A DNA stretch of 64,000 nucleotides from Chryseobacterium sp. S0630. GTDB lineage: Bacteria; Bacteroidota; Bacteroidia; Flavobacteriales; Weeksellaceae. Shown here piece after piece: positions 1-64,000 of this stretch; position 1 is the first letter of the stretch; each line of letters starts with the position of its first letter. A model generated the notes under the pieces. That model made no database searches and was not told the DNA's origin. It saw only the letters and a list, made by a program, of their open reading frames with translations. Position numbers and translations under genes: made by a program. The stretch spans positions 62,001-126,000 of the forward strand of contig NZ_JAMZGF010000001.1 of the NCBI RefSeq assembly GCF_024158915.1. The letters run 5' to 3'.

Positions 1-1
1 C

Positions 2-973
2 AAAGGAACTTACTCCTACATTGTAAAAAATGGTTTTATCTACAACTATAAAACCGATCAGGGTATTTTCAAAAAATTTAAATATACACAGGATAGGCTG
101 ACCACTGTAAAAGAAGTGCCTTATACCTATATCAGTGACATTGCCAGCTATGTTTGGATAGATAATAATACTTTGGTTATTGTTGGAGATACAGGTGATG
201 GTCAGCATATACGCTATAGTGTTTTCAATGCTGCTGACCTTAGTATTATCCGTCAGGGTGAGATTGAAGGATTTCAGCCTTTCCCAAATGCTTATAACTT
301 TTATTCACTAGGCGCTATGACGTATATGGATGGACAAATCTATTTGCAGTACAGCTTCCGTGATGGTAAATGGCTCACTCCGGAATTTTATAATTTTGCT
401 GTAATAGATTATAATACCTTCAAAGTAAAAAATTCCATAACAGATAACCGAAGTTCCGGGGTAGCCAATGGTTCTCCCTATTTCAAAACTACTTTTACAA
501 AAGATAAAGAAGCTTTTTATTACACATGCTTTCCACGTGCAGGAGCTGGAACAAGTGATATTTTCCTTTTCAGGGCTCTTAAAGGCGCAACTTCGCCGGA
601 TGCAGGATATCAGATCAATCTTACCAATCTTGTTGGTGGGAAGCCTCTGGAAACAGTTATCGATTATATCGGTAACAATAAAATGGTAGTTCTGTACCGT
701 GATCAGGCATTAGGAGGCAGCTACAATGGTCGGTATGCTATTATAGATATCGAAACCAAACAGTTGGTAAGGGTTCTGGACGAATTGCCGGGAGATGAAC
801 CTTACGAACAAGGTATGTTTGTTCAGAATAACAAATTATACATTGCTGTAAATGCCAGTAAAGGAGGAAACTATGTCTGGATTTATGACCAGCAAACGGA
901 TAAGATAACCAAAGGAATGAAGCTTCCCAACAGTATTTCCGGATTTGCCCGTTTCGATAAATTTTATGACTAA
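2..973 (+). CDS. DUF4374-like exported protein, 5' end outside the window
   Basis: The frame is open from base 2, so the start lies upstream; about 323 residues are visible before the TAA at 971-973. The protein is a run of short beta-strand blocks rich in aromatics (for example YVWIDNNTLVIVGDTGDG and VWIYDQQTDKITKG), which suggests a beta-propeller. This pattern resembles DUF4374 proteins of Bacteroidota, which often sit beside TonB-dependent receptors and PepSY proteins. Here a receptor and a PepSY protein converge on it from the right, which fits an iron or siderophore uptake locus. The family call is by resemblance only, and the molecular function is unknown. No signal peptide can be assessed because the N-terminus is missing. 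Confidence 0.55.
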   Translation, partial: KGTYSYIVKNGFIYNYKTDQGIFKKFKYTQDRLTTVKEVPYTYISDIASYVWIDNNTLVIVGDTGDGQHIRYSVFNAADLSIIRQGEIEGFQPFPNAYNFYSLGAMTYMDGQIYLQYSFRDGKWLTPEFYNFAVIDYNTFKVKNSITDNRSSGVANGSPYFKTTFTKDKEAFYYTCFPRAGAGTSDIFLFRALKGATSPDAGYQINLTNLVGGKPLETVIDYIGNNKMVVLYRDQALGGSYNGRYAIIDIETKQLVRVLDELPGDEPYEQGMFVQNNKLYIAVNASKGGNYVWIYDQQTDKITKGMKLPNSISGFARFDKFYD

Positions 974-1020
974 TTATAGCGTATAAATTTCGTAGAAAAT
1001 ATAAAATGTTTATTTGATTG

Positions 1021-1056
1021 AAAACCGGGTCTCAAAAATTTTTGAGACCCGGTTTT
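1021..1056. terminator. Perfect 36-base palindrome, bidirectional terminator
   Basis: Each arm is 18 bases with an AT-rich centre and a GC core (CCGGGTCTC / GAGACCCGG), flanked by A and T runs. It lies between the end of the DUF4374-like gene and the end of the convergent receptor gene, so it can stop transcription from both sides. Confidence 0.85.
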
Positions 1057-1106
1057 TTGTAAATGATTACCGATTATTCTAAGCTGTCTGAGAGGTTTTA
1101 TTTCTT

Positions 1107-3230
1107 TTAAAGCTTATAATTGAATGACAGCGTTACCACACGGCTGTCCAGATTGTATTTTTGTCGGATGGTAGAGCTGAAGTTATTTCCTGTTACACGG
1201 TAATTATTGGTCTTTAATAAATCAGTTACGGCAAGCTTTACGGTTGCTTTATCCTTTAATAATGTTTTAGAAACCCCCAGTGTCAGGTCAAAATAAGCAT
1301 CACGGATAAACAAGCCAATATTAGATTTCGAAAAATACTGTCCATTAGCCTCTGCTTTCAATCCTTTTGCAATGCTGAAGCTGTTTTGTGCGTTCAACGT
1401 AAATGCCAGTTGTGAACTGTTGACCGAGTAATTCTGGTAGTTACCCTTATATTCACTGTTGAATACATTCAGCATAGAAGTAAGCGACCACCATTTAAAA
1501 AGCTTTGTAGTAGCCGTAATATTGGCACCATATACATAAGATTTGTTCAGGTTATCCTGAGTTTTTACCAGGATTCCTGTGTCTGGCTGATAGTTGTATA
1601 CCTCTGTCATTACATCATTTGTAACACTAAAATAGGCTGATGCAATAATGTATTTGCCCCAGGTATATCCCAATTCTGTTGCGTGGGTAAATTCCGGATT
1701 CAGATTCGGGTTTCCTTGCCAGTAGTTGAAAGGATCATCATAAAAACGAAACGGATTCAAATCGAAGTGGCTTGGCCTGTTGATTCTTTTACTGTATGAG
1801 GCATAAAACCCATGTTGATCATTCATCTGGTATTTTACTGATGCACTTGGGAAAAGGTTTGTATAATCTCTTTTTCGTTGTTCCTTGGAAGTTTTCTGGT
1901 TGATATCCGTATGGGTTATTTCTGTTCTCAACCCCAGCTGAAATGTCCATTTCGTAAGATTAAGTTTGTAGTTGGCATACAATGCATGTATCTGCTCTTT
2001 GTATGCATATTCATTACTTGCTTTATCATCATTAATCCATTCTTCACCCTGTTGTATAAAATATTCCGAAGGATTGTTATTAGACTTTATAGTCGACTTT
2101 AATCCTGTTTCCAGATTATGCATTTCGCTGAAAGGCAGCGTAAAGTCTGCCTTAGCATTGAAAACTTTCAGGCGGGAAGCAATGCTACCTCTTCTATTGT
2201 TGAATTTCTCTGTTCCCAGATTCACCAATACATCTGAAATCTGATTCTGATTTGAAGAAAAACGTGAAGTTTCGTATTCCAGATCCACATCTACCTTATA
2301 ATCCTTATCATTGAAGATATGGGTACCCTTTAAATTATAAGTATAATCGTACCAGTTTTCTTTGCTTTTATTATCTGAAAGTACATGAGCAAACAGGTTG
2401 TCTATCGGCTGAAATATTCTGTTTTCCCCTTTCGAAAAATCTTCATATCTCCCTATTTTAGCATCAAATAAAGCCCCAATAGTTGTTTTATCACTAAAAG
2501 CATAATCAGCGCCAAATTTAAAGTTATTAGAAGTTAAAGGCTCATTGGTCATGGAGTTCTGATCTGTTCTCCGGGTCATTTGCTGAGGTTGATTCTCATC
2601 GAAGAAAATCTGACTAAAGTCCCGTTTTTCTTCTTCCCCACGAAAAGTATAGCTGTAATCTCCGTGTAGAGAGAGTTTATTGTGAGTATAGTTCAGGCTC
2701 AATCCTGTATTTATTCTGTTTTTACGACCTCTTCCTCCGTTAAGATAATAGTTGCCACTCAATCCTTCTGATGAGCTTTTTTTCAGTACAATATTGATGA
2801 TGCCCGCATTTCCAGCAGCATCGTATTTAGACGAAGGATTGGCAATTATTTCAATATTTTTTACCAGTGTGGAATTGGTAGAACGTAACAGGTTGGCAAG
2901 CTCTTTTGCCGACAGTGAGCTCAGCTTACCGTTAATCATTACACTTACTCCTTTTTTGCCCCGTAATGAGAGTTCACCTTCTTGCGAAACGACCACACCG
3001 GGTGTTTTGCCAAGCAATTCCAAAACTGTGGTACCATCAGACAATACACTATTCTCTACATTAAAAATCATTTTATCAGCTTTTTGCTGAAAAACGGCTT
3101 TGCTCCCTCTTACTACGATGCCACTAATCTCTGAGATTTTATCTGTCTGTAAAGAATCGTTCTGACTTTCTGTCTGTCCGTAGGCATTCAGGCTCGCCAT
3201 TAAAGGGAGCCATATATAGTGTTTCTTCAT
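1107..3230 (-). CDS. TonB-dependent outer-membrane receptor
   Basis: The 707-residue protein has an N-terminal signal peptide ending near NAYGQT. A plug domain follows at about residues 60-150, with the typical stretch LRGKKGVSVMINGKLS and a conserved SKYDAAGNAGIINIVL segment. The rest is a long series of amphipathic beta strands, as in the 22-strand barrel of TonB receptors, ending in a strand with LSFNYKL. No carboxypeptidase-like (CarboxypepD) repeat precedes the plug. The start lies 10 bases after the stop of the PepSY gene, so the two are probably one operon. The substrate cannot be read from the sequence; the PepSY partner suggests a ferric chelate. Confidence 0.85.
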   Translation of the reverse strand: MKKHYIWLPLMASLNAYGQTESQNDSLQTDKISEISGIVVRGSKAVFQQKADKMIFNVENSVLSDGTTVLELLGKTPGVVVSQEGELSLRGKKGVSVMINGKLSSLSAKELANLLRSTNSTLVKNIEIIANPSSKYDAAGNAGIINIVLKKSSSEGLSGNYYLNGGRGRKNRINTGLSLNYTHNKLSLHGDYSYTFRGEEEKRDFSQIFFDENQPQQMTRRTDQNSMTNEPLTSNNFKFGADYAFSDKTTIGALFDAKIGRYEDFSKGENRIFQPIDNLFAHVLSDNKSKENWYDYTYNLKGTHIFNDKDYKVDVDLEYETSRFSSNQNQISDVLVNLGTEKFNNRRGSIASRLKVFNAKADFTLPFSEMHNLETGLKSTIKSNNNPSEYFIQQGEEWINDDKASNEYAYKEQIHALYANYKLNLTKWTFQLGLRTEITHTDINQKTSKEQRKRDYTNLFPSASVKYQMNDQHGFYASYSKRINRPSHFDLNPFRFYDDPFNYWQGNPNLNPEFTHATELGYTWGKYIIASAYFSVTNDVMTEVYNYQPDTGILVKTQDNLNKSYVYGANITATTKLFKWWSLTSMLNVFNSEYKGNYQNYSVNSSQLAFTLNAQNSFSIAKGLKAEANGQYFSKSNIGLFIRDAYFDLTLGVSKTLLKDKATVKLAVTDLLKTNNYRVTGNNFSSTIRQKYNLDSRVVTLSFNYKL

Positions 3231-3240
3231 GATAATAGAT

Positions 3241-4449
3241 TTAGGTTGTTGGTTTTTTTTTATTTTTTCTGCCCCACCAGATCATAAATCCGGTTATGGG
3301 CAATGAGGCACAGAATAAACTCATAATAAAGGCCAGAATTTTTCCGGGCATTCCGAAAAAAGCTCCCACATGAAGATCATATGTAGCATCTGTAGCCCTT
3401 TCTGCCATAGGTTTGTCTTCGTGGGGATGGTTAAATAAAAGCTTCCCCGAATGTTCATCGAAAATCATCATCGAAGACTCGGCATAAGTAAACTCTTTAT
3501 CCTTGATCCAGATGCTTAAATTATCGTGTTTGTGATCTGCTTCAGCATGGTCTTCCAGATCAATTCCAAAAGAATAAGCTTTCGGATAATGAGTTTTTAC
3601 CTGTTCTATAATACGGTCTATGGTGGTTACAGTCTCCACAGATTCCGGAGCTGTTGTTTTATATTGACTGAAATCTGGGGTAGCAGTGGAAAAGCCATTC
3701 AGTAATGCATATACCCATACTTGCGTAATCCGAAACGAATACATAATACCCGTGATGGCTACAACAAACGCAAGAAAAGAGGCATAAAACCCAAGGATAT
3801 TGTGTACATCGTAATTTTTACGTCGCCAGCCTTTTACTTTCTCCCAACGGAACCATAGACGCTGTTGACGCATTTTTTTATTCTTCGGCCACCATAGAAT
3901 AATTCCCGTAATCAGCATTATGACAAAGATAATGGTAGATACTCCCACGATAGTACCGCCAATTTTATTGCTTAGCAGCAACGAGCGGTGCAGAGTCATG
4001 CAGATAAAGAAAGGATTATTTTTTACATCATATATGGCGAGTACCTTCCCGGTATATTGGTTTACATAAACGTTTTTATAAACGATGAAGGTATTGAAGT
4101 GATTCCAGCCCTCTTCATTAACTTTAATCAATCCGAACTGATAAGAGCGGGCAGGATCTATAGGAATCGTTACTTCATCTGTTTTTACGATTTCATTTTT
4201 CAGCTGGGCATTCACAATATCTTTTAGCTCGCGTATAGGAATCGGTTTCTTATGCTGAATATCTTTTTCTCCATGGAAGGTTGTTTCCTTACGCAATGCA
4301 GCGGTAATGTCTTCATTGAAAACAAAAAATGCACCTGACAAAGAAACTATTAGTACAATGATACCTGATAATAATCCGAGCCATAAATGAGCTTTCAGAA
4401 TATATTTTTTGAAGGTTCCTTTGGATTTTTTATGACCGGTCTTCTGCAT
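3241..4449 (-). CDS. PepSY-associated transmembrane protein
   Basis: I start the gene at ATG 4449 (402 residues, MQKTGHKKSKG). A GTG at 4488 is also in frame but coincides with the predicted -7 promoter box. The protein has a first membrane helix (HLWLGLLSGIIVLIVSL), a large periplasmic part with PepSY-like sections, two further hydrophobic segments in the middle and a last helix near the C-terminus with ITGFMIWWGRK. This is the PepSY_TM arrangement of proteins found with siderophore receptors in Bacteroidota, where some act as inner-membrane ferric-siderophore reductases. It is the first gene of the pair with the TonB-dependent receptor. The reductase role is inference from context. Confidence 0.8.
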   Translation of the reverse strand: MQKTGHKKSKGTFKKYILKAHLWLGLLSGIIVLIVSLSGAFFVFNEDITAALRKETTFHGEKDIQHKKPIPIRELKDIVNAQLKNEIVKTDEVTIPIDPARSYQFGLIKVNEEGWNHFNTFIVYKNVYVNQYTGKVLAIYDVKNNPFFICMTLHRSLLLSNKIGGTIVGVSTIIFVIMLITGIILWWPKNKKMRQQRLWFRWEKVKGWRRKNYDVHNILGFYASFLAFVVAITGIMYSFRITQVWVYALLNGFSTATPDFSQYKTTAPESVETVTTIDRIIEQVKTHYPKAYSFGIDLEDHAEADHKHDNLSIWIKDKEFTYAESSMMIFDEHSGKLLFNHPHEDKPMAERATDATYDLHVGAFFGMPGKILAFIMSLFCASLPITGFMIWWGRKNKKKPTT

Positions 4450-4487
4450 TTTATATCTATTTAGTCTTATTAAAAATAAATAAGCCA

Positions 4488-4495
4488 CAAATATA
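4488..4495 (-). promoter_or_regulatory. -7 box TATATTTG for the PepSY/receptor operon
   Basis: Read on the minus strand this matches the Bacteroidota TAnnTTTG element. It would place the transcript start near 4484, about 35 bases before ATG 4449. No clear TTG -33 element is present. Confidence 0.45.
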
Positions 4496-4731
4496 ACTTT
4501 ATTTATATTAATTCTAAACAGCGAGATAACTTTATTTCTCCTTTAAAACCTGATTTTTATTAGGATGTATGCAATCTGAACAACATAGAAATCTTAATAG
4601 CTTTGAAGAACCTCTCTCAATGCTCTTTTATTAATATGTTTTTAGTTATGCTTATTTATATAGAAAATCATTAATGTAACTTTCAGATTTTCAAAATACT
4701 ATATTGTTTACTTTTACTCCAAAAACACACC

Positions 4732-4913
4732 ATGCTGATCAAAATTTATGGAAGTGCCATTCATGGAGTGGCTGCACAGACCATTACTATTGAAGTGAAT
4801 GTAGATACCGGAGGAGTAGGGTATCATCTCGTAGGGCTTCCTGATAACGCTATTAAGGAAAGCAGTTATAGAATTTCTGCAGCCCTGAAAAATGTAGGAT
4901 TTAAAATTCCTGG
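4732..4913 (+). pseudogene. yifB: comM/yifB 5' fragment, cut by the transposon
   Basis: The first 60 codons encode the N-terminal domain of the YifB/ComM magnesium-chelatase-like AAA+ protein (AIHGVAAQTITIEVNVDTG, VGLPDNAIKES, ISAALKNVGFKIPG). At 4914 the transposon begins, and the frame runs only seven more residues before a TGA at 4933-4935. The matching C-terminal part is at 20214-20897. In intact family members, KKITINMAP-type sequence and then the Walker A motif follow at this point. Both are absent here and nowhere else in the window. ComM is a branch-migration helicase that helps integrate DNA during natural transformation, so this copy should be non-functional. Confidence 0.9.
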
Positions 4914-4941
4914 TGTCAATTACAAAAGTAAATGATAATAT
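4914..4941 (+). repeat. Left terminal inverted repeat of the Tn7-like element
   Basis: It matches the right end at 22 of the first 28 positions, starting with TGT and containing TGATAA at positions 20-25. The base before it is the last base of the yifB sequence, after codons for FKIP and the first two bases of a Gly codon. Confidence 0.85.
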
Positions 4942-4981
4942 ACAACTAAAAATGATAAAATTATAACATTCATGATAATAT
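4922..4981 (+). repeat. Three phased TnsB-type binding sites, left end
   Basis: Three 20-base units start at 4922, 4942 and 4962. Each has TGATAA at the same place (4933, 4953, 4973). The first two also share the preceding ACAA and AAA blocks, and the third is more diverged. Unit one (ACAAAAGTAAATGATAAT) differs by one base in 18 from a site in the right end. Tn7 ends carry comparable arrays of TnsB sites; the assignment to TnsB is by position and repetition. Confidence 0.75.
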
Positions 4982-5087
4982 CATTGTATTAATACAACAT
5001 GAAATACCGTGTTTTTACTGAATGTTTATTCACTAATTTTTAAGAATTTTAGTGCAATTGTTTATTTTCTCAAAAATAATACATGAA

Positions 5088-5103
5088 TTACGGTTTACCG
5101 TAA
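5088..5103. promoter_or_regulatory. Palindrome upstream of qatA, possible operator
   Basis: TTACGG and CCGTAA flank a 4-base TTTA loop. It lies 21 bases before the -7 box of qatA, over the expected -33 region, so a bound regulator could block or aid RNA polymerase. There is no T run after it, so it is not a good terminator. Confidence 0.3.
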
Positions 5104-5124
5104 AAAGTTATAAAGATTAGATTT

Positions 5125-5132
5125 TAATTTTG
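5125..5132 (+). promoter_or_regulatory. -7 box TAATTTTG for the qat operon
   Basis: It matches TAnnTTTG and lies 17 bases before ATG 5150. No TTG is seen at the proper distance upstream. Confidence 0.4.
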
Positions 5133-5149
5133 ATATAAATCACTAAAGT

Positions 5150-7003
5150 ATGTGGAATGACAACGAATCTCTTTCAGACTATATTGATTATAGTTATTTA
5201 ATGAAAGCAGTTACAACAATAATTGATAAAGATAGTCTATTACCTTGTAGTATCGGAATATATGGAGATTGGGGAAGTGGAAAGTCTAGTTTAATGAAAA
5301 TGATTGAAAAAAAATACGAAAATGAAAAAAATATTTTGGTAATTAAATTTAACGGATGGTTATTTGAGGGATACGAAGATGCAAAATCTGTATTAATGGG
5401 TCGAATTGTAGATGAAATAATAAACAAACGAACATTTTCAGAGAAAGCTATTAAATATGCGGCTAAATTATTAAAAAGAATAGATTGGATTAAAGTTGCA
5501 GGATCATCGTTGAAATATGGAATGAGTTTTTTAACATTAGGACCGGTAGGACTTGCTGGGGTGTCATTGGCTGATGCAATGGGTAAAATGAGTGATGGGG
5601 ATTATGAAAAATATATAAAAGAAAGACAAGGAAAAGAAATGGAAGACTCAGACGAGAGTCTGAGAAATAATATCCAGGAATTTCACAAAAATTTTGAATC
5701 ACTTATTGATGAAACAAAAATAGACAAAATTATAGTATTTATAGATGATCTTGATCGTTGTTCTCCAGATACAATAATAGGTACTCTTGAAGCGATTAAG
5801 CTTTTTTTATTTACTAAGAAAACGGCTTTTGTAATTGGAGCAGATGAAAGATTAATCAAATATGCTGTTAAAAGAAGATTTCCTGAATTAGCTGGAGAAA
5901 ATCTTGAGATAGGTAGAGATTATCTAGAAAAATTAATTCAATATCCTATTCGAATTCCTCCTTTAAATAAAATAGAATTAACGACATATGTTAATTTGTT
6001 ATTTTCTCAATTATATTCTGTAGATACAGTTGACTTTGAATTGAGAAGAAATGAGGTTATAAAGGCAAAATCAACAAATGGATTTGATTTTGCCTTAGAT
6101 CAAAATAATATTTCTGATTTTTTTCATATCGGTAATCAGGAGTTTGAGGATGCAATTGCTCTTTGTTCTCAGATAGTACCGGTTTTGAGTACTGGTTTAA
6201 ATGGAAACCCTAGACAAGCAAAAAGATTTCTTAATACCCTGTTAATAAGAATTAGCATGGCTTCTGCAAAAGGGATAGAATTAAAGAAAAGGGTGCTTGC
6301 AAAATTAATGTTGTTAGAATATTTTAAGCCAGAAACATTTACAGATTTCCATGATATTCAAGCAGGGAACAATGGTGCTATTCCTCTGATAGATAAATTA
6401 GAAACAATTACTTATGGACAGGAAAATGCTGAGCCTAAGGATATATCAGAAGGAGATGAAGCAAGCTCAGAAGAGAAAATATTATTAGAAGATAATTGGA
6501 TTGTTGAGTGGATCCAAAGTGAGCCTAAATTAGGAAAAGAAAATTTACAACCTTACTTCTATTTCTCTAGAGATAAATTAACAATTAGCGCAGTTAATTT
6601 TCAGCGTATGACTCCAAAGGCACAAGAAACAATTCGGAGATTATTAGGTGATTCTGAAATAGCTCGTAAATCTGCAATAAAATCACTAAGTACATTATCT
6701 TCTAGCGAAGCAGCATCTGTTTTTGAAGCTTTGACAGAAAAGGTGAAGCAGGAAGAAAACCTTAATGACAGCAAAGCTTTTAAAGCATTATTTTATTTAT
6801 GTGAGGAAAAATCAGATTTGAAATCACAAGCCATTACTTTTCTTACAAAATATCCAGACCATAAATTACCACTAATCGCTATAACACTTACTGATAGGTT
6901 ATTGAAAACTTCTAATCCCGAAGCTTTAAACCATCTTCTTAATATATGGAGTAAATCTGCTAATGAAAATTTTGCAAAGATTGTTAGAAAAAAAATAAAA
7001 TAA
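5150..7003 (+). CDS. qatA: QatA, KAP-family P-loop ATPase of the Qat anti-phage system
   Basis: The 617-residue protein has a Walker A motif GDWGSGKSS at residues 39-47 and a Walker B segment VFIDDLDRCSPD near residue 200. It also has the KAP signature region with GNPRQAKRFLNTL further on. KAP NTPases usually carry membrane helices inserted between the two Walker motifs; here a short hydrophobic Gly-rich stretch lies near residues 120-145. The C-terminal third is helical and charged. It is the first gene of a four-gene operon with the fixed order ATPase, QatB, QueC-like protein and TatD-like protein, which defines Qat. The family role is defence against phage; the mechanism is not established from sequence. 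ATG 5150 gives good spacing from the -7 box. Confidence 0.9.
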   Translation: MWNDNESLSDYIDYSYLMKAVTTIIDKDSLLPCSIGIYGDWGSGKSSLMKMIEKKYENEKNILVIKFNGWLFEGYEDAKSVLMGRIVDEIINKRTFSEKAIKYAAKLLKRIDWIKVAGSSLKYGMSFLTLGPVGLAGVSLADAMGKMSDGDYEKYIKERQGKEMEDSDESLRNNIQEFHKNFESLIDETKIDKIIVFIDDLDRCSPDTIIGTLEAIKLFLFTKKTAFVIGADERLIKYAVKRRFPELAGENLEIGRDYLEKLIQYPIRIPPLNKIELTTYVNLLFSQLYSVDTVDFELRRNEVIKAKSTNGFDFALDQNNISDFFHIGNQEFEDAIALCSQIVPVLSTGLNGNPRQAKRFLNTLLIRISMASAKGIELKKRVLAKLMLLEYFKPETFTDFHDIQAGNNGAIPLIDKLETITYGQENAEPKDISEGDEASSEEKILLEDNWIVEWIQSEPKLGKENLQPYFYFSRDKLTISAVNFQRMTPKAQETIRRLLGDSEIARKSAIKSLSTLSSSEAASVFEALTEKVKQEENLNDSKAFKALFYLCEEKSDLKSQAITFLTKYPDHKLPLIAITLTDRLLKTSNPEALNHLLNIWSKSANENFAKIVRKKIK

Positions 7004-7013
7004 TTAATAAATT

Positions 7014-7889
7014 ATGGGAACATCAGCTTCAAACGGAGGGCCAACAGGATCTCCACCTCTTTTACCTGATTGGTTTAATCCTAATCCACCGGAAAGAGAA
7101 CAAAATGAACAACCGGAAACCGAAAATAATGATCTTGAAACTGATACTGCAAATAACGATCAGCAAGAAGAACAACCTCAAGATGAAACTCTTGAGCAAA
7201 TAAATGCATTGAATCAATCCAAAGATTGGGGGAAATCTAAAGGAGCTCTAACTAGACTATCAAATGCAAGATCTGGAGCATCAATTAGAAAGGCTGGCAA
7301 AAACTATTTAAACAGTTTAGGCGGAAATAGAGGAGCAACAAGAGCCGCTGTGCAAGGTGTAATAACAGGTAAAAATTATGCTAGCTTCTTAGGAAGTATA
7401 GCTGAAGGAGGGATAGCAAATGCTTTACAGGGGTTAGGAATAGATGAGTTTATCGGAAGAACCTCGGAGGAGGTTTGTATAGCAATAGCTAATGCATTAG
7501 CACCAATTGGCGCAACAAATGATGAAGCTATAGCACGTGAAGCTCTTATCTCTACCTTAGACTCATTGTATGGGAAAATGCAAGAAGAAGGAAGTGACTT
7601 TACAAGTATAAACGAATTAAATCTAGAACAAATAAAAGATACACTTATTGAGTTTGTTAGTAACTATATTTTTAATAAATGGATGTATGAGCTTGGCGGA
7701 GCAATTGAAAGAGGTGATGTTACAGAAAGAGAAGTTATAAATTTAGAAATACAAGTTAAAGATTTTATTCAAGCTGAGACAATTGAGAGGTATCGAGATA
7801 TTCCAATTGAAACATTTAATTTGAATGATCGCGTGAATTATATAATAATAGAAGAAATTTTTCAAACTGCATACTCAACACTTGAATAA
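7014..7889 (+). CDS. qatB: QatB, Qat anti-phage system protein
   Basis: The 291-residue protein opens with MGTSASNGGPTGSPPLLPDW, the Gly/Ser/Pro-rich start typical of QatB. A very acidic, Gln/Glu-rich linker follows at about residues 25-65. Next is a Gly/Ala-rich stretch (GALTRLSNARSGASIRKAGKNY), and then a mainly helical C-terminal half. It has no catalytic motif that I recognise. It begins 10 bases after qatA and its stop overlaps the start of qatC by one base (TAATG), so the three genes should be translated together. The family function is unknown apart from its requirement as a Qat component. Confidence 0.88.
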   Translation: MGTSASNGGPTGSPPLLPDWFNPNPPEREQNEQPETENNDLETDTANNDQQEEQPQDETLEQINALNQSKDWGKSKGALTRLSNARSGASIRKAGKNYLNSLGGNRGATRAAVQGVITGKNYASFLGSIAEGGIANALQGLGIDEFIGRTSEEVCIAIANALAPIGATNDEAIAREALISTLDSLYGKMQEEGSDFTSINELNLEQIKDTLIEFVSNYIFNKWMYELGGAIERGDVTEREVINLEIQVKDFIQAETIERYRDIPIETFNLNDRVNYIIIEEIFQTAYSTLE

Positions 7890-9220
7890 TGAAAACAAAA
7901 AATATAATAGTAAAAATACATAGCTCTGATACGTTTCAATACACTGAAGATCAGCAAGAAGACGTACTGGAAATTCAACTTGATCATACGGATGTGAATA
8001 AAATGGTCAAGGAAAATATATTAAGAGATCTAGGTCATTCAGGTCTAGTACCCAATAATGTAATTTATGACTTATTAAATTTTGCCCTTGCCATATACAC
8101 GATTGATCAGGTTGTATCAAGAAAGAATAATGGTTTTCAGGGATGGTCTAGATATTTCATTGTCAATTTTCCAGTACAAGATTTTGAAATTTGGGATGCT
8201 GTAAGTGAAGATTTTAACAAATATCTAAGCTTTTTAAGTGGAGATAGGTGGGAATTTATATTTAGGCAGAGTGAAGAAATTAGAGATTTTGTATTGCCAG
8301 AAAATAGAAATCCAAAAGGTATCACAAAAGTATCATTACTTTCAGGTGGTCTAGATTCATTTATTTGAGCAATAGATCTTTTATCAAATGGGGAGGTACC
8401 TTTTTTCGTAAGTCATCACAAAACTTCTGAAAGCAAAATTCAAGATAAAGTTTTAGGGGCTTTAAAAGCTCAGTTTGGCAATACAAGTTTTACATCTCAA
8501 AAATTTTGGGTACAGCCAAATCAAAAAAATTCTACAGCAGAAAAAGAGAACTCTTCAAGAGCACGTTCTTTCTTATTCATAACACTTGGGGTTGCCGTTG
8601 CTAATAGTATTGATGATAGTATTCAGATGATTCTTCCAGAAAATGGTCTTATTTCACTAAATATACCTCTTACAAAATCAAGGTTTAGTAGCCACAGTAC
8701 AAGAACTACCCATCCGTTTTTTGTGGATGGATTAAATAGTATATTTGAAAAATTAGGAATAAACAATAAAATTGAAAATCCTTATAGGTTTAAAACTAAG
8801 GGTGAAATGATATTGCAATGTGAAGACATTGACTTTTTAAAAGAACATATTGCCATAACCATGTCATGTTCCCATCCAGAGAATGGAAGATTTTTAGGAA
8901 GAGAACCTCTTAATTGTGGATATTGCGTTCCGTGCTTAATTCGCCAAGCATCCGAGTATCAAGCTGGAGAAATTTTCACATCCTATGCAATTGGAGATGT
9001 GAGAGAATCGGTTCCTACTCAAAAATATAAAAAAGGGTCTGATTATCGCGCATTTAAGATTGGATTAGAAAAATTATCAGATATTAATAATGAACATTCA
9101 CTAGCTTTGCAAATTATAAGATCAGGCCCTATTCCTTACTCCACTTTAAATGAGCTAAATGAATACATTTCAGTTTATAAAAGGGGCATGTCGGAAGTTG
9201 AACAATTTTTAAATAGTTAA
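7889..9220 (+). pseudogene. qatC: QatC, QueC-like protein with an in-frame TGA
   Basis: Read through, the frame gives 443 codons before the stop. One is TGA at 8366-8368, codon 160, directly after SGGLDSFI (residues 152-159). SGGLDS is the PP-loop ATP-binding motif of QueC-type enzymes. The next residues (AIDLLSNGEVPFF) continue the family sequence in the same frame with no indel. The C-terminal part keeps SSRARSFLF, STRTTHPFF and a Cys cluster (CSHPENG, then CGYCVPC) like the zinc site of QueC. Homologues often have Gly here, so GGA to TGA by one base change is the simplest explanation. The product would stop at 159 residues unless read through, or the base may be a sequencing error. An in-frame ATG at 8627 could restart only the C-terminal 197 residues. 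Confidence 0.85.
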
Positions 9221-9228
9221 AAAGCTTA

Positions 9229-9963
9229 ATGTTATTTGATACTCATTTACACTTAGATTTATTTGAAGATCCACAATCACTTATTAAAAATATTGAAAAA
9301 AGACAGATTTATACTATAGCTGTAACGAATCTTCCAAAGGTTTTTTTTCATACAAAAAAATTGTGTGAAGGATATAAATATGTTCGCCCGGCCTTAGGTT
9401 ATCATCCAGAATTAGTTTTTAAATTTAGTGACCAGTTAGAATTATTTCTTAAGTACCTTGATGAAACTAAATATATAGGTGAAATAGGATTAGATAATCA
9501 AAAAAAATCAGTTGATGATTTCACTAAGCAAAAGCAGATTTTTGAAAAAATTATTTTTGCTTGTGCCGAAAAACGTGATAAAATATTAACAATTCATTCA
9601 AGAAAGGCAGAAAAGGAAGTTTTATCAATTTTGGGTAATAGTTTTCCTGGCACTATTATTTTGCACTGGTACTCTGGCTCTTTAAGAGATTTAGAGACAG
9701 CTTTATCTTATGGATTTTATTTTTCAATAAATTCAGCTATGTTGAAGTCTAAAAATGGTTTAAATATTATAAAAAATATACCAGATGACAGATTATTATT
9801 GGAGTCAGATAGCCCTTTTATTGGAGTTGATAAAAGTAGCAAAATTCCTTACAACGCAGAATCTCTTATTCAGGAGTTAAGTGCATTAAAGAAATGTCAT
9901 TCAGAAATATTACAGAGAAAGTTGCATGATAATTTCAGAAATATTTTATCAATTAAGCATTGA
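9229..9963 (+). CDS. qatD: QatD, TatD-like metal-dependent hydrolase of the Qat system
   Basis: The 244-residue protein has the TatD set of metal ligands in order. These are H6 and H8 in DTHLHLD, E in YIGEIGLD near residue 85, H in TIHSRK near 124, H in ILHWYSG near 145, and D in LLESDSPF near 188. TatD enzymes are DNases of the amidohydrolase fold. It starts 8 bases after qatC and closes the qat operon. It should be active in itself, but if the four proteins act together the broken qatC may silence the system. A strong hairpin follows at 10003-10042. Confidence 0.9.
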   Translation: MLFDTHLHLDLFEDPQSLIKNIEKRQIYTIAVTNLPKVFFHTKKLCEGYKYVRPALGYHPELVFKFSDQLELFLKYLDETKYIGEIGLDNQKKSVDDFTKQKQIFEKIIFACAEKRDKILTIHSRKAEKEVLSILGNSFPGTIILHWYSGSLRDLETALSYGFYFSINSAMLKSKNGLNIIKNIPDDRLLLESDSPFIGVDKSSKIPYNAESLIQELSALKKCHSEILQRKLHDNFRNILSIKH

Positions 9964-10002
9964 TTTAGTATTAAATTATGGAATCTGTATTGATACATAG
10001 AT

Positions 10003-10042
10003 AAAATATAAGCCATACAAGAAATTACATGGCTTATATTTT
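10003..10042. terminator. Bidirectional terminator between qatD and gajB
   Basis: A perfect 14-base stem (AAAATATAAGCCAT with its complement) closes a 12-base loop. It carries T runs on both strands and lies between two convergent operons. Confidence 0.8.
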
Positions 10043-10056
10043 TATAAAGAATCAGT

Positions 10057-11856
10057 TTATAAAATATTATATTTAAAATCATATGTTAAAAGATATGGTG
10101 TTGGAGCTTTTCCATGAGGATTACGATAATCTACAGCTCGCTCTCTTTCTGATATGATATGAAGATTTTTTCTTGCTCGTGAGGCTAAAACATATAATAA
10201 CTTCTTTGAGCTTTCAAGTTTGTTTTGGTCACTAAAGTGTGGCACATAATCATCTAATAAAGCAAATCCAATCATGGTGTCATATTCTTCTCCTTTTACA
10301 CCATGGATTGTAGACACTGTAATTCCTTCTTTCTGTTTGAAAACTTTCCTAAAATTATCAATATCTCCAATAAAAGTATGACCCTCTCGAATAAGTTTAT
10401 TTATTCTTTGCTCGGAGCTTTCAAAAAAAGAGATGTAATGTTCTTTCAATAATGAGTAATTATCAAGCTGAATTGCTAATTTATTACATATTTCATCAAA
10501 GAAGAACCTTAGATAAGCCAAGCCATTATTTTCATCTATTTCGATTGAATTACAAATCTTTAACAATAATTTGGGGGTTAAATTTGAAATATCTATCCCC
10601 GCAGCTTCTAAAGTATCTAAAACTTCTTTACTCCATCTCATTCTTCTAACATACAAATGCGGTGAGGGCTCTGTAAGCACAATTCGGGACACTTTAAACC
10701 AAAAATTTTCAATATCTCTTGAAAAAGGTGCCATACCTGGTCCGTCAAAACTTAAGTTTGGTAGTTCAATCATTAAACGTCTAGTAATGCTTGCTATATG
10801 TGCCCATTGTGGGGCAACTATACATATTTCATTTGGAGAGATTTTCTTTTCTTTTATATTGATTAGAATAAGTCTAGAAATTTCTTTAACTAAATCATTA
10901 AGAGAAATATTAAAATTAAAAGTTATAGTACTTGGATAGTCTTTGTGCTCTCCTGAAGCAATTATTGTATTTGGGAAAGTTTTATAGTAATCAAAGTAAT
11001 TAATAACAGATTGAGAAGATCTATAATTATGAGTTAAACCAAGTTCTATTAGCTTAAAACCAAATAGTTCTTCTAGTTCTTTTTGAGGCATTGCATAACC
11101 TCCTAATGACTGATAGATTGACTGATTAGGATCTCCTACAATTAATGTTTTTGAATCGCCATTGTTTGCTTTTAATATTTGAGAAATAATATGATATTGA
11201 ATCTCTTTAGTATCTTGATATTCGTCAATTAATATAAAAGGAAAAAGTTTAGCCAAAATTGAGCATATAATAGGGTTTTGTTTCAGAAGAGAATATGCTA
11301 AAAAGAGTATCTGTTCAAAATCGATTTGATTATTTTGTTGTAAAGTCTTAAAGTACTCGGAATAAATCTTTTTTAAAGATTCGTGTTTATTTCTATTTGA
11401 GCATGTTAAATGATATCCATCCGTTTTGGCTATTATTCCACAGTCCCAATAAGTAATTCTTTCATTTCTGTAGGGCTCACATAATTGTGTTAAAAGGGTT
11501 TCAGAATCATATGAATTAATTACTCTAAAGCCATTTTTTAGCATGTCTAAATGAAGATGGTAAGGATTAATAATCCATTCTAAGCAAAATGAATGGATTG
11601 TTCCAATCCATAATTGAGAAACATCTACGCCTAACATTTCAACTCTTTCTTTAATTTCATCAGCTGCATTGTTAGTATATGTAATTGCAATTACAAAATG
11701 TTTTTTCGTTTTAAGGCGACTTAGTTCATAAGCCATTTTATAAGTTAGTGTTCTTGTTTTTCCACTTCCAGGGCAAGCTATTAGCAAAACACTATTTTTC
11801 TCAAAAATAGCATTTTCTTGGTCTTTGTTTAAACTATTTTCTTCCCAAAAAAACAT
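10057..11856 (-). CDS. gajB: GajB, UvrD-like helicase of the Gabija system
   Basis: The 599-residue protein is a superfamily 1A helicase. It has Walker A ACPGSGKTRT near residues 27-36, motif Ia with ITYTNNAADEIKERV, motif II LIDEYQDT near residue 210, motif III VGDPNQSIY, a motif V region VSTIHGVKGEEYD, and motif VI LASRARKNL close to the C-terminus. It starts one base after the stop of gajA. An OLD nuclease followed directly by a UvrD-like protein is the defining pair of Gabija, in which GajA cuts DNA and GajB is thought to sense termini and help activation. The well-studied Bacillus GajB is about 100 residues shorter, so this is a longer variant. Confidence 0.88.
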   Translation of the reverse strand: MFFWEENSLNKDQENAIFEKNSVLLIACPGSGKTRTLTYKMAYELSRLKTKKHFVIAITYTNNAADEIKERVEMLGVDVSQLWIGTIHSFCLEWIINPYHLHLDMLKNGFRVINSYDSETLLTQLCEPYRNERITYWDCGIIAKTDGYHLTCSNRNKHESLKKIYSEYFKTLQQNNQIDFEQILFLAYSLLKQNPIICSILAKLFPFILIDEYQDTKEIQYHIISQILKANNGDSKTLIVGDPNQSIYQSLGGYAMPQKELEELFGFKLIELGLTHNYRSSQSVINYFDYYKTFPNTIIASGEHKDYPSTITFNFNISLNDLVKEISRLILINIKEKKISPNEICIVAPQWAHIASITRRLMIELPNLSFDGPGMAPFSRDIENFWFKVSRIVLTEPSPHLYVRRMRWSKEVLDTLEAAGIDISNLTPKLLLKICNSIEIDENNGLAYLRFFFDEICNKLAIQLDNYSLLKEHYISFFESSEQRINKLIREGHTFIGDIDNFRKVFKQKEGITVSTIHGVKGEEYDTMIGFALLDDYVPHFSDQNKLESSKKLLYVLASRARKNLHIISERERAVDYRNPHGKAPTPYLLTYDFKYNIL

Positions 11857-11857
11857 A

Positions 11858-14014
11858 TTATTTTAATTTTTTAAAAAAAGCTAATGCTTCATCGTTAGTA
11901 ATATTTTTTAGAGAAGCTATGACTTGGTCTAACGAGCTCTTTCCATCTCTATAATCAATTAAAATTGGTTTTAAAGAGCTAAAATCTAATTTATTATCAT
12001 TTGTGAAATTTTGAGCGATTCTATAGTCAACTATATCAGCGATAAGGTTTGGTGAAAAATCTTCCTTCACAAAAATAATAGCATCTAAAATATATTCCGG
12101 AAGGTAGGTTCTAAAAGAAATATATTTGCCTAGTTTTATTGCAAACCATCCTTTTCCCTCTTGCTTAGCTATAGTTAAAACTCGTCTTCCATAAATAGAA
12201 ACATTTTTGGACTCAAGTTCTTTTTTTGCTAAATCTACTGTCGTTTGGTCTTTATAAGTACTTTTAAGGGTCTGAACAACTTCCCATGAATTTCCAGCCT
12301 TAATAAAATCAACTTCAAAAGTATATGAAGCATAAAATGTTTTAAGCCAAGGGTTGCCTTTTTGGAAAATGTCTAATTTTTCTTTTCTAGCTTTTCCTTT
12401 TTTCTTAGATGCTTCAATTAGGTTTTTATATTTAATTGTTTTTATGTCATCATCTTCATTAACCTTCGTGTCACAAATTGCCTCATCTAAATCAGTCAAA
12501 ATAGCACAATTCCTTTTGATCCTATCCTTATGGAATAACTGTGCAACATTTTCAAAACCTGTGCTTCTAATATTTATTAAGCTTATACCAAGTTCATCGA
12601 GACTAATTCCTAATAATTTTTTAATCATTATTGGGATTAATATTTCCTCGGCATCCCCCTCAATTAATATTACCCCCTTTGCAAATAATAAATTTGTTCT
12701 GACAGCATCTAAATATCTCTGAATCTGATTGATGTTTTCAGGTTTCAAATTATTAGCAGGCTGGTATACTTCAGTATAATTTAGCTTCTTTGCAAGTATA
12801 TTGATGTTTTCCACGTTGCTTACTTCGGATATTTGAGTAGAATGGGTCGAATAAATAATTTGTGTATCACCATAATTCAGTTTATCAAATAATGTTTTTT
12901 GAATATGATTGTGTATGTGAGCCTCAGGTTCTTCAATCATTAAAAAATTAGCATGAGTATCCTGAGATTTTCTATATTGAAATTCAAGTAATTTTAAAGT
13001 TAAAAAAATTAAGTTGGCCCCTCCTAAACTTAATTCATGTATTCCTCCTTCATAATCTTCATAAGGTTCTCCAATATATAGTTTTAAAGACTGTAATAAT
13101 TTGTCCGGATCATTAGGAACACTTGATCTTATAGATAAGGATGAAGGTGAATATGTTTGGCCTACAGCTCCCTGAATAGTTGTTTTTATATCCTTTCTAA
13201 TATTTTGTACATCATCAAGTTCTTCTATTTTATCATTTAATTTTTTAACCAGATCGTTTATAGGTTTATAACTGGCTTCAGTTATTTCGCCACTTTTATT
13301 TTTTAAAAGATTTAGTAGAGGATTGGTTCTATTATTATGGAAATCACTTACAACATCTCGCAAGGCTTGAATAAATGTGAAAGAAATTTCTTTAGACACC
13401 GATAGCTGATGTGGAATTTTAGCACCAAATTTTAAAGCATCTAAATTTGTAGAAGGAAAACTTACATTTTCGAAATCACCTACTAATTCCTTGTAAACAT
13501 TAGGATCATTAAAGTCAGCAGTACTTTTTCCTGTAAATAATGTTTCGTAATTTTCTTCTATAGTTAGTCCTTCAAGTAGATTTTCTAATCCTTTTCTATC
13601 ACCTAACTTTAGCTCTGAGAGCTTTTGTCTAATATCAGCTTTTGGTCGAAAAAAAAGATTGTATGTTGCTTTTTTTACTGATTTATCTTTAATAATACCG
13701 GCTCCATGTATAAATAATGCCTGAATAGCTTCTTCATCATTAATTTCATCAAACTCTATACTTATGATAATCCAATGCCCTTTCCATTTGCCATTATCAA
13801 GAGTTCTATTATCAAGAGTCCTATTGAAATCGCTTTCTGATAATTTATACGCATACTGTAGAGACGAATCTTCTAATAATAGCCGAATAGCCCGAAAGAC
13901 ATTGGTTTTTCCTGAGCCGTTTTCTCCAATGATTGTATTAATGCCTTTATTGAAATAAAAACATGCATTAGAGAAATTTTTATAGTTTATAAGGGATACT
14001 TTTGATATAAACAT
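11858..14014 (-). CDS. gajA: GajA, OLD-family nuclease of the Gabija system
   Basis: The 718-residue protein has an N-terminal ABC-type ATPase with Walker A GENGSGKTN at residues 30-38. The signature-like LSLGGANL lies near residue 340, Walker B MIEEPEAHIHNH near 358 and the switch His in YSTHSTQIS near 390. A TOPRIM nuclease domain follows, with ILIEGDAEEI near 450 and the acidic ILTDLDEA near 507. GajA is a sequence-specific DNA nicking enzyme held off by nucleotides and released when phage depletes them. All main catalytic motifs look intact, so the gene should encode an active enzyme. It is divergent from tnsE, with starts only 58 bases apart, which suggests shared upstream control. Confidence 0.9.
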   Translation of the reverse strand: MFISKVSLINYKNFSNACFYFNKGINTIIGENGSGKTNVFRAIRLLLEDSSLQYAYKLSESDFNRTLDNRTLDNGKWKGHWIIISIEFDEINDEEAIQALFIHGAGIIKDKSVKKATYNLFFRPKADIRQKLSELKLGDRKGLENLLEGLTIEENYETLFTGKSTADFNDPNVYKELVGDFENVSFPSTNLDALKFGAKIPHQLSVSKEISFTFIQALRDVVSDFHNNRTNPLLNLLKNKSGEITEASYKPINDLVKKLNDKIEELDDVQNIRKDIKTTIQGAVGQTYSPSSLSIRSSVPNDPDKLLQSLKLYIGEPYEDYEGGIHELSLGGANLIFLTLKLLEFQYRKSQDTHANFLMIEEPEAHIHNHIQKTLFDKLNYGDTQIIYSTHSTQISEVSNVENINILAKKLNYTEVYQPANNLKPENINQIQRYLDAVRTNLLFAKGVILIEGDAEEILIPIMIKKLLGISLDELGISLINIRSTGFENVAQLFHKDRIKRNCAILTDLDEAICDTKVNEDDDIKTIKYKNLIEASKKKGKARKEKLDIFQKGNPWLKTFYASYTFEVDFIKAGNSWEVVQTLKSTYKDQTTVDLAKKELESKNVSIYGRRVLTIAKQEGKGWFAIKLGKYISFRTYLPEYILDAIIFVKEDFSPNLIADIVDYRIAQNFTNDNKLDFSSLKPILIDYRDGKSSLDQVIASLKNITNDEALAFFKKLK

Positions 14015-14072
14015 TTTATAATTAAATTATTATCTTCAACTTTTGTACATATCACTAAAATATGAATTTAAT

Positions 14073-15764
14073 ATGATTTTAAAAAAAATAAAGAGTTATT
14101 CTAAGGAAGGAGATTTTTGGATGCTTTTTAATTTTGGAAAGATAACTTTTAGAGATGAAATTTTATATAGAGAAGTTAAATTTATAAGAGTGAATTCATC
14201 TGATTTTTATAATTCTCAAGATTGGAATTTGAAGGAAATTATCATAGAAGAAATAGTAGAACAAATTGTCAATAAATTTAAGTTGGCAGATATTTATGAT
14301 TGCAATGGAAAATTTGTATGTGATTTAAATAAGAATCATAAAAAAATAGAAAAAAGAGAAGTTATATTGTCAAACTATAGAAATTTTAGAGTAGGTTCTT
14401 GTGAAGAATTTTTCGAGAACACCCCTTTTGCTAACCAAATTGATAATAAAGCATATTATTCTTTTAGTCATAATACGTTTATTTCTTTAAGTTTAATTAG
14501 TCAATTTTTTTATTATTATTCCACTAAAGTCATTAATATAATCACAGATTTTGAAAAATTTAACAAAGGGTTTATAAGTAGAGATTTATTAGAAAGTAAA
14601 TTCGTCTTTGATAATACTATTGGGATAGGGCAAAATGAAGCAAAGCTTATTGGTAAATATTGGTTTACCGATAGAGATGAAAATAAAACAGGAATGTATT
14701 TATTAAGAAAAGCTGTAAATAGTTTTTATAGTTTATTGTGGAAACAAAAAGAAGACAAAAGGGGACAACTTTCAGGAGAGATTTTCTATAATATACCATT
14801 TAACTTTCCAATTAAAGCAACTGTTATAGGGCAAATGATTGCTAAAAACAAATTTTTCGCCTACAGATTGTTAAATGTTGAACCCAATAAAAAAGATTAC
14901 CCCTTTTATATTAATGATCAAGATATTGAGCCAGTAGCACTTGTAGATACTCGTTCAGCCGAAAATAATCAAGGAAATCCTAATACATATACTGACAATA
15001 TAACAATAGATGGAGAAGAAATATTAGATTTAGTATCCGATTCACCTGCAGTGGTTACAAATCCTAATTTGGAAGTTGAAGAAGTAACAGTTGATAATGA
15101 TGTATTCTTAGTTTCTCCTCATTATAAAAAAACAAAGAAAATACTAAATGATCAAAATTATATAAAGGGAAATACTGTTGTAAATAATGTAGAAGAGCAG
15201 GGAATATTAAGTAATCAGACAACAACGGGAAGCAATGTTCAAGCAATCAATTATATTGCTATTCAAGAAAATTCTTCTGACCTTTTTTTGAAAATTCTTG
15301 AATATCTAAAGCAAAAAGGAGTAAATATCAGCTTTGCGACAATTAATGATTCTACAGATGAAAAGTTTTCATATTACGAACCTGAAAACTCGAAAATACC
15401 TTATATTATAATTGCTATTGCTAGATTAAATAATAGGGAGTTTTTCATTATTGAAACAGGCTTATATAGGAATATTGGTATAGTAGAAAACCTATCAAAT
15501 ATACCAACACAGCAAAAAAATGATAAAAATTTGACTAAACTTATTAGAACCCTTGATCATAAAAATGTAAAATTTAGCTGGAGTTCAATATTTTATGATG
15601 GTACATTGAGCAAGGATTATCAAAGTAAGAAAATAAGATTTGACTCTATAAGAGAAAAAATGCTTTTAGAAGTCATACAACCTGTTAATCATAGATATGG
15701 GCTTACAGAGAGAGATACCATTCAAAAAATTGGAGACACTATATATAAGAAAATTAATAAATAA
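14073..15764 (+). CDS. tnsE: TnsE-like transposition target protein
   Basis: I start at ATG 14073 (563 residues); a TTG at 14043 would add ten. By eye the protein follows Tn7 TnsE along its length. The N-terminus has GDFWMLFNFGKI, and a hydrophobic helix FISLSLISQFFYYY corresponds to the TnsE segment ARSLFLINSYF. A long acidic low-complexity linker lies at about residues 300-400. The C-terminal domain has LEYLKQKGVNISF, REFFIIETGL, VKFSWSSIF and VNHRYGLTERD, the last like VNHPKGLGELQ of Tn7 TnsE. TnsE binds DNA 3' recessed ends and the sliding clamp to send Tn7 into replicating DNA such as conjugating plasmids. The gene converges on tniQ with an 11-base overlap, unlike Tn7, where tnsE follows tnsD on the same strand. 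Confidence 0.72.
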   Translation: MILKKIKSYSKEGDFWMLFNFGKITFRDEILYREVKFIRVNSSDFYNSQDWNLKEIIIEEIVEQIVNKFKLADIYDCNGKFVCDLNKNHKKIEKREVILSNYRNFRVGSCEEFFENTPFANQIDNKAYYSFSHNTFISLSLISQFFYYYSTKVINIITDFEKFNKGFISRDLLESKFVFDNTIGIGQNEAKLIGKYWFTDRDENKTGMYLLRKAVNSFYSLLWKQKEDKRGQLSGEIFYNIPFNFPIKATVIGQMIAKNKFFAYRLLNVEPNKKDYPFYINDQDIEPVALVDTRSAENNQGNPNTYTDNITIDGEEILDLVSDSPAVVTNPNLEVEEVTVDNDVFLVSPHYKKTKKILNDQNYIKGNTVVNNVEEQGILSNQTTTGSNVQAINYIAIQENSSDLFLKILEYLKQKGVNISFATINDSTDEKFSYYEPENSKIPYIIIAIARLNNREFFIIETGLYRNIGIVENLSNIPTQQKNDKNLTKLIRTLDHKNVKFSWSSIFYDGTLSKDYQSKKIRFDSIREKMLLEVIQPVNHRYGLTERDTIQKIGDTIYKKINK

Positions 15765-16743
15765 GATTTTTTTCAAACCAATATGGTATTCCAGACTTTT
15801 CATGGTATATATAAGATTTAGCTATTTTATAGTGGTTAAGTAAATCCAAAAATTTTTGATCTTTAAGTATTTTAAAGATAAGAGGAAAAGTATCAATTCT
15901 TGTTTGAACATCCCAAAAACTAATATTTTGATTGATTATTTCTAAATCGAAGCGATATGTGTTTTTAATAAATTGTTTAAATATTCCTTTATGTGAGTTA
16001 CTTCTAAGCCTATTAGCAATTATTAAAAATACTTTTATAAATAAAAATGAATACGAAGTGAATTCATTGTACCCCATATCAATAGTTGAATTAATATACT
16101 TCTGATATTGTAAATCAGATTTTTTACTTACAACTAAATGTTTTAAGTCAATCAAATTATAATCAAAAAAACAATTGTAGCAAATATTAAATGACTTAAA
16201 CCCATTTGTTGGATATAACCTATTTCCACCTTTATTAATTTTAAAAAAATGTAGAGGGTGATTGCATCCAGGGCATCTATCAATCAAGTATAGTTTACAG
16301 TCCATACATAAAATAGAAGTGCTTAGCCTCCATTGTTTTTGATAGTAATTGTGTTCATTTAAACATTTTACACAAGCTTGGAGGCCATATTTAAACTTAG
16401 ACCTATTAACTATTCCGATTGGAAGAACATTTATTGTTGTTGTCTTAGTACTAATGTTTTCGAAAGCATAACCTTCAAGAGATTTTAAAAAAAGACTATT
16501 AATCTGTGAGATAGACAAGGGAGTATGCTTGTTAATTACTTCTATCAAATTATTTGGCGCTAGAATATCAATGTCTCTTGTAAAGTAACTACTAGATTTC
16601 GGAAAAAAATTCTTAAGAAAAGTTTGCGTTTTAACTTGATGGTTAATGGATAGCCTATTTATCCAAGAGCTAAAAAGTTCATTCTTGTTTGGGGAAATAT
16701 ATAGAGGGAAAATATCTTTATCAAAAGACTTAATATATACCAT
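15754..16743 (-). CDS. tniQ: TniQ/TnsD-family target-selection protein (short)
   Basis: The 329-residue protein begins with the TniQ domain (ELFSSWINRLSINHQ, then FLKNFFP). A zinc-binding region follows at about residues 118-160: CVKC, then CMDC, then CPGC with a following His. It is much shorter than Tn7 TnsD (about 500 residues), lacking most of the C-terminal DNA-recognition part. TniQ/TnsD proteins choose the target and recruit TnsC. As the only TniQ-family protein seen here, it is the natural candidate for directing insertion into yifB. Its start overlaps the end of tnsC by 14 bases, so it is translated with the tns operon. Confidence 0.82.
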   Translation of the reverse strand: MVYIKSFDKDIFPLYISPNKNELFSSWINRLSINHQVKTQTFLKNFFPKSSSYFTRDIDILAPNNLIEVINKHTPLSISQINSLFLKSLEGYAFENISTKTTTINVLPIGIVNRSKFKYGLQACVKCLNEHNYYQKQWRLSTSILCMDCKLYLIDRCPGCNHPLHFFKINKGGNRLYPTNGFKSFNICYNCFFDYNLIDLKHLVVSKKSDLQYQKYINSTIDMGYNEFTSYSFLFIKVFLIIANRLRSNSHKGIFKQFIKNTYRFDLEIINQNISFWDVQTRIDTFPLIFKILKDQKFLDLLNHYKIAKSYIYHEKSGIPYWFEKNLIY

Positions 16744-17626
16744 TGTTAAAAAAAGCTTTTTTTCTATTTTGTGGAGCTATATAATCTATCTCATTGAGTA
16801 TATCTAAAGTTATTTTTTCACTCGTTGTATTAATAGCTAATATTGTTGATAATTCTAATATTTTAGAAATTTCTCCTATTAGCCCGTCACTCATTAGAAG
16901 GATCTTGTTAGACAATTTATCTTCTATAAGATTTGATCTTTTTTTGATAGGGAGTACTTTTTCAAAACTTGCTAAAAGTCTTTTATAGTCGGTGTTATTT
17001 TCCCATCTAACAAGAATGTTAGGTTCAAACCGATTGGATAGTTGTGAGTCGGTTTGTATTGCATTAAAGGCCAGTTTTGTTCCGGAACAAACTAGTGGTA
17101 TATTTAATTCATTAGATAAATATTTTATAACATTTAAAAATAATCTTTGTTTAGAAATCGTACCGGCAAGAACGTGATGTATTTCATCAATAATTAACAC
17201 TTTAACTTCAAGTTCTTTTAAAAGATGAATTACTCGATTTTGTCTATTCTCGATTTTTTCAGATGTTTTCGTTGGTGCTAATACTGAGTTTAAAATTGCA
17301 TTATAGAATCTTTTTTCATCTGGTTCAGGAGGGGACTGAATCATTAATACAGGACATTTTAATTTTGCAGTTTTTTCATCAACATATGATTGATGTGATC
17401 TACAAAATTTTTTTAGTAAAGCTGTTTTTCCATTATTTGACTCTCCAACAAGTAAAAGATTTGGCATTCTATGCCCTTTTGGATATGTTGTTAAATCTAC
17501 CATTTTATCTAAAATGATTTTAGCTTTAGTGTAACCTATCCATTTAAACTCTTTGGTATATAGTATTCTTTCTTCACTAGAAGAGTTAACAATGAAGGTT
17601 TTTAAATTATCTGCTATATGTTCCAT
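16730..17626 (-). CDS. tnsC: TnsC/TniB-family AAA+ transposition regulator
   Basis: The 298-residue AAA+ ATPase has Walker A GESNNGKT at residues 61-68, Walker B VLIIDEIHHV near 145 and a sensor region with IPLVCSGTKLAF. It is close in size to TniB and to the TnsC of CRISPR-linked elements, and shorter than Tn7 TnsC (about 555 residues). TnsC forms ATP-dependent filaments that link target selection to the TnsAB transposase and impose target immunity. Its start overlaps the tnsB end by 13 bases and its end overlaps tniQ, so all are in one polycistron. Confidence 0.88.
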   Translation of the reverse strand: MEHIADNLKTFIVNSSSEERILYTKEFKWIGYTKAKIILDKMVDLTTYPKGHRMPNLLLVGESNNGKTALLKKFCRSHQSYVDEKTAKLKCPVLMIQSPPEPDEKRFYNAILNSVLAPTKTSEKIENRQNRVIHLLKELEVKVLIIDEIHHVLAGTISKQRLFLNVIKYLSNELNIPLVCSGTKLAFNAIQTDSQLSNRFEPNILVRWENNTDYKRLLASFEKVLPIKKRSNLIEDKLSNKILLMSDGLIGEISKILELSTILAINTTSEKITLDILNEIDYIAPQNRKKAFFNNGIY

Positions 17627-19449
17627 ATTTCAATATCGTCAAATGGTTTTATATCATTATCATTTTTCTGCTCATTTTGAATCAGAGGATTTTCGTCTAA
17701 CATTGTATGTACTTTATTTTTACTATAAGATTTACTATTTTGAATTTTTGTATTTCTCATAGCTCTTTTTTCTATCTCATCTAATTCTCGGTAAGCTTCA
17801 AAAATTGATTTTTCATCTACCTTAATTTTTTTACTTTTTATTATTTTTAGAATTTCCCGATATTCCCAGATCGATATTTTAGGTAGGGACATGTTTCTGT
17901 AAGGAATATCGTAATAATCATTTTTTTGTGGATCGTAAAAGTAAATAGAACTAATATCCCTAGGATCTCTTCTAAATATATGTTGTGTTTTTTCACCTTT
18001 GATATTGGCATCATGTATGAAACTTTTTAATACATCACTATAATAATGGATATGATCAATAACAATTCCATATTCTTGAACGGTTCTCTTTATTATCGGC
18101 ATAAAATCTAATCTTACTTTCCTTTCACTGTTAATTCTAGGAGGAATTCCTCGTCCTATAATTTCAGGACCTCCTAAAATTCCCTGTTTAAATTTCTGTT
18201 CCGGAGTTATATCTAGACTAGAATGAATTCTTTTATGGTAGATTTTAGTAATATATATGACTAACCATTTTTCAAATTCATATAGTGTGAAAGATGCATT
18301 TTTTTTCGAATCATAATTCTTTCTATCTTGAATATTAGAGAAAGTTGTTCCAGGTAAATTGTGAATTTCCTTCGAAAATGTTCCTAAAATACGTTCTATA
18401 TGTCCTCCAAAATGCGGAGTAGCAACTGGTCTGAATTCAATATTAATTCCATAATTAGCACAGGACTTTCGTAAAGTATTTCCTCTAAATTCTTTTGCAT
18501 TATCCAGATGTACAGTATCCATTATCCCCCAACAGGGCCACTCCCCAGATATTTCTAATGAATTTAACCATGATTCTTTTGGTAATATAGAATTAGCTAT
18601 ACACATTCCTGTGCCTAATGCCCCCGGATGCTCAAACGAAAGGTATAAACCAATAACCATTCTACTATAAACATCGATTGCTAGGGTAAGCCAAGGTCTT
18701 TTCAGCGGTTTTCTATATTGCTCATCTACAAGTACAATATCAACTAATGTGTGATCAATTTGTACTATGGATAAGGGATATTGTGCCCCTTCAAAACTAC
18801 CTCTATGAGGTTCATATTTATATTTTGCTTCCTTTATTCCTAATCTTTTTCTTACTTTTTCTTCATCAGAAATATTTTTAATTCTATTACGAATTGTGTT
18901 AGGGTGTGGTGGCTCAATAGAGTATTTATCACACTCTAAATTTACTTCTCTTATAGTTTTATTTATTGACTTTTTTGATTGATTAAGGTAAACTGAATGT
19001 ATTTTATTTGCTATAATATTTTCTAGCTCTTCTGGTAATCTACTCTTTCCTTGCCCACCATTTTTCTTCTTTCCAATAAGTGAGGAAACTGTGCCATAGG
19101 TTTCAAATATCTTAACCCATCTGTAAATTGTGGGAACACTGACATTACTCTTTTGGGATATTGAAGAAATCAGCTGATAGTCACCTCTTTTTTTTAATAT
19201 TGGACTAATCAGATTATACCTGTACTGGGCCTTTTCCCATTCCTTATCTGATAAGGAAACAAGGTCCTTTTCGTTGTCTTCGTTGAAGTTTTTAATACTT
19301 TCTAGCTCAGCTATTTTAACGGTATGGATTATATTTGTTTTAATTTCTTCAATTGATAGTGTATCTATATCAATAATCCTTACTATTATACATAAAGCAT
19401 CATTGTATAATACCTTTTCACCTTTACTAATAAAAATTCTATCCCTCAT
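17614..19449 (-). CDS. tnsB: TnsB, DDE transposase
   Basis: The 611-residue protein has an N-terminal helix-turn-helix region (SNVSVPTIYRWVKIF). The integrase-type core follows with catalytic D near residue 231 (VQIDHTLVD), D near 315 (VHLDNAKEF) and E near 350 (GGHIERILGTF), a DD35E spacing. A Mu-transposase-like C-terminal beta region comes next. TnsB binds the transposon ends, cuts the 3' strands and joins them to target DNA. The repeated TGATAA sites at both ends are its probable binding sites. Its start overlaps the stop of tnsA by 4 bases. All catalytic residues are present. Confidence 0.93.
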   Translation of the reverse strand: MRDRIFISKGEKVLYNDALCIIVRIIDIDTLSIEEIKTNIIHTVKIAELESIKNFNEDNEKDLVSLSDKEWEKAQYRYNLISPILKKRGDYQLISSISQKSNVSVPTIYRWVKIFETYGTVSSLIGKKKNGGQGKSRLPEELENIIANKIHSVYLNQSKKSINKTIREVNLECDKYSIEPPHPNTIRNRIKNISDEEKVRKRLGIKEAKYKYEPHRGSFEGAQYPLSIVQIDHTLVDIVLVDEQYRKPLKRPWLTLAIDVYSRMVIGLYLSFEHPGALGTGMCIANSILPKESWLNSLEISGEWPCWGIMDTVHLDNAKEFRGNTLRKSCANYGINIEFRPVATPHFGGHIERILGTFSKEIHNLPGTTFSNIQDRKNYDSKKNASFTLYEFEKWLVIYITKIYHKRIHSSLDITPEQKFKQGILGGPEIIGRGIPPRINSERKVRLDFMPIIKRTVQEYGIVIDHIHYYSDVLKSFIHDANIKGEKTQHIFRRDPRDISSIYFYDPQKNDYYDIPYRNMSLPKISIWEYREILKIIKSKKIKVDEKSIFEAYRELDEIEKRAMRNTKIQNSKSYSKNKVHTMLDENPLIQNEQKNDNDIKPFDDIEIWNI

Positions 19450-20102
19450 TCTAAAAATATTGTAGTATCCATTGTTAATTTAGTTGTTTCATCAAAATTT
19501 ATATATCTTTTAGATAACATATGAAGCAGCACATATAATAATTCAGCTTTTTTTTCTTCACAAGTAATTGCCAGATCAAGAGTCTCTTGTATTGAAATCG
19601 GTTGATGATTTTCTATAATCTTCTCTAAAATAGTCATAAAACCATCATCAAACCCAACTTTTGGATTTCTGTATCCTAATAGAAACTTTGCATTTTGTAA
19701 TCTGTAACCATTACGTATTTTCTCTTCAGTAATAATTTTAAATTTTAGCCCATTATCAGAGCAAAATGCTTGAGCTGCTTCAAACTTAGGTCTATATTTT
19801 TCTTTATTTTCGGCAAGATCAATTAAGTATTTTACTTCAATAAGCTCGCTTTTTACATCTTTTGAATGATATTTTACGAAAAAATCAGGTACATAATATT
19901 GATTATTTCCGTAGTATATTTTTAATGGCTGTTCATAGTATTTATAAACTTTAGTATCATATTCTAATAAATAAATATAATCCCGCTCTAATGAGGATTC
20001 AAAGTTTACTATTTCATTTGCTTTAGCACTATATATATTTCCTGTCAAGCTTAAATTGGATAGTCCAATCTCTCTAACTTTTTTGTGACTCATTATCAAC
20101 AT
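19446..20102 (-). CDS. tnsA: TnsA, endonuclease subunit of the transposase
   Basis: The 218-residue protein has a restriction-enzyme-like active site: E in NFESSLERD near residue 35, D73 in YVPDFF and the E89-K91 pair in LIEVKY. A helical C-terminal domain follows that in Tn7 contacts TnsC and TnsB. TnsA cuts the 5' strands, so a TnsA-bearing element moves by full excision rather than by cointegrates. An alternative ATG lies at 20093. It is the first gene of the operon and begins 111 bases inside the right end. No clear TAnnTTTG promoter is seen before it. Confidence 0.9.
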   Translation of the reverse strand: MLIMSHKKVREIGLSNLSLTGNIYSAKANEIVNFESSLERDYIYLLEYDTKVYKYYEQPLKIYYGNNQYYVPDFFVKYHSKDVKSELIEVKYLIDLAENKEKYRPKFEAAQAFCSDNGLKFKIITEEKIRNGYRLQNAKFLLGYRNPKVGFDDGFMTILEKIIENHQPISIQETLDLAITCEEKKAELLYVLLHMLSKRYINFDETTKLTMDTTIFLE

Positions 20103-20142
20103 CTTTTGTGTAATTAAAGTTAAAAATTATTTTAAGAAGTCT

Positions 20143-20205
20143 CGATTATCATTTTCTTTTGTAAAAACTATGGTAAATGGATTGATTATTATCAAATACT
20201 GTTGC
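20143..20205 (-). repeat. Two TnsB-type binding sites, right end
   Basis: Read inward on the minus strand, units at 20205-20186 and 20162-20143 carry TGATAA at the same place as the left-end units (plus-strand TTATCA at 20189-20194 and 20146-20151). The inner one, ACAAAAGAAAATGATAAT, matches left unit one at 17 of 18 bases. The two are 43 bases apart, against 20 on the left. Confidence 0.75.
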
Positions 20206-20213
20206 AATTTACA
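20186..20213 (-). repeat. Right terminal inverted repeat of the Tn7-like element
   Basis: The plus strand ends in ACA at 20211-20213, directly followed by GTAGGAGGAGG, the yifB codons for VGGG. The inward sequence matches the left end at 22 of 28 positions. Confidence 0.85.
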
Positions 20214-20897
20214 GTAGGAGGAGGAAGTTATCCGCAACCAGGAGAAATCTCTCTTGCTCATAACGGGGTTTTGTTTCTGGATGAGATGCCCGAATTTAAG
20301 AGAACAGTGCTGGAAGTCATGAGACAGCCTTTGGAAGATCGGGAGGTAACGATTTCAAGAGCCCGATTTACGGCCAACTATCCGGCAAGTTTTATGTTGG
20401 TAGCTTCTATGAACCCCAGTCCAAGCGGGTTCTTTCCCGATGATCCTAATAATACCTCATCTGTTTATGAAATGCAGCGGTATATGAATAAACTTTCAGG
20501 GCCGCTTTTAGATAGAATAGATATCCATATCGAAGTTCAGAAAGTAGAGTTTGAGCAACTTTCCGAGAAAAGAAAAGGAGAGAAGAGCAAAGACATCAGA
20601 GAGCGGGTTTTGAAAGCAAGGGATATTCAGAATAAAAGATATCAAAAGCTCAATATCAGCAGCAATGCCCAAATAGGACCTAAGGAAATTGAAGCCTATT
20701 GTGAACTGGATGAAACCTCTTTCAGTCTCATCAAATTAGCGATGGAAAAACTTAATCTTTCAGCAAGAGCTTATGACAGAATCCTTAAAGTAGCCCGAAC
20801 AATAGCAGACCTTGAAGAATCCGAAAATATTCTGTCCCATCATATTTCCGAAGCCATACAATACAGAAGTCTGGATCGTGAATTCTGGAACGCTTAA
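20214..20897 (+). pseudogene. yifB: comM/yifB 3' fragment
   Basis: It encodes the last 227 residues of YifB/ComM from VGGGSYPQPGEISLAHNG onward. It includes the Walker B segment GVLFLDEMPEF, the AMNPSPSG-like VASMNPSPSGFF, LSGPLLDRIDIH and the C-terminal Mg_chelatase domain with LSARAYDRILKVARTIADLE. It ends normally at TAA 20895-20897. Walker A and everything between residue 61 and about residue 285 of the intact protein are missing from both fragments. A TTG at 20202 inside the transposon opens the frame but is not a likely start. No promoter is seen, so this is a dead remnant. Confidence 0.9.
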
Positions 20898-21340
20898 TTT
20901 TTTATTCTATTTGATTGATTTAAAACTAAATACTCAGTTTTGTTTTCATAAGTTTAATTCTTATATGTGAAGTTAACATAGTAATTATGTAACACATAAG
21001 TTAAAATATTATGTTAAGTTTGATTACCAAATTATTTAAAATATCATATTATGGAAATCAAATTCATAAATACTACGTAGGAAGTGTATCCCACTTATAA
21101 AGGATAGACGAAATAAACTCTTCCTTCTTTTTCGAATAGATACATAACGTTTGAATACGGCCTGCCGTCCCGCTCATAGAGAGGTCGGTTTATACCCTAT
21201 ATCATTCAGTTTTGAAAAACTAACAGGAAACACATTTAGTAAATAAACGGTGGTTATCCCTTATGTCTTTACTTTTTAGATGTTTTCTGTAATTGAAATC
21301 CCACTTTATAAATTTTTAACCCAAACCAAATCAGATTATT
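20898..21340. other. 443-base gene-free stretch before the NRPS-like gene
   Basis: No coding region or tRNA is apparent. A possible -7 box, TAAGTTTG, lies at 21015-21022. A more GC-rich patch at 21157-21200 (around GGCCTGCCGTCCCGCTC) stands out from AT-rich surroundings. It may be part of a structured leader, but I cannot fold a convincing stem. Confidence 0.35.
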
Positions 21341-24300
21341 ATGTCAAACACCATTCCCTCATTAGAAAGTCTGTCATCAGGTTCAACAGTATTATTGTCC
21401 TCTGAAGACAGAGAAAAATTACTCAACAGGTTCAATAAAACCGGTTGGGATTATCATCATGAAGACACCTTGGAATCTCTTTTCCGGAAACAGGCAATCC
21501 TCCATCCTGATAAGACTGCCGTAGTTTACCAGGATCAGGAGATTACTTACGGAGAGCTGGATCATAGAAGCAATCAGCTCGCCAACCTGTTATTGAGCCG
21601 TGGTATCAAAGAAGGAAAATATGTTCCTATCTGGCTGGACCGTTCTTTGGAATGGGCCATTGCGATACTTGGAGTTATCAAAACAGGTGCAGCCTACGTT
21701 CCGATAGACCCTGCTTATCCTGTGAAAAGAGTAGAATATATTCTTTCCGATACCTCTGCTGATCTTATCATTACCAATCAAATTCCTGGAGAACTTTTAT
21801 CAGAGACTGAAAAGACAAAAGTATTTGATCTGAGTCATATGGAGAATCTTAATCATTTATCATCAGAATATCCGGGAATTAATATTCATCAGAATGCCCT
21901 GGCATACACAATTTATACCTCAGGCTCAACGGGTAAGCCCAAAGGTGTAATGGTAGACCACCAGGCTATACAACATCTGGTAACATGGCATAATCATCAT
22001 TTTCATGTGGATCATAGCTCAAAATTAACTCTTGTGGCAGGGTTGGCATTTGATATCTCTGTATGGGAAATGTGGTCTGCTCTTGCTTCCGGAGCCACTA
22101 TTTTTATTGCTAATAATGAAGACAGAACGGATGCACTTGCTTTACTTGATTATTATAGAAGAAATCAGATTACGCACGGTTTTACACCTTCTGTTTTAGC
22201 TCCGGCGGTAGTTAATTATTCCGGTAATTATAATGATCTGAAACTGAAATATCTCTTTACAGGAGGTGAAAAGCTAAAACCAGTGCTTACCTCAGAACTA
22301 AGTTACGAACTGATAGATTATTACGGTCCCACAGAATGTACCGTTTATGCTACTTATAAAAAAGTGAAAGATATTAACGGGAAATATGTTTCATCTATAG
22401 GCAGACCGATTGCCAATGCAAAAGCATTTATTTTAGGAGAAAATAAGGAATTGCTGCCTGTAGGAGCTGTAGGAGAACTCTGTATTGGGGGAAACCTTTT
22501 AGCAAAAGGATATCTTAATAATAAAGAACTTACTGATGCTAAATTCATTACCAACCCATTCAATGAAGCAGAGAAGATCTACCGTACAGGAGACCTGGCC
22601 AAATGGAATCCGGATGGTGATATTGAATTCTTGGGAAGGATTGATAATCAGGTAAAAATTCGTGGCTTCAGAGTGGAACTGGGAGAGATAGAACGTTCAT
22701 TGATCCAGCAGGAAAATATTAAAGAAGCTATGGTTATTGGTAAAGAAACGGAAGGAAGCACCAAATATCTGATTGCCTTTATTGTATTGACTCCTGGAGC
22801 AATAGCAGATATTTCATCAGTCCGAAATGAATTGAAAGAAGAACTTCCTGGCTACATGATTCCCGCACAAATTATTTTTATAGATAAAATTCCGTTAACG
22901 GCAAATGGAAAAACAGATACACAGATATTAAAGGATCTGGCTGATAAAGAAGCAAAAGAATTGATCTCATTTGAGCCTCCAACTAACGAAACCGAAAGAA
23001 TTATTGCAGATGTCTGGTCGTCTGCATTGGAGCGTCCTGTCATCAATATCACTGATAATTTCTTTGATATTGGAGGAAACTCTCTGTTGGTTGCAACGGT
23101 AGCGGTTGCTTTGCAGAGAAAGCTGGATGTAAAAGTGTATCTGCGGGATATATATCAGTATCCCGTATTGCAGCAACTGTCAGAAGTTCTTATTAACAGA
23201 TCCAGAGAGGCAAGGGAAGCAATCCCCATGGAAGATGTAGAACCATATGTTGAGCTCCAGAAAGATGTTTATCTTGCTCCGGGAACTGTTTTTGCAGGTG
23301 GATTTGATCCTCAGCAGGTGGAAAACCCAAAAACAATATTTTTAACAGGTGTCACAGGTTTTGTAGGAATTCACCTGTTACAGGAGCTTCTTGATACGAC
23401 AAATGCTGATATTTATTGTCTTGTAAGAGCTCAGGATGAGTTTTATGCCATGGAAAAAATTGACAGATGTTTTAAGCAATATCATATTCCTCAACATGTA
23501 GAACAGAAATCAAGAATCATTCCTGTTATTGGAGATCTGGCTCTGCCATCCTTAGGATTGTCAGAAGAAATATTTATAAAGCTGGCAAAGCAAACCGATT
23601 TGATTTATCATTCCGGAAGCTCAGTCAACTTTATCGAACCTTATTCCTATATGAAAGCTCCCAATGTAGAAGGATTAAGAGAAATCATCAAACTGGCAGG
23701 AGCGGAAAGAACAAAATGTCTCGCATTACTATCAACCATTTCCGTATACAGCTGGGGGCATTTATTTACAGGAAAAACAGTAATGTTGGAATCTGATGAT
23801 ATTGAACAAAATCTGATGTCTGTAAGTAAAGATATTGGTTATGTAAGAAGTAAATGGGTGATGGAAGCCGTTGCTGATTTAGCAGCAAAAGAAGGACTGC
23901 CATTAATTACTTACCGTCTCGGATATGCCATGTGTCACAGTAAAACAGGCGCAAGTGCCTCTTATCAATGGTGGTCAGGATTGGTGAAAAATTGTATAGA
24001 ATTCAAATCTTATCCCGCACTCACTGAGCTTAGAGAAGGTCTTATTACCGTAGATTATATGACTAAAGCGATGGCTCATATCACAAAAAATAAAGAAGCA
24101 ATAGGGAAGAAATTCAACCTGATTGCCCGTCCTGAAACCAATCTTACCTTGGAAGATTTCTTTGGACTCATGAAAAAATATTATCCTTTCCCACTCAAAG
24201 ACCTTCCTTATAAAGAATGGAGAAAACAGTGGGAAGATGACAGCAAAAACCGTTTGTATCCATTGACGAGTCTTTTCAGAGATAATATGCATGAAGGTTT

Positions 24301-24448
24301 ATCTACCGTAGAGCTTTACCAGAATACTTATGTATGGGATTGCTCCAATGTTATTCAGTATCTGGAAGGATCAGGCATTCAGGAACCGGTATTTGATAAA
24401 AAACTGTTGGATTCCTATTTACAATATCTTGGAATTCCGGTTGAATAG
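21341..24448 (+). CDS. Single-module adenylation-thiolation-reductase enzyme (NRPS-like)
   Basis: The 1035-residue protein has three domains. The adenylation domain (about 1-545) has TSGSTGKPKG, FDISVWE, YGPTECT, YRTGDLAKW, GRIDNQVKIRGFRVELGE and the catalytic Lys in LTANGKTD. The carrier domain (about 550-630) has FFDIGGNSLL, whose Ser takes phosphopantetheine. The C-terminal thioester reductase domain (about 665-1035) has the NAD(P)H motif LTGVTGFVGIH and the short-chain dehydrogenase pair in YVRSK. Such enzymes activate an amino or carboxylic acid and release it as an aldehyde or alcohol. The Asp in FDISVWE suggests an alpha-amino acid substrate. There is no condensation domain, and no phosphopantetheinyl transferase or partner enzyme nearby. 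The product is unknown. Confidence 0.88.
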   Translation: MSNTIPSLESLSSGSTVLLSSEDREKLLNRFNKTGWDYHHEDTLESLFRKQAILHPDKTAVVYQDQEITYGELDHRSNQLANLLLSRGIKEGKYVPIWLDRSLEWAIAILGVIKTGAAYVPIDPAYPVKRVEYILSDTSADLIITNQIPGELLSETEKTKVFDLSHMENLNHLSSEYPGINIHQNALAYTIYTSGSTGKPKGVMVDHQAIQHLVTWHNHHFHVDHSSKLTLVAGLAFDISVWEMWSALASGATIFIANNEDRTDALALLDYYRRNQITHGFTPSVLAPAVVNYSGNYNDLKLKYLFTGGEKLKPVLTSELSYELIDYYGPTECTVYATYKKVKDINGKYVSSIGRPIANAKAFILGENKELLPVGAVGELCIGGNLLAKGYLNNKELTDAKFITNPFNEAEKIYRTGDLAKWNPDGDIEFLGRIDNQVKIRGFRVELGEIERSLIQQENIKEAMVIGKETEGSTKYLIAFIVLTPGAIADISSVRNELKEELPGYMIPAQIIFIDKIPLTANGKTDTQILKDLADKEAKELISFEPPTNETERIIADVWSSALERPVINITDNFFDIGGNSLLVATVAVALQRKLDVKVYLRDIYQYPVLQQLSEVLINRSREAREAIPMEDVEPYVELQKDVYLAPGTVFAGGFDPQQVENPKTIFLTGVTGFVGIHLLQELLDTTNADIYCLVRAQDEFYAMEKIDRCFKQYHIPQHVEQKSRIIPVIGDLALPSLGLSEEIFIKLAKQTDLIYHSGSSVNFIEPYSYMKAPNVEGLREIIKLAGAERTKCLALLSTISVYSWGHLFTGKTVMLESDDIEQNLMSVSKDIGYVRSKWVMEAVADLAAKEGLPLITYRLGYAMCHSKTGASASYQWWSGLVKNCIEFKSYPALTELREGLITVDYMTKAMAHITKNKEAIGKKFNLIARPETNLTLEDFFGLMKKYYPFPLKDLPYKEWRKQWEDDSKNRLYPLTSLFRDNMHEGLSTVELYQNTYVWDCSNVIQYLEGSGIQEPVFDKKLLDSYLQYLGIPVE

Positions 24449-24462
24449 AATTTAATAATGGA

Positions 24463-24493
24463 AAAAGCCCAGACAGATCCTGCTTGGGCTTTT
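24463..24493 (+). terminator. Terminator of the NRPS-like gene
   Basis: A 9-base stem (AAAAGCCCA / TGGGCTTTT) with a 13-base loop is followed by ATTTTTTT, 15 bases after the stop codon. Confidence 0.85.
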
Positions 24494-24608
24494 ATTTTTT
24501 TGTTGAATAAATACGTCAAGTTTTGTCGTTGCAGAGAATGAAATTTGTATCAGGGTAATGAGAAATACTTATCCCTTTTTTAATTAACTGAAACCAAAGA
24601 AAAAATAA

Positions 24609-24899
24609 ATGAATACAATTATTGTATTGTCTAAAGATTTTGCAGCTAACGAAAGTGCAGTGGTAGATCTTAAATCCGGGGGATTTGTAAACCCGTTGAG
24701 GGTTCTTACGTTTCAAAATAAAACAGGACAATCTGCAAAGTTTCTTTGGCAGGGAGATCCCATCTACAACAGAGAAAAAGCTGGATATTTTAAAGAAATA
24801 AACAATGATCTGGGAGTAAAGGTAAATCATTATGAAGGTTTTATAACCATTACCAATGGAGGAGGTGAACAGTATTTGGAAGGTGAGCTAAAACCATAA
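24609..24899 (+). CDS. Small protein of unknown function
   Basis: The 96-residue protein has no signal peptide or membrane segment and no motif that I recognise. It starts MNTIIVLSKDFAANES and contains GQSAKFLWQGDPIYNREK and a Gly-rich ITNGGGEQYLEGEL end, with mixed strand and loop character. It stands alone between two terminators, preceded by an A-rich stretch (AGAAAAAATAA) that fits a Bacteroidota start region. Its codon use looks like that of its neighbours. It is probably a real gene, but the function is unknown. Confidence 0.6.
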   Translation: MNTIIVLSKDFAANESAVVDLKSGGFVNPLRVLTFQNKTGQSAKFLWQGDPIYNREKAGYFKEINNDLGVKVNHYEGFITITNGGGEQYLEGELKP

Positions 24900-24941
24900 T
24901 CAGGCGTATACTTTTATTTGTGAGGACAATATAAAGAAAAT

Positions 24942-24963
24942 GGTCAGACATTATTGCCTGACC
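24942..24963. terminator. Hairpin between convergent genes
   Basis: The stem GGTCAG / CTGACC has inner CA/TG pairs and lies between the small gene and the end of the Spondin_N gene. It is followed by T-rich sequence on the plus strand. Confidence 0.5.
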
Positions 24964-24985
24964 CTTCTTATATTTTATATGAAGA

Positions 24986-26212
24986 CTAGTTAACGGTTAC
25001 CTTAATCACATTCTGAACAGCAGGAACAGGATAGAAAGTTCCTACTTTGGAAATAACCTTATTTTCACTTTGCGGAGTTCCTCCGAATAAGGCCTGATGA
25101 TTTCCCGCTCCCGGATATTGGTCAATACCCGTCCCGGAATCAAATAATGAGGTTTTTGAGCTTAGGTCTCCCTTAGTATTGGCATCAATGCTCTGTTCAT
25201 TGGCATAGAACCAGTCATTGGAGAAACCAAACATGGTTGCATAGGCAATTTTATCGCCAGGTTCAGCATTAAAGTTAGTGGTTACCTTACTTCCGGGAGT
25301 TACAGGAGCATTTCCTGCAATATATACTCCTTTAACATTCGGTAAAGATTTTAAACTGTTTTGAAGCTTGGCTACATTTCCAAACTGTGCAATATCTTTC
25401 AGTCCCATTCCACTGTCTAATTTGCCTAATTCATAAATTGGATTTTTATCACCACGATAAACAACCACCAAGGCAGGAGAAAGCCCTGTCATAATTCCTG
25501 TATTGGCATTCAGTTTCGTCATCATTTTACTGATATTTCCCATTTGAGCAATATCTGTGATTTCAGGATTGGATAAAGCGTTAGGTGTAAAAAACGGAGC
25601 ACTGTTCAGCAGCTGAGATCCATTGTAGTTGGAAACTGCCCATACACCGGGAGAAAAAGGAGTTTCATTGGCTGTTCCGCCAGAGGTATTGGTAATGGTC
25701 AGGGTAAATTCTGAAGTTACGTCATTGTAAGTAAGGTTAAGCTTCATAAGTTGTGAAGCATTGACATTAGGAACCTGCATAATGGGTTTGCTTTCAACCT
25801 GTCCTGTGATGTCATCTTTGCTTCCGTTATCCCACAATCGGACACTTGAAGAAACATCTCCGGTAATAGCATTTCCATTGGAGTCAAACAATTTGATGCC
25901 CGGCTGCTGGGACGCGAAAAACCAGTCTTTTGAAGCTCCGTACATCGTTGCAAACATTAAAGCCTGTGTTTTTCCTGCACTGAATTTAACAGAAACAGAT
26001 TGTCCGGGTAAAATAATAGGAGGCGTTCCTGTTCCCTGAAAACTTCCGCTTTCTACAAAATCTTTGGGAGTTACAACGTTTTCAAAAGTAATGGATCTTT
26101 GAAAACCCATGTCCATCATCATGTCGTTATTAGAATCACTGCATGAAGTTAAGGAAAACGCAGCTAGAGTAGCTGCAGCTAAAACTGATGTTCTGAAAAT
26201 AAACTTGTTCAT
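24986..26212 (-). CDS. Spondin_N-domain lipoprotein
   Basis: The 408-residue protein has a lipoprotein signal peptide with the lipobox SLTSC, then an Asp/Asn/Met-rich linker. It contains two related Spondin_N-type repeats of about 140 residues each. The first includes SVKFSAGKTQALMFATMYGASKDWFF and KLFDSNGN. The second includes GDKIAYATMFGFSNDWFYANE and SLFDSGTGIDQYPGAGNHQ. The shared pattern is a membrane-proximal beta-sandwich with FATMxGxSxDWF. Spondin_N domains bind metal and extracellular partners in animals; in bacteria the role is unknown. It probably sits on the outer membrane. It stands alone, with no clear promoter box. Confidence 0.8.
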   Translation of the reverse strand: MNKFIFRTSVLAAATLAAFSLTSCSDSNNDMMMDMGFQRSITFENVVTPKDFVESGSFQGTGTPPIILPGQSVSVKFSAGKTQALMFATMYGASKDWFFASQQPGIKLFDSNGNAITGDVSSSVRLWDNGSKDDITGQVESKPIMQVPNVNASQLMKLNLTYNDVTSEFTLTITNTSGGTANETPFSPGVWAVSNYNGSQLLNSAPFFTPNALSNPEITDIAQMGNISKMMTKLNANTGIMTGLSPALVVVYRGDKNPIYELGKLDSGMGLKDIAQFGNVAKLQNSLKSLPNVKGVYIAGNAPVTPGSKVTTNFNAEPGDKIAYATMFGFSNDWFYANEQSIDANTKGDLSSKTSLFDSGTGIDQYPGAGNHQALFGGTPQSENKVISKVGTFYPVPAVQNVIKVTVN

Positions 26213-26344
26213 AAAAGTAAATTTTTATAGTTATAATTGATATCTGTAACTATAGTCGGCTACTTTTTGAGATCCTGACAAAAAATATTTTCTTATTTCA
26301 ATTTTTTTTAAATGTATCGTTTTGAGAGGGAAAAGTAAAGCGGT

Positions 26345-26821
26345 CTATATCCCCTTTTTCCCATCCAGAATCATCAGAATCATTTTTGCCTTTCTGTTCT
26401 CTCTTGTTTCCGGTTTCTTGGCTTCTTCAATCCAACGGATGTATTCCTTTTTGTGAGTATAGCTCATCTTGTCAAATAAAGTTTTTGCTTCCGGATTTTT
26501 ATTAAAAACAGAAGCGATATCATCAGCAATTTCAACCACTCTTTCCTCCTTGTCTTCAGTAAGAACAACAGAGACTTCATCCCCGAAAGTTTTATCCAAC
26601 AGTTTTCTTACTTCCTGAGTCAGTCCTAAAATATGACAGTCGGATTTCATTTTGACAAGGTTTCCACGGTATTCAATCTTATCATCAAATAGGGCTTTAA
26701 TTTTTACCTGTCCTTTTGTATGAAACAATTCCTCTGTAGAAAATGGAAATTCTACGAATGCAGCATTCATTTCTCCGTTCTGCTGAATAATGGCTATGAA
26801 TTCAATAGGGTTAAGCTTCAT
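26345..26821 (-). CDS. DUF1905 / YdeI-like protein
   Basis: The 158-residue cytosolic protein has an N-terminal DUF1905 beta-barrel-like part (residues 1-90, with MNAAFVEFPF and VRKLLDKTFGDEVSVVL). The C-terminal YdeI/OmpD-associated helical part has MSYTHKKEYIRWIEEAKKPE and TRENRKAKMILMIL. Proteins of this type are widespread, and their role is unclear. A -7-like TATTTTTG lies at 26848-26841 on the minus strand, just after the terminator of the S46 gene, so it is probably transcribed on its own. Confidence 0.8.
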   Translation of the reverse strand: MKLNPIEFIAIIQQNGEMNAAFVEFPFSTEELFHTKGQVKIKALFDDKIEYRGNLVKMKSDCHILGLTQEVRKLLDKTFGDEVSVVLTEDKEERVVEIADDIASVFNKNPEAKTLFDKMSYTHKKEYIRWIEEAKKPETRENRKAKMILMILDGKKGI

Positions 26822-26850
26822 GATGAAATATTTTAATAATCAAAAATAAA

Positions 26851-26879
26851 AAAACCGTGAAAGTAAATTTCACGGTTTT
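26851..26879 (-). terminator. Terminator of the S46 peptidase gene
   Basis: A perfect 12-base stem (AAAACCGTGAAA with its complement) closes a 5-base loop and is flanked by A and T runs, 20 bases after the stop codon of the S46 gene. Confidence 0.85.
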
Positions 26880-26899
26880 CAAAAATAGATCCAATAAGA

Positions 26900-29107
26900 T
26901 TATTTTTTGTTTATTTTCTTAGGGGTTGTCGTAGTCCCTGAGTTTTTAGTTTTTGTATCAGCCGGAGTGTTTGCATCTCTTACAAGCTTCAATTCGTCAA
27001 CTAATCTTCTTGCACCAGCATATTTATCGATTGTCCAAAGAACGAAACGAACGTCTACGTTGATGGTTTTCTGCCATTCAGGCTCGAATACGATATCTCC
27101 GCTTAATGCTTCACTGTTTCCATCAAAAGCAATACCGATAAGGTTACCGTCTCCGTCAATTACCGGAGAACCAGAGTTACCACCAGTAATATCGTTGTTA
27201 GAAAGGAAGTTTACAGGCATATAACCTGCAGCATCAGCATACTGACCGAAATCTTTAAGGTTGTAAAGATCAATCACTCTTTGAGGAAGATCAAATTCTT
27301 CATCACCTTTCTTGTATTTTCCAACAAGACCAGTCATATCTGTATAATAGTTATCCGTAATACCGAAATAATTTCTGTCATTTCTGATAGGCAATTTATC
27401 TACCGTACCGTAAGTTAATCTCATTGTAGAGTTAGCATCCGGGTAGAATTTCTTCTCAGGCATAGCTTTCATTAAACCAGCTAGGAACAGACGGTTATTT
27501 TTCGCAAAATTATCATCTATTTTTACAAATCTTTCCATGCTTATTTTTTGATCAGCAACAATTCCGTTAGCTGCTTTCCAAAGTGGATCAGCATCAAGTT
27601 TCAATGCATCCGGGTTCAATAAGAAGTTTGTTGCAGAAGTCTTATTAGCGAAGATTGAAGAATACGCTAAGTTAGAAACAGTCTTAGCATCCAAACCTAA
27701 AATAGTAGCAGAAGCAACGTCTGGGTTTTTAACTCTTGCCTGGTAAAGACTTGTCATAGCTGCAAGCATTTCTCCTTCCAAAGATGGATTGAAGTTTTCA
27801 TAAGCAGCTTTGATAGCAGCTTCTGTTTTAGCTTTCATCGCTAATCTTCCCTGCATATCCTGAGCAGCATACGCTTTAAGAACAGATCCTACCTGAGCAG
27901 CAAGGGTAATATATTTGGCATTTCTTGTAAACTGAGTAGCATAGTTTCTTTCAACATTTCTTTCAGAAACTTGCTTATAGTATATTCCAATATCTTCTAA
28001 AACGCCATTGTATTGGTCGTTTCCAGGCATTGCAGCCCACTTATTATAAGTTTCTTCGATCTTTTGCTTGTCAGAAATCGTTCCGTTTTTCTCTACTGCA
28101 TCGATAGTTCCTTGTCTGTTTTTCCAGTAGTTAGCTACAGAAGCATATTGAGAAGCATAGTTAAGTTGAGTCGCTTTATCTTTGTCCATGTATTTTTTCA
28201 TTACATCCATAGCCAATTTAGAAGCTTCAACCCATGCCGGGTAATCTTTAGTTACCATCTGCTGAATTCCGTAAGAAGTCAGGTAACGGTTTGTTCTTCC
28301 AGGATATCCTAAGATCATTGAGAAGTCACCAGGCTTAATTCCTTTAAGAGAAACCGGAAGGAAGTGCTTAGGTTTCAAAGGAGTGTTGCTTGGAGAATAT
28401 TCAGCAGGGTTTCCTGCAGCATCAGCATACACTCTGAAAACGGTAAAGTCAGCAGTGTGTCTTGGCCATTCCCAGTTGTCTGTGTCTCCTCCGAATTTTC
28501 CTAATGATGAAGGTGGAGCACCTACTAATCTGATATCTTTATAATCCTGATATACGAAATAATAGAATTCATTTCCATTGAAGAAATCTCTTACTACTAC
28601 AGTATATTTCCCGTTTTCAGAGTTTTCAGTCTGGATTGCTTTAGTTTCAGCATCAATCACAGCTTTTCTCTCTGCTCCGGTCATATTGTTGTTTAGTTTA
28701 GAATTGATTCTTTGCGTAGCATCATCCATTCTCACTAAAAATCTTACATAAAGATCCTTTGCATTGAATTCGTCTTTCTGTTTCATTGCCCAGAAACCGT
28801 TCTTCAAATAATCTTTTTCTGGTGTAGAAGCCGCAGCAACAGCACCGTAACCACAGTGGTGGTTGGTAAATATAAGTCCTTTATCCGAAACAATTTCACC
28901 TGTACAGAAACCACCGAAACTTACGATAGCATCTTTTAAGCTTGAATTGTTCACAGAATAAATTTCTTCAGGCGTAAGATGTAGACCCTCTTTTTGCATA
29001 TCAACACCGTTAAGTCTTTTGATGAGCATTAGCAGCCACATCCCCTCATCCGCCCTCATCTGAGCAAAGCCCAGTAAGAAAGTGAATAGTAGAAATAGTC
29101 TTTTCAT
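26900..29107 (-). CDS. S46-family dipeptidyl-peptidase (DPP7-type)
   Basis: I start at ATG 29107 (735 residues), where a signal peptide begins (MKRLFLLFTFLLGFAQ). The frame extends 36 codons upstream, but without a signal-like sequence. The trypsin-like core has His in TNHHCGYGAV, Asp in the TDNWEWPRHTADF region and Ser in GGNSGSPVIDGDGN. S46 enzymes cut dipeptides from peptide N-termini in the periplasm, a main route of peptide feeding in Bacteroidota. The residue 18 after the active Ser is Gly (AFDGN), as in DPP7, which prefers hydrophobic residues; DPP11 has Arg there. The N-terminal region overlaps nothing and diverges from the META-domain gene. Confidence 0.88.
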   Translation of the reverse strand: MKRLFLLFTFLLGFAQMRADEGMWLLMLIKRLNGVDMQKEGLHLTPEEIYSVNNSSLKDAIVSFGGFCTGEIVSDKGLIFTNHHCGYGAVAAASTPEKDYLKNGFWAMKQKDEFNAKDLYVRFLVRMDDATQRINSKLNNNMTGAERKAVIDAETKAIQTENSENGKYTVVVRDFFNGNEFYYFVYQDYKDIRLVGAPPSSLGKFGGDTDNWEWPRHTADFTVFRVYADAAGNPAEYSPSNTPLKPKHFLPVSLKGIKPGDFSMILGYPGRTNRYLTSYGIQQMVTKDYPAWVEASKLAMDVMKKYMDKDKATQLNYASQYASVANYWKNRQGTIDAVEKNGTISDKQKIEETYNKWAAMPGNDQYNGVLEDIGIYYKQVSERNVERNYATQFTRNAKYITLAAQVGSVLKAYAAQDMQGRLAMKAKTEAAIKAAYENFNPSLEGEMLAAMTSLYQARVKNPDVASATILGLDAKTVSNLAYSSIFANKTSATNFLLNPDALKLDADPLWKAANGIVADQKISMERFVKIDDNFAKNNRLFLAGLMKAMPEKKFYPDANSTMRLTYGTVDKLPIRNDRNYFGITDNYYTDMTGLVGKYKKGDEEFDLPQRVIDLYNLKDFGQYADAAGYMPVNFLSNNDITGGNSGSPVIDGDGNLIGIAFDGNSEALSGDIVFEPEWQKTINVDVRFVLWTIDKYAGARRLVDELKLVRDANTPADTKTKNSGTTTTPKKINKK

Positions 29108-29193
29108 TTTATAAAATAATTTTTGTGTCGCTAATTTACTAATTTTTACGAGATTCTGTCCCGGAATGGTATGAAAATGGGATGATAATCCGC

Positions 29194-29628
29194 ATGAAAA
29201 AGATACTATTACCACTTTTTACAATTTTACTTTTGGGTGTTGTTTTGAATTGCTCTGCAATGCCGGATAAAAATCCTGCCCTCCAAAGACAATGGATGCT
29301 GGTTTCACTGGATGGTTTTTCAAGGGATCAACTGATCGCCAATAAAGCCGAAATGAATCTTACAGGCAATATGATGAAGGGTAAAATTCAGGCAAATGCT
29401 TACATGGGCTGTAACCGGATGTCTTTTGTTTCTGAATTTAAAAAAGGAGGAAAAGTAAAGATTTCAAAAGGAATAAGTACAATGAAAGCCTGTCAGGATA
29501 TGAATCTTGAAAGCTCTTTTCAGAGAAAGATTGAGACCATGACTCATTATTCTATTGAAGGGCATTTTCTTACCTTATCCGACGATCATGGAAATTCAAT
29601 GAAATTTGTAGCTGCTGATTGGGATTAA
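29194..29628 (+). CDS. META-domain lipoprotein
   Basis: The chosen start, ATG 29194, gives 144 residues. An in-frame ATG at 29182 would put four residues before the signal peptide. The signal peptide ends in a lipobox-like VLNC. The mature part is a META domain (HslJ-like): RQWMLVSLDGF, then the typical YMGCNRMSF and ISKGISTMKAC, and a closing FLTLSDDHGNSMKFV. The paired Cys residues may form a disulfide. META proteins are often linked with heat or stress resistance, but their activity is unknown. It diverges from the S46 peptidase gene. Confidence 0.8.
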   Translation: MKKILLPLFTILLLGVVLNCSAMPDKNPALQRQWMLVSLDGFSRDQLIANKAEMNLTGNMMKGKIQANAYMGCNRMSFVSEFKKGGKVKISKGISTMKACQDMNLESSFQRKIETMTHYSIEGHFLTLSDDHGNSMKFVAADWD

Positions 29629-29650
29629 TAATACCATTCTCCAATATAAA

Positions 29651-29672
29651 AAGTCCGCCTTGTAGCGGACTT
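29651..29672 (+). terminator. Terminator of the META-domain gene
   Basis: The stem AAGTCCGC / GCGGACTT with a 6-base loop is followed by TCTTTGTTT, 22 bases after the stop codon. Confidence 0.8.
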
Positions 29673-29733
29673 CTTTGTTTGAAAAATCTAGTTTGGTTAT
29701 CAGCTTTTTGAGGTTACCAGTTTTTGAGAGTCA

Positions 29734-30153
29734 TTAGTTTTTGGGAATTGTTTTTTTTATTTCTTCCAGAGTTGCTGTGTTGGGCAGCCCGGTAACTGTC
29801 GTTTTTGTGTTCCTAGAATTTATACTATTGTGATATGCCTGTCTGTTTGGGATGGTTTTTTTAATATCTTCAAGACTTGCTGTATTGGGGAGAAGCTTTC
29901 CTGAATTGTCTGCAGCTGCTTTGGGCTTGGATTCCTGTTTTTTGACTTCCAACCCCTGATCAGAAGCTAAACCTGTACTTCCTGCATTTTTTTCAATTCT
30001 TTCCTTAGCGGCCTGAATTTGGGCAGCCTGTTGTTCTTTTGCCTGTTTTACAACCAGTGCCTGATCTTCTTCTACAGGAGCCGTTTTTTTACTTTCCTGA
30101 GCATAAATAAAAGTGCTTAGAAATAATAATGGGATAATATATGCTATTTTCAT
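29734..30153 (-). CDS. Exported protein with repeated LPNTA-LE-IKKTIP motif
   Basis: The 139-residue protein has a clear signal peptide ending FIYAQ, then a charged Lys/Gln/Ala-rich helical stretch. Two copies of a 16-residue motif follow, LPNTASLEDIKKTIPN and LPNTATLEEIKKTIPK, about 30 residues apart. I do not recognise a family. It is the last gene of a three-gene operon, 6 bases after the large repeat protein, and so probably acts at the cell surface with it. Confidence 0.65.
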   Translation of the reverse strand: MKIAYIIPLLFLSTFIYAQESKKTAPVEEDQALVVKQAKEQQAAQIQAAKERIEKNAGSTGLASDQGLEVKKQESKPKAAADNSGKLLPNTASLEDIKKTIPNRQAYHNSINSRNTKTTVTGLPNTATLEEIKKTIPKN

Positions 30154-30159
30154 GACGGT

Positions 30160-32682
30160 TTATTTTATGTTGACTAATACTTGAATTTTTCCAATCTCTT
30201 TTTGGTCATAATCCTGAAGTGCTTTTCCGATGACCTGGCCAATTTTTACCTTTTTGAGATTGGCTTTCATGGCAACTCCCGCTTTAGATGAAGTCACCAG
30301 GAGATCCCCTCTTTTTATGTTTCCGTTCTCAAGGCATACTTTGGTTGGAATGACACCAATGACACCCATTGGCGCTTTATTGGAAATATCAATATCGATA
30401 TGTTCTTCTGTAAGCAATACACCAGGTTTAGTAGCATACACTCCGGCAACAAGAGTAGAGTAGGGAGTTGATGATTTTTCAACCGTTCTGTCTGCTTTTG
30501 TTGAGATAACCAGAATATCACCAGGCTCATATTCCGAAATGTTTCCGTTGACATCAAAAGCTTCAGCAACGTCAGCACCACTGTTTTGGGTACCGCCGTT
30601 GAAAAATCCTTTTCCTGTATTATCGATACGGGCAACATTTACGGTTCCCGGGTTTCCTGATTTAAACAAAGCCAAAGATCCTGCACTATGAGTTTCTACG
30701 GTAAGGGCTGCATTGGTATTAGATGTATTAAAATTCACAAATCTTGCGGCTCGTCCATTACTGAAATTAGGAACCCATGCAAAAATGGCACTTCCTGTCC
30801 CATCTACAGTGGTTTCAACTCCATCTCCGCCATTTGAGGCATTGGCTGTGATACCATTTCCATTTCCGTCAGCAATAGCAACTAATGCCGGGCCATTTCC
30901 GGCAGGATTGCTTGCATGAAATAACCCTGCAAATCCTCCAGTTCCGGAAGATACTCCATAGATTCCGGCTGTTCCAAAATTGGCGAATTGGGAATTGACT
31001 TCTCCTTTTACCGCAGGAGATGTTCCGGTAACTTTGTCTACTTTAAAATTTCCACCAATACCGTTTCCTACAGTTGTTACTGTGATCACATCGCTGGTGT
31101 TGGATTCATTAAAAATATTAAATCGTCCCGCACGTCCGGTGGCAAAAGAAGGAACCCATGCATAAAGAGCATTTCCGGCACCATCAATATTGGTTTCTAC
31201 ACCGTTACCATCTTTTCCTGCATTGGCGGTGATGGCATTTCCGTTCCCATCAGTCAGAGCAATCAATGAAGCTCCGTTTCCGGCAGGGTTTGATGCATAA
31301 AATAAACCGGCACGTCCTCCGGTTCCTGAAGAAACTCCAAATACAGCGGCTGCACCAAAATTCCCGAAAATAGTATTTACTTCTCCTCTTACTGCTGCCC
31401 CCACACTATTCGTATTGTCAACAATAAAAGAGGCTGCATTTCCTTGAGTATTATCCGGAATATTTCCGTTTCCATTCGTTTCTACCTCAAAAGTATTCCC
31501 TGTTGTATTGGTTTGATTGAAATTTTCAAATCGTCCCGCACGGCCGGTACTGTTATTTAAACCTACCTGTCCGTATACACCGATACCAGTTCCTGATGTA
31601 TTAGTAGCCACAAATCCTCTCACACCATATCCACCTCCATCATTACGGCCCACAACCGCTCCGGCAATATCACTGGTGGTTCTTCCCACAACCGCTTCAC
31701 CTGCTCCGGTATTGTCTCCTATAATCCCTGCAGATGACTGGGAAGAGGTGATCCCATGAGCCCCGAATCCTCCTGCGGTAGAACTTAGTATTCCCGCTCC
31801 AGTACCTGTGGTAGAAACATTAATAACGGTTCCGTTCCCTACAGTAGATGCGGTAAGAACACTATTGGCATTGGCATTGTTGACGATAGAAATATTGGCA
31901 GCAATACCATTGTTACTGGTGGCATTTAAACCCGTTCCTGTATTACTGTTTGCATAAACACCATATCCGTTTCCACTGGAATTTCCGTAGACTCCCAAGC
32001 CATTTGGAGTAACACCATATACGCCCCAGCCGCTTCCGGCCTGGCTTCCCCATACTCCAATTCCCAGTCCGCCGGTTCCGTTATTGATACCACGTACTGC
32101 TGAAGAAAATCCTCCGGGGGCTGTATTGCTTACAATTCCTCTTACAGCAGCAATACTGGATGTGGTTGTGCTGTTAACTCCTTCCACTGAAGTTCCATCA
32201 CCATCATTGATTAATGAAAATAAAGTGGAAGCATTATTTACCGTATTGGAGTAGGGAATCGTAAAGCTTCCTCCGCTCACTCCGGCAGATTTAGCATACA
32301 AAGCATAAGGTACGCTTAGTAACTGGCTGGTTCCTACTATGGTATAGTTGGTTCCGCCCGCTGGATCTGTTTCTGTTTTTAAATAATAGCTTGCTGAAGA
32401 CCAGTCGATTGTAGCGAATGTTCCGGTAAGGATTGTTCCTGTTCCTATTTCGAGACTAACAAGTCCGTTGGCATTGGTATTTCCGGTAAGTCTTTCAGAA
32501 TAAACGGCAGCTCCGGCAGGAGATCCCTGTAGTATGCTTACTTTCACGGCAATTCCTTGATTGGCTAAGAGTTGTCCGGAACCGTTTCTCATGACAGCTT
32601 GGTAGCTCATTTTTTCCGGAGCCTGGGACAGTCCCATAAAGAAACCTGTCAGGATCCAAAACACTGATAATATTTTTTTCAT
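30160..32682 (-). CDS. Large repetitive exported surface protein
   Basis: The 840-residue protein has a signal peptide (MKKILSVFWILTGFFMGLSQ). Its N-terminal domain, about residues 20-135, is common in flavobacterial surface proteins (MSYQAVMRNGSGQLL, TSQLLSVPYALYAKSAG). A long Gly/Asn/Thr-rich middle contains repeated blocks (GRAGRFENF, GRAGRFNIF, GRAARFVNF; GVSSGTGGRAGLFYASNPAGNG and its near copy) with a period of about 140 residues. The C-terminal domain has SGADVAEAFDVNG, GDILVIST and IGKALQDYD, like the tail domains of phage-tail-like and autoprocessing surface proteins. It starts 6 bases after the T9SS-signal gene but carries no such signal itself. It is possibly an adhesin or fibre; the function is not known. 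Confidence 0.75.
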   Translation of the reverse strand: MKKILSVFWILTGFFMGLSQAPEKMSYQAVMRNGSGQLLANQGIAVKVSILQGSPAGAAVYSERLTGNTNANGLVSLEIGTGTILTGTFATIDWSSASYYLKTETDPAGGTNYTIVGTSQLLSVPYALYAKSAGVSGGSFTIPYSNTVNNASTLFSLINDGDGTSVEGVNSTTTSSIAAVRGIVSNTAPGGFSSAVRGINNGTGGLGIGVWGSQAGSGWGVYGVTPNGLGVYGNSSGNGYGVYANSNTGTGLNATSNNGIAANISIVNNANANSVLTASTVGNGTVINVSTTGTGAGILSSTAGGFGAHGITSSQSSAGIIGDNTGAGEAVVGRTTSDIAGAVVGRNDGGGYGVRGFVATNTSGTGIGVYGQVGLNNSTGRAGRFENFNQTNTTGNTFEVETNGNGNIPDNTQGNAASFIVDNTNSVGAAVRGEVNTIFGNFGAAAVFGVSSGTGGRAGLFYASNPAGNGASLIALTDGNGNAITANAGKDGNGVETNIDGAGNALYAWVPSFATGRAGRFNIFNESNTSDVITVTTVGNGIGGNFKVDKVTGTSPAVKGEVNSQFANFGTAGIYGVSSGTGGFAGLFHASNPAGNGPALVAIADGNGNGITANASNGGDGVETTVDGTGSAIFAWVPNFSNGRAARFVNFNTSNTNAALTVETHSAGSLALFKSGNPGTVNVARIDNTGKGFFNGGTQNSGADVAEAFDVNGNISEYEPGDILVISTKADRTVEKSSTPYSTLVAGVYATKPGVLLTEEHIDIDISNKAPMGVIGVIPTKVCLENGNIKRGDLLVTSSKAGVAMKANLKKVKIGQVIGKALQDYDQKEIGKIQVLVNIK

Positions 32683-32688
32683 GGCGTT

Positions 32689-33162
32689 TTATTTTTTAAT
32701 GATTTTAAAAGTTTTGATATTTTCTCCATTTTGAGTAATCCTGATAATGTACATAGCAGAAGGAAGTGAGGAGAAATTAAGCTCAGATTTTGATTGTGAG
32801 ATCTTATCTTTTTTTACCAGTTTGCCCTGGGCATCGAATAACTGGTATTCTGACCCTTTAAAACTATTTGACGTAAAATCTAAATACAAATAATCTCTGA
32901 AAGGATTAGGATAGAGCAAAATGCCATTCTGTTCAGAAGGATTTTCAATAGTGGTAAGGGTGATAATTTCGTAAGGCTGCTGAACGCCTTCCAGAACTTG
33001 TCCTGTTCCTTTTTCCAGATAGGTGGTCTGACCTACACTGTACGAAACAAAACCATTAACTGCTGATGCATCCAATCCCGTTGCCAAAACTACAGCCTGA
33101 GCGTGCAGTATGGGGATGGAAAATACAGACAGAATAATACAATAAATAGATATTCTTTCCAT
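32689..33162 (-). CDS. T9SS type A sorting-domain protein
   Basis: The 157-residue protein has a signal peptide (MERISIYCIILSVFSIP) and a short N-terminal part (VSYSVGQTTYLEKGTGQVLEGVQQPYEI is the region around residues 40-70). Its last 80 residues are a T9SS sorting signal: LLYPNPFRDYLYLDF, YQLFDAQGKLVKK and YIIRITQNGENIKTFKIIKK. Such proteins pass through the type IX secretion system and are anchored or released at the surface. It leads the operon with the 840-residue repetitive protein and the small motif protein. Confidence 0.85.
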   Translation of the reverse strand: MERISIYCIILSVFSIPILHAQAVVLATGLDASAVNGFVSYSVGQTTYLEKGTGQVLEGVQQPYEIITLTTIENPSEQNGILLYPNPFRDYLYLDFTSNSFKGSEYQLFDAQGKLVKKDKISQSKSELNFSSLPSAMYIIRITQNGENIKTFKIIKK

Positions 33163-33313
33163 GGATAACAGTTTTGGTGATTAATAGATATGTGTTTTTC
33201 TTGGGGAATTTGGGAAGACTAAATTACCACCTCTCTCAATCAATTGGAAAGAAAATAGACCAACGGCAGAAATAATCGACCAATGGCATTTTGTGAATTA
33301 TGGTTAGGTTTTT

Positions 33314-34021
33314 TTAAGGATTGAAAAAAGAAAGATTATCCTTGTAAGTGCGACCAATAGGGAGTTTTATGTGATGTGCAAGCTCTATTTCATGACAACT
33401 TTTTCCCCGGATAAGATGGCGTGGGACAGCGTAGCTTCTGTGTATTCTGACAAAAGAATCAAAAAAATTTTTTTGCAGAAGATTTCCCAAAGAATTTAAA
33501 ATACAGTGATTTTTTTCAAGAGTGATAATTCTTGTATAATCTTTCAGAGCTTCCAGATAGAGAATATCTTTCATTTTAATCTGATGAATATGGCCTCCTT
33601 CTTTTATTTTGATGCAGTTTTCTCCCACCATAGCATCATAACATTCACATTTTTCCTTTACTTCAAAAAAATCAAAAAGCTTTTCCATAGAATAATGAAA
33701 GCGTTCTGCGGTAAGAGGTTTGGTGATAAAATCTAAAGTACTGATCTCAAAAGCTCCGGCCGCCAGCTCAGGATGTGAGCTTACGAAAATGCACGCAGGA
33801 ATCTTATGGGCTAATGTGCGGAGTTCAAGACCACTCATGCCCTTTAAATTAGTTTCAGTAATCAGGAGATCGGCAGGAAGGTCAAGATAGGGAACCGCCT
33901 TTTCTGCAGAGTCGAAAGTGGCAACAATTTCAATGTTTTGATATTGCCTGATATAATGCTGAAGAACCAGCCTGTCCAGTTCATCATCATCAATAATCAT
34001 ACATCTAATATGGGTAATCAT
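33314..34021 (-). CDS. LytTR-type response regulator with Glu at the phospho-acceptor site
   Basis: The 235-residue protein has an N-terminal receiver domain (residues 1-120, acidic pocket DDDE at 11-14, conserved Lys in TKPL). Its C-terminal LytTR DNA-binding domain has EGGHIHQIKMKDILYLEALKDYTRI, then FVRIHRSYAV. The residue aligned with the phosphorylated Asp is E56 (LLITETNLKGMSG, where LDxNLPGMSG is usual). The protein therefore cannot be phosphorylated in the usual way and may be locked in an active-like state. No histidine kinase lies beside it. It reads away from hflX and stands next to the surface-protein operon, a possible target, but this is inference. Confidence 0.85.
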   Translation of the reverse strand: MITHIRCMIIDDDELDRLVLQHYIRQYQNIEIVATFDSAEKAVPYLDLPADLLITETNLKGMSGLELRTLAHKIPACIFVSSHPELAAGAFEISTLDFITKPLTAERFHYSMEKLFDFFEVKEKCECYDAMVGENCIKIKEGGHIHQIKMKDILYLEALKDYTRIITLEKNHCILNSLGNLLQKNFFDSFVRIHRSYAVPRHLIRGKSCHEIELAHHIKLPIGRTYKDNLSFFNP

Positions 34022-34215
34022 GATATTCCGGAGATTAGTTTTTTAATTTAAATATTTAAAAATCAGAATTTTATTATATAAAGTTATTGATTTTTTATAT
34101 ATCATTCATCGGTAAACTTAAATTTATATTAAAATATGTTATTAAATAAAAATTGATTTTGTTTTTTTTCTGAAAAATATTAACTTGTAAAAATCATAAA
34201 CATAGACAGAACTTA

Positions 34216-35439
34216 ATGTTAGAAAAGAAAGAACATAACTATGAGAAAGCAGTCTTGGTGGGTGTTATTACACAGAATCAGGATGAAGAAAAACTGACGG
34301 AGTATTTAGATGAACTGGAGTTTTTAGCTTTCACAGCAGGAGCAACCGTACAAAAACGTTTTACCCAAAAACTAACTCAGCCGGATTCCAAAACCTTTAT
34401 CGGAAGCGGAAAAGCTATTGAGATAAAAGAATATGTAAAAGAAAATGAGATCGGAACCGTAATTTTCGATGATGAACTCTCTCCTTCACAGCTTAAAAAC
34501 CTGGAAAGAGATATGGAAGTTAAGATCCTGGACCGTACCAATCTTATTCTTGATATTTTTGCCCAAAGAGCACAGACTTCTTATGCAAGAACTCAGGTGG
34601 AACTGGCACAATATCAGTATCTTTTACCACGACTGACAAGAATGTGGACCCACCTTGAGCGTCAGAAAGGAGGTATTGGGATGAGAGGTCCCGGTGAAAC
34701 GGAAATTGAAACTGACCGTCGTATTATCCGTGACAGAATTACCTTGTTGAAAGAGAAACTGAAGACGATTGACAAGCAGATGGCTACTCAGCGTAACAAC
34801 CGTGGAAAAGTGGTTCGTGCGGCTTTGGTAGGATATACCAACGTAGGGAAATCTACTTTGATGAATTCTATTTCAAAATCTGAGGTTTTTGCGGAAAATA
34901 AACTATTTGCAACCCTTGATACCACAGTAAGAAAAGTGGTGATTGGAAATCTTCCGTTTTTGTTGACAGATACAGTAGGATTCATCAGAAAACTACCTAC
35001 TCAGCTTGTAGAATCATTCAAATCTACTTTGGATGAGGTTCGTGAAGCTGATCTTTTGATTCATGTGGTGGATATTTCTCACGAAAGCTTTGAAGATCAC
35101 ATAGAATCTGTAAATCATATCCTGATGGAGATCAATGCACATCAGAAACCAATGATTATGATTTTCAACAAAATTGATGATTTCAGCTATGAGAAAAAGG
35201 ATGAAGATGATCTTACACCTACTACCCGTAAAAATATTTCTCTGGAAGAATGGAAAAAAACATGGATGGCAAAATCTAAGTATCCAACGGTTTTCATCTC
35301 TGCATTAACGAAGGAAAACTTCCCGGAAATGAAGAAAATGATTTATGATGAGGTGATGAAAATTCATATTTCCAGATTCCCATACAACGATTTCCTTTTC
35401 GAATATTTCGATAACGACGAAGAAGAAAGCAACAATTAA
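34216..35439 (+). CDS. hflX: GTPase HflX
   Basis: The 407-residue protein has the N-terminal HflX domain (KTFIGSGKAIEIKEYVKEN, ILDIFAQRAQTSYARTQVELAQ), the Gly-rich linker GGIGMRGPGETEIETD, and a GTPase domain. The GTPase motifs are G1 GYTNVGKST, G3 DTVGFI and G4 NKID. HflX binds the 50S subunit and splits or rescues stalled ribosomes under stress. Its stop overlaps the next start by one base (TAATG), and the following genes run in the same direction. Confidence 0.95.
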   Translation: MLEKKEHNYEKAVLVGVITQNQDEEKLTEYLDELEFLAFTAGATVQKRFTQKLTQPDSKTFIGSGKAIEIKEYVKENEIGTVIFDDELSPSQLKNLERDMEVKILDRTNLILDIFAQRAQTSYARTQVELAQYQYLLPRLTRMWTHLERQKGGIGMRGPGETEIETDRRIIRDRITLLKEKLKTIDKQMATQRNNRGKVVRAALVGYTNVGKSTLMNSISKSEVFAENKLFATLDTTVRKVVIGNLPFLLTDTVGFIRKLPTQLVESFKSTLDEVREADLLIHVVDISHESFEDHIESVNHILMEINAHQKPMIMIFNKIDDFSYEKKDEDDLTPTTRKNISLEEWKKTWMAKSKYPTVFISALTKENFPEMKKMIYDEVMKIHISRFPYNDFLFEYFDNDEEESNN

Positions 35440-36074
35440 TGAAATACCACCTTTTTCTTTTATTTATCCTGTTTTCGGTTTTTGGATTCAGCCAGAAATC
35501 CAAAATTGATTTAAAAGCTATTGAGAAAAGTCTCAGGACTTCCGATTCTCCGTACAATTACGACAAGCTTATTTTCAAATTTAAAGGATATCCTAAATCT
35601 CTGGACAGTATAGAATCTCAATATCTGTACTACGGAAGAAATTTTAGAAACGATAAAATAAGTACATCAGATGATAGTTTTAAAAGTCTGGTAGAAGCTT
35701 TTAAACAAAACAATTTTGCTGATTGCATCAAGCAGGGAAAAGCTTTGTATGATAAAGATCCTACCAATCTGGATGTGCTGCTGATTCTTCTCAGGGCTTA
35801 TGATTCTGTAAAGGATGGAAATAACTTTATCCATCATCTGAATCAATTCCGTACACTTACTGAAGGGATAAGAAGTTCGGGAGACGGAAAGTCAGAAAAA
35901 ACAGCCTATGTCGTCAATTCTGTAGGAGATGAATACATTCTGCTGAATATTCTGAATATAGGACAGGACTACACAAGAAGTTCAAAAGCTTCTAAAGATG
36001 CCATGTTTGACATCTGGGAAAAGGATGGGAATCAAATTTATATCAAAATACTCTATTTGGAACTAACCAATTAA
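35439..36074 (+). CDS. DUF4919-like exported protein
   Basis: The 211-residue protein has a signal peptide ending VFGFSQ. The mature part is helical, with tetratricopeptide-like pieces (NNFADCIKQGKALYDKDPTNLDVLLILLRAYDSV) and a C-terminal region with YVVNSVGDEYILLN and YIKILYLELTN. This fits DUF4919 of Bacteroidota, whose function is unknown. It is translationally coupled to hflX by a one-base overlap. Confidence 0.7.
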   Translation: MKYHLFLLFILFSVFGFSQKSKIDLKAIEKSLRTSDSPYNYDKLIFKFKGYPKSLDSIESQYLYYGRNFRNDKISTSDDSFKSLVEAFKQNNFADCIKQGKALYDKDPTNLDVLLILLRAYDSVKDGNNFIHHLNQFRTLTEGIRSSGDGKSEKTAYVVNSVGDEYILLNILNIGQDYTRSSKASKDAMFDIWEKDGNQIYIKILYLELTN

Positions 36075-36094
36075 TCTTAAAATAAAAACACTTA

Positions 36095-37381
36095 GTGGAA
36101 TTATATTATTCATTTTCAGCATTAATCGTATTAGCATCAATATTTGCCTATCTTAACTATAGGTTTTTAAAACTTCCAAGTACTATCGGAATTATGGTGA
36201 TCGCCATTGTAGTATCAATTTTTCTGGTACTGTTTGGAGAAACGGTTCTTCCGAGAACTTTCGGACATCTTCACAACCTTATGAATGGTATCGATTTCAC
36301 GGAGGTGTTGATGGGTGCTATGCTTAATTTTCTACTCTTTGCAGGGGGAATCCATATTAATATTAATGACCTGAAAGAACAGTTCAGACCTGTAGTGATA
36401 TTTTCCACAGTAGGTGTTGTAATTTCTACTTTTGTGGTAGGATTCGGAATGTTTTATCTGCTTCCTTATGTAGGGGTAAAACTTCCTTTTATCTATTGTC
36501 TTGTTTTTGGAGCCTTGATTTCACCTACCGATCCGGTAGCAGTTCTGAGTGTACTGAAACAAGCTAAGGTATCCAAATCACTGGAAACAAAAGTAGCTGG
36601 AGAGTCTCTTTTCAATGACGGTATGGCAGTTGTGGTGTTTACAGTTATTTTACAACTGGCGATTGGAAAAGAAGTGGATCTGAGTGTTGAAACAATCGGA
36701 TTGCTTCTGCTTAAAGAAGCCGGGGGAGGACTTTTACTTGGAGTGCTGTTAGGATGGGTTACTTCAAGATTGATGCGTGAAGTGGATGATTATATTATTT
36801 CCGTATTAGTAACACTTTCTGTTGTCATGGGAGGGTATCTTATTGCCCGTCAAATGCATATTTCCGGTCCATTGACGATGGTTGCTGCAGGATTGTTTAT
36901 GGGGAATTTCAACAGAAGTTTCAAAATGAAATCAGTTACTCAGGACTATCTGATTAAATTCTGGGAATTGATTGATGAAATCCTGAACGCGGTATTATTC
37001 CTGTTCATCGGATTTGAACTTTTGATGATTAAAGATCTCAGACATTTCATGATTCCGGGTGTAGTTGCCATTGTGGTCGTTCTGTTTGCAAGATTTATTT
37101 CTATCTGGGGGCCTACAAAATTTACTTCCCTGAGAAGAAGTTTCAGTCCGCAGACGGTAAAAGTTCTGGTTTGGGGAGGAATTCGGGGAGGAGTTTCCAT
37201 TGCCCTGGCGATGTCTATTCCTAAAAGTGAATACAGTGAAATTATTTTAAGTATTACCTATTGCGTTGTCGTATTCTCCATCATTGTTCAGGGGCTTACC
37301 ATTGCTAAGGTGGCGAATCCTAATAAGATTGCCAAAGAAGAGGAGGAGCAGGAAAATATTGCTGTAGAAGAAAACGCTTAA
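36095..37381 (+). CDS. CPA1-type Na+/H+ antiporter
   Basis: The 428-residue integral membrane protein has about 12 hydrophobic helices. Family marks include LFAGGIHININDLKEQ, ALISPTDPVAVLSVLKQ (the TDPVA signature), VAGESLFNDGMAVVVF and WGGIRGGVSIALAMSIP. These place the FNDG and TDP ion-binding motifs as in NhaP/NhaK proteins. It exchanges cytosolic Na+ (or K+) for H+ and helps pH and salt balance. The start is a GTG (reads MELYYSF). A short acidic C-terminal tail follows the last helix. Confidence 0.9.
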   Translation: MELYYSFSALIVLASIFAYLNYRFLKLPSTIGIMVIAIVVSIFLVLFGETVLPRTFGHLHNLMNGIDFTEVLMGAMLNFLLFAGGIHININDLKEQFRPVVIFSTVGVVISTFVVGFGMFYLLPYVGVKLPFIYCLVFGALISPTDPVAVLSVLKQAKVSKSLETKVAGESLFNDGMAVVVFTVILQLAIGKEVDLSVETIGLLLLKEAGGGLLLGVLLGWVTSRLMREVDDYIISVLVTLSVVMGGYLIARQMHISGPLTMVAAGLFMGNFNRSFKMKSVTQDYLIKFWELIDEILNAVLFLFIGFELLMIKDLRHFMIPGVVAIVVVLFARFISIWGPTKFTSLRRSFSPQTVKVLVWGGIRGGVSIALAMSIPKSEYSEIILSITYCVVVFSIIVQGLTIAKVANPNKIAKEEEEQENIAVEENA

Positions 37382-37389
37382 ATTGTCAT

Positions 37390-38106
37390 ATGAGCATCAT
37401 TAAAGAAATACAGGAAGCACTTGCTGTTTTATCCATTCCTGAAAAGGCGGAATTTTTTCCAAGATTCTTCAAAACAGGAAAAGGTGAATATGGCGAAGGC
37501 GACTTGTTTCTGGGAGTGAAAGTTCCGGATCAACGTTCTGTGGCCAAAGAATATTATTCGAAAATAGATTTAAAAGAACTCAGTACATTACTTTCTTCAA
37601 AATACCACGAGCACAGGCTGACAGCTCTTTTTATGCTGATTTCAAAGTTTGAGAAAACAAAAGATAAATTAGTAAAAGAAGAAGTGGTCGCTTTTTACCT
37701 GAACCATCTTCCTTATGTGAACAACTGGGATCTGGTAGATTCTACCTGTTATAAGATTTTAGGAAGGTATGTTTTTGAAAATCAGAAAGAAAGTCTTCTT
37801 GTAGAGCTTTCGAAATCTGAGGAAATGTGGCATAAGAGAATTGCTGTAGTGGGAACTATGCACTATATAAAAAAGGGTTCATTTGATCTGACCAAAGAAT
37901 TTGTTATCAGAAATCTGAAACATCCTCATGATTTGATGCACAAAGCAAACGGTTGGTTGCTAAGGGAAATGGGAAATAAAAATGAAGGTGAGCTGATCAG
38001 CTTTCTGAATTTATATTACAAAGAAATGCCGAGAACCTGTCTTCGGTATGCTATTGAAAAACTGGATGAAGATCTTCGTCAGGATTATCTTAAAGGACGA
38101 GTTTAA
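37390..38106 (+). CDS. AlkD-like DNA alkylation repair protein
   Basis: The 238-residue all-helical protein is built of HEAT-like repeats, as in AlkD/AlkC DNA glycosylases. Key pieces are FFKTGKGEYGEGD, KVPDQRSVAKEY, HEHRLTALFMLI, VNNWDLVDSTCYKILGRY, WHKRIAVVGTMHYI and LMHKANGWLLREMG. The Trp and Asp in NNWDLVD and the Arg in WHKRIAVV correspond to residues that line the lesion-binding cleft. It would remove bulky or cationic alkylated bases. It starts 8 bases after the antiporter gene and is the last of this run of four genes. Confidence 0.9.
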   Translation: MSIIKEIQEALAVLSIPEKAEFFPRFFKTGKGEYGEGDLFLGVKVPDQRSVAKEYYSKIDLKELSTLLSSKYHEHRLTALFMLISKFEKTKDKLVKEEVVAFYLNHLPYVNNWDLVDSTCYKILGRYVFENQKESLLVELSKSEEMWHKRIAVVGTMHYIKKGSFDLTKEFVIRNLKHPHDLMHKANGWLLREMGNKNEGELISFLNLYYKEMPRTCLRYAIEKLDEDLRQDYLKGRV

Positions 38107-38114
38107 AAAATAAT

Positions 38115-38134
38115 ATACGGAAATAGTACCGTAT
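38115..38134 (+). terminator. Weak terminator after the alkylation repair gene
   Basis: A 6-base stem (ATACGG / CCGTAT) with an 8-base loop is followed by TTTTCCCCC, directly after the stop codon. Confidence 0.5.
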
Positions 38135-38214
38135 TTTCCCCCAAAAAAGTACCGGGAAACAGCTATTTATGCCCAAAAAATCAAAGATTATAAGGATTTA
38201 AGGTCAGAATTGAG

Positions 38215-38222
38215 TAATTTTG
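38215..38222 (+). promoter_or_regulatory. -7 box TAATTTTG for the lipoprotein gene
   Basis: It matches TAnnTTTG and lies 17 bases before ATG 38240, which argues against the in-frame TTG at 38210 as the start. Confidence 0.45.
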
Positions 38223-38239
38223 TGCTTTTAAACCTAATC

Positions 38240-38908
38240 ATGAAAAATTTTCTCAGATTATTTCTTCTATGTATTCCTTTGCTGTTCCTGACAAGCTGTT
38301 TTGATATTCTTGATAAAGTGAATATAAAAGCTGACGGAACAGGAGAATATACCATTATTCTTAATGCCAGCAAGAGCAAAACAAGACTTGCCTCTATCTC
38401 AAAGATGGAAACCATCAACGGAAAAAAAGTTCCTAAAAAGGCAGAAATTGAAAATAAAATCAATGAAGCTGCCAAAATCTTTAAAGCAACACCAGGAATC
38501 AGTAATGTGAAAACATCTATGGATTTTGATAATTACATCATCAAGCTGAGCTGTAATTTCAAAAAAATTGAAAACATTAATGCAGGTCTTGAAAAACTGA
38601 AAACCCAGAAAATATTGGGTAAAATGGTTCCAACTCAGGTTTACAGCCAAAATCTTGAGAAAAAGACCTTGACAAGGAATAAGGCCAATACTTTCAAGGC
38701 TGATTATGACAAGATGAGTAAGGGTGATAAAGAAGTTTTTAACGATGCTCGGTATACTTCCATCATGCAGTTTGAAAATCCGGTGAAATCACAATCGAAT
38801 ACTGCTTACGTGCTTTCTCCCAACAAAAAGGCTCTTAAACTGGAAGCAGATATCCTGGATTTAATCCTTCAGAAAAAACAAATACAAAACACCATTCTTT
38901 TTCAATAA
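38240..38908 (+). CDS. Lipoprotein of unknown function
   Basis: The 222-residue protein starts at ATG 38240. Its signal peptide ends in the lipobox LFLTSC. The mature part alternates strands and helices (VNIKADGTGEYTIILNASKSK, then KMETINGKKVPKKAEIENKI and MDFDNYIIKLSCNFKKIENI). I do not recognise the family, but the opening FDILDKVNIKADGTGEYTI is a pattern seen in Bacteroidota lipoproteins. It precedes two related exported proteins by 17 bases and probably forms an operon with them. Confidence 0.7.
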   Translation: MKNFLRLFLLCIPLLFLTSCFDILDKVNIKADGTGEYTIILNASKSKTRLASISKMETINGKKVPKKAEIENKINEAAKIFKATPGISNVKTSMDFDNYIIKLSCNFKKIENINAGLEKLKTQKILGKMVPTQVYSQNLEKKTLTRNKANTFKADYDKMSKGDKEVFNDARYTSIMQFENPVKSQSNTAYVLSPNKKALKLEADILDLILQKKQIQNTILFQ

Positions 38909-38925
38909 ATTTCTAAACTATAGTC

Positions 38926-40944
38926 ATGAAATCTATCTTTTTAAAAACGCAAACAATTATTTTCGTTCTCTTTGGCTTTACATTGATTTTAGCCCAAAAC
39001 AGCATGAAAATTCCTTCCGATGCCGTATTTTATATGGAAGTTAACGGAAAACAGCTTAATAATAAAATCAACTGGAATAAACTGAATCCATTGCTGCATG
39101 AGCTCAGCAAAAAGAGCAAAGAAAATCTTTCATGGACAGATTATTCCAAAACAGGAATCAAATACGATGCTGTTCAATACCATTATGCAAGTTTTAATGA
39201 CTCTATTAAAGCCTATAATACCCATTTTATCATTGATAATAAGGAAAAGTTTCAGGAGTTCATTAACTCTGTGAAGAAAAAAGGCCAGGAGGTTTCCAGC
39301 AGAAAGAACTATTCTTATGTAGATATCAACGATGATATTTTTGTAGCGTGGAACGGAAGCCGTGCTGTTCTTAGCATGATCAGCTATACAAAACCTTATA
39401 AGGATCTTTGGGCAGAGGAAGCAGTTGCAGACAGTACTGCTGTTGCAGTGGTTGATTCCGCTTATGCAGAGCCGGGAGATACAGTGTATACAGAAGAACC
39501 GGAAAAACCTTTTGATTATAAAGAAGAAATCAAAAGTCTGAAGGATGATATCAAGTATCTGAAAGAAAGTATAAAAGATAACAACAACGAGATTGCAAGA
39601 ATTCAGAAGGATATCAAATATCTGGAGAAACATCATAAATATCCTGCAGAGAAAGAAACTGCTGAAAATTCTGAAAACGGAGAAGAAATGCCTGAAGATG
39701 CTTATGATGAGGAAGAAGAAAAAGCTTTTCAGAAAGAACAGGATTCTATCCGCAGAGAAAACTTCAGGGTTGTTAAAAAGAACGCAGAAGATCGTTTTGA
39801 CCAATATTTCAGTTCAAATTTAGAAATTGAAGTGCCTAAAGAAATGCTGGCATTCAGAGATGCCAATTCCGATGTTTTTGTCTACACAGATTATGGAAGA
39901 ATTGTAAACGAAGGAATCTACGGAAAGATGACGAAGTATTACGGCTACGGACAGTTTTTCAAAGACATGTACAATTCCAACTATGCATACAATCTGTACT
40001 TTGATAAAGATAAAGTAAGACTGGTTAATAATTATCAGCACAAAAATGCTGACATTCAAAAGAATATTTCTGCCATTTATAAAGGGAAGAAAAACAAAAA
40101 ACTGCTGGAGCTGATCAATGAGAAAAGTGTTGGCTACTATGCCATGAATGTGAATGGAGCAAAATGCTTTGATATGATGTACAGTCTTCTTCAGAATTCC
40201 GGAGAAAACGAGTACAAAAAAGAAATGGAGCTGATCATGGAAACCATGAAAATTGTACTGGATGAAGAAGCGATTACCAAAATTGCCCCTGGAAACGGAA
40301 TCTTTGTTTTGAATGAATTGAAATCCAAAACCGTAGAATATACCGATTATGAATATGATGCAGATTTTAATGAAAAAGAAGTAAAGAAAACCAAAGAAAT
40401 TGCTGTTCCTAACTTCACTTTCGCTTTTGCAACAGAGAATGAAGGGTATTGGAACCGTATTTTTGATTTGCTGACAACCAACAAAAAACTGTCCAAGAGA
40501 TTTTCTAAAAAAGGAAACCTTTACACCTTTAAAGAAGAGAAAAACGGAGGATATGTAGATCAGTTGTTTTTTACTGTAAAAGATGGAGTAGTATACCTGA
40601 TGAGTGCTGCAGATAATAATTTACCGGTAAGCCAATCTGATATTTCCAGAAAATGGGCCAAAGACTCCGCTAAATATCCATTGTCCGGCAGACTGGATAT
40701 CCAGAAGCTTTTAACAGGATTAGATAAAGAATTCAAAAGTCCGAAAGAAAGAAAAACATTAGAGGCGATCAAAAAAAATGTAGGAGAGCTGTATTATAAA
40801 ACTGAAGTAAAAGGAGAAAGTATCCAGACTGAGATGAACTATAACATCAAAGATTCTTCAGAAAACAGCTTAATGTATTTCTTTGATATATTCGATCAGG
40901 TTTTTAAAGCTAAAGAAACAGAAAAGAAGCCTCAAATTTTATAG
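38926..40944 (+). CDS. Exported protein, paralogue of the next gene (DUF4836-like)
   Basis: The 672-residue protein has a signal peptide ending FTLILAQ. The start of the mature part (KIPSDAVFYMEVNGKQL) resembles the opening of DUF4836 proteins. An acidic and Lys-rich coiled-coil stretch lies at about residues 185-285 (EEIKSLKDDIKYLKES, NNNEIARIQKDIKYLEKH). The C-terminal half has YEYDADFNEKEVKKTKEI, also found in the next gene as YEYDDNFNEVEKKTF, so the two share a domain. The function is unknown; it is probably periplasmic. The stop codon directly abuts the next start. Confidence 0.65.
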   Translation: MKSIFLKTQTIIFVLFGFTLILAQNSMKIPSDAVFYMEVNGKQLNNKINWNKLNPLLHELSKKSKENLSWTDYSKTGIKYDAVQYHYASFNDSIKAYNTHFIIDNKEKFQEFINSVKKKGQEVSSRKNYSYVDINDDIFVAWNGSRAVLSMISYTKPYKDLWAEEAVADSTAVAVVDSAYAEPGDTVYTEEPEKPFDYKEEIKSLKDDIKYLKESIKDNNNEIARIQKDIKYLEKHHKYPAEKETAENSENGEEMPEDAYDEEEEKAFQKEQDSIRRENFRVVKKNAEDRFDQYFSSNLEIEVPKEMLAFRDANSDVFVYTDYGRIVNEGIYGKMTKYYGYGQFFKDMYNSNYAYNLYFDKDKVRLVNNYQHKNADIQKNISAIYKGKKNKKLLELINEKSVGYYAMNVNGAKCFDMMYSLLQNSGENEYKKEMELIMETMKIVLDEEAITKIAPGNGIFVLNELKSKTVEYTDYEYDADFNEKEVKKTKEIAVPNFTFAFATENEGYWNRIFDLLTTNKKLSKRFSKKGNLYTFKEEKNGGYVDQLFFTVKDGVVYLMSAADNNLPVSQSDISRKWAKDSAKYPLSGRLDIQKLLTGLDKEFKSPKERKTLEAIKKNVGELYYKTEVKGESIQTEMNYNIKDSSENSLMYFFDIFDQVFKAKETEKKPQIL

Positions 40945-42183
40945 ATGAAGAAAAAGAAGATTATTGTCCCGTTATTTTTATTGCTTGCTGTTGCAGTATA
41001 TTTTGTAGCTTTTCACAAAGATAAAAGCCTTCAATATATTCCTGATAATACAGATGCAGTGGTCTTAATTGACACGAAGAAATTAACGGGACAATACCTC
41101 TTCAGTTTGGCAACCCATCCCTCAAAATGGTCCGGAAGCAAAGCAAAGAGTAAAACCTCCGGTTCACTGAAAGATGCAGGAATCAGAATTCCGGATTTTC
41201 TGCAGATATTCCACGTTAAAGACACTAAATTTTCAGAATGGTACAGCGTTTTAGAACTTAAAGATTCGCAAAAATTCATCACCTATTTAAAGGAGCAAAA
41301 CTTTGTTGCCAAAGGAAATAACCGTTTTCAGAAGGAACAGTTTTTCTTTATGATAGATGGAAATTATTGTATTGCAGGAACTTCAGATCATGCTTTTGAA
41401 ACCCTTCAAAAAAAGCTTCTTCAGAATTCTGTACACCATGTTTGGGAGGCAGACCGTTTTATTCAAAATACATTGGGAAGTATTTCATTCATTTCGGGAG
41501 GGAAAATTCATAACTTTTCTATCGACTTAAATGATGATGAAATTGAGATTAAAAATAACTCAGATCTTCAGACTTTTAATACAATTGCTTCAAAGCTTCA
41601 GAAAGGAAATCAATTTCTGGAACTGGAGTTAGACAAAGAAAACATCAAAAACTTTACCCGTTTTTTTAATAAGAGTGTAGCAGATTCCTCACAGGCTGTT
41701 TCCTTAAAAGCCACTGCAAATCTCGAGCAGGTTAATGATACCATTATCAGTTATGAATATGATGATAATTTCAATGAAGTTGAAAAGAAGACTTTCCAAA
41801 AAATTACCCAACCGAATTATACCATTGATATTGTAAGTAATGATCCCGAAAAGACCTGGGAATACTTTCAGTCTAAAAAGTGGATCAATGAAGAAAATCA
41901 ATTCACGGCAATTCCTTTTCAGCCCAATGAAATCAAAAGGGATAATAAAGGGGTTATCATAAAGTCAACCCGAAAATCCGTATCATTATCTCCCCAGCTC
42001 AAAGAAAATTACCTGCTGATCAGAAATAATGCTTTGCTGTATTTTTCTTTGAAAACATTGAGTAACACTGAGAAAAAGATCATTTCTGATATCGATTACG
42101 TGTTGTATGGGAACAAGGCTCAGAATTATTGGCTAAAAATAAAAGCGAAGAAAGGAGAATTACCCTTAATTTTACGGTGGTAA
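40945..42183 (+). CDS. Exported or membrane-anchored protein, paralogue of the previous gene
   Basis: The 412-residue protein begins right after the previous stop codon. A basic N-terminus and one hydrophobic segment (IIVPLFLLLAVAVYFVAF) form a signal anchor. The body starts YIPDNTDAVVLIDTKKL, which parallels IPSDAVFYMEVNGKQL of the neighbour, and it shares the YEYDDNFNE segment. It lacks the coiled-coil insert of the neighbour. No enzyme motif is seen. It is likely co-expressed with the lipoprotein and the larger paralogue as a cell-envelope unit; the function is unknown. Confidence 0.65.
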   Translation: MKKKKIIVPLFLLLAVAVYFVAFHKDKSLQYIPDNTDAVVLIDTKKLTGQYLFSLATHPSKWSGSKAKSKTSGSLKDAGIRIPDFLQIFHVKDTKFSEWYSVLELKDSQKFITYLKEQNFVAKGNNRFQKEQFFFMIDGNYCIAGTSDHAFETLQKKLLQNSVHHVWEADRFIQNTLGSISFISGGKIHNFSIDLNDDEIEIKNNSDLQTFNTIASKLQKGNQFLELELDKENIKNFTRFFNKSVADSSQAVSLKATANLEQVNDTIISYEYDDNFNEVEKKTFQKITQPNYTIDIVSNDPEKTWEYFQSKKWINEENQFTAIPFQPNEIKRDNKGVIIKSTRKSVSLSPQLKENYLLIRNNALLYFSLKTLSNTEKKIISDIDYVLYGNKAQNYWLKIKAKKGELPLILRW

Positions 42184-42211
42184 GCATAGAACCCGAATAA
42201 AATTTTCATTA

Positions 42212-42550
42212 ATGGCTCCATCAGACATCGCATTGCTCAAAACTTTTACTCATTATTTTTTACATCTCGTTTTTCCGGTTTTTATTGCATTGGTTTTTTA
42301 TCGTAAAAATTGGAAAAAGGCATATTTTATTCTTCTTGCTACCATGCTGGTAGATCTGGATCATCTTTTTGCCAATCCTATTTTTGATCCGTCAAGGGGA
42401 AGCATAGGTTTTCATTTTTTACATTCTTATTATGCCATTGCGGTGTATTTTTTGCTGCTGTTCTTTAAAGGAAATATAAGGATTATAGGAATTGGGCTTC
42501 TGTTTCATATGTTCACGGATTATCAGGACTTTAACTTCTGGCCTCATTAA
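42212..42550 (+). CDS. DUF6122-like membrane protein
   Basis: The 112-residue protein has three to four hydrophobic helices and conserved His and Asp residues: THYFLHLVFP, MLVDLDHLFANP, GFHFLHSYYAI and LFHMFTDYQDFNFW. The DxDH and HxxTD motifs recall membrane metal-dependent hydrolases of the YdjM/LexA-linked type. The small size fits DUF6122. The activity is unproved. It lies 28 bases after the preceding gene. Confidence 0.65.
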   Translation: MAPSDIALLKTFTHYFLHLVFPVFIALVFYRKNWKKAYFILLATMLVDLDHLFANPIFDPSRGSIGFHFLHSYYAIAVYFLLLFFKGNIRIIGIGLLFHMFTDYQDFNFWPH

Positions 42551-42616
42551 AATATCATTAATATTTTCTTTTAATATTGAAATTATTATAGATTTTTTGT
42601 ATTTTGTAGTCAAGAT

Positions 42617-43687
42617 ATGAGACTAAAAGAACTTTTACATTATACCTATATTTTTCCTATTCTGGCGGTAGGATACTACTTTTCCGGATTGATGGGAAGT
42701 GGTGTTCTTTACGATATTCTTGCCGGTATTTTATTAATCGGAAGCGTTTTATCAGCAGTGCATCATGCTGAAGTTGTGGCTCATAAAGTAGGAGAGCCTT
42801 TCGGAACCATTATCCTGGCACTTTGTATCACCATTATTGAAGTGGCGCTTATCATCTCGCTGATGGTTGCCGGCGGAGATCAGGCGATCACGCTGGCCAG
42901 AGATACTGTTTTTGCTGCTGTAATGCTTATTCTCAACGGAATTCTGGGAATATGTATTTTAGTAGGTGGCGTTAAATATCATGAACAGTTCTTTGCAAGA
43001 ACTTCAGCAACTACTTATCTGGTGAGTATTGTTTCCATTCTGGTACTTACCCTTGTTCTTCCCAATTTTACTTCGAGTGTCAACGGACCATTCTATAACG
43101 AAGCTCAGCTTATTTTTATATCCATCGCATGTCTTGCCATTTATGGGGTTTTCCTGATGGTGCAGACTGTGCGTCACAGAAGTTATTTTATTGTTCCTGA
43201 TGAGCATCCTGAAGAGCATTATATACCTTCATTACCCAAAACACTTATCAGCTTTGTCTTTCTGGTGATTTGCCTTGTGATTGTTGTACTGATGGCCAAA
43301 GGATTGTCTGATACAATAGAGGGAATGGTGCAAAGTCTTGGAGCTCCAAAATCTCTGGTTGGGGTAATTATTGCTGCTGTAGTTCTTCTTCCTGAAGGCG
43401 TTGCAGCGATCCGTGCAGCAAGAGCCAATCAAATTCAGTCCAGTTTGAATCTGGCATTGGGTTCAGCTCTGGCAAGTATCGGTCTCACTATTCCTGCGGT
43501 TTCAGCGGTATGCATTATGTATGATATCCCACTGGTATTAGGATTGGATAAAAAAGACATTATTCTGCTTTCTTTATCCGTATTTATTGTGATGCTCTCT
43601 TTAAGTCGTGGAAAAACAAATATCCTGTACGGGACTGTTCTGTTGGTGAATCTGGCAGCCTATATCTTTACGGTAATCGTTCCTTAA
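42617..43687 (+). CDS. Ca2+/H+ antiporter (ChaA/CAX family)
   Basis: The 356-residue protein has about 11 membrane helices. The two family repeats are visible: HHAEVVAHKVGEPFG with TIIEVALIISLMV, and AVVLLPEGVAAIRAARANQIQ with LNLALGSALASIGLTIP. The acidic residues in these helices carry cations. The acidic loop between the halves is short (DEHPEEH), as in ChaA-type proteins. It exports Ca2+ (perhaps Na+ or K+) in exchange for protons. Its own promoter is not clear. It is the last gene of the rightward run. Confidence 0.88.
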   Translation: MRLKELLHYTYIFPILAVGYYFSGLMGSGVLYDILAGILLIGSVLSAVHHAEVVAHKVGEPFGTIILALCITIIEVALIISLMVAGGDQAITLARDTVFAAVMLILNGILGICILVGGVKYHEQFFARTSATTYLVSIVSILVLTLVLPNFTSSVNGPFYNEAQLIFISIACLAIYGVFLMVQTVRHRSYFIVPDEHPEEHYIPSLPKTLISFVFLVICLVIVVLMAKGLSDTIEGMVQSLGAPKSLVGVIIAAVVLLPEGVAAIRAARANQIQSSLNLALGSALASIGLTIPAVSAVCIMYDIPLVLGLDKKDIILLSLSVFIVMLSLSRGKTNILYGTVLLVNLAAYIFTVIVP

Positions 43688-43781
43688 GAAGAAAAGTACA
43701 AAATTACAAATCAGTCTATCTGTAAAAAAATCCGGGAATTTAACCTCGATATCTATATCGCGTACCCCGAATCCCGTATCA

Positions 43782-44162
43782 CTATAATCTTCTCGCCAAC
43801 TCCATTTTGAAAGCCATCAGTTTGGCTATATTCTCGGATTTATAGATTGCCATATCAGCATTTTCGCCTACGAAATTTTCCTCAATGGTAATACGCCAAA
43901 GCAGCAGCCATCGGTCGAAGTGTTTTTGCTCCATAGCCTGTATCTCATTAATCGGGAAGTGGACACCCATTGGATTTCCTTTATAGCTCATCTGCCCAAA
44001 AAGAATAGACTCCCAGAAAGAATACATTTTAGGAAGATGTTTGTCCCAATCTACTTGAGCAATATCATTAAAAAAGAATCCAATGGTTTCATCTTTAACA
44101 ACTTTGTTGTAAAATGAATTGACAAGGTGTTCAATATCTTCTCTTGACTCCAGTTTTTTCAT
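43782..44162 (-). CDS. Group III truncated haemoglobin
   Basis: The 126-residue protein has the group III pattern: FYNKVVKDETIGFFFND, WDKHLPKMYSFWESILFG, FPINEIQAMEQKHFDRWLLLW with the proximal His in QKHFDRW, and a helical C-terminus. Group III globins bind haem and oxygen and are linked to microaerobic or nitrosative stress. The only plausible start codon is just four bases from a -7 promoter box, so its mRNA may have almost no leader. It stands alone and diverges from the K+ channel gene. Confidence 0.9.
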   Translation of the reverse strand: MKKLESREDIEHLVNSFYNKVVKDETIGFFFNDIAQVDWDKHLPKMYSFWESILFGQMSYKGNPMGVHFPINEIQAMEQKHFDRWLLLWRITIEENFVGENADMAIYKSENIAKLMAFKMELARRL

Positions 44163-44166
44163 ACCT

Positions 44167-44199
44167 CAAATGTACTCCAAAATCAAATTAAAACTCAAA
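44167..44199 (-). promoter_or_regulatory. Promoter of the truncated haemoglobin gene
   Basis: On the minus strand, TTTG (44199-44196) is followed by 21 bases and then TACATTTG (44174-44167). This is a full match to the Bacteroidota consensus. The ATG begins four bases after the box (AGGTATG). Confidence 0.7.
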
Positions 44200-44234
44200 T
44201 GAATCAATTGATAAAATTCATCAAAACAATATTT

Positions 44235-44242
44235 TATCTTTG
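44235..44242 (+). promoter_or_regulatory. -7 box TATCTTTG for the K+ channel gene
   Basis: It matches TAnnTTTG. A TTG lies at 44208-44210 with a 24-base spacer, slightly longer than usual. It lies 59 bases before the start codon. Confidence 0.5.
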
Positions 44243-44301
44243 CATCAGAATTAGCAGAAAAACGAAATTCGTATAACCAGCTCAAAAACAAATGATATAG
44301 A

Positions 44302-45273
44302 ATGACAGGAGGATTCAGAAAAAAAATCCGTCAGAAAAATGCGGAGAACAGTGGTTTCGGAACCAATGCCTCAGGAAGGTTCATCAATAAAGATGGTCTC
44401 CCGAATGTTCAGCGAAGAGGCGTGAATGTTTTTAACAGGCTAAGCTGGTATCACACCATGCTGAATTTATCCTCATTTCGTTTTATTTCTTATCTGGTGG
44501 TTGCTTATATTCTCATTAATCTTCTGTTTGCCATGATCTATTACCTGATTGGGGTAGAGCATCTTACAGGAATAGATAAGAGTGATCCACTCAATGAATT
44601 TATTGATGTCTTTTTCTTCAGTTCTCAGACATTCACCACGGTTGGATACGGAAGAATAGCTCCGGTAGGATTTTTGGCAAGTCTTGTAGCAACTTTTGAA
44701 GCTTTTCTGGGATTGCTTACCTTTGCCATTGCAACAGGACTTTTTTATGGAAGATTTTCAAGACCGAGGGCATACTTAAGATTTTCTGATATAGCAGTTA
44801 TCGCTCCTTTTCAGGAATCTTCAGCATTAATGTTCAGGCTTGCTCCCTATAAGAATAATGCATTGACGGATGCAGACGTAATTGTATCGGTAGCTATTGA
44901 AGTTATGGAAAATGGAGTTGCCAAAAGTAATTTTTACAGACTTACCACGCAGATGAGTAAGATCAATACTTTGGCTCTCAACTGGACTGTAGTGCATAAA
45001 ATTGATGAAAACTCTCCGTTTTACGGTTTTTCTGAAGAAGATTTTAAAAATACAGATCTTGAGCTTATCGTACAGGTACGCGCATTTGACGAAGTCTTTT
45101 CAAATACGGTGGTTCAAAGATCTTCGTATACTACAGGAGAAATTGTATACGGAGCCAAATTTGTTCCGATGTATTATCCAAACAAAGAAAATCTCTCAAC
45201 GGTACTGGATCTGGATAAAATTAACGAGTATAAAAAAGAAGAACTTCCGGAGTCCGTGAGAAACAAAGAATAA
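44302..45273 (+). CDS. Inward-rectifier-type (Kir) K+ channel
   Basis: The 323-residue protein has a basic N-terminus, two membrane helices flanking a pore loop with the K+ filter TTVGYGRI, and a large cytosolic immunoglobulin-like domain. That domain has Kir-type elements: FRLAPYKNNALTDADVIVSV, NFYRLTTQMSKINTLALNWTVVHKID and SPFYGFSEEDF. This is the layout of KirBac channels, which conduct K+ and are gated by lipids or pH. The next gene starts directly after its stop codon. Confidence 0.9.
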   Translation: MTGGFRKKIRQKNAENSGFGTNASGRFINKDGLPNVQRRGVNVFNRLSWYHTMLNLSSFRFISYLVVAYILINLLFAMIYYLIGVEHLTGIDKSDPLNEFIDVFFFSSQTFTTVGYGRIAPVGFLASLVATFEAFLGLLTFAIATGLFYGRFSRPRAYLRFSDIAVIAPFQESSALMFRLAPYKNNALTDADVIVSVAIEVMENGVAKSNFYRLTTQMSKINTLALNWTVVHKIDENSPFYGFSEEDFKNTDLELIVQVRAFDEVFSNTVVQRSSYTTGEIVYGAKFVPMYYPNKENLSTVLDLDKINEYKKEELPESVRNKE

Positions 45274-45762
45274 ATGGATTTAGATTTTTATAAAAAACAA
45301 GCGATACAAAAGCAGAAAGAACACAAGAAATTTTTGGACGGATTAAAGAAAAAACAGCCCAAAAATCTCGATTATATAGTGCAGGAAACCCATGATGAAG
45401 TTTTTGAAGAAATAGATTGTCTGCAGTGTGCCAATTGCTGCAAAACAACTGGGCCTCTCTATACCGAAAAAGATATTGAGAGAATTTCCAAACATCTCCG
45501 AATGAAGTCTGCAGACTTTGAAGCAAAGTTTTTAAGAGTAGATGAAGATAATGATAAAGTATTGCAGAATCTTCCCTGTTTTTTTCTGAACAACGATAAT
45601 ACATGTTCTATCTACGACGTAAGGCCAAAAGCCTGTCGTGAATATCCTCATACAGACCGTAAAAAGATTTATCAGATCAATAATTTGATGCTGAAAAATA
45701 CTGTTATCTGTCCTGCAGCATTTGAATTCGTAGAAAAAATGATGAAGAATGTGACGAAGTAA
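45274..45762 (+). CDS. YkgJ-family cysteine-cluster protein
   Basis: The 162-residue protein has the metal-site Cys pattern CLQCANCCKTTGP, CFFLNNDNTCSIYDVRPKACREYP and a late Cys in NTVICPAAFEF. This is the YkgJ cluster, proposed to bind a Zn or Fe-S centre. The rest is short helices. It starts directly after the Kir gene stop and is likely co-translated with it. Its role is unknown. Confidence 0.85.
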   Translation: MDLDFYKKQAIQKQKEHKKFLDGLKKKQPKNLDYIVQETHDEVFEEIDCLQCANCCKTTGPLYTEKDIERISKHLRMKSADFEAKFLRVDEDNDKVLQNLPCFFLNNDNTCSIYDVRPKACREYPHTDRKKIYQINNLMLKNTVICPAAFEFVEKMMKNVTK

Positions 45763-45998
45763 ACCTAAGACGGGGAGCTGGATGATAGGAATTGGAAGTC
45801 TTGATAATAAACCGTTTTAGCTAATATTTTCACTGAAATAAACTTCCTGCTTCCAGCATCACTCTTCAAGCCCAATCATCCGAACTCATTTTTCCAAATT
45901 CCTCTTAAATAATTATAAAGTACGTTAAATAAGTCTTTTACACATAATTTTATAAATGATGCCTCGTTTAAGTTAAACAATCATTTAAATATTACATT

Positions 45999-46301
45999 AT
46001 GAAAAAGTTATTTTTAACGGCAGCGTTTACATTAGTCGGAGTAATCGCAGTATCAGCACAATCAACACCACAAAAGCCGGCCGATACTTCTACTAATAAC
46101 ACTACGACAACTCAAACTCAACAACCGAATACACAGACTACAAGTCCTTCGGATCAGAAGAATCAACAGGAAAAATCACCTGCCACTACAATGGAAACGG
46201 CACCTGCAACGGATCCATCAGTAAGTACAACGCCTACTGATGCCACTAAACCTGCAGATGCTCCTAAAGAAGAGAAGAAAGACAAAAAGAAGAAAAAGTA
46301 A
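45999..46301 (+). CDS. Small exported low-complexity protein
   Basis: The 100-residue protein has a signal peptide ending VIAVSAQ. The rest is Thr/Pro/Gln/Asn-rich (NNTTTTQTQQPNTQTT, ATTMETAPATDPS) with a Lys-rich C-terminus (EEKKDKKKKK). Such short, disordered exported proteins are common in Chryseobacterium and have no known function. An A-rich stretch precedes the ATG, and a strong terminator follows. Confidence 0.65.
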   Translation: MKKLFLTAAFTLVGVIAVSAQSTPQKPADTSTNNTTTTQTQQPNTQTTSPSDQKNQQEKSPATTMETAPATDPSVSTTPTDATKPADAPKEEKKDKKKKK

Positions 46302-46325
46302 AGCACTTTAGCAAACACTAGTCGG

Positions 46326-46352
46326 AATCCTGAAATCTTGTATTTCAGGATT
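46326..46352 (+). terminator. Terminator of the small exported protein gene
   Basis: A perfect 11-base stem (AATCCTGAAAT with its complement) and a 5-base loop are followed by TTTTTTT. The stop codon of the convergent DUF1801 gene lies inside the stem. Confidence 0.85.
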
Positions 46353-46716
46353 TTTTTTGTTCAATTTCTTCCACTCTGAACAATAAAATCCTGGTGATCA
46401 GATCCAGCGGCAGCTTTTCAGTGATGGGAAATTGAACGGCTCCTTTTGAAAACTTATATTTTCTTTCTTCAAAGTCTTTTTCAAAATTGTGGATGCCTTC
46501 AGCTCCGGGATAGAATCCGATATGCTTTTTATAGCCTGCAAAATAAATCAAAGGCTTTCCTTTGTAACGGAATGCGGGCATCTGATACCCGATATATTCT
46601 TCCAGATCCGGAACCTGAGAATGAATTGCTTTTCTGAGTTCAAGCAATTTTTTCTGTACATCTATCGGGAACAGAAGGATGTATTCATCAATATTTTTAA
46701 AGGTGTTTTTCATCAT
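46345..46716 (-). CDS. DUF1801 protein (iron-chaperone-like)
   Basis: Starting at ATG 46716 it has 123 residues; an upstream frame adds eight hydrophobic residues that look like non-coding leader. Features are DEYILLFPIDVQKKLLELRKAI, then YIGYQMPAFRYKGKPLIYFAGYKKHIGFYPG and a Lys-rich KYKFSKGAVQFP. This is the DUF1801/YdhG frataxin-like fold, seen in bacterial proteins proposed to carry iron. It is soluble and stands alone. Its stop codon lies within the terminator stem of the neighbouring gene. Confidence 0.8.
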   Translation of the reverse strand: MMKNTFKNIDEYILLFPIDVQKKLLELRKAIHSQVPDLEEYIGYQMPAFRYKGKPLIYFAGYKKHIGFYPGAEGIHNFEKDFEERKYKFSKGAVQFPITEKLPLDLITRILLFRVEEIEQKKS

Positions 46717-46806
46717 ATAAAAATAAAAAAAGCACTGCATATAGCAGCGCTTTCTCCTTTCACTTTTTACTTTTTTCCCATTATCCCGGGAACAGGCTAT
46801 ATCAAA

Positions 46807-46833
46807 AAAGGTCGGGAGTTTTTCCCAACCTTT
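46807..46833 (-). terminator. Terminator of gdhA
   Basis: A stem of 10 pairs and one mismatch (AAAGGT-GGGA / TCCC-ACCTTT) is followed by T runs on the minus strand, just after the gdhA stop codon. Confidence 0.75.
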
Positions 46834-46842
46834 GTTTTTTTG

Positions 46843-48201
46843 TTACACAACTCCTTGAGCCAACATTGCTTCTGCTACTTTTACGAAGCCGGCAATATTT
46901 GCACCTTTTACATAGTTTACATAACCGTCTTCGTCTTTTCCGTAGTCTCTACAAGCTTTGTGGATACCGATCATGATTTCCTTTAATCTTGCATCAACTT
47001 CTTCAGAAGTCCAGTTAAGACGGATAGAGTTCTGAGTCATTTCTAATCCTGATGTAGCAACACCTCCAGCGTTGGAAGCCTTACCAGGAGAGAATAATAC
47101 TTTATTGTCTAAGAAATAGTTGATTGCATCTAGTGTAGAAGGCATGTTAGCCGCTTCAGTTACACAGATACATCCGTTTTCAACTAATTTTCTTGCATCA
47201 TCTAAATCTAGTTCATTTTGAGTTGCAGAAGGGAAAGCTACGTCACACTTCACATCCCAAGGACGTTTTCCAGCATGGAACTCGGCAGATGGATATTTTT
47301 TAGCATAGTCTTCAGCTCTGTTGTTTCCTGAAGATCTAAGTTCTAATAAATAATCGATCTTTTCTCCGCTGATACCATCTTTATCATAGATGTATCCATC
47401 TGGTCCAGAGATTGTTACTACTTTAGCACCTAGTTCAGTTGCTTTTTTGATAACTCCCCAAGCTACGTTTCCGAAACCTGATACTGTTACAATTTTATCC
47501 TGGAAATTTTGTCCGATCGTTTTAAGCATCTGCTCTGCGAAGTATACTACACCGTATCCTGTAGCTTCAGGACGGATTAATGAACCTCCATAAGCAAGAC
47601 CTTTTCCTGTAAGAACTCCGGTAAACTCATTTCTGATTTTCTTGTACTGTCCGAATAAATATCCGATTTCTCTTGCTCCAACACCGATATCTCCTGCAGG
47701 TACGTCTGTTTCAGGACCGATGTGCTTGCATAATTCTGTCATGAAAGCCTGGCAGAAACGCATTACTTCCATATCAGATTTTCCTTGTGGATCGAAATCT
47801 GAACCTCCTTTACCACCTCCCATTGGAAGAGTTGTCAAAGAGTTTTTGAATACTTGTTCGAACGCCAGGAACTTAAGAACTGATAAGTTTACAGTAGGGT
47901 GGAAACGGATTCCTCCTTTGTATGGTCCAATAGCAGAGTTCATTTGAATTCTGAAACCTCTGTTAACCTGAATTTCTCCTTTGTCATCAACCCATGGAAC
48001 TCTGAAAATAATAATTCTTTCAGCTTCAGCCATTCTTTCAAGCAGCTTCATTCCGGTATATTCTTTTTTAGTAGCAATGAATGGAATTACTGTTACGGCA
48101 ACTTCTTTTACAGCCTGTAAAAATTCCGGTTCGTTAGGATTTTTTGCTTCAATTTTTGCAATAAACTCTTGGATTTTCTGGTCAATATTATATTGTTCCA
48201 T
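46843..48201 (-). CDS. gdhA: NADP-specific glutamate dehydrogenase
   Basis: The 452-residue protein has the full family set: KGGIRFHPTVNLSVLKFLAFEQVFKN, the catalytic Lys in LPMGGGKGGSDFDPQGKSD, DVPAGDIGVGAREIGYLFG, the Rossmann motif SGFGNVAW, and EAANMPST. It converts 2-oxoglutarate and ammonia to glutamate, linking nitrogen and carbon metabolism. The length and motifs fit the hexameric NADP(H) type. Its promoter (TTG, 19 bases, TAAATTTG) lies 24-54 bases upstream, so it is a single-gene unit. Confidence 0.97.
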   Translation of the reverse strand: MEQYNIDQKIQEFIAKIEAKNPNEPEFLQAVKEVAVTVIPFIATKKEYTGMKLLERMAEAERIIIFRVPWVDDKGEIQVNRGFRIQMNSAIGPYKGGIRFHPTVNLSVLKFLAFEQVFKNSLTTLPMGGGKGGSDFDPQGKSDMEVMRFCQAFMTELCKHIGPETDVPAGDIGVGAREIGYLFGQYKKIRNEFTGVLTGKGLAYGGSLIRPEATGYGVVYFAEQMLKTIGQNFQDKIVTVSGFGNVAWGVIKKATELGAKVVTISGPDGYIYDKDGISGEKIDYLLELRSSGNNRAEDYAKKYPSAEFHAGKRPWDVKCDVAFPSATQNELDLDDARKLVENGCICVTEAANMPSTLDAINYFLDNKVLFSPGKASNAGGVATSGLEMTQNSIRLNWTSEEVDARLKEIMIGIHKACRDYGKDEDGYVNYVKGANIAGFVKVAEAMLAQGVV

Positions 48202-48227
48202 ATATTAAGGTTGAATATTATTGTCAA

Positions 48228-48257
48228 CAAATTTAATTTTTTTTTCAAGATTCACAA
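48228..48257 (-). promoter_or_regulatory. Promoter of gdhA
   Basis: On the minus strand TTG (48257-48255), 19 bases and TAAATTTG (48235-48228) match the consensus. The transcript would start about 23 bases before the ATG. Confidence 0.7.
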
Positions 48258-48391
48258 CACTATATTTCAACATTGTTAAAAATTAAATAATAATGTTTCG
48301 TAATATTATTAAATTGATAATTTATGATCAAATTTTATTAAAAATGAAATGTTATGTGTGAAATAATGCAATATTAAGAAATCGTTAAATA

Positions 48392-49501
48392 TCAAATTGC
48401 TATAAATTGCCTCCCGGAAAACGATTTTACTTTCCCTAAAAGTTCCAATTCTAAAATTATTGGCAAAATTTTGTGAGTAGAAACTTCAATTTTCTGTGAC
48501 AGATCATCCAGAGAAATCTGAGGATGGTCTTTGATAGATTGATATATTAAATTCTGACTATCAGACAATTGTATGCTTTTCTCGCTGTGAGGAAATAACT
48601 CTTCCATTTTTTCTTTCGGATCATTTAATCCGAGGAGTCCGATAAGATCTTTTATGGTAGAAATAGCGGTTGCTTTATTGTGGAAAATCAGCTGATTACA
48701 TCCCTGGCTGCTGCTTTCCGTGATTTTTCCAGGGAGTGCAAAAACATCACGGTTATAATCATTGGCAAAGGCTGCTGTGCTCACAGAACCTCCTCCAAAA
48801 CCGGTTTCCACTACAATAGTTGCAGGAGATATTCCTGCCACGATTCTGTTTCTTTGGATGAAGTTTTCCCGGTCAGGTTTTCTGGAAGAGCTGAACTCCG
48901 TTATTAATGCACCTCCTTCCTGTAAAATTTTCTCAGAAAGTTTTCTGTTTGTTGCCGGATATAAATATTGAAAACCATGTGCAAGAACTGCTACAGTGGG
49001 TTTTTGATGACAAATAGACTGTTCGTGAACTTCTTTATCAACTCCTAAAGCAAGACCGCTTACAGATGTATATTTTGAAGATTGTGTTGCTTTGAAGAAG
49101 TCTTCAATAAACTGTTTTCCATAAGTTGTCATATTTCGGGTTCCTACAATACTTACTTTTGGTTGTGTATTCCCGATATTCCCTTTTTGATAAAGAATAG
49201 CCGGTGCATCATTACATTCATTGAGTAGAGAAGGGATTTCTTTGAGATGTTTTAACCTGATTTGAATATTATTTTTTTCGCAAAAATTTAATTCTTCTTC
49301 TGCGAATTCCAAATGAGATGTATTTCCAATATCTGAAACTGTTTTCTGTCCTATCCCTTCCAGTTGTTTATACTCTTTTTTTGCTCTTTTCCAGGCTTCC
49401 TGAGCGCTTCCGAAAGTACGGATAAGTTTATGAAAATGAATATCGCCAATCTGGCTGCATTCGCGGAGGGCGATGGCATATAAGTATTCTTCGGAGGTCA
49501 T
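48392..49501 (-). CDS. dprA: DNA-processing protein DprA
   Basis: The 369-residue protein has the Rossmann core with VSIVGTRNMTTYGKQ, SGLALGVDKEVHEQS, AVLAHGFQYLYPATNRKLSEKI, GGALITEFS, FIQRNRIVAG and a basic GQGC-like SSQGCNQLI. A C-terminal winged-helix domain follows. DprA loads RecA on incoming single strands in natural transformation. A -7 box TACATTTG lies at 49522-49515 (minus strand), between rhomboid and dprA. ComM, another transformation protein, is broken in this genome segment, while dprA is intact. Confidence 0.93.
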   Translation of the reverse strand: MTSEEYLYAIALRECSQIGDIHFHKLIRTFGSAQEAWKRAKKEYKQLEGIGQKTVSDIGNTSHLEFAEEELNFCEKNNIQIRLKHLKEIPSLLNECNDAPAILYQKGNIGNTQPKVSIVGTRNMTTYGKQFIEDFFKATQSSKYTSVSGLALGVDKEVHEQSICHQKPTVAVLAHGFQYLYPATNRKLSEKILQEGGALITEFSSSRKPDRENFIQRNRIVAGISPATIVVETGFGGGSVSTAAFANDYNRDVFALPGKITESSSQGCNQLIFHNKATAISTIKDLIGLLGLNDPKEKMEELFPHSEKSIQLSDSQNLIYQSIKDHPQISLDDLSQKIEVSTHKILPIILELELLGKVKSFSGRQFIAI

Positions 49502-49534
49502 GTGTGTTTTTTTTCAAATGTAATGAAATAAGTT

Positions 49535-50302
49535 TTATCTTTTTCTCAATTCATCCAAATGATCCCATATATCATCCTTTTTCTTGTAAGGAAGCTCCAT
49601 AAAGTCTTCAGGATGATTTTCTTTGTATTCCTGCCACAATTTATCATCTTTTTCGCTGTAATAATTCGGAAACTCCCAGATGAACTTTTTCTTCTTTTCG
49701 CCAACATTTTTAAAGGCAAATGCAATAATACTGCCTACTACCGCTCCGGAAAGATGGGCCTGCCATGAAATTTTACTCGGTTCCTGCATATTGTAAAACA
49801 ATTCTTCAGGAAGCATACCCCAGATCAAACTGCCATAATAAAGCACAACAAGCATTGAAATTGTGAGAAGTTTCGTATTCCATTTAAATACCCCGCTGAA
49901 GAATAGGAAAAAAGCGAGTACATAAACTACACCACTGGCTCCGATGGTACAAGTGTACATATATTCACCAGTAAGGATATCAATAGGAGGAAGAAGCCAT
50001 ACCAAAAGTCCCGTTGCCAGCCAGCCGATGATAAAGACTTTGTTGGCAACCAATGGATAAAACTGATACAGCAAAAACATAAGGGCTGCTATGGGAATAG
50101 AATTTCCTATAATATGATCAATATTTCCATGTAAAAGGGGAGAGGTAACCACGCCAAGCAATCCCTCAGGTAAGAGAGGAATAATGGCTCCAAAACAGCT
50201 TTGAAAAAAGCCCTGCATTTGTAAAAAATACCCGAACCACATCGCTGAAAGCATCAGCAATGGGTATATAACCGCTCTTTTGGAAATTACATTTTTGAAC
50301 AT
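49535..50302 (-). CDS. Rhomboid intramembrane serine protease
   Basis: The 255-residue protein has six hydrophobic helices. The active-site Ser is in the CTIGASGVVY motif (GASG), the His is in QAHLSGAVVGS, and the first helix ends in a loop with HGNIDHIIGNSIPI. The C-terminal 50 residues are hydrophilic and charged (WEFPNYYSEKDDKLWQEYKE). It would cleave substrates within the inner membrane, but the target is unknown. It reads in the same direction as dprA, which appears to have its own promoter. Confidence 0.9.
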   Translation of the reverse strand: MFKNVISKRAVIYPLLMLSAMWFGYFLQMQGFFQSCFGAIIPLLPEGLLGVVTSPLLHGNIDHIIGNSIPIAALMFLLYQFYPLVANKVFIIGWLATGLLVWLLPPIDILTGEYMYTCTIGASGVVYVLAFFLFFSGVFKWNTKLLTISMLVVLYYGSLIWGMLPEELFYNMQEPSKISWQAHLSGAVVGSIIAFAFKNVGEKKKKFIWEFPNYYSEKDDKLWQEYKENHPEDFMELPYKKKDDIWDHLDELRKR

Positions 50303-50524
50303 GTGGATTTTACGTCAAATCAAAAGCCAATAATAAATTTCGGAAAATTTGTCGATGAATTCGTTTCTACCGACCTGATTTTAAGACAAAAGGTATTAAA
50401 TTTAACTTTTGAACTTATTATTTTGGCATTGATTTTATAGAAATATCTTGTTATGAGGTGATTAAACTTTATTGAAATTCGATTCTTTTAAAGCTGAATT
50501 TACCTTTAAAAAAAATTATATTAA

Positions 50525-50532
50525 TATTTTTG
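50525..50532 (+). promoter_or_regulatory. -7 box TATTTTTG for the first DUF3078 gene
   Basis: It matches TAnnTTTG and ends 21 bases before ATG 50554. No TTG lies at the right spacing upstream. Confidence 0.4.
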
Positions 50533-50553
50533 CATTGAAAATTATTTAGAGTA

Positions 50554-51480
50554 ATGAAGAAGTTTTTATTGATTCTTTCCTGTTTTATAGGAATATATGC
50601 TAGTGCACAAGAAGAATTAAAAAAAGATTCCGTAGTTGTAGACACTGTTAAATACTGGTCGGTTTTAGGAAAAAATACATTAATGATCAATCAGGCTGCC
50701 TTTTCAAACTGGGTAGGAGGTGGAGCCAACAATGTAGGATGGCTAGCCGGAATTAATTATAATCTGACGTATGAAAAAGACAAAGACCTTTGGGAAAATA
50801 TCATCATTCTCGGGTACGGACAGAATGATACAAAAGGACTTGGAATCAGAAAAACGCAGGATGTTATCAATGTTTCTACCAATTATGGGCGAAAATTTTC
50901 GAAAAGCTGGTATTTTTCTTTAGGAGCCGGTTTGCAATCACAGTTTGCGGCAGGATATGAAGATGGAAATAACCCTGAAGCCAAAAAAATCTCAAACTTT
51001 ATGGCACCTGGCTATGTAAACGTCGGGATGGGTATCACGTACAGGCCTAATGATGATTTAACTGTTACTTTACGTCCTACCAACGCCAGATGGACTTTTG
51101 TATTAGACAAAGACCTTCAGATGGCAGGAAGCTATGGTCTTAAAAATGATGGTGATACTTCTTTATTACAGTTCGGTTTTCTGGGAACAGCAATGTATAA
51201 ACTGAAAATAATGGAAGATATTTATTTAACCAATACAGCTTCCGTCTTTTCAAATTACCTTGATCGGCCGGACAGATTGGTTCTTGCTTATGGAGCTTTG
51301 CTGAACCTGAAAGTCAATAAATATATTTCTTCTAATGTGACAGTAGATCTGCTCTACGATCATAATCAGATAGAAAAAACGCAGTTGAAGCAAACTCTTG
51401 GAATAGGATTCGCATATACCCTGGAAAATGGGGTGAAACGCTCTGATCGTAAAGACAGCCAGTGGTGGATCAAAAAATAG
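50554..51480 (+). CDS. DUF3078 outer-membrane-type protein, copy 1
   Basis: The 308-residue protein has a signal peptide ending GIYASAQ. The mature part is a series of amphipathic beta strands with the family block LMINQAAFSNWVGGGANNVGW near the N-terminus. Other marks are DLWENIIILGYGQND and LRPTNARWTFVLDKDLQ. The C-terminal part has KQTLGIGFAYTLENG. It probably forms a small beta barrel in the outer membrane. It is about 75-80 percent identical by eye to the next gene, so the two are a tandem duplication. A terminator lies between them, so they are separate units. Confidence 0.8.
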   Translation: MKKFLLILSCFIGIYASAQEELKKDSVVVDTVKYWSVLGKNTLMINQAAFSNWVGGGANNVGWLAGINYNLTYEKDKDLWENIIILGYGQNDTKGLGIRKTQDVINVSTNYGRKFSKSWYFSLGAGLQSQFAAGYEDGNNPEAKKISNFMAPGYVNVGMGITYRPNDDLTVTLRPTNARWTFVLDKDLQMAGSYGLKNDGDTSLLQFGFLGTAMYKLKIMEDIYLTNTASVFSNYLDRPDRLVLAYGALLNLKVNKYISSNVTVDLLYDHNQIEKTQLKQTLGIGFAYTLENGVKRSDRKDSQWWIKK

Positions 51481-51504
51481 TTTAGAAAACTTATATTATA
51501 ATTA

Positions 51505-51530
51505 AAAACACTTCAGAAATGAGGTGTTTT
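51505..51530 (+). terminator. Terminator after DUF3078 copy 1
   Basis: An 11-base stem with one wobble pair (AAAACACTTCA / TGAGGTGTTTT) is followed by TTCTTT. Confidence 0.75.
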
Positions 51531-51684
51531 TTCTTTATAAAATTCTGTAATTTTAAGTTGACTTAAGTTTGATTGGTAATTGTTTTGTTTTCAAGTGGTT
51601 TAATTTCAGTTGTTTATGAGGTTGTTTTCAGTTATGTTAAATTCAATTTAAAGTGAATTTTATGACGGCGTAAATTATTATTTA

Positions 51685-51692
51685 TACATTTG
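51685..51692 (+). promoter_or_regulatory. -7 box TACATTTG for the second DUF3078 gene
   Basis: It matches TAnnTTTG and ends 15 bases before ATG 51708. Confidence 0.5.
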
Positions 51693-51707
51693 TAATAAAT
51701 CAACATT

Positions 51708-52631
51708 ATGAAAAAACTTTTATTGATCAGTTCTATCTCTTTTGGGGCTGTAGCATTCGCTCAGGAGGCTAAGACTGAAGCTCCGGCATCAGACACCGTT
51801 AAAGCATGGTCTATTCAGGGACAGAATACATTAATGCTGAACCAGGCAGCCTTTTCAAACTGGGTAGGCGGGGGAGCCAACAACGTGGGATGGCTTGCCG
51901 GTGTTAATTACAACCTGACGTATGAAAAAGGAAAAGATCTTTGGGAAAACATTATCATTCTTGGGTATGGACAGAATAACACGCAGGGAACTGGAGTAAG
52001 AAAGACTCAGGATGTCATTAATTTATCTACCAACTATGGTAGAGAATTTGTCAAGCATTGGTATTTGTCTGCAGGTGCAGGGCTTCAGACTCAGTTTGCT
52101 CCGGGTTATGAAGATGGAAATAATCCTGATGCTAAAAAGATTTCTAATTTTATGGCTCCCGGATATCTGAGTGTAGGAGCAGGGGTTACTTATCGTCCCA
52201 ATGATAATCTTACCGTGACTTTACGTCCGGCCAATGCAAGATGGACTTTTGTCTTAGATGAAGATCTTCAGAAAGCAGGAACTTATGGTCTTAAAAATGA
52301 CGGAGATTCTTCTCTTTTTCAGTTCGGTTTCCTGGGTACAGCAATGTATAAGCTGAAGATTATGGAGAATATTACCCTACTGAATACGGCCTCTGTATTC
52401 TCAAATTATCTTGATCATCCGGAAAGGCTGGTTCTTGGATACAGCGGAGTTTTAAGTATGAAAATCAACAAATATATTTCTACCAATGTTACTCTGGATC
52501 TTTTGTATGATCATAACCAGATATGGAAGACCCAGCTGAAGCAGACTTTAGGCGTAGGATTGGCTTATAATTTTGATAACGGTAAGAAACGTTCAGAAAA
52601 TAAAGATAACCAAAGCTGGTTGAAAAAATAA
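51708..52631 (+). CDS. DUF3078 outer-membrane-type protein, copy 2
   Basis: The 307-residue protein is the tandem paralogue of the gene before it. It has its own signal peptide (SISFGAVAFAQ) and the same blocks: LMLNQAAFSNWVGGGANNVGW, WENIIILGYGQNN, LRPANARWTFVLDEDLQ and KQTLGVGLAYNFDNG. Differences are concentrated in loop-like stretches and near the N-terminus. It has its own promoter box, so the copies can be expressed under different conditions. The function is unknown. Confidence 0.8.
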   Translation: MKKLLLISSISFGAVAFAQEAKTEAPASDTVKAWSIQGQNTLMLNQAAFSNWVGGGANNVGWLAGVNYNLTYEKGKDLWENIIILGYGQNNTQGTGVRKTQDVINLSTNYGREFVKHWYLSAGAGLQTQFAPGYEDGNNPDAKKISNFMAPGYLSVGAGVTYRPNDNLTVTLRPANARWTFVLDEDLQKAGTYGLKNDGDSSLFQFGFLGTAMYKLKIMENITLLNTASVFSNYLDHPERLVLGYSGVLSMKINKYISTNVTLDLLYDHNQIWKTQLKQTLGVGLAYNFDNGKKRSENKDNQSWLKK

Positions 52632-52660
52632 GACAGAAATACAATCTGTCATACAACAAA

Positions 52661-52685
52661 AAAGCACTTCATTTTGAAGTGCTTT
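52661..52685. terminator. Terminator between DUF3078 copy 2 and sufD
   Basis: A perfect 11-base stem (AAAGCACTTCA with its complement) and a 3-base loop lie between convergent genes. Confidence 0.8.
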
Positions 52686-52706
52686 CCTTATCAATATATA
52701 TAAGTC

Positions 52707-54014
52707 TTAGAATTCTATATCAACGCCTAATTTCTCAGCCAATAACTTAGAAATTTTCTCTTTTAGAGGTTCTATATCAATATTCTGCATCGCATCATTC
52801 GCGAAAGCGTATAAAAGTAATGCCTGTGCTTCTTTTTTAGAAATTCCTCTCGCTCTCAGGTAGAATAAAGCATCTTCATTCAATTGACCTACTGTACAAC
52901 CGTGAGAACATTTTACATCATCAGCAAAGATTTCTAACTGAGGTTTTGTATCAATACTTGCCCCTTCGCTTAGCAATACATTGTTATTTTGCTGGTAGGC
53001 GTTTGTTTTCTGAGCAATTTTGTCCACAAAAACTTTTCCGTTGAAAACTCCGTGAGCATTCCCATCAAAGATTCCTTTGTAGTTTTGGTAACTTTCACAG
53101 TTCGGGAAGTTATGGTGAACCGCTGTATGGTGATCTACCAACTGATCTTTCCCGATAATGGTGATTCCGTTCATGAATGAATTGATATTAGATCCATTAT
53201 GAATAAAATCAAGGTTGTTTCTTACCAGTTTACCTCCGAAAGAGAATGTGTTTACCGTTGTTAAACTGTCTTTTTCCTGTCTTGCGAAAGTATTGTCGAT
53301 AAGATAGGTTGTGTTGTTATCGTTCTGAAGTTTGTGCCAGTCAGCCTTTGCATTGGGGTATGTAAAGATCTCCGTTACAGAGTTTGTCAATACATAAGTG
53401 CTGTCAAAATTGTGATGGCTTTCAATGACCTCTACTTTAGCTCCTTCTTCTACGATCAAAAGGTTTCTTGTATTGTAAAACGTGTTTTCCTCCTGGTTCT
53501 GAGAAATATAAAAAACGTGAATTGGCTTTTCAATCACTACATTTTTAGGAACTTTAAGGAAGAATCCATATTTGCAGTAAGCAAGGTTCAGGTTCGTAAA
53601 AGCCTGTTCTTTGGAAGCAATCGTATTGAAATACTTTTCAAAAACTTCTTTATGCTTCTCATCATTCAATGCATAATTGAAAGAAAGGAATTCTACATTC
53701 TCAATAGAAACTTTAGATAGCTCTTTGTGAAGCTTACCGTTTACAAAAACAATCCAATCAAAATTTTCTTCTCCAAGGTGCAGTTCATCAAACTGCTCTT
53801 TAGTGATATTGTGGCTCTCTTTCGGGAAGAAGTTGTAGCTTTTTTCCGTGATTTCCTTTAGATTGGTATATTTATATTCTTCGTCTTTTTTTGTTGGAAA
53901 ACCAAGGTTTGCAAATCTTTGAAGAGCTGCTTTTCTGCTGTCATCCAGAAATCTGTGACGAAGACTCTCCAAAAATTCATTATGGTTCTCTATAATTTGT
54001 TCTTTTAATGCCAT
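52707..54014 (-). CDS. sufD: Fe-S cluster scaffold component SufD
   Basis: The 435-residue protein starts at ATG 54014 (MALKEQIIENHNEF); an in-frame ATG at 54041 adds nine residues. The N-terminal region has FPTKKDEEYKYTNL. The C-terminal beta-helix carries VDHHTAVHHNFPNCESYQNYKG, HGVFNGKVFVDKIAQKTNAYQ and ADDVKCSHGCTVGQL, which are SufD marks. SufD works with SufB and the ATPase SufC to build Fe-S clusters, and the ordered His and Cys residues here are those of that scaffold. It is the last gene of the suf operon. Confidence 0.95.
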   Translation of the reverse strand: MALKEQIIENHNEFLESLRHRFLDDSRKAALQRFANLGFPTKKDEEYKYTNLKEITEKSYNFFPKESHNITKEQFDELHLGEENFDWIVFVNGKLHKELSKVSIENVEFLSFNYALNDEKHKEVFEKYFNTIASKEQAFTNLNLAYCKYGFFLKVPKNVVIEKPIHVFYISQNQEENTFYNTRNLLIVEEGAKVEVIESHHNFDSTYVLTNSVTEIFTYPNAKADWHKLQNDNNTTYLIDNTFARQEKDSLTTVNTFSFGGKLVRNNLDFIHNGSNINSFMNGITIIGKDQLVDHHTAVHHNFPNCESYQNYKGIFDGNAHGVFNGKVFVDKIAQKTNAYQQNNNVLLSEGASIDTKPQLEIFADDVKCSHGCTVGQLNEDALFYLRARGISKKEAQALLLYAFANDAMQNIDIEPLKEKISKLLAEKLGVDIEF

Positions 54015-54178
54015 TACTGGTATATCTGTGGTTTGCACCATTTTTTCTTTTTTTATTAACTAAAATATTGTTATTCCGAGGAATAGGGAACCCAATTTTT
54101 AATACTAGAGATTCTTTTTCGCCACATTTTATGAATGATTACAAAAAAGGTTAATCTCTGAAATAATATATATTCTTC

Positions 54179-54922
54179 TTAGTTAAGAAGCCAGTCGTAA
54201 CCTTTTTCTTCAAGTTCTAATGCTAAAGACTTGTCTCCTGTTTTGATGATTTTTCCATCTGCTAAAACGTGAACGAAATCAGGCTGAATATAGTTTAGCA
54301 ATCTCTGATAGTGCGTAATCAAAAGAACTGCATTTCCTTCATTTTTAAAGTGGTTTACTCCATCTGCCACGATTCTTAAAGCATCGATATCCAATCCTGA
54401 ATCAGTTTCATCAAGGATCGCTAATTTAGGATTAAGCATCATCATCTGGAAAATTTCATTTCTTTTCTTTTCACCTCCGGAGAATCCCTCGTTCAATGAT
54501 CTTGAAAGGAAATCTTTTTTGATTCCCAACTTTTCAGACTTCTCGCGGATTAATGCAAGCATTTCTTTTGCCGGCATTTCTTCCAGTCCGTTTGCTTTTC
54601 TTGTCTCGTTCAAAGCAGCTTTGATAAAGTTCGTTACAGAAACTCCCGGAATTTCCACTGGATACTGGAAAGAAAGGAAAATCCCTTTGTGAGCTCTATC
54701 TTCAGGAGCTTCTTCACTGATGTCTTGTCCTTCGAAAAGAATCTCTCCACCAGTTACCTCGTAATCTTCTTTTCCTGCGATTACAGAAGAAAGGGTAGAT
54801 TTACCAGCTCCGTTTGGTCCCATGATCGCGTGAACTTCTCCCGGCTTTATTTCAAGATTAATACCTTTTAATATTTCTGCGCCATCTTCAATTTTGGCGT
54901 GAAGGTCTTTAATTTGTAACAT
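54179..54922 (-). CDS. sufC: Fe-S assembly ATPase SufC
   Basis: Starting at ATG 54922 it has 247 residues, the usual size; the longer frame to 54976 would add 18 residues with no family match. It has Walker [11 protein letters not shown], the Q-loop in [12 protein letters not shown], signature [11 protein letters not shown] and Walker [17 protein letters not shown]. SufC is an ABC-type ATPase that powers the SufBCD scaffold and has no membrane partner. It lies between sufB and sufD; the 242-base gap to sufB contains no obvious gene. Confidence 0.95.
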
Positions 54923-55164
54923 TCTTGCTAACTTTTGCTTTTTATAATTGTATGAGCTTCTTTCCTTTATATACACATCGTCTTTATATAGGATATTTCC
55001 TCAATAGACGGACAGAAGCTTTTTATATTTTATGTTTATAATAATCTTCAATGAAGACTATAACTTATATTTCCGTTTATAACGGTTGATCATCGGATAA
55101 AAACTCTGAAAACCTTGCCTTTAAATCAGTTTGTTTTTATCTGAAGGGTTCTTTTTTGATCATA

Positions 55165-56613
55165 TTATCCTACTGAACCTTCTAATGAAATCTCAAGTAA
55201 TTTCTGAGCTTCAATAGCAAATTCCATTGGAAGCTTGTTCAAAACTTCTTTGCTGAAACCATTCACAATCAGAGCAATGGCTCTTTCTGTATCAATACCT
55301 CTCTGGTTACAGTAGAAAATCTGATCTTCCCCGATTTTTGAAGTCGTTGCCTCGTGCTCTAACTGTGCTGTAGGATCTTTGATTTCAATATAAGGGAAAG
55401 TATGAGCTCCACATTCATTACCCATCAATAAAGAGTCACATTGTGAGAAGTTTCTTGCTCCTTTTGCAGAAGGCATTACTTTCACCTGTCCTCTGTATGA
55501 GTTTTGTGATTTCCCGGCAGAAATACCTTTAGAAATAATCGTTGATTTGGTATTCTTTCCGATGTGGATCATCTTTGTACCTGTATCTGCATACTGGTGG
55601 TTGTTAGTAACTGCAATAGAGTAGAATTCTCCGATAGAATTGTCTCCTTTAAGGATACAAGACGGATATTTCCATGTTACTGCAGAACCTGTTTCTACCT
55701 GTGTCCAAGAGATTTTTGCATTTCTTTCGCAAAGTCCTCTTTTCGTTACAAAGTTGAATACACCTCCTTTTCCTTCTTCGTTACCAGGATACCAGTTCTG
55801 TACCGTTGAATATTTGATCTCGGCATTGTCTAAAGCGATCAATTCTACAACGGCAGCGTGAAGTTGGTTTTCATCTCTTGAAGGAGCTGTACATCCTTCA
55901 AGATAAGAAACATAACTTCCTTCATCAGCTACAAGAAGCGTTCTTTCAAACTGTCCTGTTCCTGCCTGGTTGATACGGAAATAAGTAGAAAGTTCCATAG
56001 GGCATTTTACCCCTTTAGGAATATAACAGAAACTTCCGTCAGAAAATACTGCGGAATTCAATGCTGCATAAAAGTTATCTCCTCTCGGAACTACTTTTCC
56101 AAGATATTTTCTTACTAAATCTGGGTGGTTTTTAATAGCCTCAGAGATTGAACAGAAAATAATTCCTTTCTCTGCCAATGTATCCTGGAAAGTTGTTTTC
56201 ACAGAAACTGAGTCCATTACGATATCTACGGCAACTCCGGAAAGTCTTTTTTGCTCTTCGATATTAATCCCTAGCTTTGCGAATGTCTTCAACAACTCAG
56301 GATCTACTTCGTCAAGACTTGCCAGTTCTGGCTTTACTTTAGGAGCAGCGTAGTAACGGATTGCCTGAAAATCTGGTTTTTCATATTTGATATTGGCCCA
56401 TTCAGGCTCTACCATTTTCTGCCAGATTTTGAAAGATTCCAATCGCCATTCTGTCATCCATTCCGGTTCTTCTTTTTTAGCAGAAATGGCACGGATGATG
56501 TCCTCATTTAAACCAATCGGGAAATCTTCATAATCAATCTTCGTTTCCCAACCGAATTCATATTTTTTATTTTCTAGATCGACTCTTAAATCGTCTTCTG
56601 TATATTTACTCAT
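55165..56613 (-). CDS. sufB: Fe-S cluster scaffold protein SufB
   Basis: The 482-residue protein has the SufB series [33 protein letters not shown] (residues about 190-225), [33 protein letters not shown], and a C-terminal beta-helix. That domain has the cluster-binding Cys in [15 protein letters not shown], and then [19 protein letters not shown]. It assembles Fe-S clusters from sulfur supplied by a cysteine desulfurase; neither SufS nor SufE is in the window. A 41-base hairpin lies just upstream of its start. Confidence 0.96.
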
Positions 56614-56637
56614 TACTTTTTTTTAGATTTCAGATTT

Positions 56638-56678
56638 TAGATTTCAGAATCCAGAGTAACTCTGAGGTCTGAAATCTA
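56638..56678. repeat. Hairpin between sufA and sufB
   Basis: Two nested stems, TAGATTTCAGA / TCTGAAATCTA outside and CAGAGT / ACTCTG inside, are separated by 3-base bulges. It lies between the stop of the sufA-like gene and the start of sufB. It lacks a good T run, so it may act on mRNA stability or be an intergenic repeat rather than a terminator. Confidence 0.6.
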
Positions 56679-56696
56679 GGATCTAATGTCTTTTCT

Positions 56697-57026
56697 CTAA
56701 AGACTAAATGATTCCCCACACCCACATGTTCTGGATGCATTCGGGTTGTTAAAAACAAACCCTTTTCCGTTCAATCCTCCTGAATACTCAAGAGTTGTTC
56801 CTGCTAAATAAAGGATGGATTTTTTATCTATAATAATTTTAATGTTATTATCTTCAAAAATCTGATCTGTGTCTGTTTTTTGGTTATCAAACTTTAAAAC
56901 ATACTCTAAACCAGAGCATCCACCGCTTTTCACCCCTACTCTTATATAATCTTCAGCAGGGTTAAAACCATCTTCCGTCATTAACTGGATGGCTTTCTCC
57001 TTTGCATAGTCTGATACTTTTATCAT
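56697..57026 (-). CDS. sufA: Fe-S assembly accessory protein (SufA/IscA type)
   Basis: The 109-residue protein carries the three conserved Cys of A-type carriers: C in SGGCSGLEY near residue 37, and the last two in TCGCGESF at 102-104. The typical EYSGGLNGKGFVFNNPNA block precedes them. It carries Fe-S clusters from the SufBCD scaffold to client proteins. It is the first gene of the suf operon, transcribed from the promoter at 57055-57086. Whether it is the true SufA or a general IscA/ErpA carrier cannot be told from sequence. Confidence 0.88.
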   Translation of the reverse strand: MIKVSDYAKEKAIQLMTEDGFNPAEDYIRVGVKSGGCSGLEYVLKFDNQKTDTDQIFEDNNIKIIIDKKSILYLAGTTLEYSGGLNGKGFVFNNPNASRTCGCGESFSL

Positions 57027-57054
57027 TGTATTTATTTAGAATGATTTAATGATG

Positions 57055-57086
57055 CAAAAATACGAACTAATTTCCGCAATCTCAAA
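57055..57086 (-). promoter_or_regulatory. Promoter of the suf operon
   Basis: On the minus strand TTTG (57086-57083), 20 bases and TATTTTTG (57062-57055) give a full match. The transcript start would lie about 25 bases before the sufA-like gene. Confidence 0.7.
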
Positions 57087-57238
57087 TCGAAGATATCTAT
57101 TTTAATGATTCTGTTATTAATAGCAATTTCTGAGAGGATAAATTATGTTAAAAAATAATAAATTTAGCCTTTCAATGTGAAGATTTCATTACGGATTTAA
57201 CCTTGAATCTTATTTTCGATCTATAAAGAAAATTGGTA

Positions 57239-58177
57239 ATGAAACAAAAAACAGTAGTTTTTTTTGTGCTGCTTTTCACCACTGTATCTTATGGACAGAC
57301 CACCAGATTTGTTTATGAAACCTTGGTAAATCCGGATTCAATCAATCTGGTAAGTATGAAAAGTGAGAGAACTTTTCTGGATGTTAAAGGAGATCGTTCC
57401 TTATTCATCAGTGAAAATAAATTGAAAAGAGACTCTCTTTTTGCCGAAATAAGATCAGACATAAAGGAAAACAAAAAAGAGGAAAAAGATTTTTCAAAAA
57501 TAGAAGGAAAAAAACATTTTGAACCTACATTTTTTGAATATTTCATTACCAAGACAATTCCGGATCAGAAAGTATATTATTATGAGAAGGCTTCCGGAAA
57601 ACAAATTTATTATCAGGAAGACAGACCTGTAAAATGGGAAATCACCAATATGATGGAGAAACAGAATGGATATTCTGCCCAAAAAGCAGTTGCCGAGTTT
57701 GGAGGAAGAGTCTGGACAGCCTGGTTTACTAAAGAAATTCCTCTGTCTGACGGTCCTTACAAATTTTCAGGATTACCAGGACTGATTGTAAAACTGGAAG
57801 ATGATAAAGGAGACTATAAATTTGATCTTGTGAAAAAGCTTACAATTAAAAATGCTTTTGAAGAACAGATAAATTCTGATGCTAAGCAAAGTACAAGAAT
57901 TAATTTCCATGGTGATAAAGCTGCTCTTGAACTGGAATTCGGTAAAAATAAAAAAGCTATGGCCGGGAATAATGGTGGTGGAAATATGAACTTCGGAGGA
58001 GGAAAGCATGGCGGCGGAATGAACGGTGGTGGAATGAGAGGAGGCGGCCACGGAGGTGGTGGAATGCACAGAGGCGGAATGGGTGGAGACAATCAGGGAA
58101 TGCCGATGTCACAAGGCTCATCTGTAGAAACACCTTCTTTTACCAATACAGCACAGAATCCAATTGAATTAAAATAA
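57239..58177 (+). CDS. GLPGLI-family exported protein with a Gly/Met/His-rich tail
   Basis: Starting at ATG 57239 it has 312 residues; a TTG six bases earlier is less likely. The signal peptide ends TVSYGQ. The GLPGLI motif is in PYKFSGLPGLIVKLEDDKGDY, preceded by WTAWFTKEIPLSDGP, the usual family context. The C-terminal 60 residues are almost only Gly, Met, His, Asn and Arg (GGGMNGGGMRGGGHGGGGMH), a pattern that could bind soft metal ions. GLPGLI proteins are porin-like or envelope proteins of Bacteroidota with unknown function. The next gene is a paralogue 12 bases downstream. Confidence 0.85.
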   Translation: MKQKTVVFFVLLFTTVSYGQTTRFVYETLVNPDSINLVSMKSERTFLDVKGDRSLFISENKLKRDSLFAEIRSDIKENKKEEKDFSKIEGKKHFEPTFFEYFITKTIPDQKVYYYEKASGKQIYYQEDRPVKWEITNMMEKQNGYSAQKAVAEFGGRVWTAWFTKEIPLSDGPYKFSGLPGLIVKLEDDKGDYKFDLVKKLTIKNAFEEQINSDAKQSTRINFHGDKAALELEFGKNKKAMAGNNGGGNMNFGGGKHGGGMNGGGMRGGGHGGGGMHRGGMGGDNQGMPMSQGSSVETPSFTNTAQNPIELK

Positions 58178-58189
58178 ATAAAAATATAA

Positions 58190-59047
58190 ATGAAAAAATT
58201 AGGTATTATCGCATTGGCACTCTTCATACAGAATGTTTCTGCACAGACTAACAGGTTTGTGTATCAGGTGACTATGAAGCCTGATGCAGAAAATAAAACA
58301 GATATCAAGACTGAAAATGCTTATCTGGATATTTCTCCGGAGAAATCCGTGTTTTATTCTGAAAACAGAATCAAAAGAGATTCTATTATGCAAAAAGCAT
58401 TTCAAGGTGGGGGCGGAAGAGGAAGTATAAACAGAGATCAGATGGAAGGATTGAGAACCAATATCAACTATTCTATTGAAAAAGATAAAACAAATCAAAA
58501 GACCTATTTCAAAGACAGAATTGGTCGTGATATCTATTCCTATGAAGAAGACAGACCTTTGAACTGGAAAATTGGATCAGAAACCAGAAATATTGGTGAA
58601 TACAAAGTTCAGAAAGCTGAAACCGATTTTGGAGGAAGAAAATGGACAGCATGGTTTACCACAGATCTTCCTTATCAGGACGGACCTTATAAGTTCGGAG
58701 GACTTCCTGGACTGATTGTAAAAGTGGAAGATGATAAAGGAGATTATTCTTTTGATTTAATGAAAAACTATAAAATTGCTGAGTTTCCGACGTTAAATCA
58801 GTTTGGAAATACTTTAAAAGTAAAAAGAACAGATTATTTAAAGCAGCAGCAAAAGTTCAAGACTGATCCAATGTCATTCATGAGTCAGAGTGCAGGTGGT
58901 ATCAGCGCTCCGATGAGAGTAGGCGGAGGTGGAAGAGGCCCCGGAGGTGGTGGTGGAAACCAGAATCCTGCCGATATGAGAAAAAGAATGGAAGAGAGGG
59001 TAAAAGAAGAAGCCAAGAAAAATTCCAATCCAATCGAATTGCAATAA
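58190..59047 (+). CDS. GLPGLI-family exported protein, second copy
   Basis: The 285-residue paralogue of the gene before has a signal peptide ending NVSAQ, FGGRKWTAWFTTDLPYQDGPYKFGGLPGLIVKVEDD and a shorter Gly-rich patch (MRVGGGGRGPGGGGGNQN). Its C-terminus (KKNSNPIELQ) matches the first copy (QNPIELK). It lies 12 bases downstream and is probably co-transcribed. The function is unknown; the pair arose by tandem duplication. Confidence 0.85.
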   Translation: MKKLGIIALALFIQNVSAQTNRFVYQVTMKPDAENKTDIKTENAYLDISPEKSVFYSENRIKRDSIMQKAFQGGGGRGSINRDQMEGLRTNINYSIEKDKTNQKTYFKDRIGRDIYSYEEDRPLNWKIGSETRNIGEYKVQKAETDFGGRKWTAWFTTDLPYQDGPYKFGGLPGLIVKVEDDKGDYSFDLMKNYKIAEFPTLNQFGNTLKVKRTDYLKQQQKFKTDPMSFMSQSAGGISAPMRVGGGGRGPGGGGGNQNPADMRKRMEERVKEEAKKNSNPIELQ

Positions 59048-59054
59048 ATAAAAA

Positions 59055-59079
59055 ATGCGGTCTTAAGCTAAGACCGCAT
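59055..59079 (+). terminator. Terminator of the GLPGLI pair
   Basis: A perfect 11-base stem (ATGCGGTCTTA with its complement) and a 3-base loop are followed by TTTTATTTTA, directly after the stop codon. Confidence 0.85.
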
Positions 59080-59115
59080 TTTATTTTATATCACATCACC
59101 ATAATTGTGATAAAA

Positions 59116-59979
59116 CTATTTTAATAGTTGGTTGAAAGTATCACCTTGTCTGATATCACCAGTGTTGTAGCCTTTCATAAACCATTCTTTACGCTGAGCA
59201 GAAGACCCGTGGGTAAAGCTTTCCTGATTTACATATCCCTGTGCTCTTTTCTGAATATTATCATCTCCAACGGCTTCTGCAGCATCTATGGCAGATTCTA
59301 TGTCTCCAGGTTCCAGAATATGTTTGCTGTCATTGGTTCTTTTTGCCCAGACTCCAGCATAGAAATCGGCCTGTAATTCTGTAGCAACAGATACTCTGTT
59401 CATCTGTTCTTCAGAATATCTTCCGCTTCTTCTTAAGGCATCTACTTTCTGAGTAGTTCCCAAAAGAGTCTGCACATGATGTCCTACTTCGTGGGCAAGA
59501 ACATAAGCTACCGTAAACTCAGTTACCTTAGCTCCGAATTTTTGCTGAAGCTCACCAAAAAAGCTCATATCCATATAAACTTTCTGATCGGCAGGGCAGT
59601 AGAATGGGCCCATGGCAGACTGCGCTGTACCACATGCTGAAGAAGTTGTATTTTCAAAAAGAACCACTTCAGGAGCACTGTAAGTCATTCCGTTTTCCTT
59701 AAAAATCTGATCCCAGGTAAGAATATTCCATTTGGCCATCATATCGACCATTTCTCCTACGTGTTTTTCACTGGCTGTAAGTTCTCTTTGCTCTCCGGAA
59801 TTTCCTGAAGGCTGCATGCTGCCAGAATTCAAAATACCGGATGGATCGCCTCCCAAAAAGAATACGATGGCTGCTATAATTAATGTTCCGAGTCCGCCTC
59901 CTACAATCATACCGCCACTTCCGCCTCCTGAACCACGGCGGTCATCAACGTTTCCGCCTCTGTCGTCTGTCCATTTCAT
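59116..59979 (-). CDS. Neutral zinc metallopeptidase (YpfJ family)
   Basis: The 287-residue protein starts with a charged N-terminus (MKWTDDRGGNVDDRRG) and a Gly-rich segment, then one membrane helix (GTLIIAAIVFFLGG). The metalloprotease domain carries HEVGHHVQ near residue 165. After it come SVATELQADFYAGVWAKR, DIESAIDAAEAVGDD and HGSSAQRKEWFMKGYNTGD. This matches the YpfJ/KPN_02809 group, anchored in the inner membrane with the catalytic part outside. The physiological substrate is unknown. Confidence 0.88.
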   Translation of the reverse strand: MKWTDDRGGNVDDRRGSGGGSGGMIVGGGLGTLIIAAIVFFLGGDPSGILNSGSMQPSGNSGEQRELTASEKHVGEMVDMMAKWNILTWDQIFKENGMTYSAPEVVLFENTTSSACGTAQSAMGPFYCPADQKVYMDMSFFGELQQKFGAKVTEFTVAYVLAHEVGHHVQTLLGTTQKVDALRRSGRYSEEQMNRVSVATELQADFYAGVWAKRTNDSKHILEPGDIESAIDAAEAVGDDNIQKRAQGYVNQESFTHGSSAQRKEWFMKGYNTGDIRQGDTFNQLLK

Positions 59980-60044
59980 ATCAATAAATTTATGGGTTAA
60001 TTTAAATATTTTATGCCAAATTATAAGCGAAAATATCTAGATAT

Positions 60045-62123
60045 TTATCTGTTGAGTTGTTTTGTTTTGAGCCAGTAAGACGTAGACTGATAAGCTGATA
60101 CAGCATCATCTACCAGTTTCTGATCCGGATTTTTTAATAATTTTTCGTCGTAATACAGCTTGAATTCTGGTTTCAGATCACTTTTTTCCAGTTCCAAAGA
60201 ATATTGTTTTACCTTTTTTACTGGCGAAATAATGGTCAAACGCTCACCTTTGATAAATCCAAGATCCTGATAGGTTGCCACATACGCTTTAGGTTGGAAT
60301 TCCTGTCTGAAGACATCCTGACCCAAAAATTTAGACTGATAGTTGAAATTTAATAATCCCATAAGCGTAGGCATAACATCTATCTGAGACATCAATGCAT
60401 TGAATTTCTGAGGCTGAATAAATCCTTCAGAGAAGATCATAGCAGGAATTCTGTATTTATCCATTGGAAGCTCTGTTTTTCCGGCACTGGAGGCACAGTG
60501 GTCTGCAATGATAACAAAAACTGTGTTCTTATACCAGTCTTGTTTCTTAGCCATATCGAAGAATAATTTAAGCGAGTAGTCTGTATATTTTACACCACCT
60601 TCACGGGATTTTGCTGTTCCCGGAATATCAATTCTTCCGTCAGGATAAGTAAACGGTCTGTGATTGGAAACTGTCATCCAGTGATTGAAAAACGGCTTTC
60701 CTGACTTGGCTTCAGCGTTCATTACTTGAATAGCTTTTCTGGCCATATCTTCATCAGCAACACCCCAAACATTGGCAAAAGTAATTTCTTCAGGTTTAAA
60801 GTTGTTTCTGTCTACAATTCCGTAGCCATTTCCTCCGAAGAAGTCCTGCATATTATCGAAATAGCTGTATCCGCCGTATAAGAATTTAACATCATATCCT
60901 TTAGACTTGAAAACACTTCCGGTTGTAAATTTATTCTTATTATCATCTCTTTTGATGATACTTTCTCCTGCAGTAGGAGGAATACACAATGTCAAAGCTT
61001 CCAATCCGCGTACCGTTCTGTTTCCGGTTGCATAAAGATTGGTAAACATTAGTGATTTATCAGCAAGGCTATCCAGAAAAGGGGTAATTTTTTGGGTATT
61101 ACCATAGTGTTCCATGAAATCAGCAGAAAGACTCTCGATAGAGATCAATACTACGTTTTTCTTCATTTCCGGTTGTTCTGCAACAACAGCTCTTGATAAA
61201 GTGTGTTGTGGATATTGGCTTAAGAAATTCTTTTCGGCCTGCTGTTGGTTAATCTGTGAGTAAAACTGGAAATAATCCAGTTCATTATGGGTAAATGCCC
61301 AGTAGAACTTAGGAAGTCCGTTAGCTTCAATTTCGTCTGCGAAAACATTGTCAGATTTGATTTGCATCAAAGATGGTATTGCCAGGGCACTCAACGCACA
61401 AAGTACCATAAAACTGCCCAGAAGAACCATTTTTTGTTTAAAATCCGGAAGTTCAAGCAGCTCATCTTTTGTTTTTTTATAAATAAACCATGTGATGGTA
61501 AGCGTAACAATCATGATGGCAGAAAACAATGGAATTACAGGGTAACTTTCCATGATGTTCCCAATCACCTCATTGGTATAAATAAGATAATCTACAGCAA
61601 TAAAATTATAACGAACTCCAAATTCATTGTAAAAGAAGTATTCGCTTACTCCGTTGAAAATAATCAGAAGAACATATAATAGTAATGTGATGAAATATAA
61701 TGTATTACGGATCTTAATTCTTTGTGTAGGAAGAAACAGCATCAATCCGAAGAAAAGAGTCTTTATTCCTACGAAAACAAGGGCAATTTCCATGATAGAA
61801 CCTCCATACTGCTTGAAAATATTGTTCGGAACAAGCCAGATATAAAGGAAGAATAGAACTAATGCTCCCAAAATAAGATAACCGTAAGGCTTTTTGTATT
61901 TTGAATTGGAAAGAAAGAGGAAGTAAAGGGCAAGAATAGAGCTGGCCAATATGAAAACAAAAACGTCATTCACCAGACCTATCAGCAAAACTTTTACGAC
62001 TTCGAAAAATCCAAAACTAGCGGTAGTAATAGGATGAAAAAAGAATACAGTCCTTATTATCAATGAAATAATAAGATAGAAAATTCCTAAATACAGGAAG
62101 GGTTTTATTTTTTTTAAAAACAT
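60045..62123 (-). CDS. LTA-synthase-family sulfatase-fold membrane enzyme
   Basis: I start at ATG 62123 (692 residues); the frame to 62150 runs into the -7 promoter box. Five N-terminal membrane helices are followed by a periplasmic sulfatase-type domain. It has VVLISIESLSADFMEHYG, the likely nucleophile Thr in TGNRTVRGLEALTL, and metal ligands in HWMTVSNHRPF and VIIADHCASSAG. LTA-synthase relatives transfer phosphoglycerol or phosphoethanolamine to lipids or sugars. In a Gram-negative flavobacterium it probably decorates an envelope glycan; the exact substrate is unknown. Confidence 0.85.
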   Translation of the reverse strand: MFLKKIKPFLYLGIFYLIISLIIRTVFFFHPITTASFGFFEVVKVLLIGLVNDVFVFILASSILALYFLFLSNSKYKKPYGYLILGALVLFFLYIWLVPNNIFKQYGGSIMEIALVFVGIKTLFFGLMLFLPTQRIKIRNTLYFITLLLYVLLIIFNGVSEYFFYNEFGVRYNFIAVDYLIYTNEVIGNIMESYPVIPLFSAIMIVTLTITWFIYKKTKDELLELPDFKQKMVLLGSFMVLCALSALAIPSLMQIKSDNVFADEIEANGLPKFYWAFTHNELDYFQFYSQINQQQAEKNFLSQYPQHTLSRAVVAEQPEMKKNVVLISIESLSADFMEHYGNTQKITPFLDSLADKSLMFTNLYATGNRTVRGLEALTLCIPPTAGESIIKRDDNKNKFTTGSVFKSKGYDVKFLYGGYSYFDNMQDFFGGNGYGIVDRNNFKPEEITFANVWGVADEDMARKAIQVMNAEAKSGKPFFNHWMTVSNHRPFTYPDGRIDIPGTAKSREGGVKYTDYSLKLFFDMAKKQDWYKNTVFVIIADHCASSAGKTELPMDKYRIPAMIFSEGFIQPQKFNALMSQIDVMPTLMGLLNFNYQSKFLGQDVFRQEFQPKAYVATYQDLGFIKGERLTIISPVKKVKQYSLELEKSDLKPEFKLYYDEKLLKNPDQKLVDDAVSAYQSTSYWLKTKQLNR

Positions 62124-62149
62124 GTATTGTCTGTCTTTATTAATTTTCA

Positions 62150-62157
62150 CAAAGATA
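62150..62157 (-). promoter_or_regulatory. -7 box TATCTTTG for the LTA-synthase-like gene
   Basis: It matches TAnnTTTG on the minus strand, about 27 bases before ATG 62123. No TTG at the proper spacing is evident. Confidence 0.45.
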
Positions 62158-62244
62158 GTTTTTGTAGGGAACTTTTGACAGAAAAAAAGAAAAACATCCT
62201 TTTTATTAATAAGATTTAAGAATTATTTATATACTAATAAAAAA

Positions 62245-62264
62245 GGACTATTAAAAAATAGTCC
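62245..62264 (-). terminator. Terminator of ribH
   Basis: A 6-base stem (GGACTA / TAGTCC) with an 8-base loop is followed by TTTTTTATT on the minus strand, 28 bases after the ribH stop. Confidence 0.6.
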
Positions 62265-62291
62265 CATTATATTGTCGAAGTCAATTATTGG

Positions 62292-62810
62292 TTAAGAGTG
62301 TCCGAAACCGATATTTCCTTTTTTGTCAGATAATTTCTTTTTGAAATCAATCATTCTAAGAGCTGTAACGGCTGCTTCTACTCCTTTATTTCCAAGATCT
62401 CCACCGCTTCTCGCAATAGATTGTTCTTTGTTATCATCCGTTAATACACAGAAAATTGTTGGAGTATCTGTCATGATGTTACAGTCTTTAATTCCTTGCG
62501 CTACTGCAGAACATACATAATCAAAATGAGGAGTTTCCCCACGGATCACACATCCGATAGAAATTACTGCGTCATATTTTCTCTCTTTGCAAAGCTGCAT
62601 GCTTGCATAGCTTAATTCGAAAGCTCCTGGTACAGGGAAAAGTTTGATATTTTCAGGTTTTACCCCTTCTTTTTCAAGGATTTCCAAAGCTGCATCACGA
62701 AGATTGTAAGTTACAAAATCATTCCACTCAGAAAAAACAATGCCGATAGAAAAATCTTCGGCATTAGTTATATGAAGTGGCTTGTAATCGGATAGATTAA
62801 CTGTTGCCAT
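62292..62810 (-). CDS. ribH: 6,7-dimethyl-8-ribityllumazine synthase
   Basis: The 172-residue protein has the family set: IVFSEWNDFVTYNL, LFPVPGAFELSYASMQL, VISIGCVIRGETPHFDYVCSAVAQGI, TIFCVLTDDNKEQSIARSGGDLGNKG and AAVTALRMI. It joins the pyrimidine intermediate and dihydroxybutanone phosphate to the lumazine precursor of riboflavin, as icosahedral or pentameric cages. It starts 3 bases after the stop of the TPR gene and shares its promoter. No FMN riboswitch is seen in front. Confidence 0.96.
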   Translation of the reverse strand: MATVNLSDYKPLHITNAEDFSIGIVFSEWNDFVTYNLRDAALEILEKEGVKPENIKLFPVPGAFELSYASMQLCKERKYDAVISIGCVIRGETPHFDYVCSAVAQGIKDCNIMTDTPTIFCVLTDDNKEQSIARSGGDLGNKGVEAAVTALRMIDFKKKLSDKKGNIGFGHS

Positions 62811-62813
62811 TTT

Positions 62814-63521
62814 TTAATAATATTTAGTCATTTCAATATAAGAATCAGACATTCCGTTGTCGTAGTCCTGATATTTTTCATCAATTGCAGAGAAGTATTT
62901 TTTAGCTTCTGCATTTTTCTTTAATCCTAATGCAACGATACCTGCTTTTCTTGTGAAATAATATGTTGTGTAAGGATCATCAGATGCTGATGCAGCCTGA
63001 TCTAGCAGACCTAAAGCCTCATCATTTTTGTTAAGACCTGATTTTGCATCTGCCATAGCACCATATTTCATTGCCATTAAAGTCTTGTTTTTGGAAGAAA
63101 ATTTATCTAAAAGATCATAAGCTTCCTGGAACTTTCCTTCTTTGAATTTTAATAAACCGGCATTGTAAGAAGAAAGCTTACCGATTTCAGTAGAAGCATA
63201 TTCATTTGCTGTCCCTATAAAACCAGGATTAGCAGCAGATTTTCCACCCAAAGCATCTTTATCTTTACCTTCAGCAAGGTTTTTCTGAGCAGCAAGGAAA
63301 CTTTTTACAGCTTCAGTGTTCTTTGGAGCAATTACAAATTGCTTATAAGCAAAGAATCCTAAAACTCCTAAAATCAAAGCTCCAAATACAAAACCAAGTG
63401 GCTTTGAATATTTTTCAACAAATCTTTCAGTGTTTAAAGCTTCTCTATCAAGGTCTTTAAAGAACTCAACTGTTTCTTTACCTTCTTGCTCGTTCTGAGC
63501 ACTCTTTCCCAATTTTGCCAT
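62814..63521 (-). CDS. Membrane-anchored TPR protein (YfgM/Ancillary-translocon type)
   Basis: The 235-residue protein has a short cytosolic N-terminus (GKETVEFFKDLDREALNTERFVEKY) and one membrane helix (GFVFGALILGVLGFFAYKQF). Its periplasmic helical repeat region has EAYDLLDKFSSKNKTLMAMKYGAMADAKSGLN and NDEALGLLDQAAS, ending YIEMTKYY. This is the arrangement of YfgM-like tetratricopeptide proteins that assist protein export or envelope quality control. It leads an operon with ribH. The function is inferred from the architecture only. Confidence 0.75.
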   Translation of the reverse strand: MAKLGKSAQNEQEGKETVEFFKDLDREALNTERFVEKYSKPLGFVFGALILGVLGFFAYKQFVIAPKNTEAVKSFLAAQKNLAEGKDKDALGGKSAANPGFIGTANEYASTEIGKLSSYNAGLLKFKEGKFQEAYDLLDKFSSKNKTLMAMKYGAMADAKSGLNKNDEALGLLDQAASASDDPYTTYYFTRKAGIVALGLKKNAEAKKYFSAIDEKYQDYDNGMSDSYIEMTKYY

Positions 63522-63542
63522 AAGTTTTTAAAAATTGAAATG

Positions 63543-63573
63543 CAAATTTAATTGTTTCTGAGAGATTTACAAA
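63543..63573 (-). promoter_or_regulatory. Promoter of the TPR-ribH operon
   Basis: On the minus strand TTTG (63573-63570), 19 bases and TAAATTTG (63550-63543) match the consensus. The transcript start would lie about 18 bases before the gene. Confidence 0.7.
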
Positions 63574-63642
63574 ATACTTTGTGAGTATTATTGATGAAAT
63601 CTTGTGAATTGTTAATCTTGGATGATGAATTTATTAAAAAAA

Positions 63643-63725
63643 GATGCTTCGACAGGCTCAGCATGACACTTCTAATCTTACAGTAAATTATTAGCCATTG
63701 TCATGCTGAGCGGAGTCGAAGCATC
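63643..63725. repeat. Long inverted repeat (GATGCTTCGACAGGCTCAGC type)
   Basis: A 26-base arm at 63643-63668 and a 27-base arm at 63699-63725 are inverted copies with a few mismatches and a 30-base centre. The arms begin and end GATGCTTCGA / TCGAAGCATC. Near-identical units are common as dispersed intergenic repeats in flavobacterial and other genomes. It lies between the TPR-ribH promoter and the end of apt. Confidence 0.75.
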
Positions 63726-63750
63726 TATCTTTATCTTGTTAGGATCAATC

Positions 63751-64000
63751 TTAATAGCTTAAGATGTGGTAGATCTCTGCACCAAATTTTTTCAGTTTTT
63801 CATCACCATTCAAGCCTTGTAAGCCGATAAGAAAACTAAACTGTGAAACAATTGCTCCTTGTTTTTCTACCAACTTGGCAGCGGCTTCAGTAGTTCCTCC
63901 TGTTGCTAAAAGGTCATCGTGGATTAAAACTCTTTGTCCAGGTTTTATCTGTCCTTCACGGGTTTCAATAACGGCACTTCCATATTCCAGATCATACTTT
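63751..64000 (-). CDS. apt: Adenine phosphoribosyltransferase, 3' end only
   Basis: The last 82 codons are in the window, ending at TAA 63753-63751. They include the PRPP-binding signature VLIHDDLLATGGTTEAAAKL, preceded by KPGQRV, and the C-terminal FSFLIGLQGLNGDEKL. Adenine phosphoribosyltransferase makes AMP from adenine and PRPP for purine salvage. The rest lies beyond base 64000. Confidence 0.92.
   Translation of the reverse strand, partial: KYDLEYGSAVIETREGQIKPGQRVLIHDDLLATGGTTEAAAKLVEKQGAIVSQFSFLIGLQGLNGDEKLKKFGAEIYHILSY

Follow-up and report, generated by a model that had tools for sequence, protein, structure and literature searches.

Within the 64,000-nucleotide stretch of Chryseobacterium DNA analyzed here (the window), a complete Tn7-like element interrupts yifB (comM), and the two flanking pieces of the target gene no longer adjoin. 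Relatives of this element keep the right end at a common site in yifB, and many carry an exact left end at varying distances upstream, with the intervening target DNA missing. We read the displaced left ends as one-sided target deletions made by the transposase, either through uncoupled joining of the left end at insertion or through an adjacent deletion soon afterward, and it is this one-sided deletion that is worth following. Tn7-like machinery is a precise insertion tool whose usual product is staggered by 5 bp and preserves the target. A natural family that often keeps the programmed junction and loses 0.1 to 0.7 kb on the opposite side would show that coordinated end joining can relax in one direction, and related clades with no deletion among seven elements make the difference testable.

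Structure of the element

The initial annotation had described a complete Tn7-like element whose ends could be defined to the base, and both the genes and the ends support this description (Table 1). The left end begins at 4914 and the right end, on the reverse strand, at 20213. The terminal repeats share 22 of 28 bases, and nowhere on either strand of the window does the left end have a better ungapped match, itself excluded. With up to three mismatches allowed, the 26 outermost bases of the left end have a single occurrence in the window (0 in 100 shuffles). Three ATTATCA-type copies mark the right end (20092, 20145, and 20188), of which the copy at 20092 overlaps the start of tnsA. We checked relatives for end sequences running past 4914 or 20213, and the outcome favored the boundaries: the same ends recur there and adjoin other yifB positions, which confirms both.

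Table 1. Predicted features of the element and its flanks, in window coordinates
Feature	Position	Strand	Basis
yifB, 5' piece (left flank)	4732..4913	+	codons 1 to part of 61; TIGR00368 positions 5-60
left end	4914..4995	+	TGT terminus; repeats of ATGATAAT type, presumably TnsB sites; terminus recurs elsewhere in yifB in relatives
qatA	5150..7003	+	PADLOC QatA E=5.7e-141
qatB	7014..7889	+	PADLOC QatB E=4.5e-39
qatC, in-frame stop after codon 159	7889..9220	+	PADLOC QatC matches both pieces; stop in translation
qatD (TatD-type DNase)	9229..9963	+	PADLOC QatD E=1.1e-75
gajB (UvrD-type helicase of Gabija)	10057..11856	-	PADLOC GajB E=3.3e-253
gajA (OLD-type nuclease of Gabija)	11858..14014	-	PADLOC GajA E=4.4e-304
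tnsE-like gene	14073..15764	+	convergent with tniQ; 563 aa from ATG common to relatives; listed ORF start TTG 14043
tniQ	15754..16743	-	329 aa; Pfam TniQ E=1.9e-13
tnsC / tniB (AAA+ ATPase)	16730..17626	-	Pfam TniB E=1.7e-68
tnsB (DDE transposase)	17614..19449	-	Pfam Mu-transpos_C; motifs
tnsA (endonuclease)	19446..20102	-	motifs intact; Pfam Tn7_TnsA-like_N E=3.3e-18
right end	20103..20213	-	TGT terminus and repeats; 22/28 with left end
yifB, 3' piece (right flank, at common target site)	20214..20897	+	codon 285 to stop; TIGR00368 to position 499

The genes tnsA-tnsB-tnsC-tniQ run inward from the right end with overlaps of 4, 13, and 14 bp, and their products match the Pfam TnsA, Mu-type transposase C-terminal, TniB, and TniQ families. 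As annotated, the D-D-E motif of TnsB, the E-D-K motif of TnsA, and the Walker A and B motifs of TnsC are all present, and we take these to have their customary catalytic roles. The element thus has TnsA, a DDE-type TnsB, an AAA+ TnsC, and TniQ in one gene set, together with inverted TGT ends bearing repeated transposase sites. A 5-bp target site duplication (TSD) is absent from the window copy (CCTGG versus GTAGG), and 11 other members of its family have a perfect one. The TSD is a mark of an insertion event, and membership among Tn7-like elements rests on genes and ends, by which the window element is Tn7-like. It is plausibly still mobile, given its intact motifs and the close relatives (shared blocks 89 to 95% identical) that occupy other species at junctions of their own. 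The closest relatives that we found are from Chryseobacterium. The ends, operon, and motifs of the initial annotation stand, but it had overlooked the 670-bp target deletion, the missing TSD, the pattern of fixed right and variable left junctions, the TnsE-like gene, and the broken qatC.

The tnsE-like gene is kept beside tniQ in relatives. Its product had no relevant sequence match in Pfam, NCBIfam, PADLOC, or PDB sequences. When an AlphaFold model of modest quality (mean pLDDT, 60) was compared by VIA-align, three TnsE C-terminal chains ranked first with Z scores of 9.3, 8.8, and 8.4 (next row, 5.6), on a scale where models lacking a clear match often reach a best Z of 7 to 8; the TnsE domain structures in this comparison were 9d5l, 5d17, and 5d16. 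A Foldseek search with the model returned nothing at an E value of 0.001. Residues 8 to 90 weakly resemble SSB/PriB-type (OB/SSB) chains (Z, 4 to 5.6). Based on the best matches of the model, the protein appears to be TnsE-like, with the fold of the TnsE C-terminal domain, and is of interest as a TnsE-like protein in Bacteroidota. By analogy with Tn7, it may provide a second route of transposition, for example, into plasmids. Among plasmid records, 3,639 matched the window TnsB, all below 60% identity.

The cargo is antiphage, judging by its gene content: Gabija, with both the OLD nuclease and the UvrD helicase present, and Qat with a broken qatC. The order of the four qat genes is kept, but the nonsense codon in qatC means that not all are intact; relatives L029 and L030 carry intact qatC as 443-amino-acid open reading frames.

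Target gene and the stretch missing from it

The left piece of yifB stops at nucleotide 182 and the right piece resumes at nucleotide 853, in the numbering of a reference gene from L061 (±3 nucleotides). About 670 bp, codons 61 to 284, is therefore missing. A profile search of the window's genome gave a single yifB match, which is the right piece, so the lost part lies nowhere else in the assembly. The codons for the Walker B residues FLDE (305 to 308) lie about 60 bp downstream of the target site at codons 285 to 288. A yifB match over the family cutoff was found in 136 of 173 genomes of the genus, so empty sites are common, although such a match is not proof of an intact gene (that of G315 is cut by a contig end and that of G194 contains a stop). 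Of the 37 genus genomes below the cutoff, 26 carry the family of the window element.

Survey of relatives

We searched with the window TnsB in 296 genomes of the family (21 with a match, including the window's own, all within the genus), a species contig collection (6 loci), 17 genomes picked for a seemingly interrupted yifB (5 with a match), 395 genomes of the order (7 with a match, of which only G333 was new), and 395 genomes of the class (3 with a match: the window's own and two distant). G654 and G849 (TnsB, 42% and 37%) were left out as distant; the former lies at another position in yifB, and in the latter's genome yifB is whole. The comparison set comprises 29 elements, all of them in yifB, including those of metagenome-assembled genome GWF2_33_16 (G296), Tenacibaculum discolor (G297), and G333. 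In the 27 genomes searched whole, each has one TnsB locus, and no further copy, direct or inverted, turned up (G294 and G304 are in pieces).

The right end lies at nucleotides 853 to 862 in 28 of the 29 elements; in the exception, G215, both ends are displaced and the right end is near codon 439. A perfect 5-bp TSD flanks 11 elements: G296, G298, G300, G311, G294, and six B-group members. G304, at the site with a TSD matching at 4 of 5 bases, was counted as neither deleted nor perfect, and the flanks of G294 are on two contigs. Positions are in reference numbering without indel correction, which gives two perfect-TSD elements a formal shift of 3. The left junction was not seen for G263 (no left end in the stretches covered) or G318 (right end only).

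In 14 of the 29 elements, including that of the window, the left TGT end is exact and lies upstream of the site, by 104, 115, 123, 147, 174, 231, 255, 269, 348, 354, 384, 477, 515, and, in the window, 675 bp. With G215 added, all 15 displaced left ends are exact at TGT, at 15 different positions. Microhomology at these junctions is 0 to 1 nucleotide, based on native bases from related genes 59 to 93% identical to the flank (approximate for G297 and G333), and we accordingly rejected microhomology-mediated end joining. Where the right end is at the site, there are 14 left-side deletions and no right-side ones (two-sided binomial P = 1e-4), and the long duplications expected from joining the left end downstream were not seen. 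Shifts of 1 to 103 bp were absent from the 26 elements with both ends seen and the right end at the site, a gap that is suggestive only (P = 0.009 under an exponential and 0.18 under a uniform model). We also noticed, post hoc, a reading frame bias at the left junctions (11 of 15 at 2 mod 3; P = 0.002).

Repeated origin of the deletions

From the left end to tnsB, elements G255 and G218 are collinear, with 97.0% identity across 14.1 kb; their shifts are 104 and 231 bp. The right yifB pieces of their hosts are 79.5% identical. Because these near-identical elements have different hosts and left junctions, they represent separate insertions, each with its own deletion, and deletions thus arise repeatedly. 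Judged from this pair, the elements are horizontally mobile. The tns blocks of G277 and G257 are 99.0% identical in hosts that are 76% identical, again with different shifts, but their left cargo differs, so this pair counts for less. The deleted G253 and the TSD-flanked G300 have tns blocks that are 96.9% identical.

A displaced left end is present in 15 of the 20 elements compared from clades A and C and in none of the 7 from clades B and D. Outside clade B, 15 elements are deleted and 5 have TSDs, compared with 0 and 6 within it (Fisher P = 0.002, relatedness ignored). On the TnsB tree, which has 28 rows and does not include G304, the deletion label is clustered: it requires 5 changes, a number as low in 3 of 500 shuffles, and well-supported branches force 4 of these changes.

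Of the 28 elements scanned, 16 have a serine resolvase, and none of these 16 belongs to clade B or D or to the trio that includes the window element. Coverage was incomplete for G072 (lacking the left ∼5 kb), G294 (lacking its left contig), and G263 (∼20 kb only), and the 28 do not include G318. TnsA motifs are lost in G253, G277, G257, G298, G300, and G333, the row for G300 being incomplete at the first motif. The tnsA and tniQ genes of G300 also look frameshifted. Resolvases and loss of TnsA motifs are traits that go with replicative movement in Tn7-like elements, according to the available portion of PMC8649781. Neither trait decides the outcome: the elements of the window trio are deleted although they show neither, and G298 and G300 retain TSDs despite showing both. 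We rejected TnsA state as the cause, as the deleted elements include some whose motifs are intact and some whose motifs are lost, and the TSDs of G298 and G300 accompany lost ones. We likewise rejected resolvases, which are carried by four TSD elements and the near-TSD G304 and are absent from four deleted ones. The presence of a tnsE-like gene was rejected as well: B elements keep their TSDs and encode a homolog that aligns along most of its length (hhalign probability, 98.8%).

Origin of the displaced left ends

We tentatively favor, at a little short of even probability, a reading in which the right-end joining is positioned by TniQ/TnsC, the left end is joined in cis upstream, and the deletion is fixed during insertion. 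TniQ/TnsC would place the right-end joining some 60 bp before the Walker B codons. The left end would join yifB DNA 100 to 700 bp upstream, on the flank that faces away from the target complex, instead of the opposite strand 5 bp away, and the intervening strands would be lost. Such joining at the site leaves G215, with both ends displaced, unexplained. In a broader version, the two ends would routinely be joined independently, the right by programmed yifB recognition and the left 100 to 700 bp upstream via looping or a TnsC filament, so that the element replaces part of its target rather than interrupting the gene. A DDE transposon of the Tn7 type would then have an insertion-deletion mode; this we regard as rather unlikely. 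Four elements of the deleting clades A and C have perfect TSDs, so the deletion mode is not obligatory.

A distinctly possible, if somewhat doubtful, alternative is that a normal insertion with a 5-bp TSD was followed by an adjacent deletion through an intramolecular, replicative attack of the ends on the left flank, with loss of the intervening DNA, as described for insertion sequences. This would yield exactly one unmoved and one moved exact junction without a TSD. The resolvases, not found in clades B and D, and the TnsA motifs lost by two lineages suggest that elements of the deleting clades move replicatively, and together with the alternation of TSD and deleted states in close relatives (G300 and G253) and the displaced right end of G215, they favor a later adjacent deletion. 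The scatter of left junctions could equally come from a second event after normal insertion. However, adjacent deletion also predicts right-side deletions and inversions, and the exclusively leftward direction favors uncoupled joining over it. Further points against it are the single TnsB copy in the genomes searched whole, the deletions in the window trio despite intact TnsA motifs and no resolvase, and target immunity, known for Tn7, which should disfavor sites so near. Adjacent deletions are nonetheless a documented cause of missing TSDs, as described in the available part of PMC11708052.

The remaining explanations are less probable. If the right end were joined and the left chromosome arm then broke and was resected by 100 to 700 bp before joining the free left end, one-sidedness and variable length would both follow, and insertion sequences have been proposed to insert at breaks without TSDs (PMC11708052, in the part available). 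End repair would be expected to leave transposon ends with bases removed or gained, whereas all 15 ends are exact with almost no microhomology, making this route improbable. We consider it more improbable still that two insertions in the same orientation, at the site and upstream, recombined to remove the DNA between them. Mosaics do exist, as the left cargo differs despite near-identical tns blocks in G277 and G257 and in G253 and G300, and resolvases could perform the recombination; against this, none of the 29 elements has a right end upstream of the site, and G255 and G218 differ in left junction despite their collinearity. Ordinary decay of a disrupted yifB without transposase involvement is hardly credible. 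The gene has decayed in G177, where no TnsB of the window element's family was detected, and its N-terminal part is wholly missing in G263, but each of the 15 deletions has the terminus of the transposon as its exact boundary, which contradicts this explanation.

Comparison with known systems

Tn7 encodes TnsABC, a TniQ/TnsD-type protein (a long TnsD), and TnsE, has TGT/ACA ends, and inserts with its right end adjoining the target site at glmS. The window element resembles it in TnsABC, its TniQ/TnsD-type and TnsE-like proteins, its TGT/ACA ends, and the right end beside the target site. It differs in targeting yifB, not glmS, in having no long TnsD, and in the absence of a 5-bp TSD from the window copy. 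A literature search, with most subscription journals outside its reach, returned no title dealing with target deletion on one side of Tn7-like elements or with Tn7-like elements in Chryseobacterium yifB.

Closer in target is the comM-targeting Tn6022 family, which, as far as the available text of PMC10293859 describes it, shares TnsA, TnsB, TnsC, a short TniQ, an opposite-strand TnsE, and insertion into comM/yifB near Walker B. The position of the site (codons 285 to 288) relative to FLDE (305 to 308) agrees with this target region. In the same text, TnsF recognizes the comM Walker B region for Tn6022, and insertions are reported with TSDs, unlike the 670-bp deletion without a TSD in the window. 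Judged by open reading frame size, the window element has no unassigned gene as large as TnsF (the largest encodes 122 amino acids). For these two reasons, we do not file the element under Tn6022; the comM/yifB site appears to be reached without an evident TnsF selector.

The resolvases and lost TnsA catalytic motifs of several relatives recall the TnsA-less, resolvase-bearing Tn7-like elements of PMC8649781, in the part of that report available, whereas the window element keeps its TnsA motifs and has no resolvase. The missing TSD and the deletion starting from the exact element end are likewise shared with adjacent deletions of insertion sequences, as far as these are covered in the available part of PMC11708052. 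Here, in contrast, the other junction is a fixed, programmed site, and the deletions lie on the left side only in 14 elements, with lengths of 104 to 675 bp.

Transposition genes and cargo

Catalytic motif residues of TnsA are missing in one subclade of the yifB-borne family (genomes G253, G277, G257, G298 and G300; loci L009-L011, L071 and L072) and were lost separately in G333 (L114). Serine resolvases are present in the elements with this loss, including that of G333. The motif loss and the resolvases together suggest natural steps from cut-and-paste to replicative movement. In G311, a second tnsA-like match adjoins the tnsE-like gene, additional to the tnsA beside tnsB.

In three species (G280, G185, and G171; L040, L043, and L044), tniQ consists of two overlapping frames with the break at a run of nine A residues, and these split copies measure 968 nt versus 969 nt in G276 and G072. 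The split would reflect either programmed frameshifting or shared damage. Within the Qat defence cargo, the window copy of qatC is interrupted by an in-frame stop; both closest relatives (L029 and L030) retain an open frame of 443 amino acids.

Coordinates of individual features
Feature	Location	Positions
qatC, interrupted	window	7889-9220
qatC, open	L029	8780-10111
qatC, open	L030	8758-10089
Second tnsA-like match	L124 (G311)	12227-12862
Extra yifB fragment, codons 1-69	G210:C8	659482-659688

yifB as an insertion target

Among the displaced elements, whose left TGT end is joined upstream of the common yifB site, 11 of 15 left junctions agree in codon phase (2 mod 3), a pattern that we noticed post hoc. 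A junction in this phase brings the TGATAA double stop of the left end into the yifB frame.

The gene is also a hotspot for unrelated elements. Other insertions break it around codon 281 in G187 (L108), G287, G249, G210, G108, G266, and G308, and the insertion in L108 encodes a protein that, by eye, resembles a large serine recombinase. In G210, the interrupted yifB is preceded, ∼1 kb upstream, by the extra fragment of the gene. Finally, a distant Tn7-like element in G654 (contigs C12 and C10; L117, L120, and L121), with a TnsB at 42%, also borders yifB but, unlike the window family, does so at a different site, at approximately codon 80 to 90.
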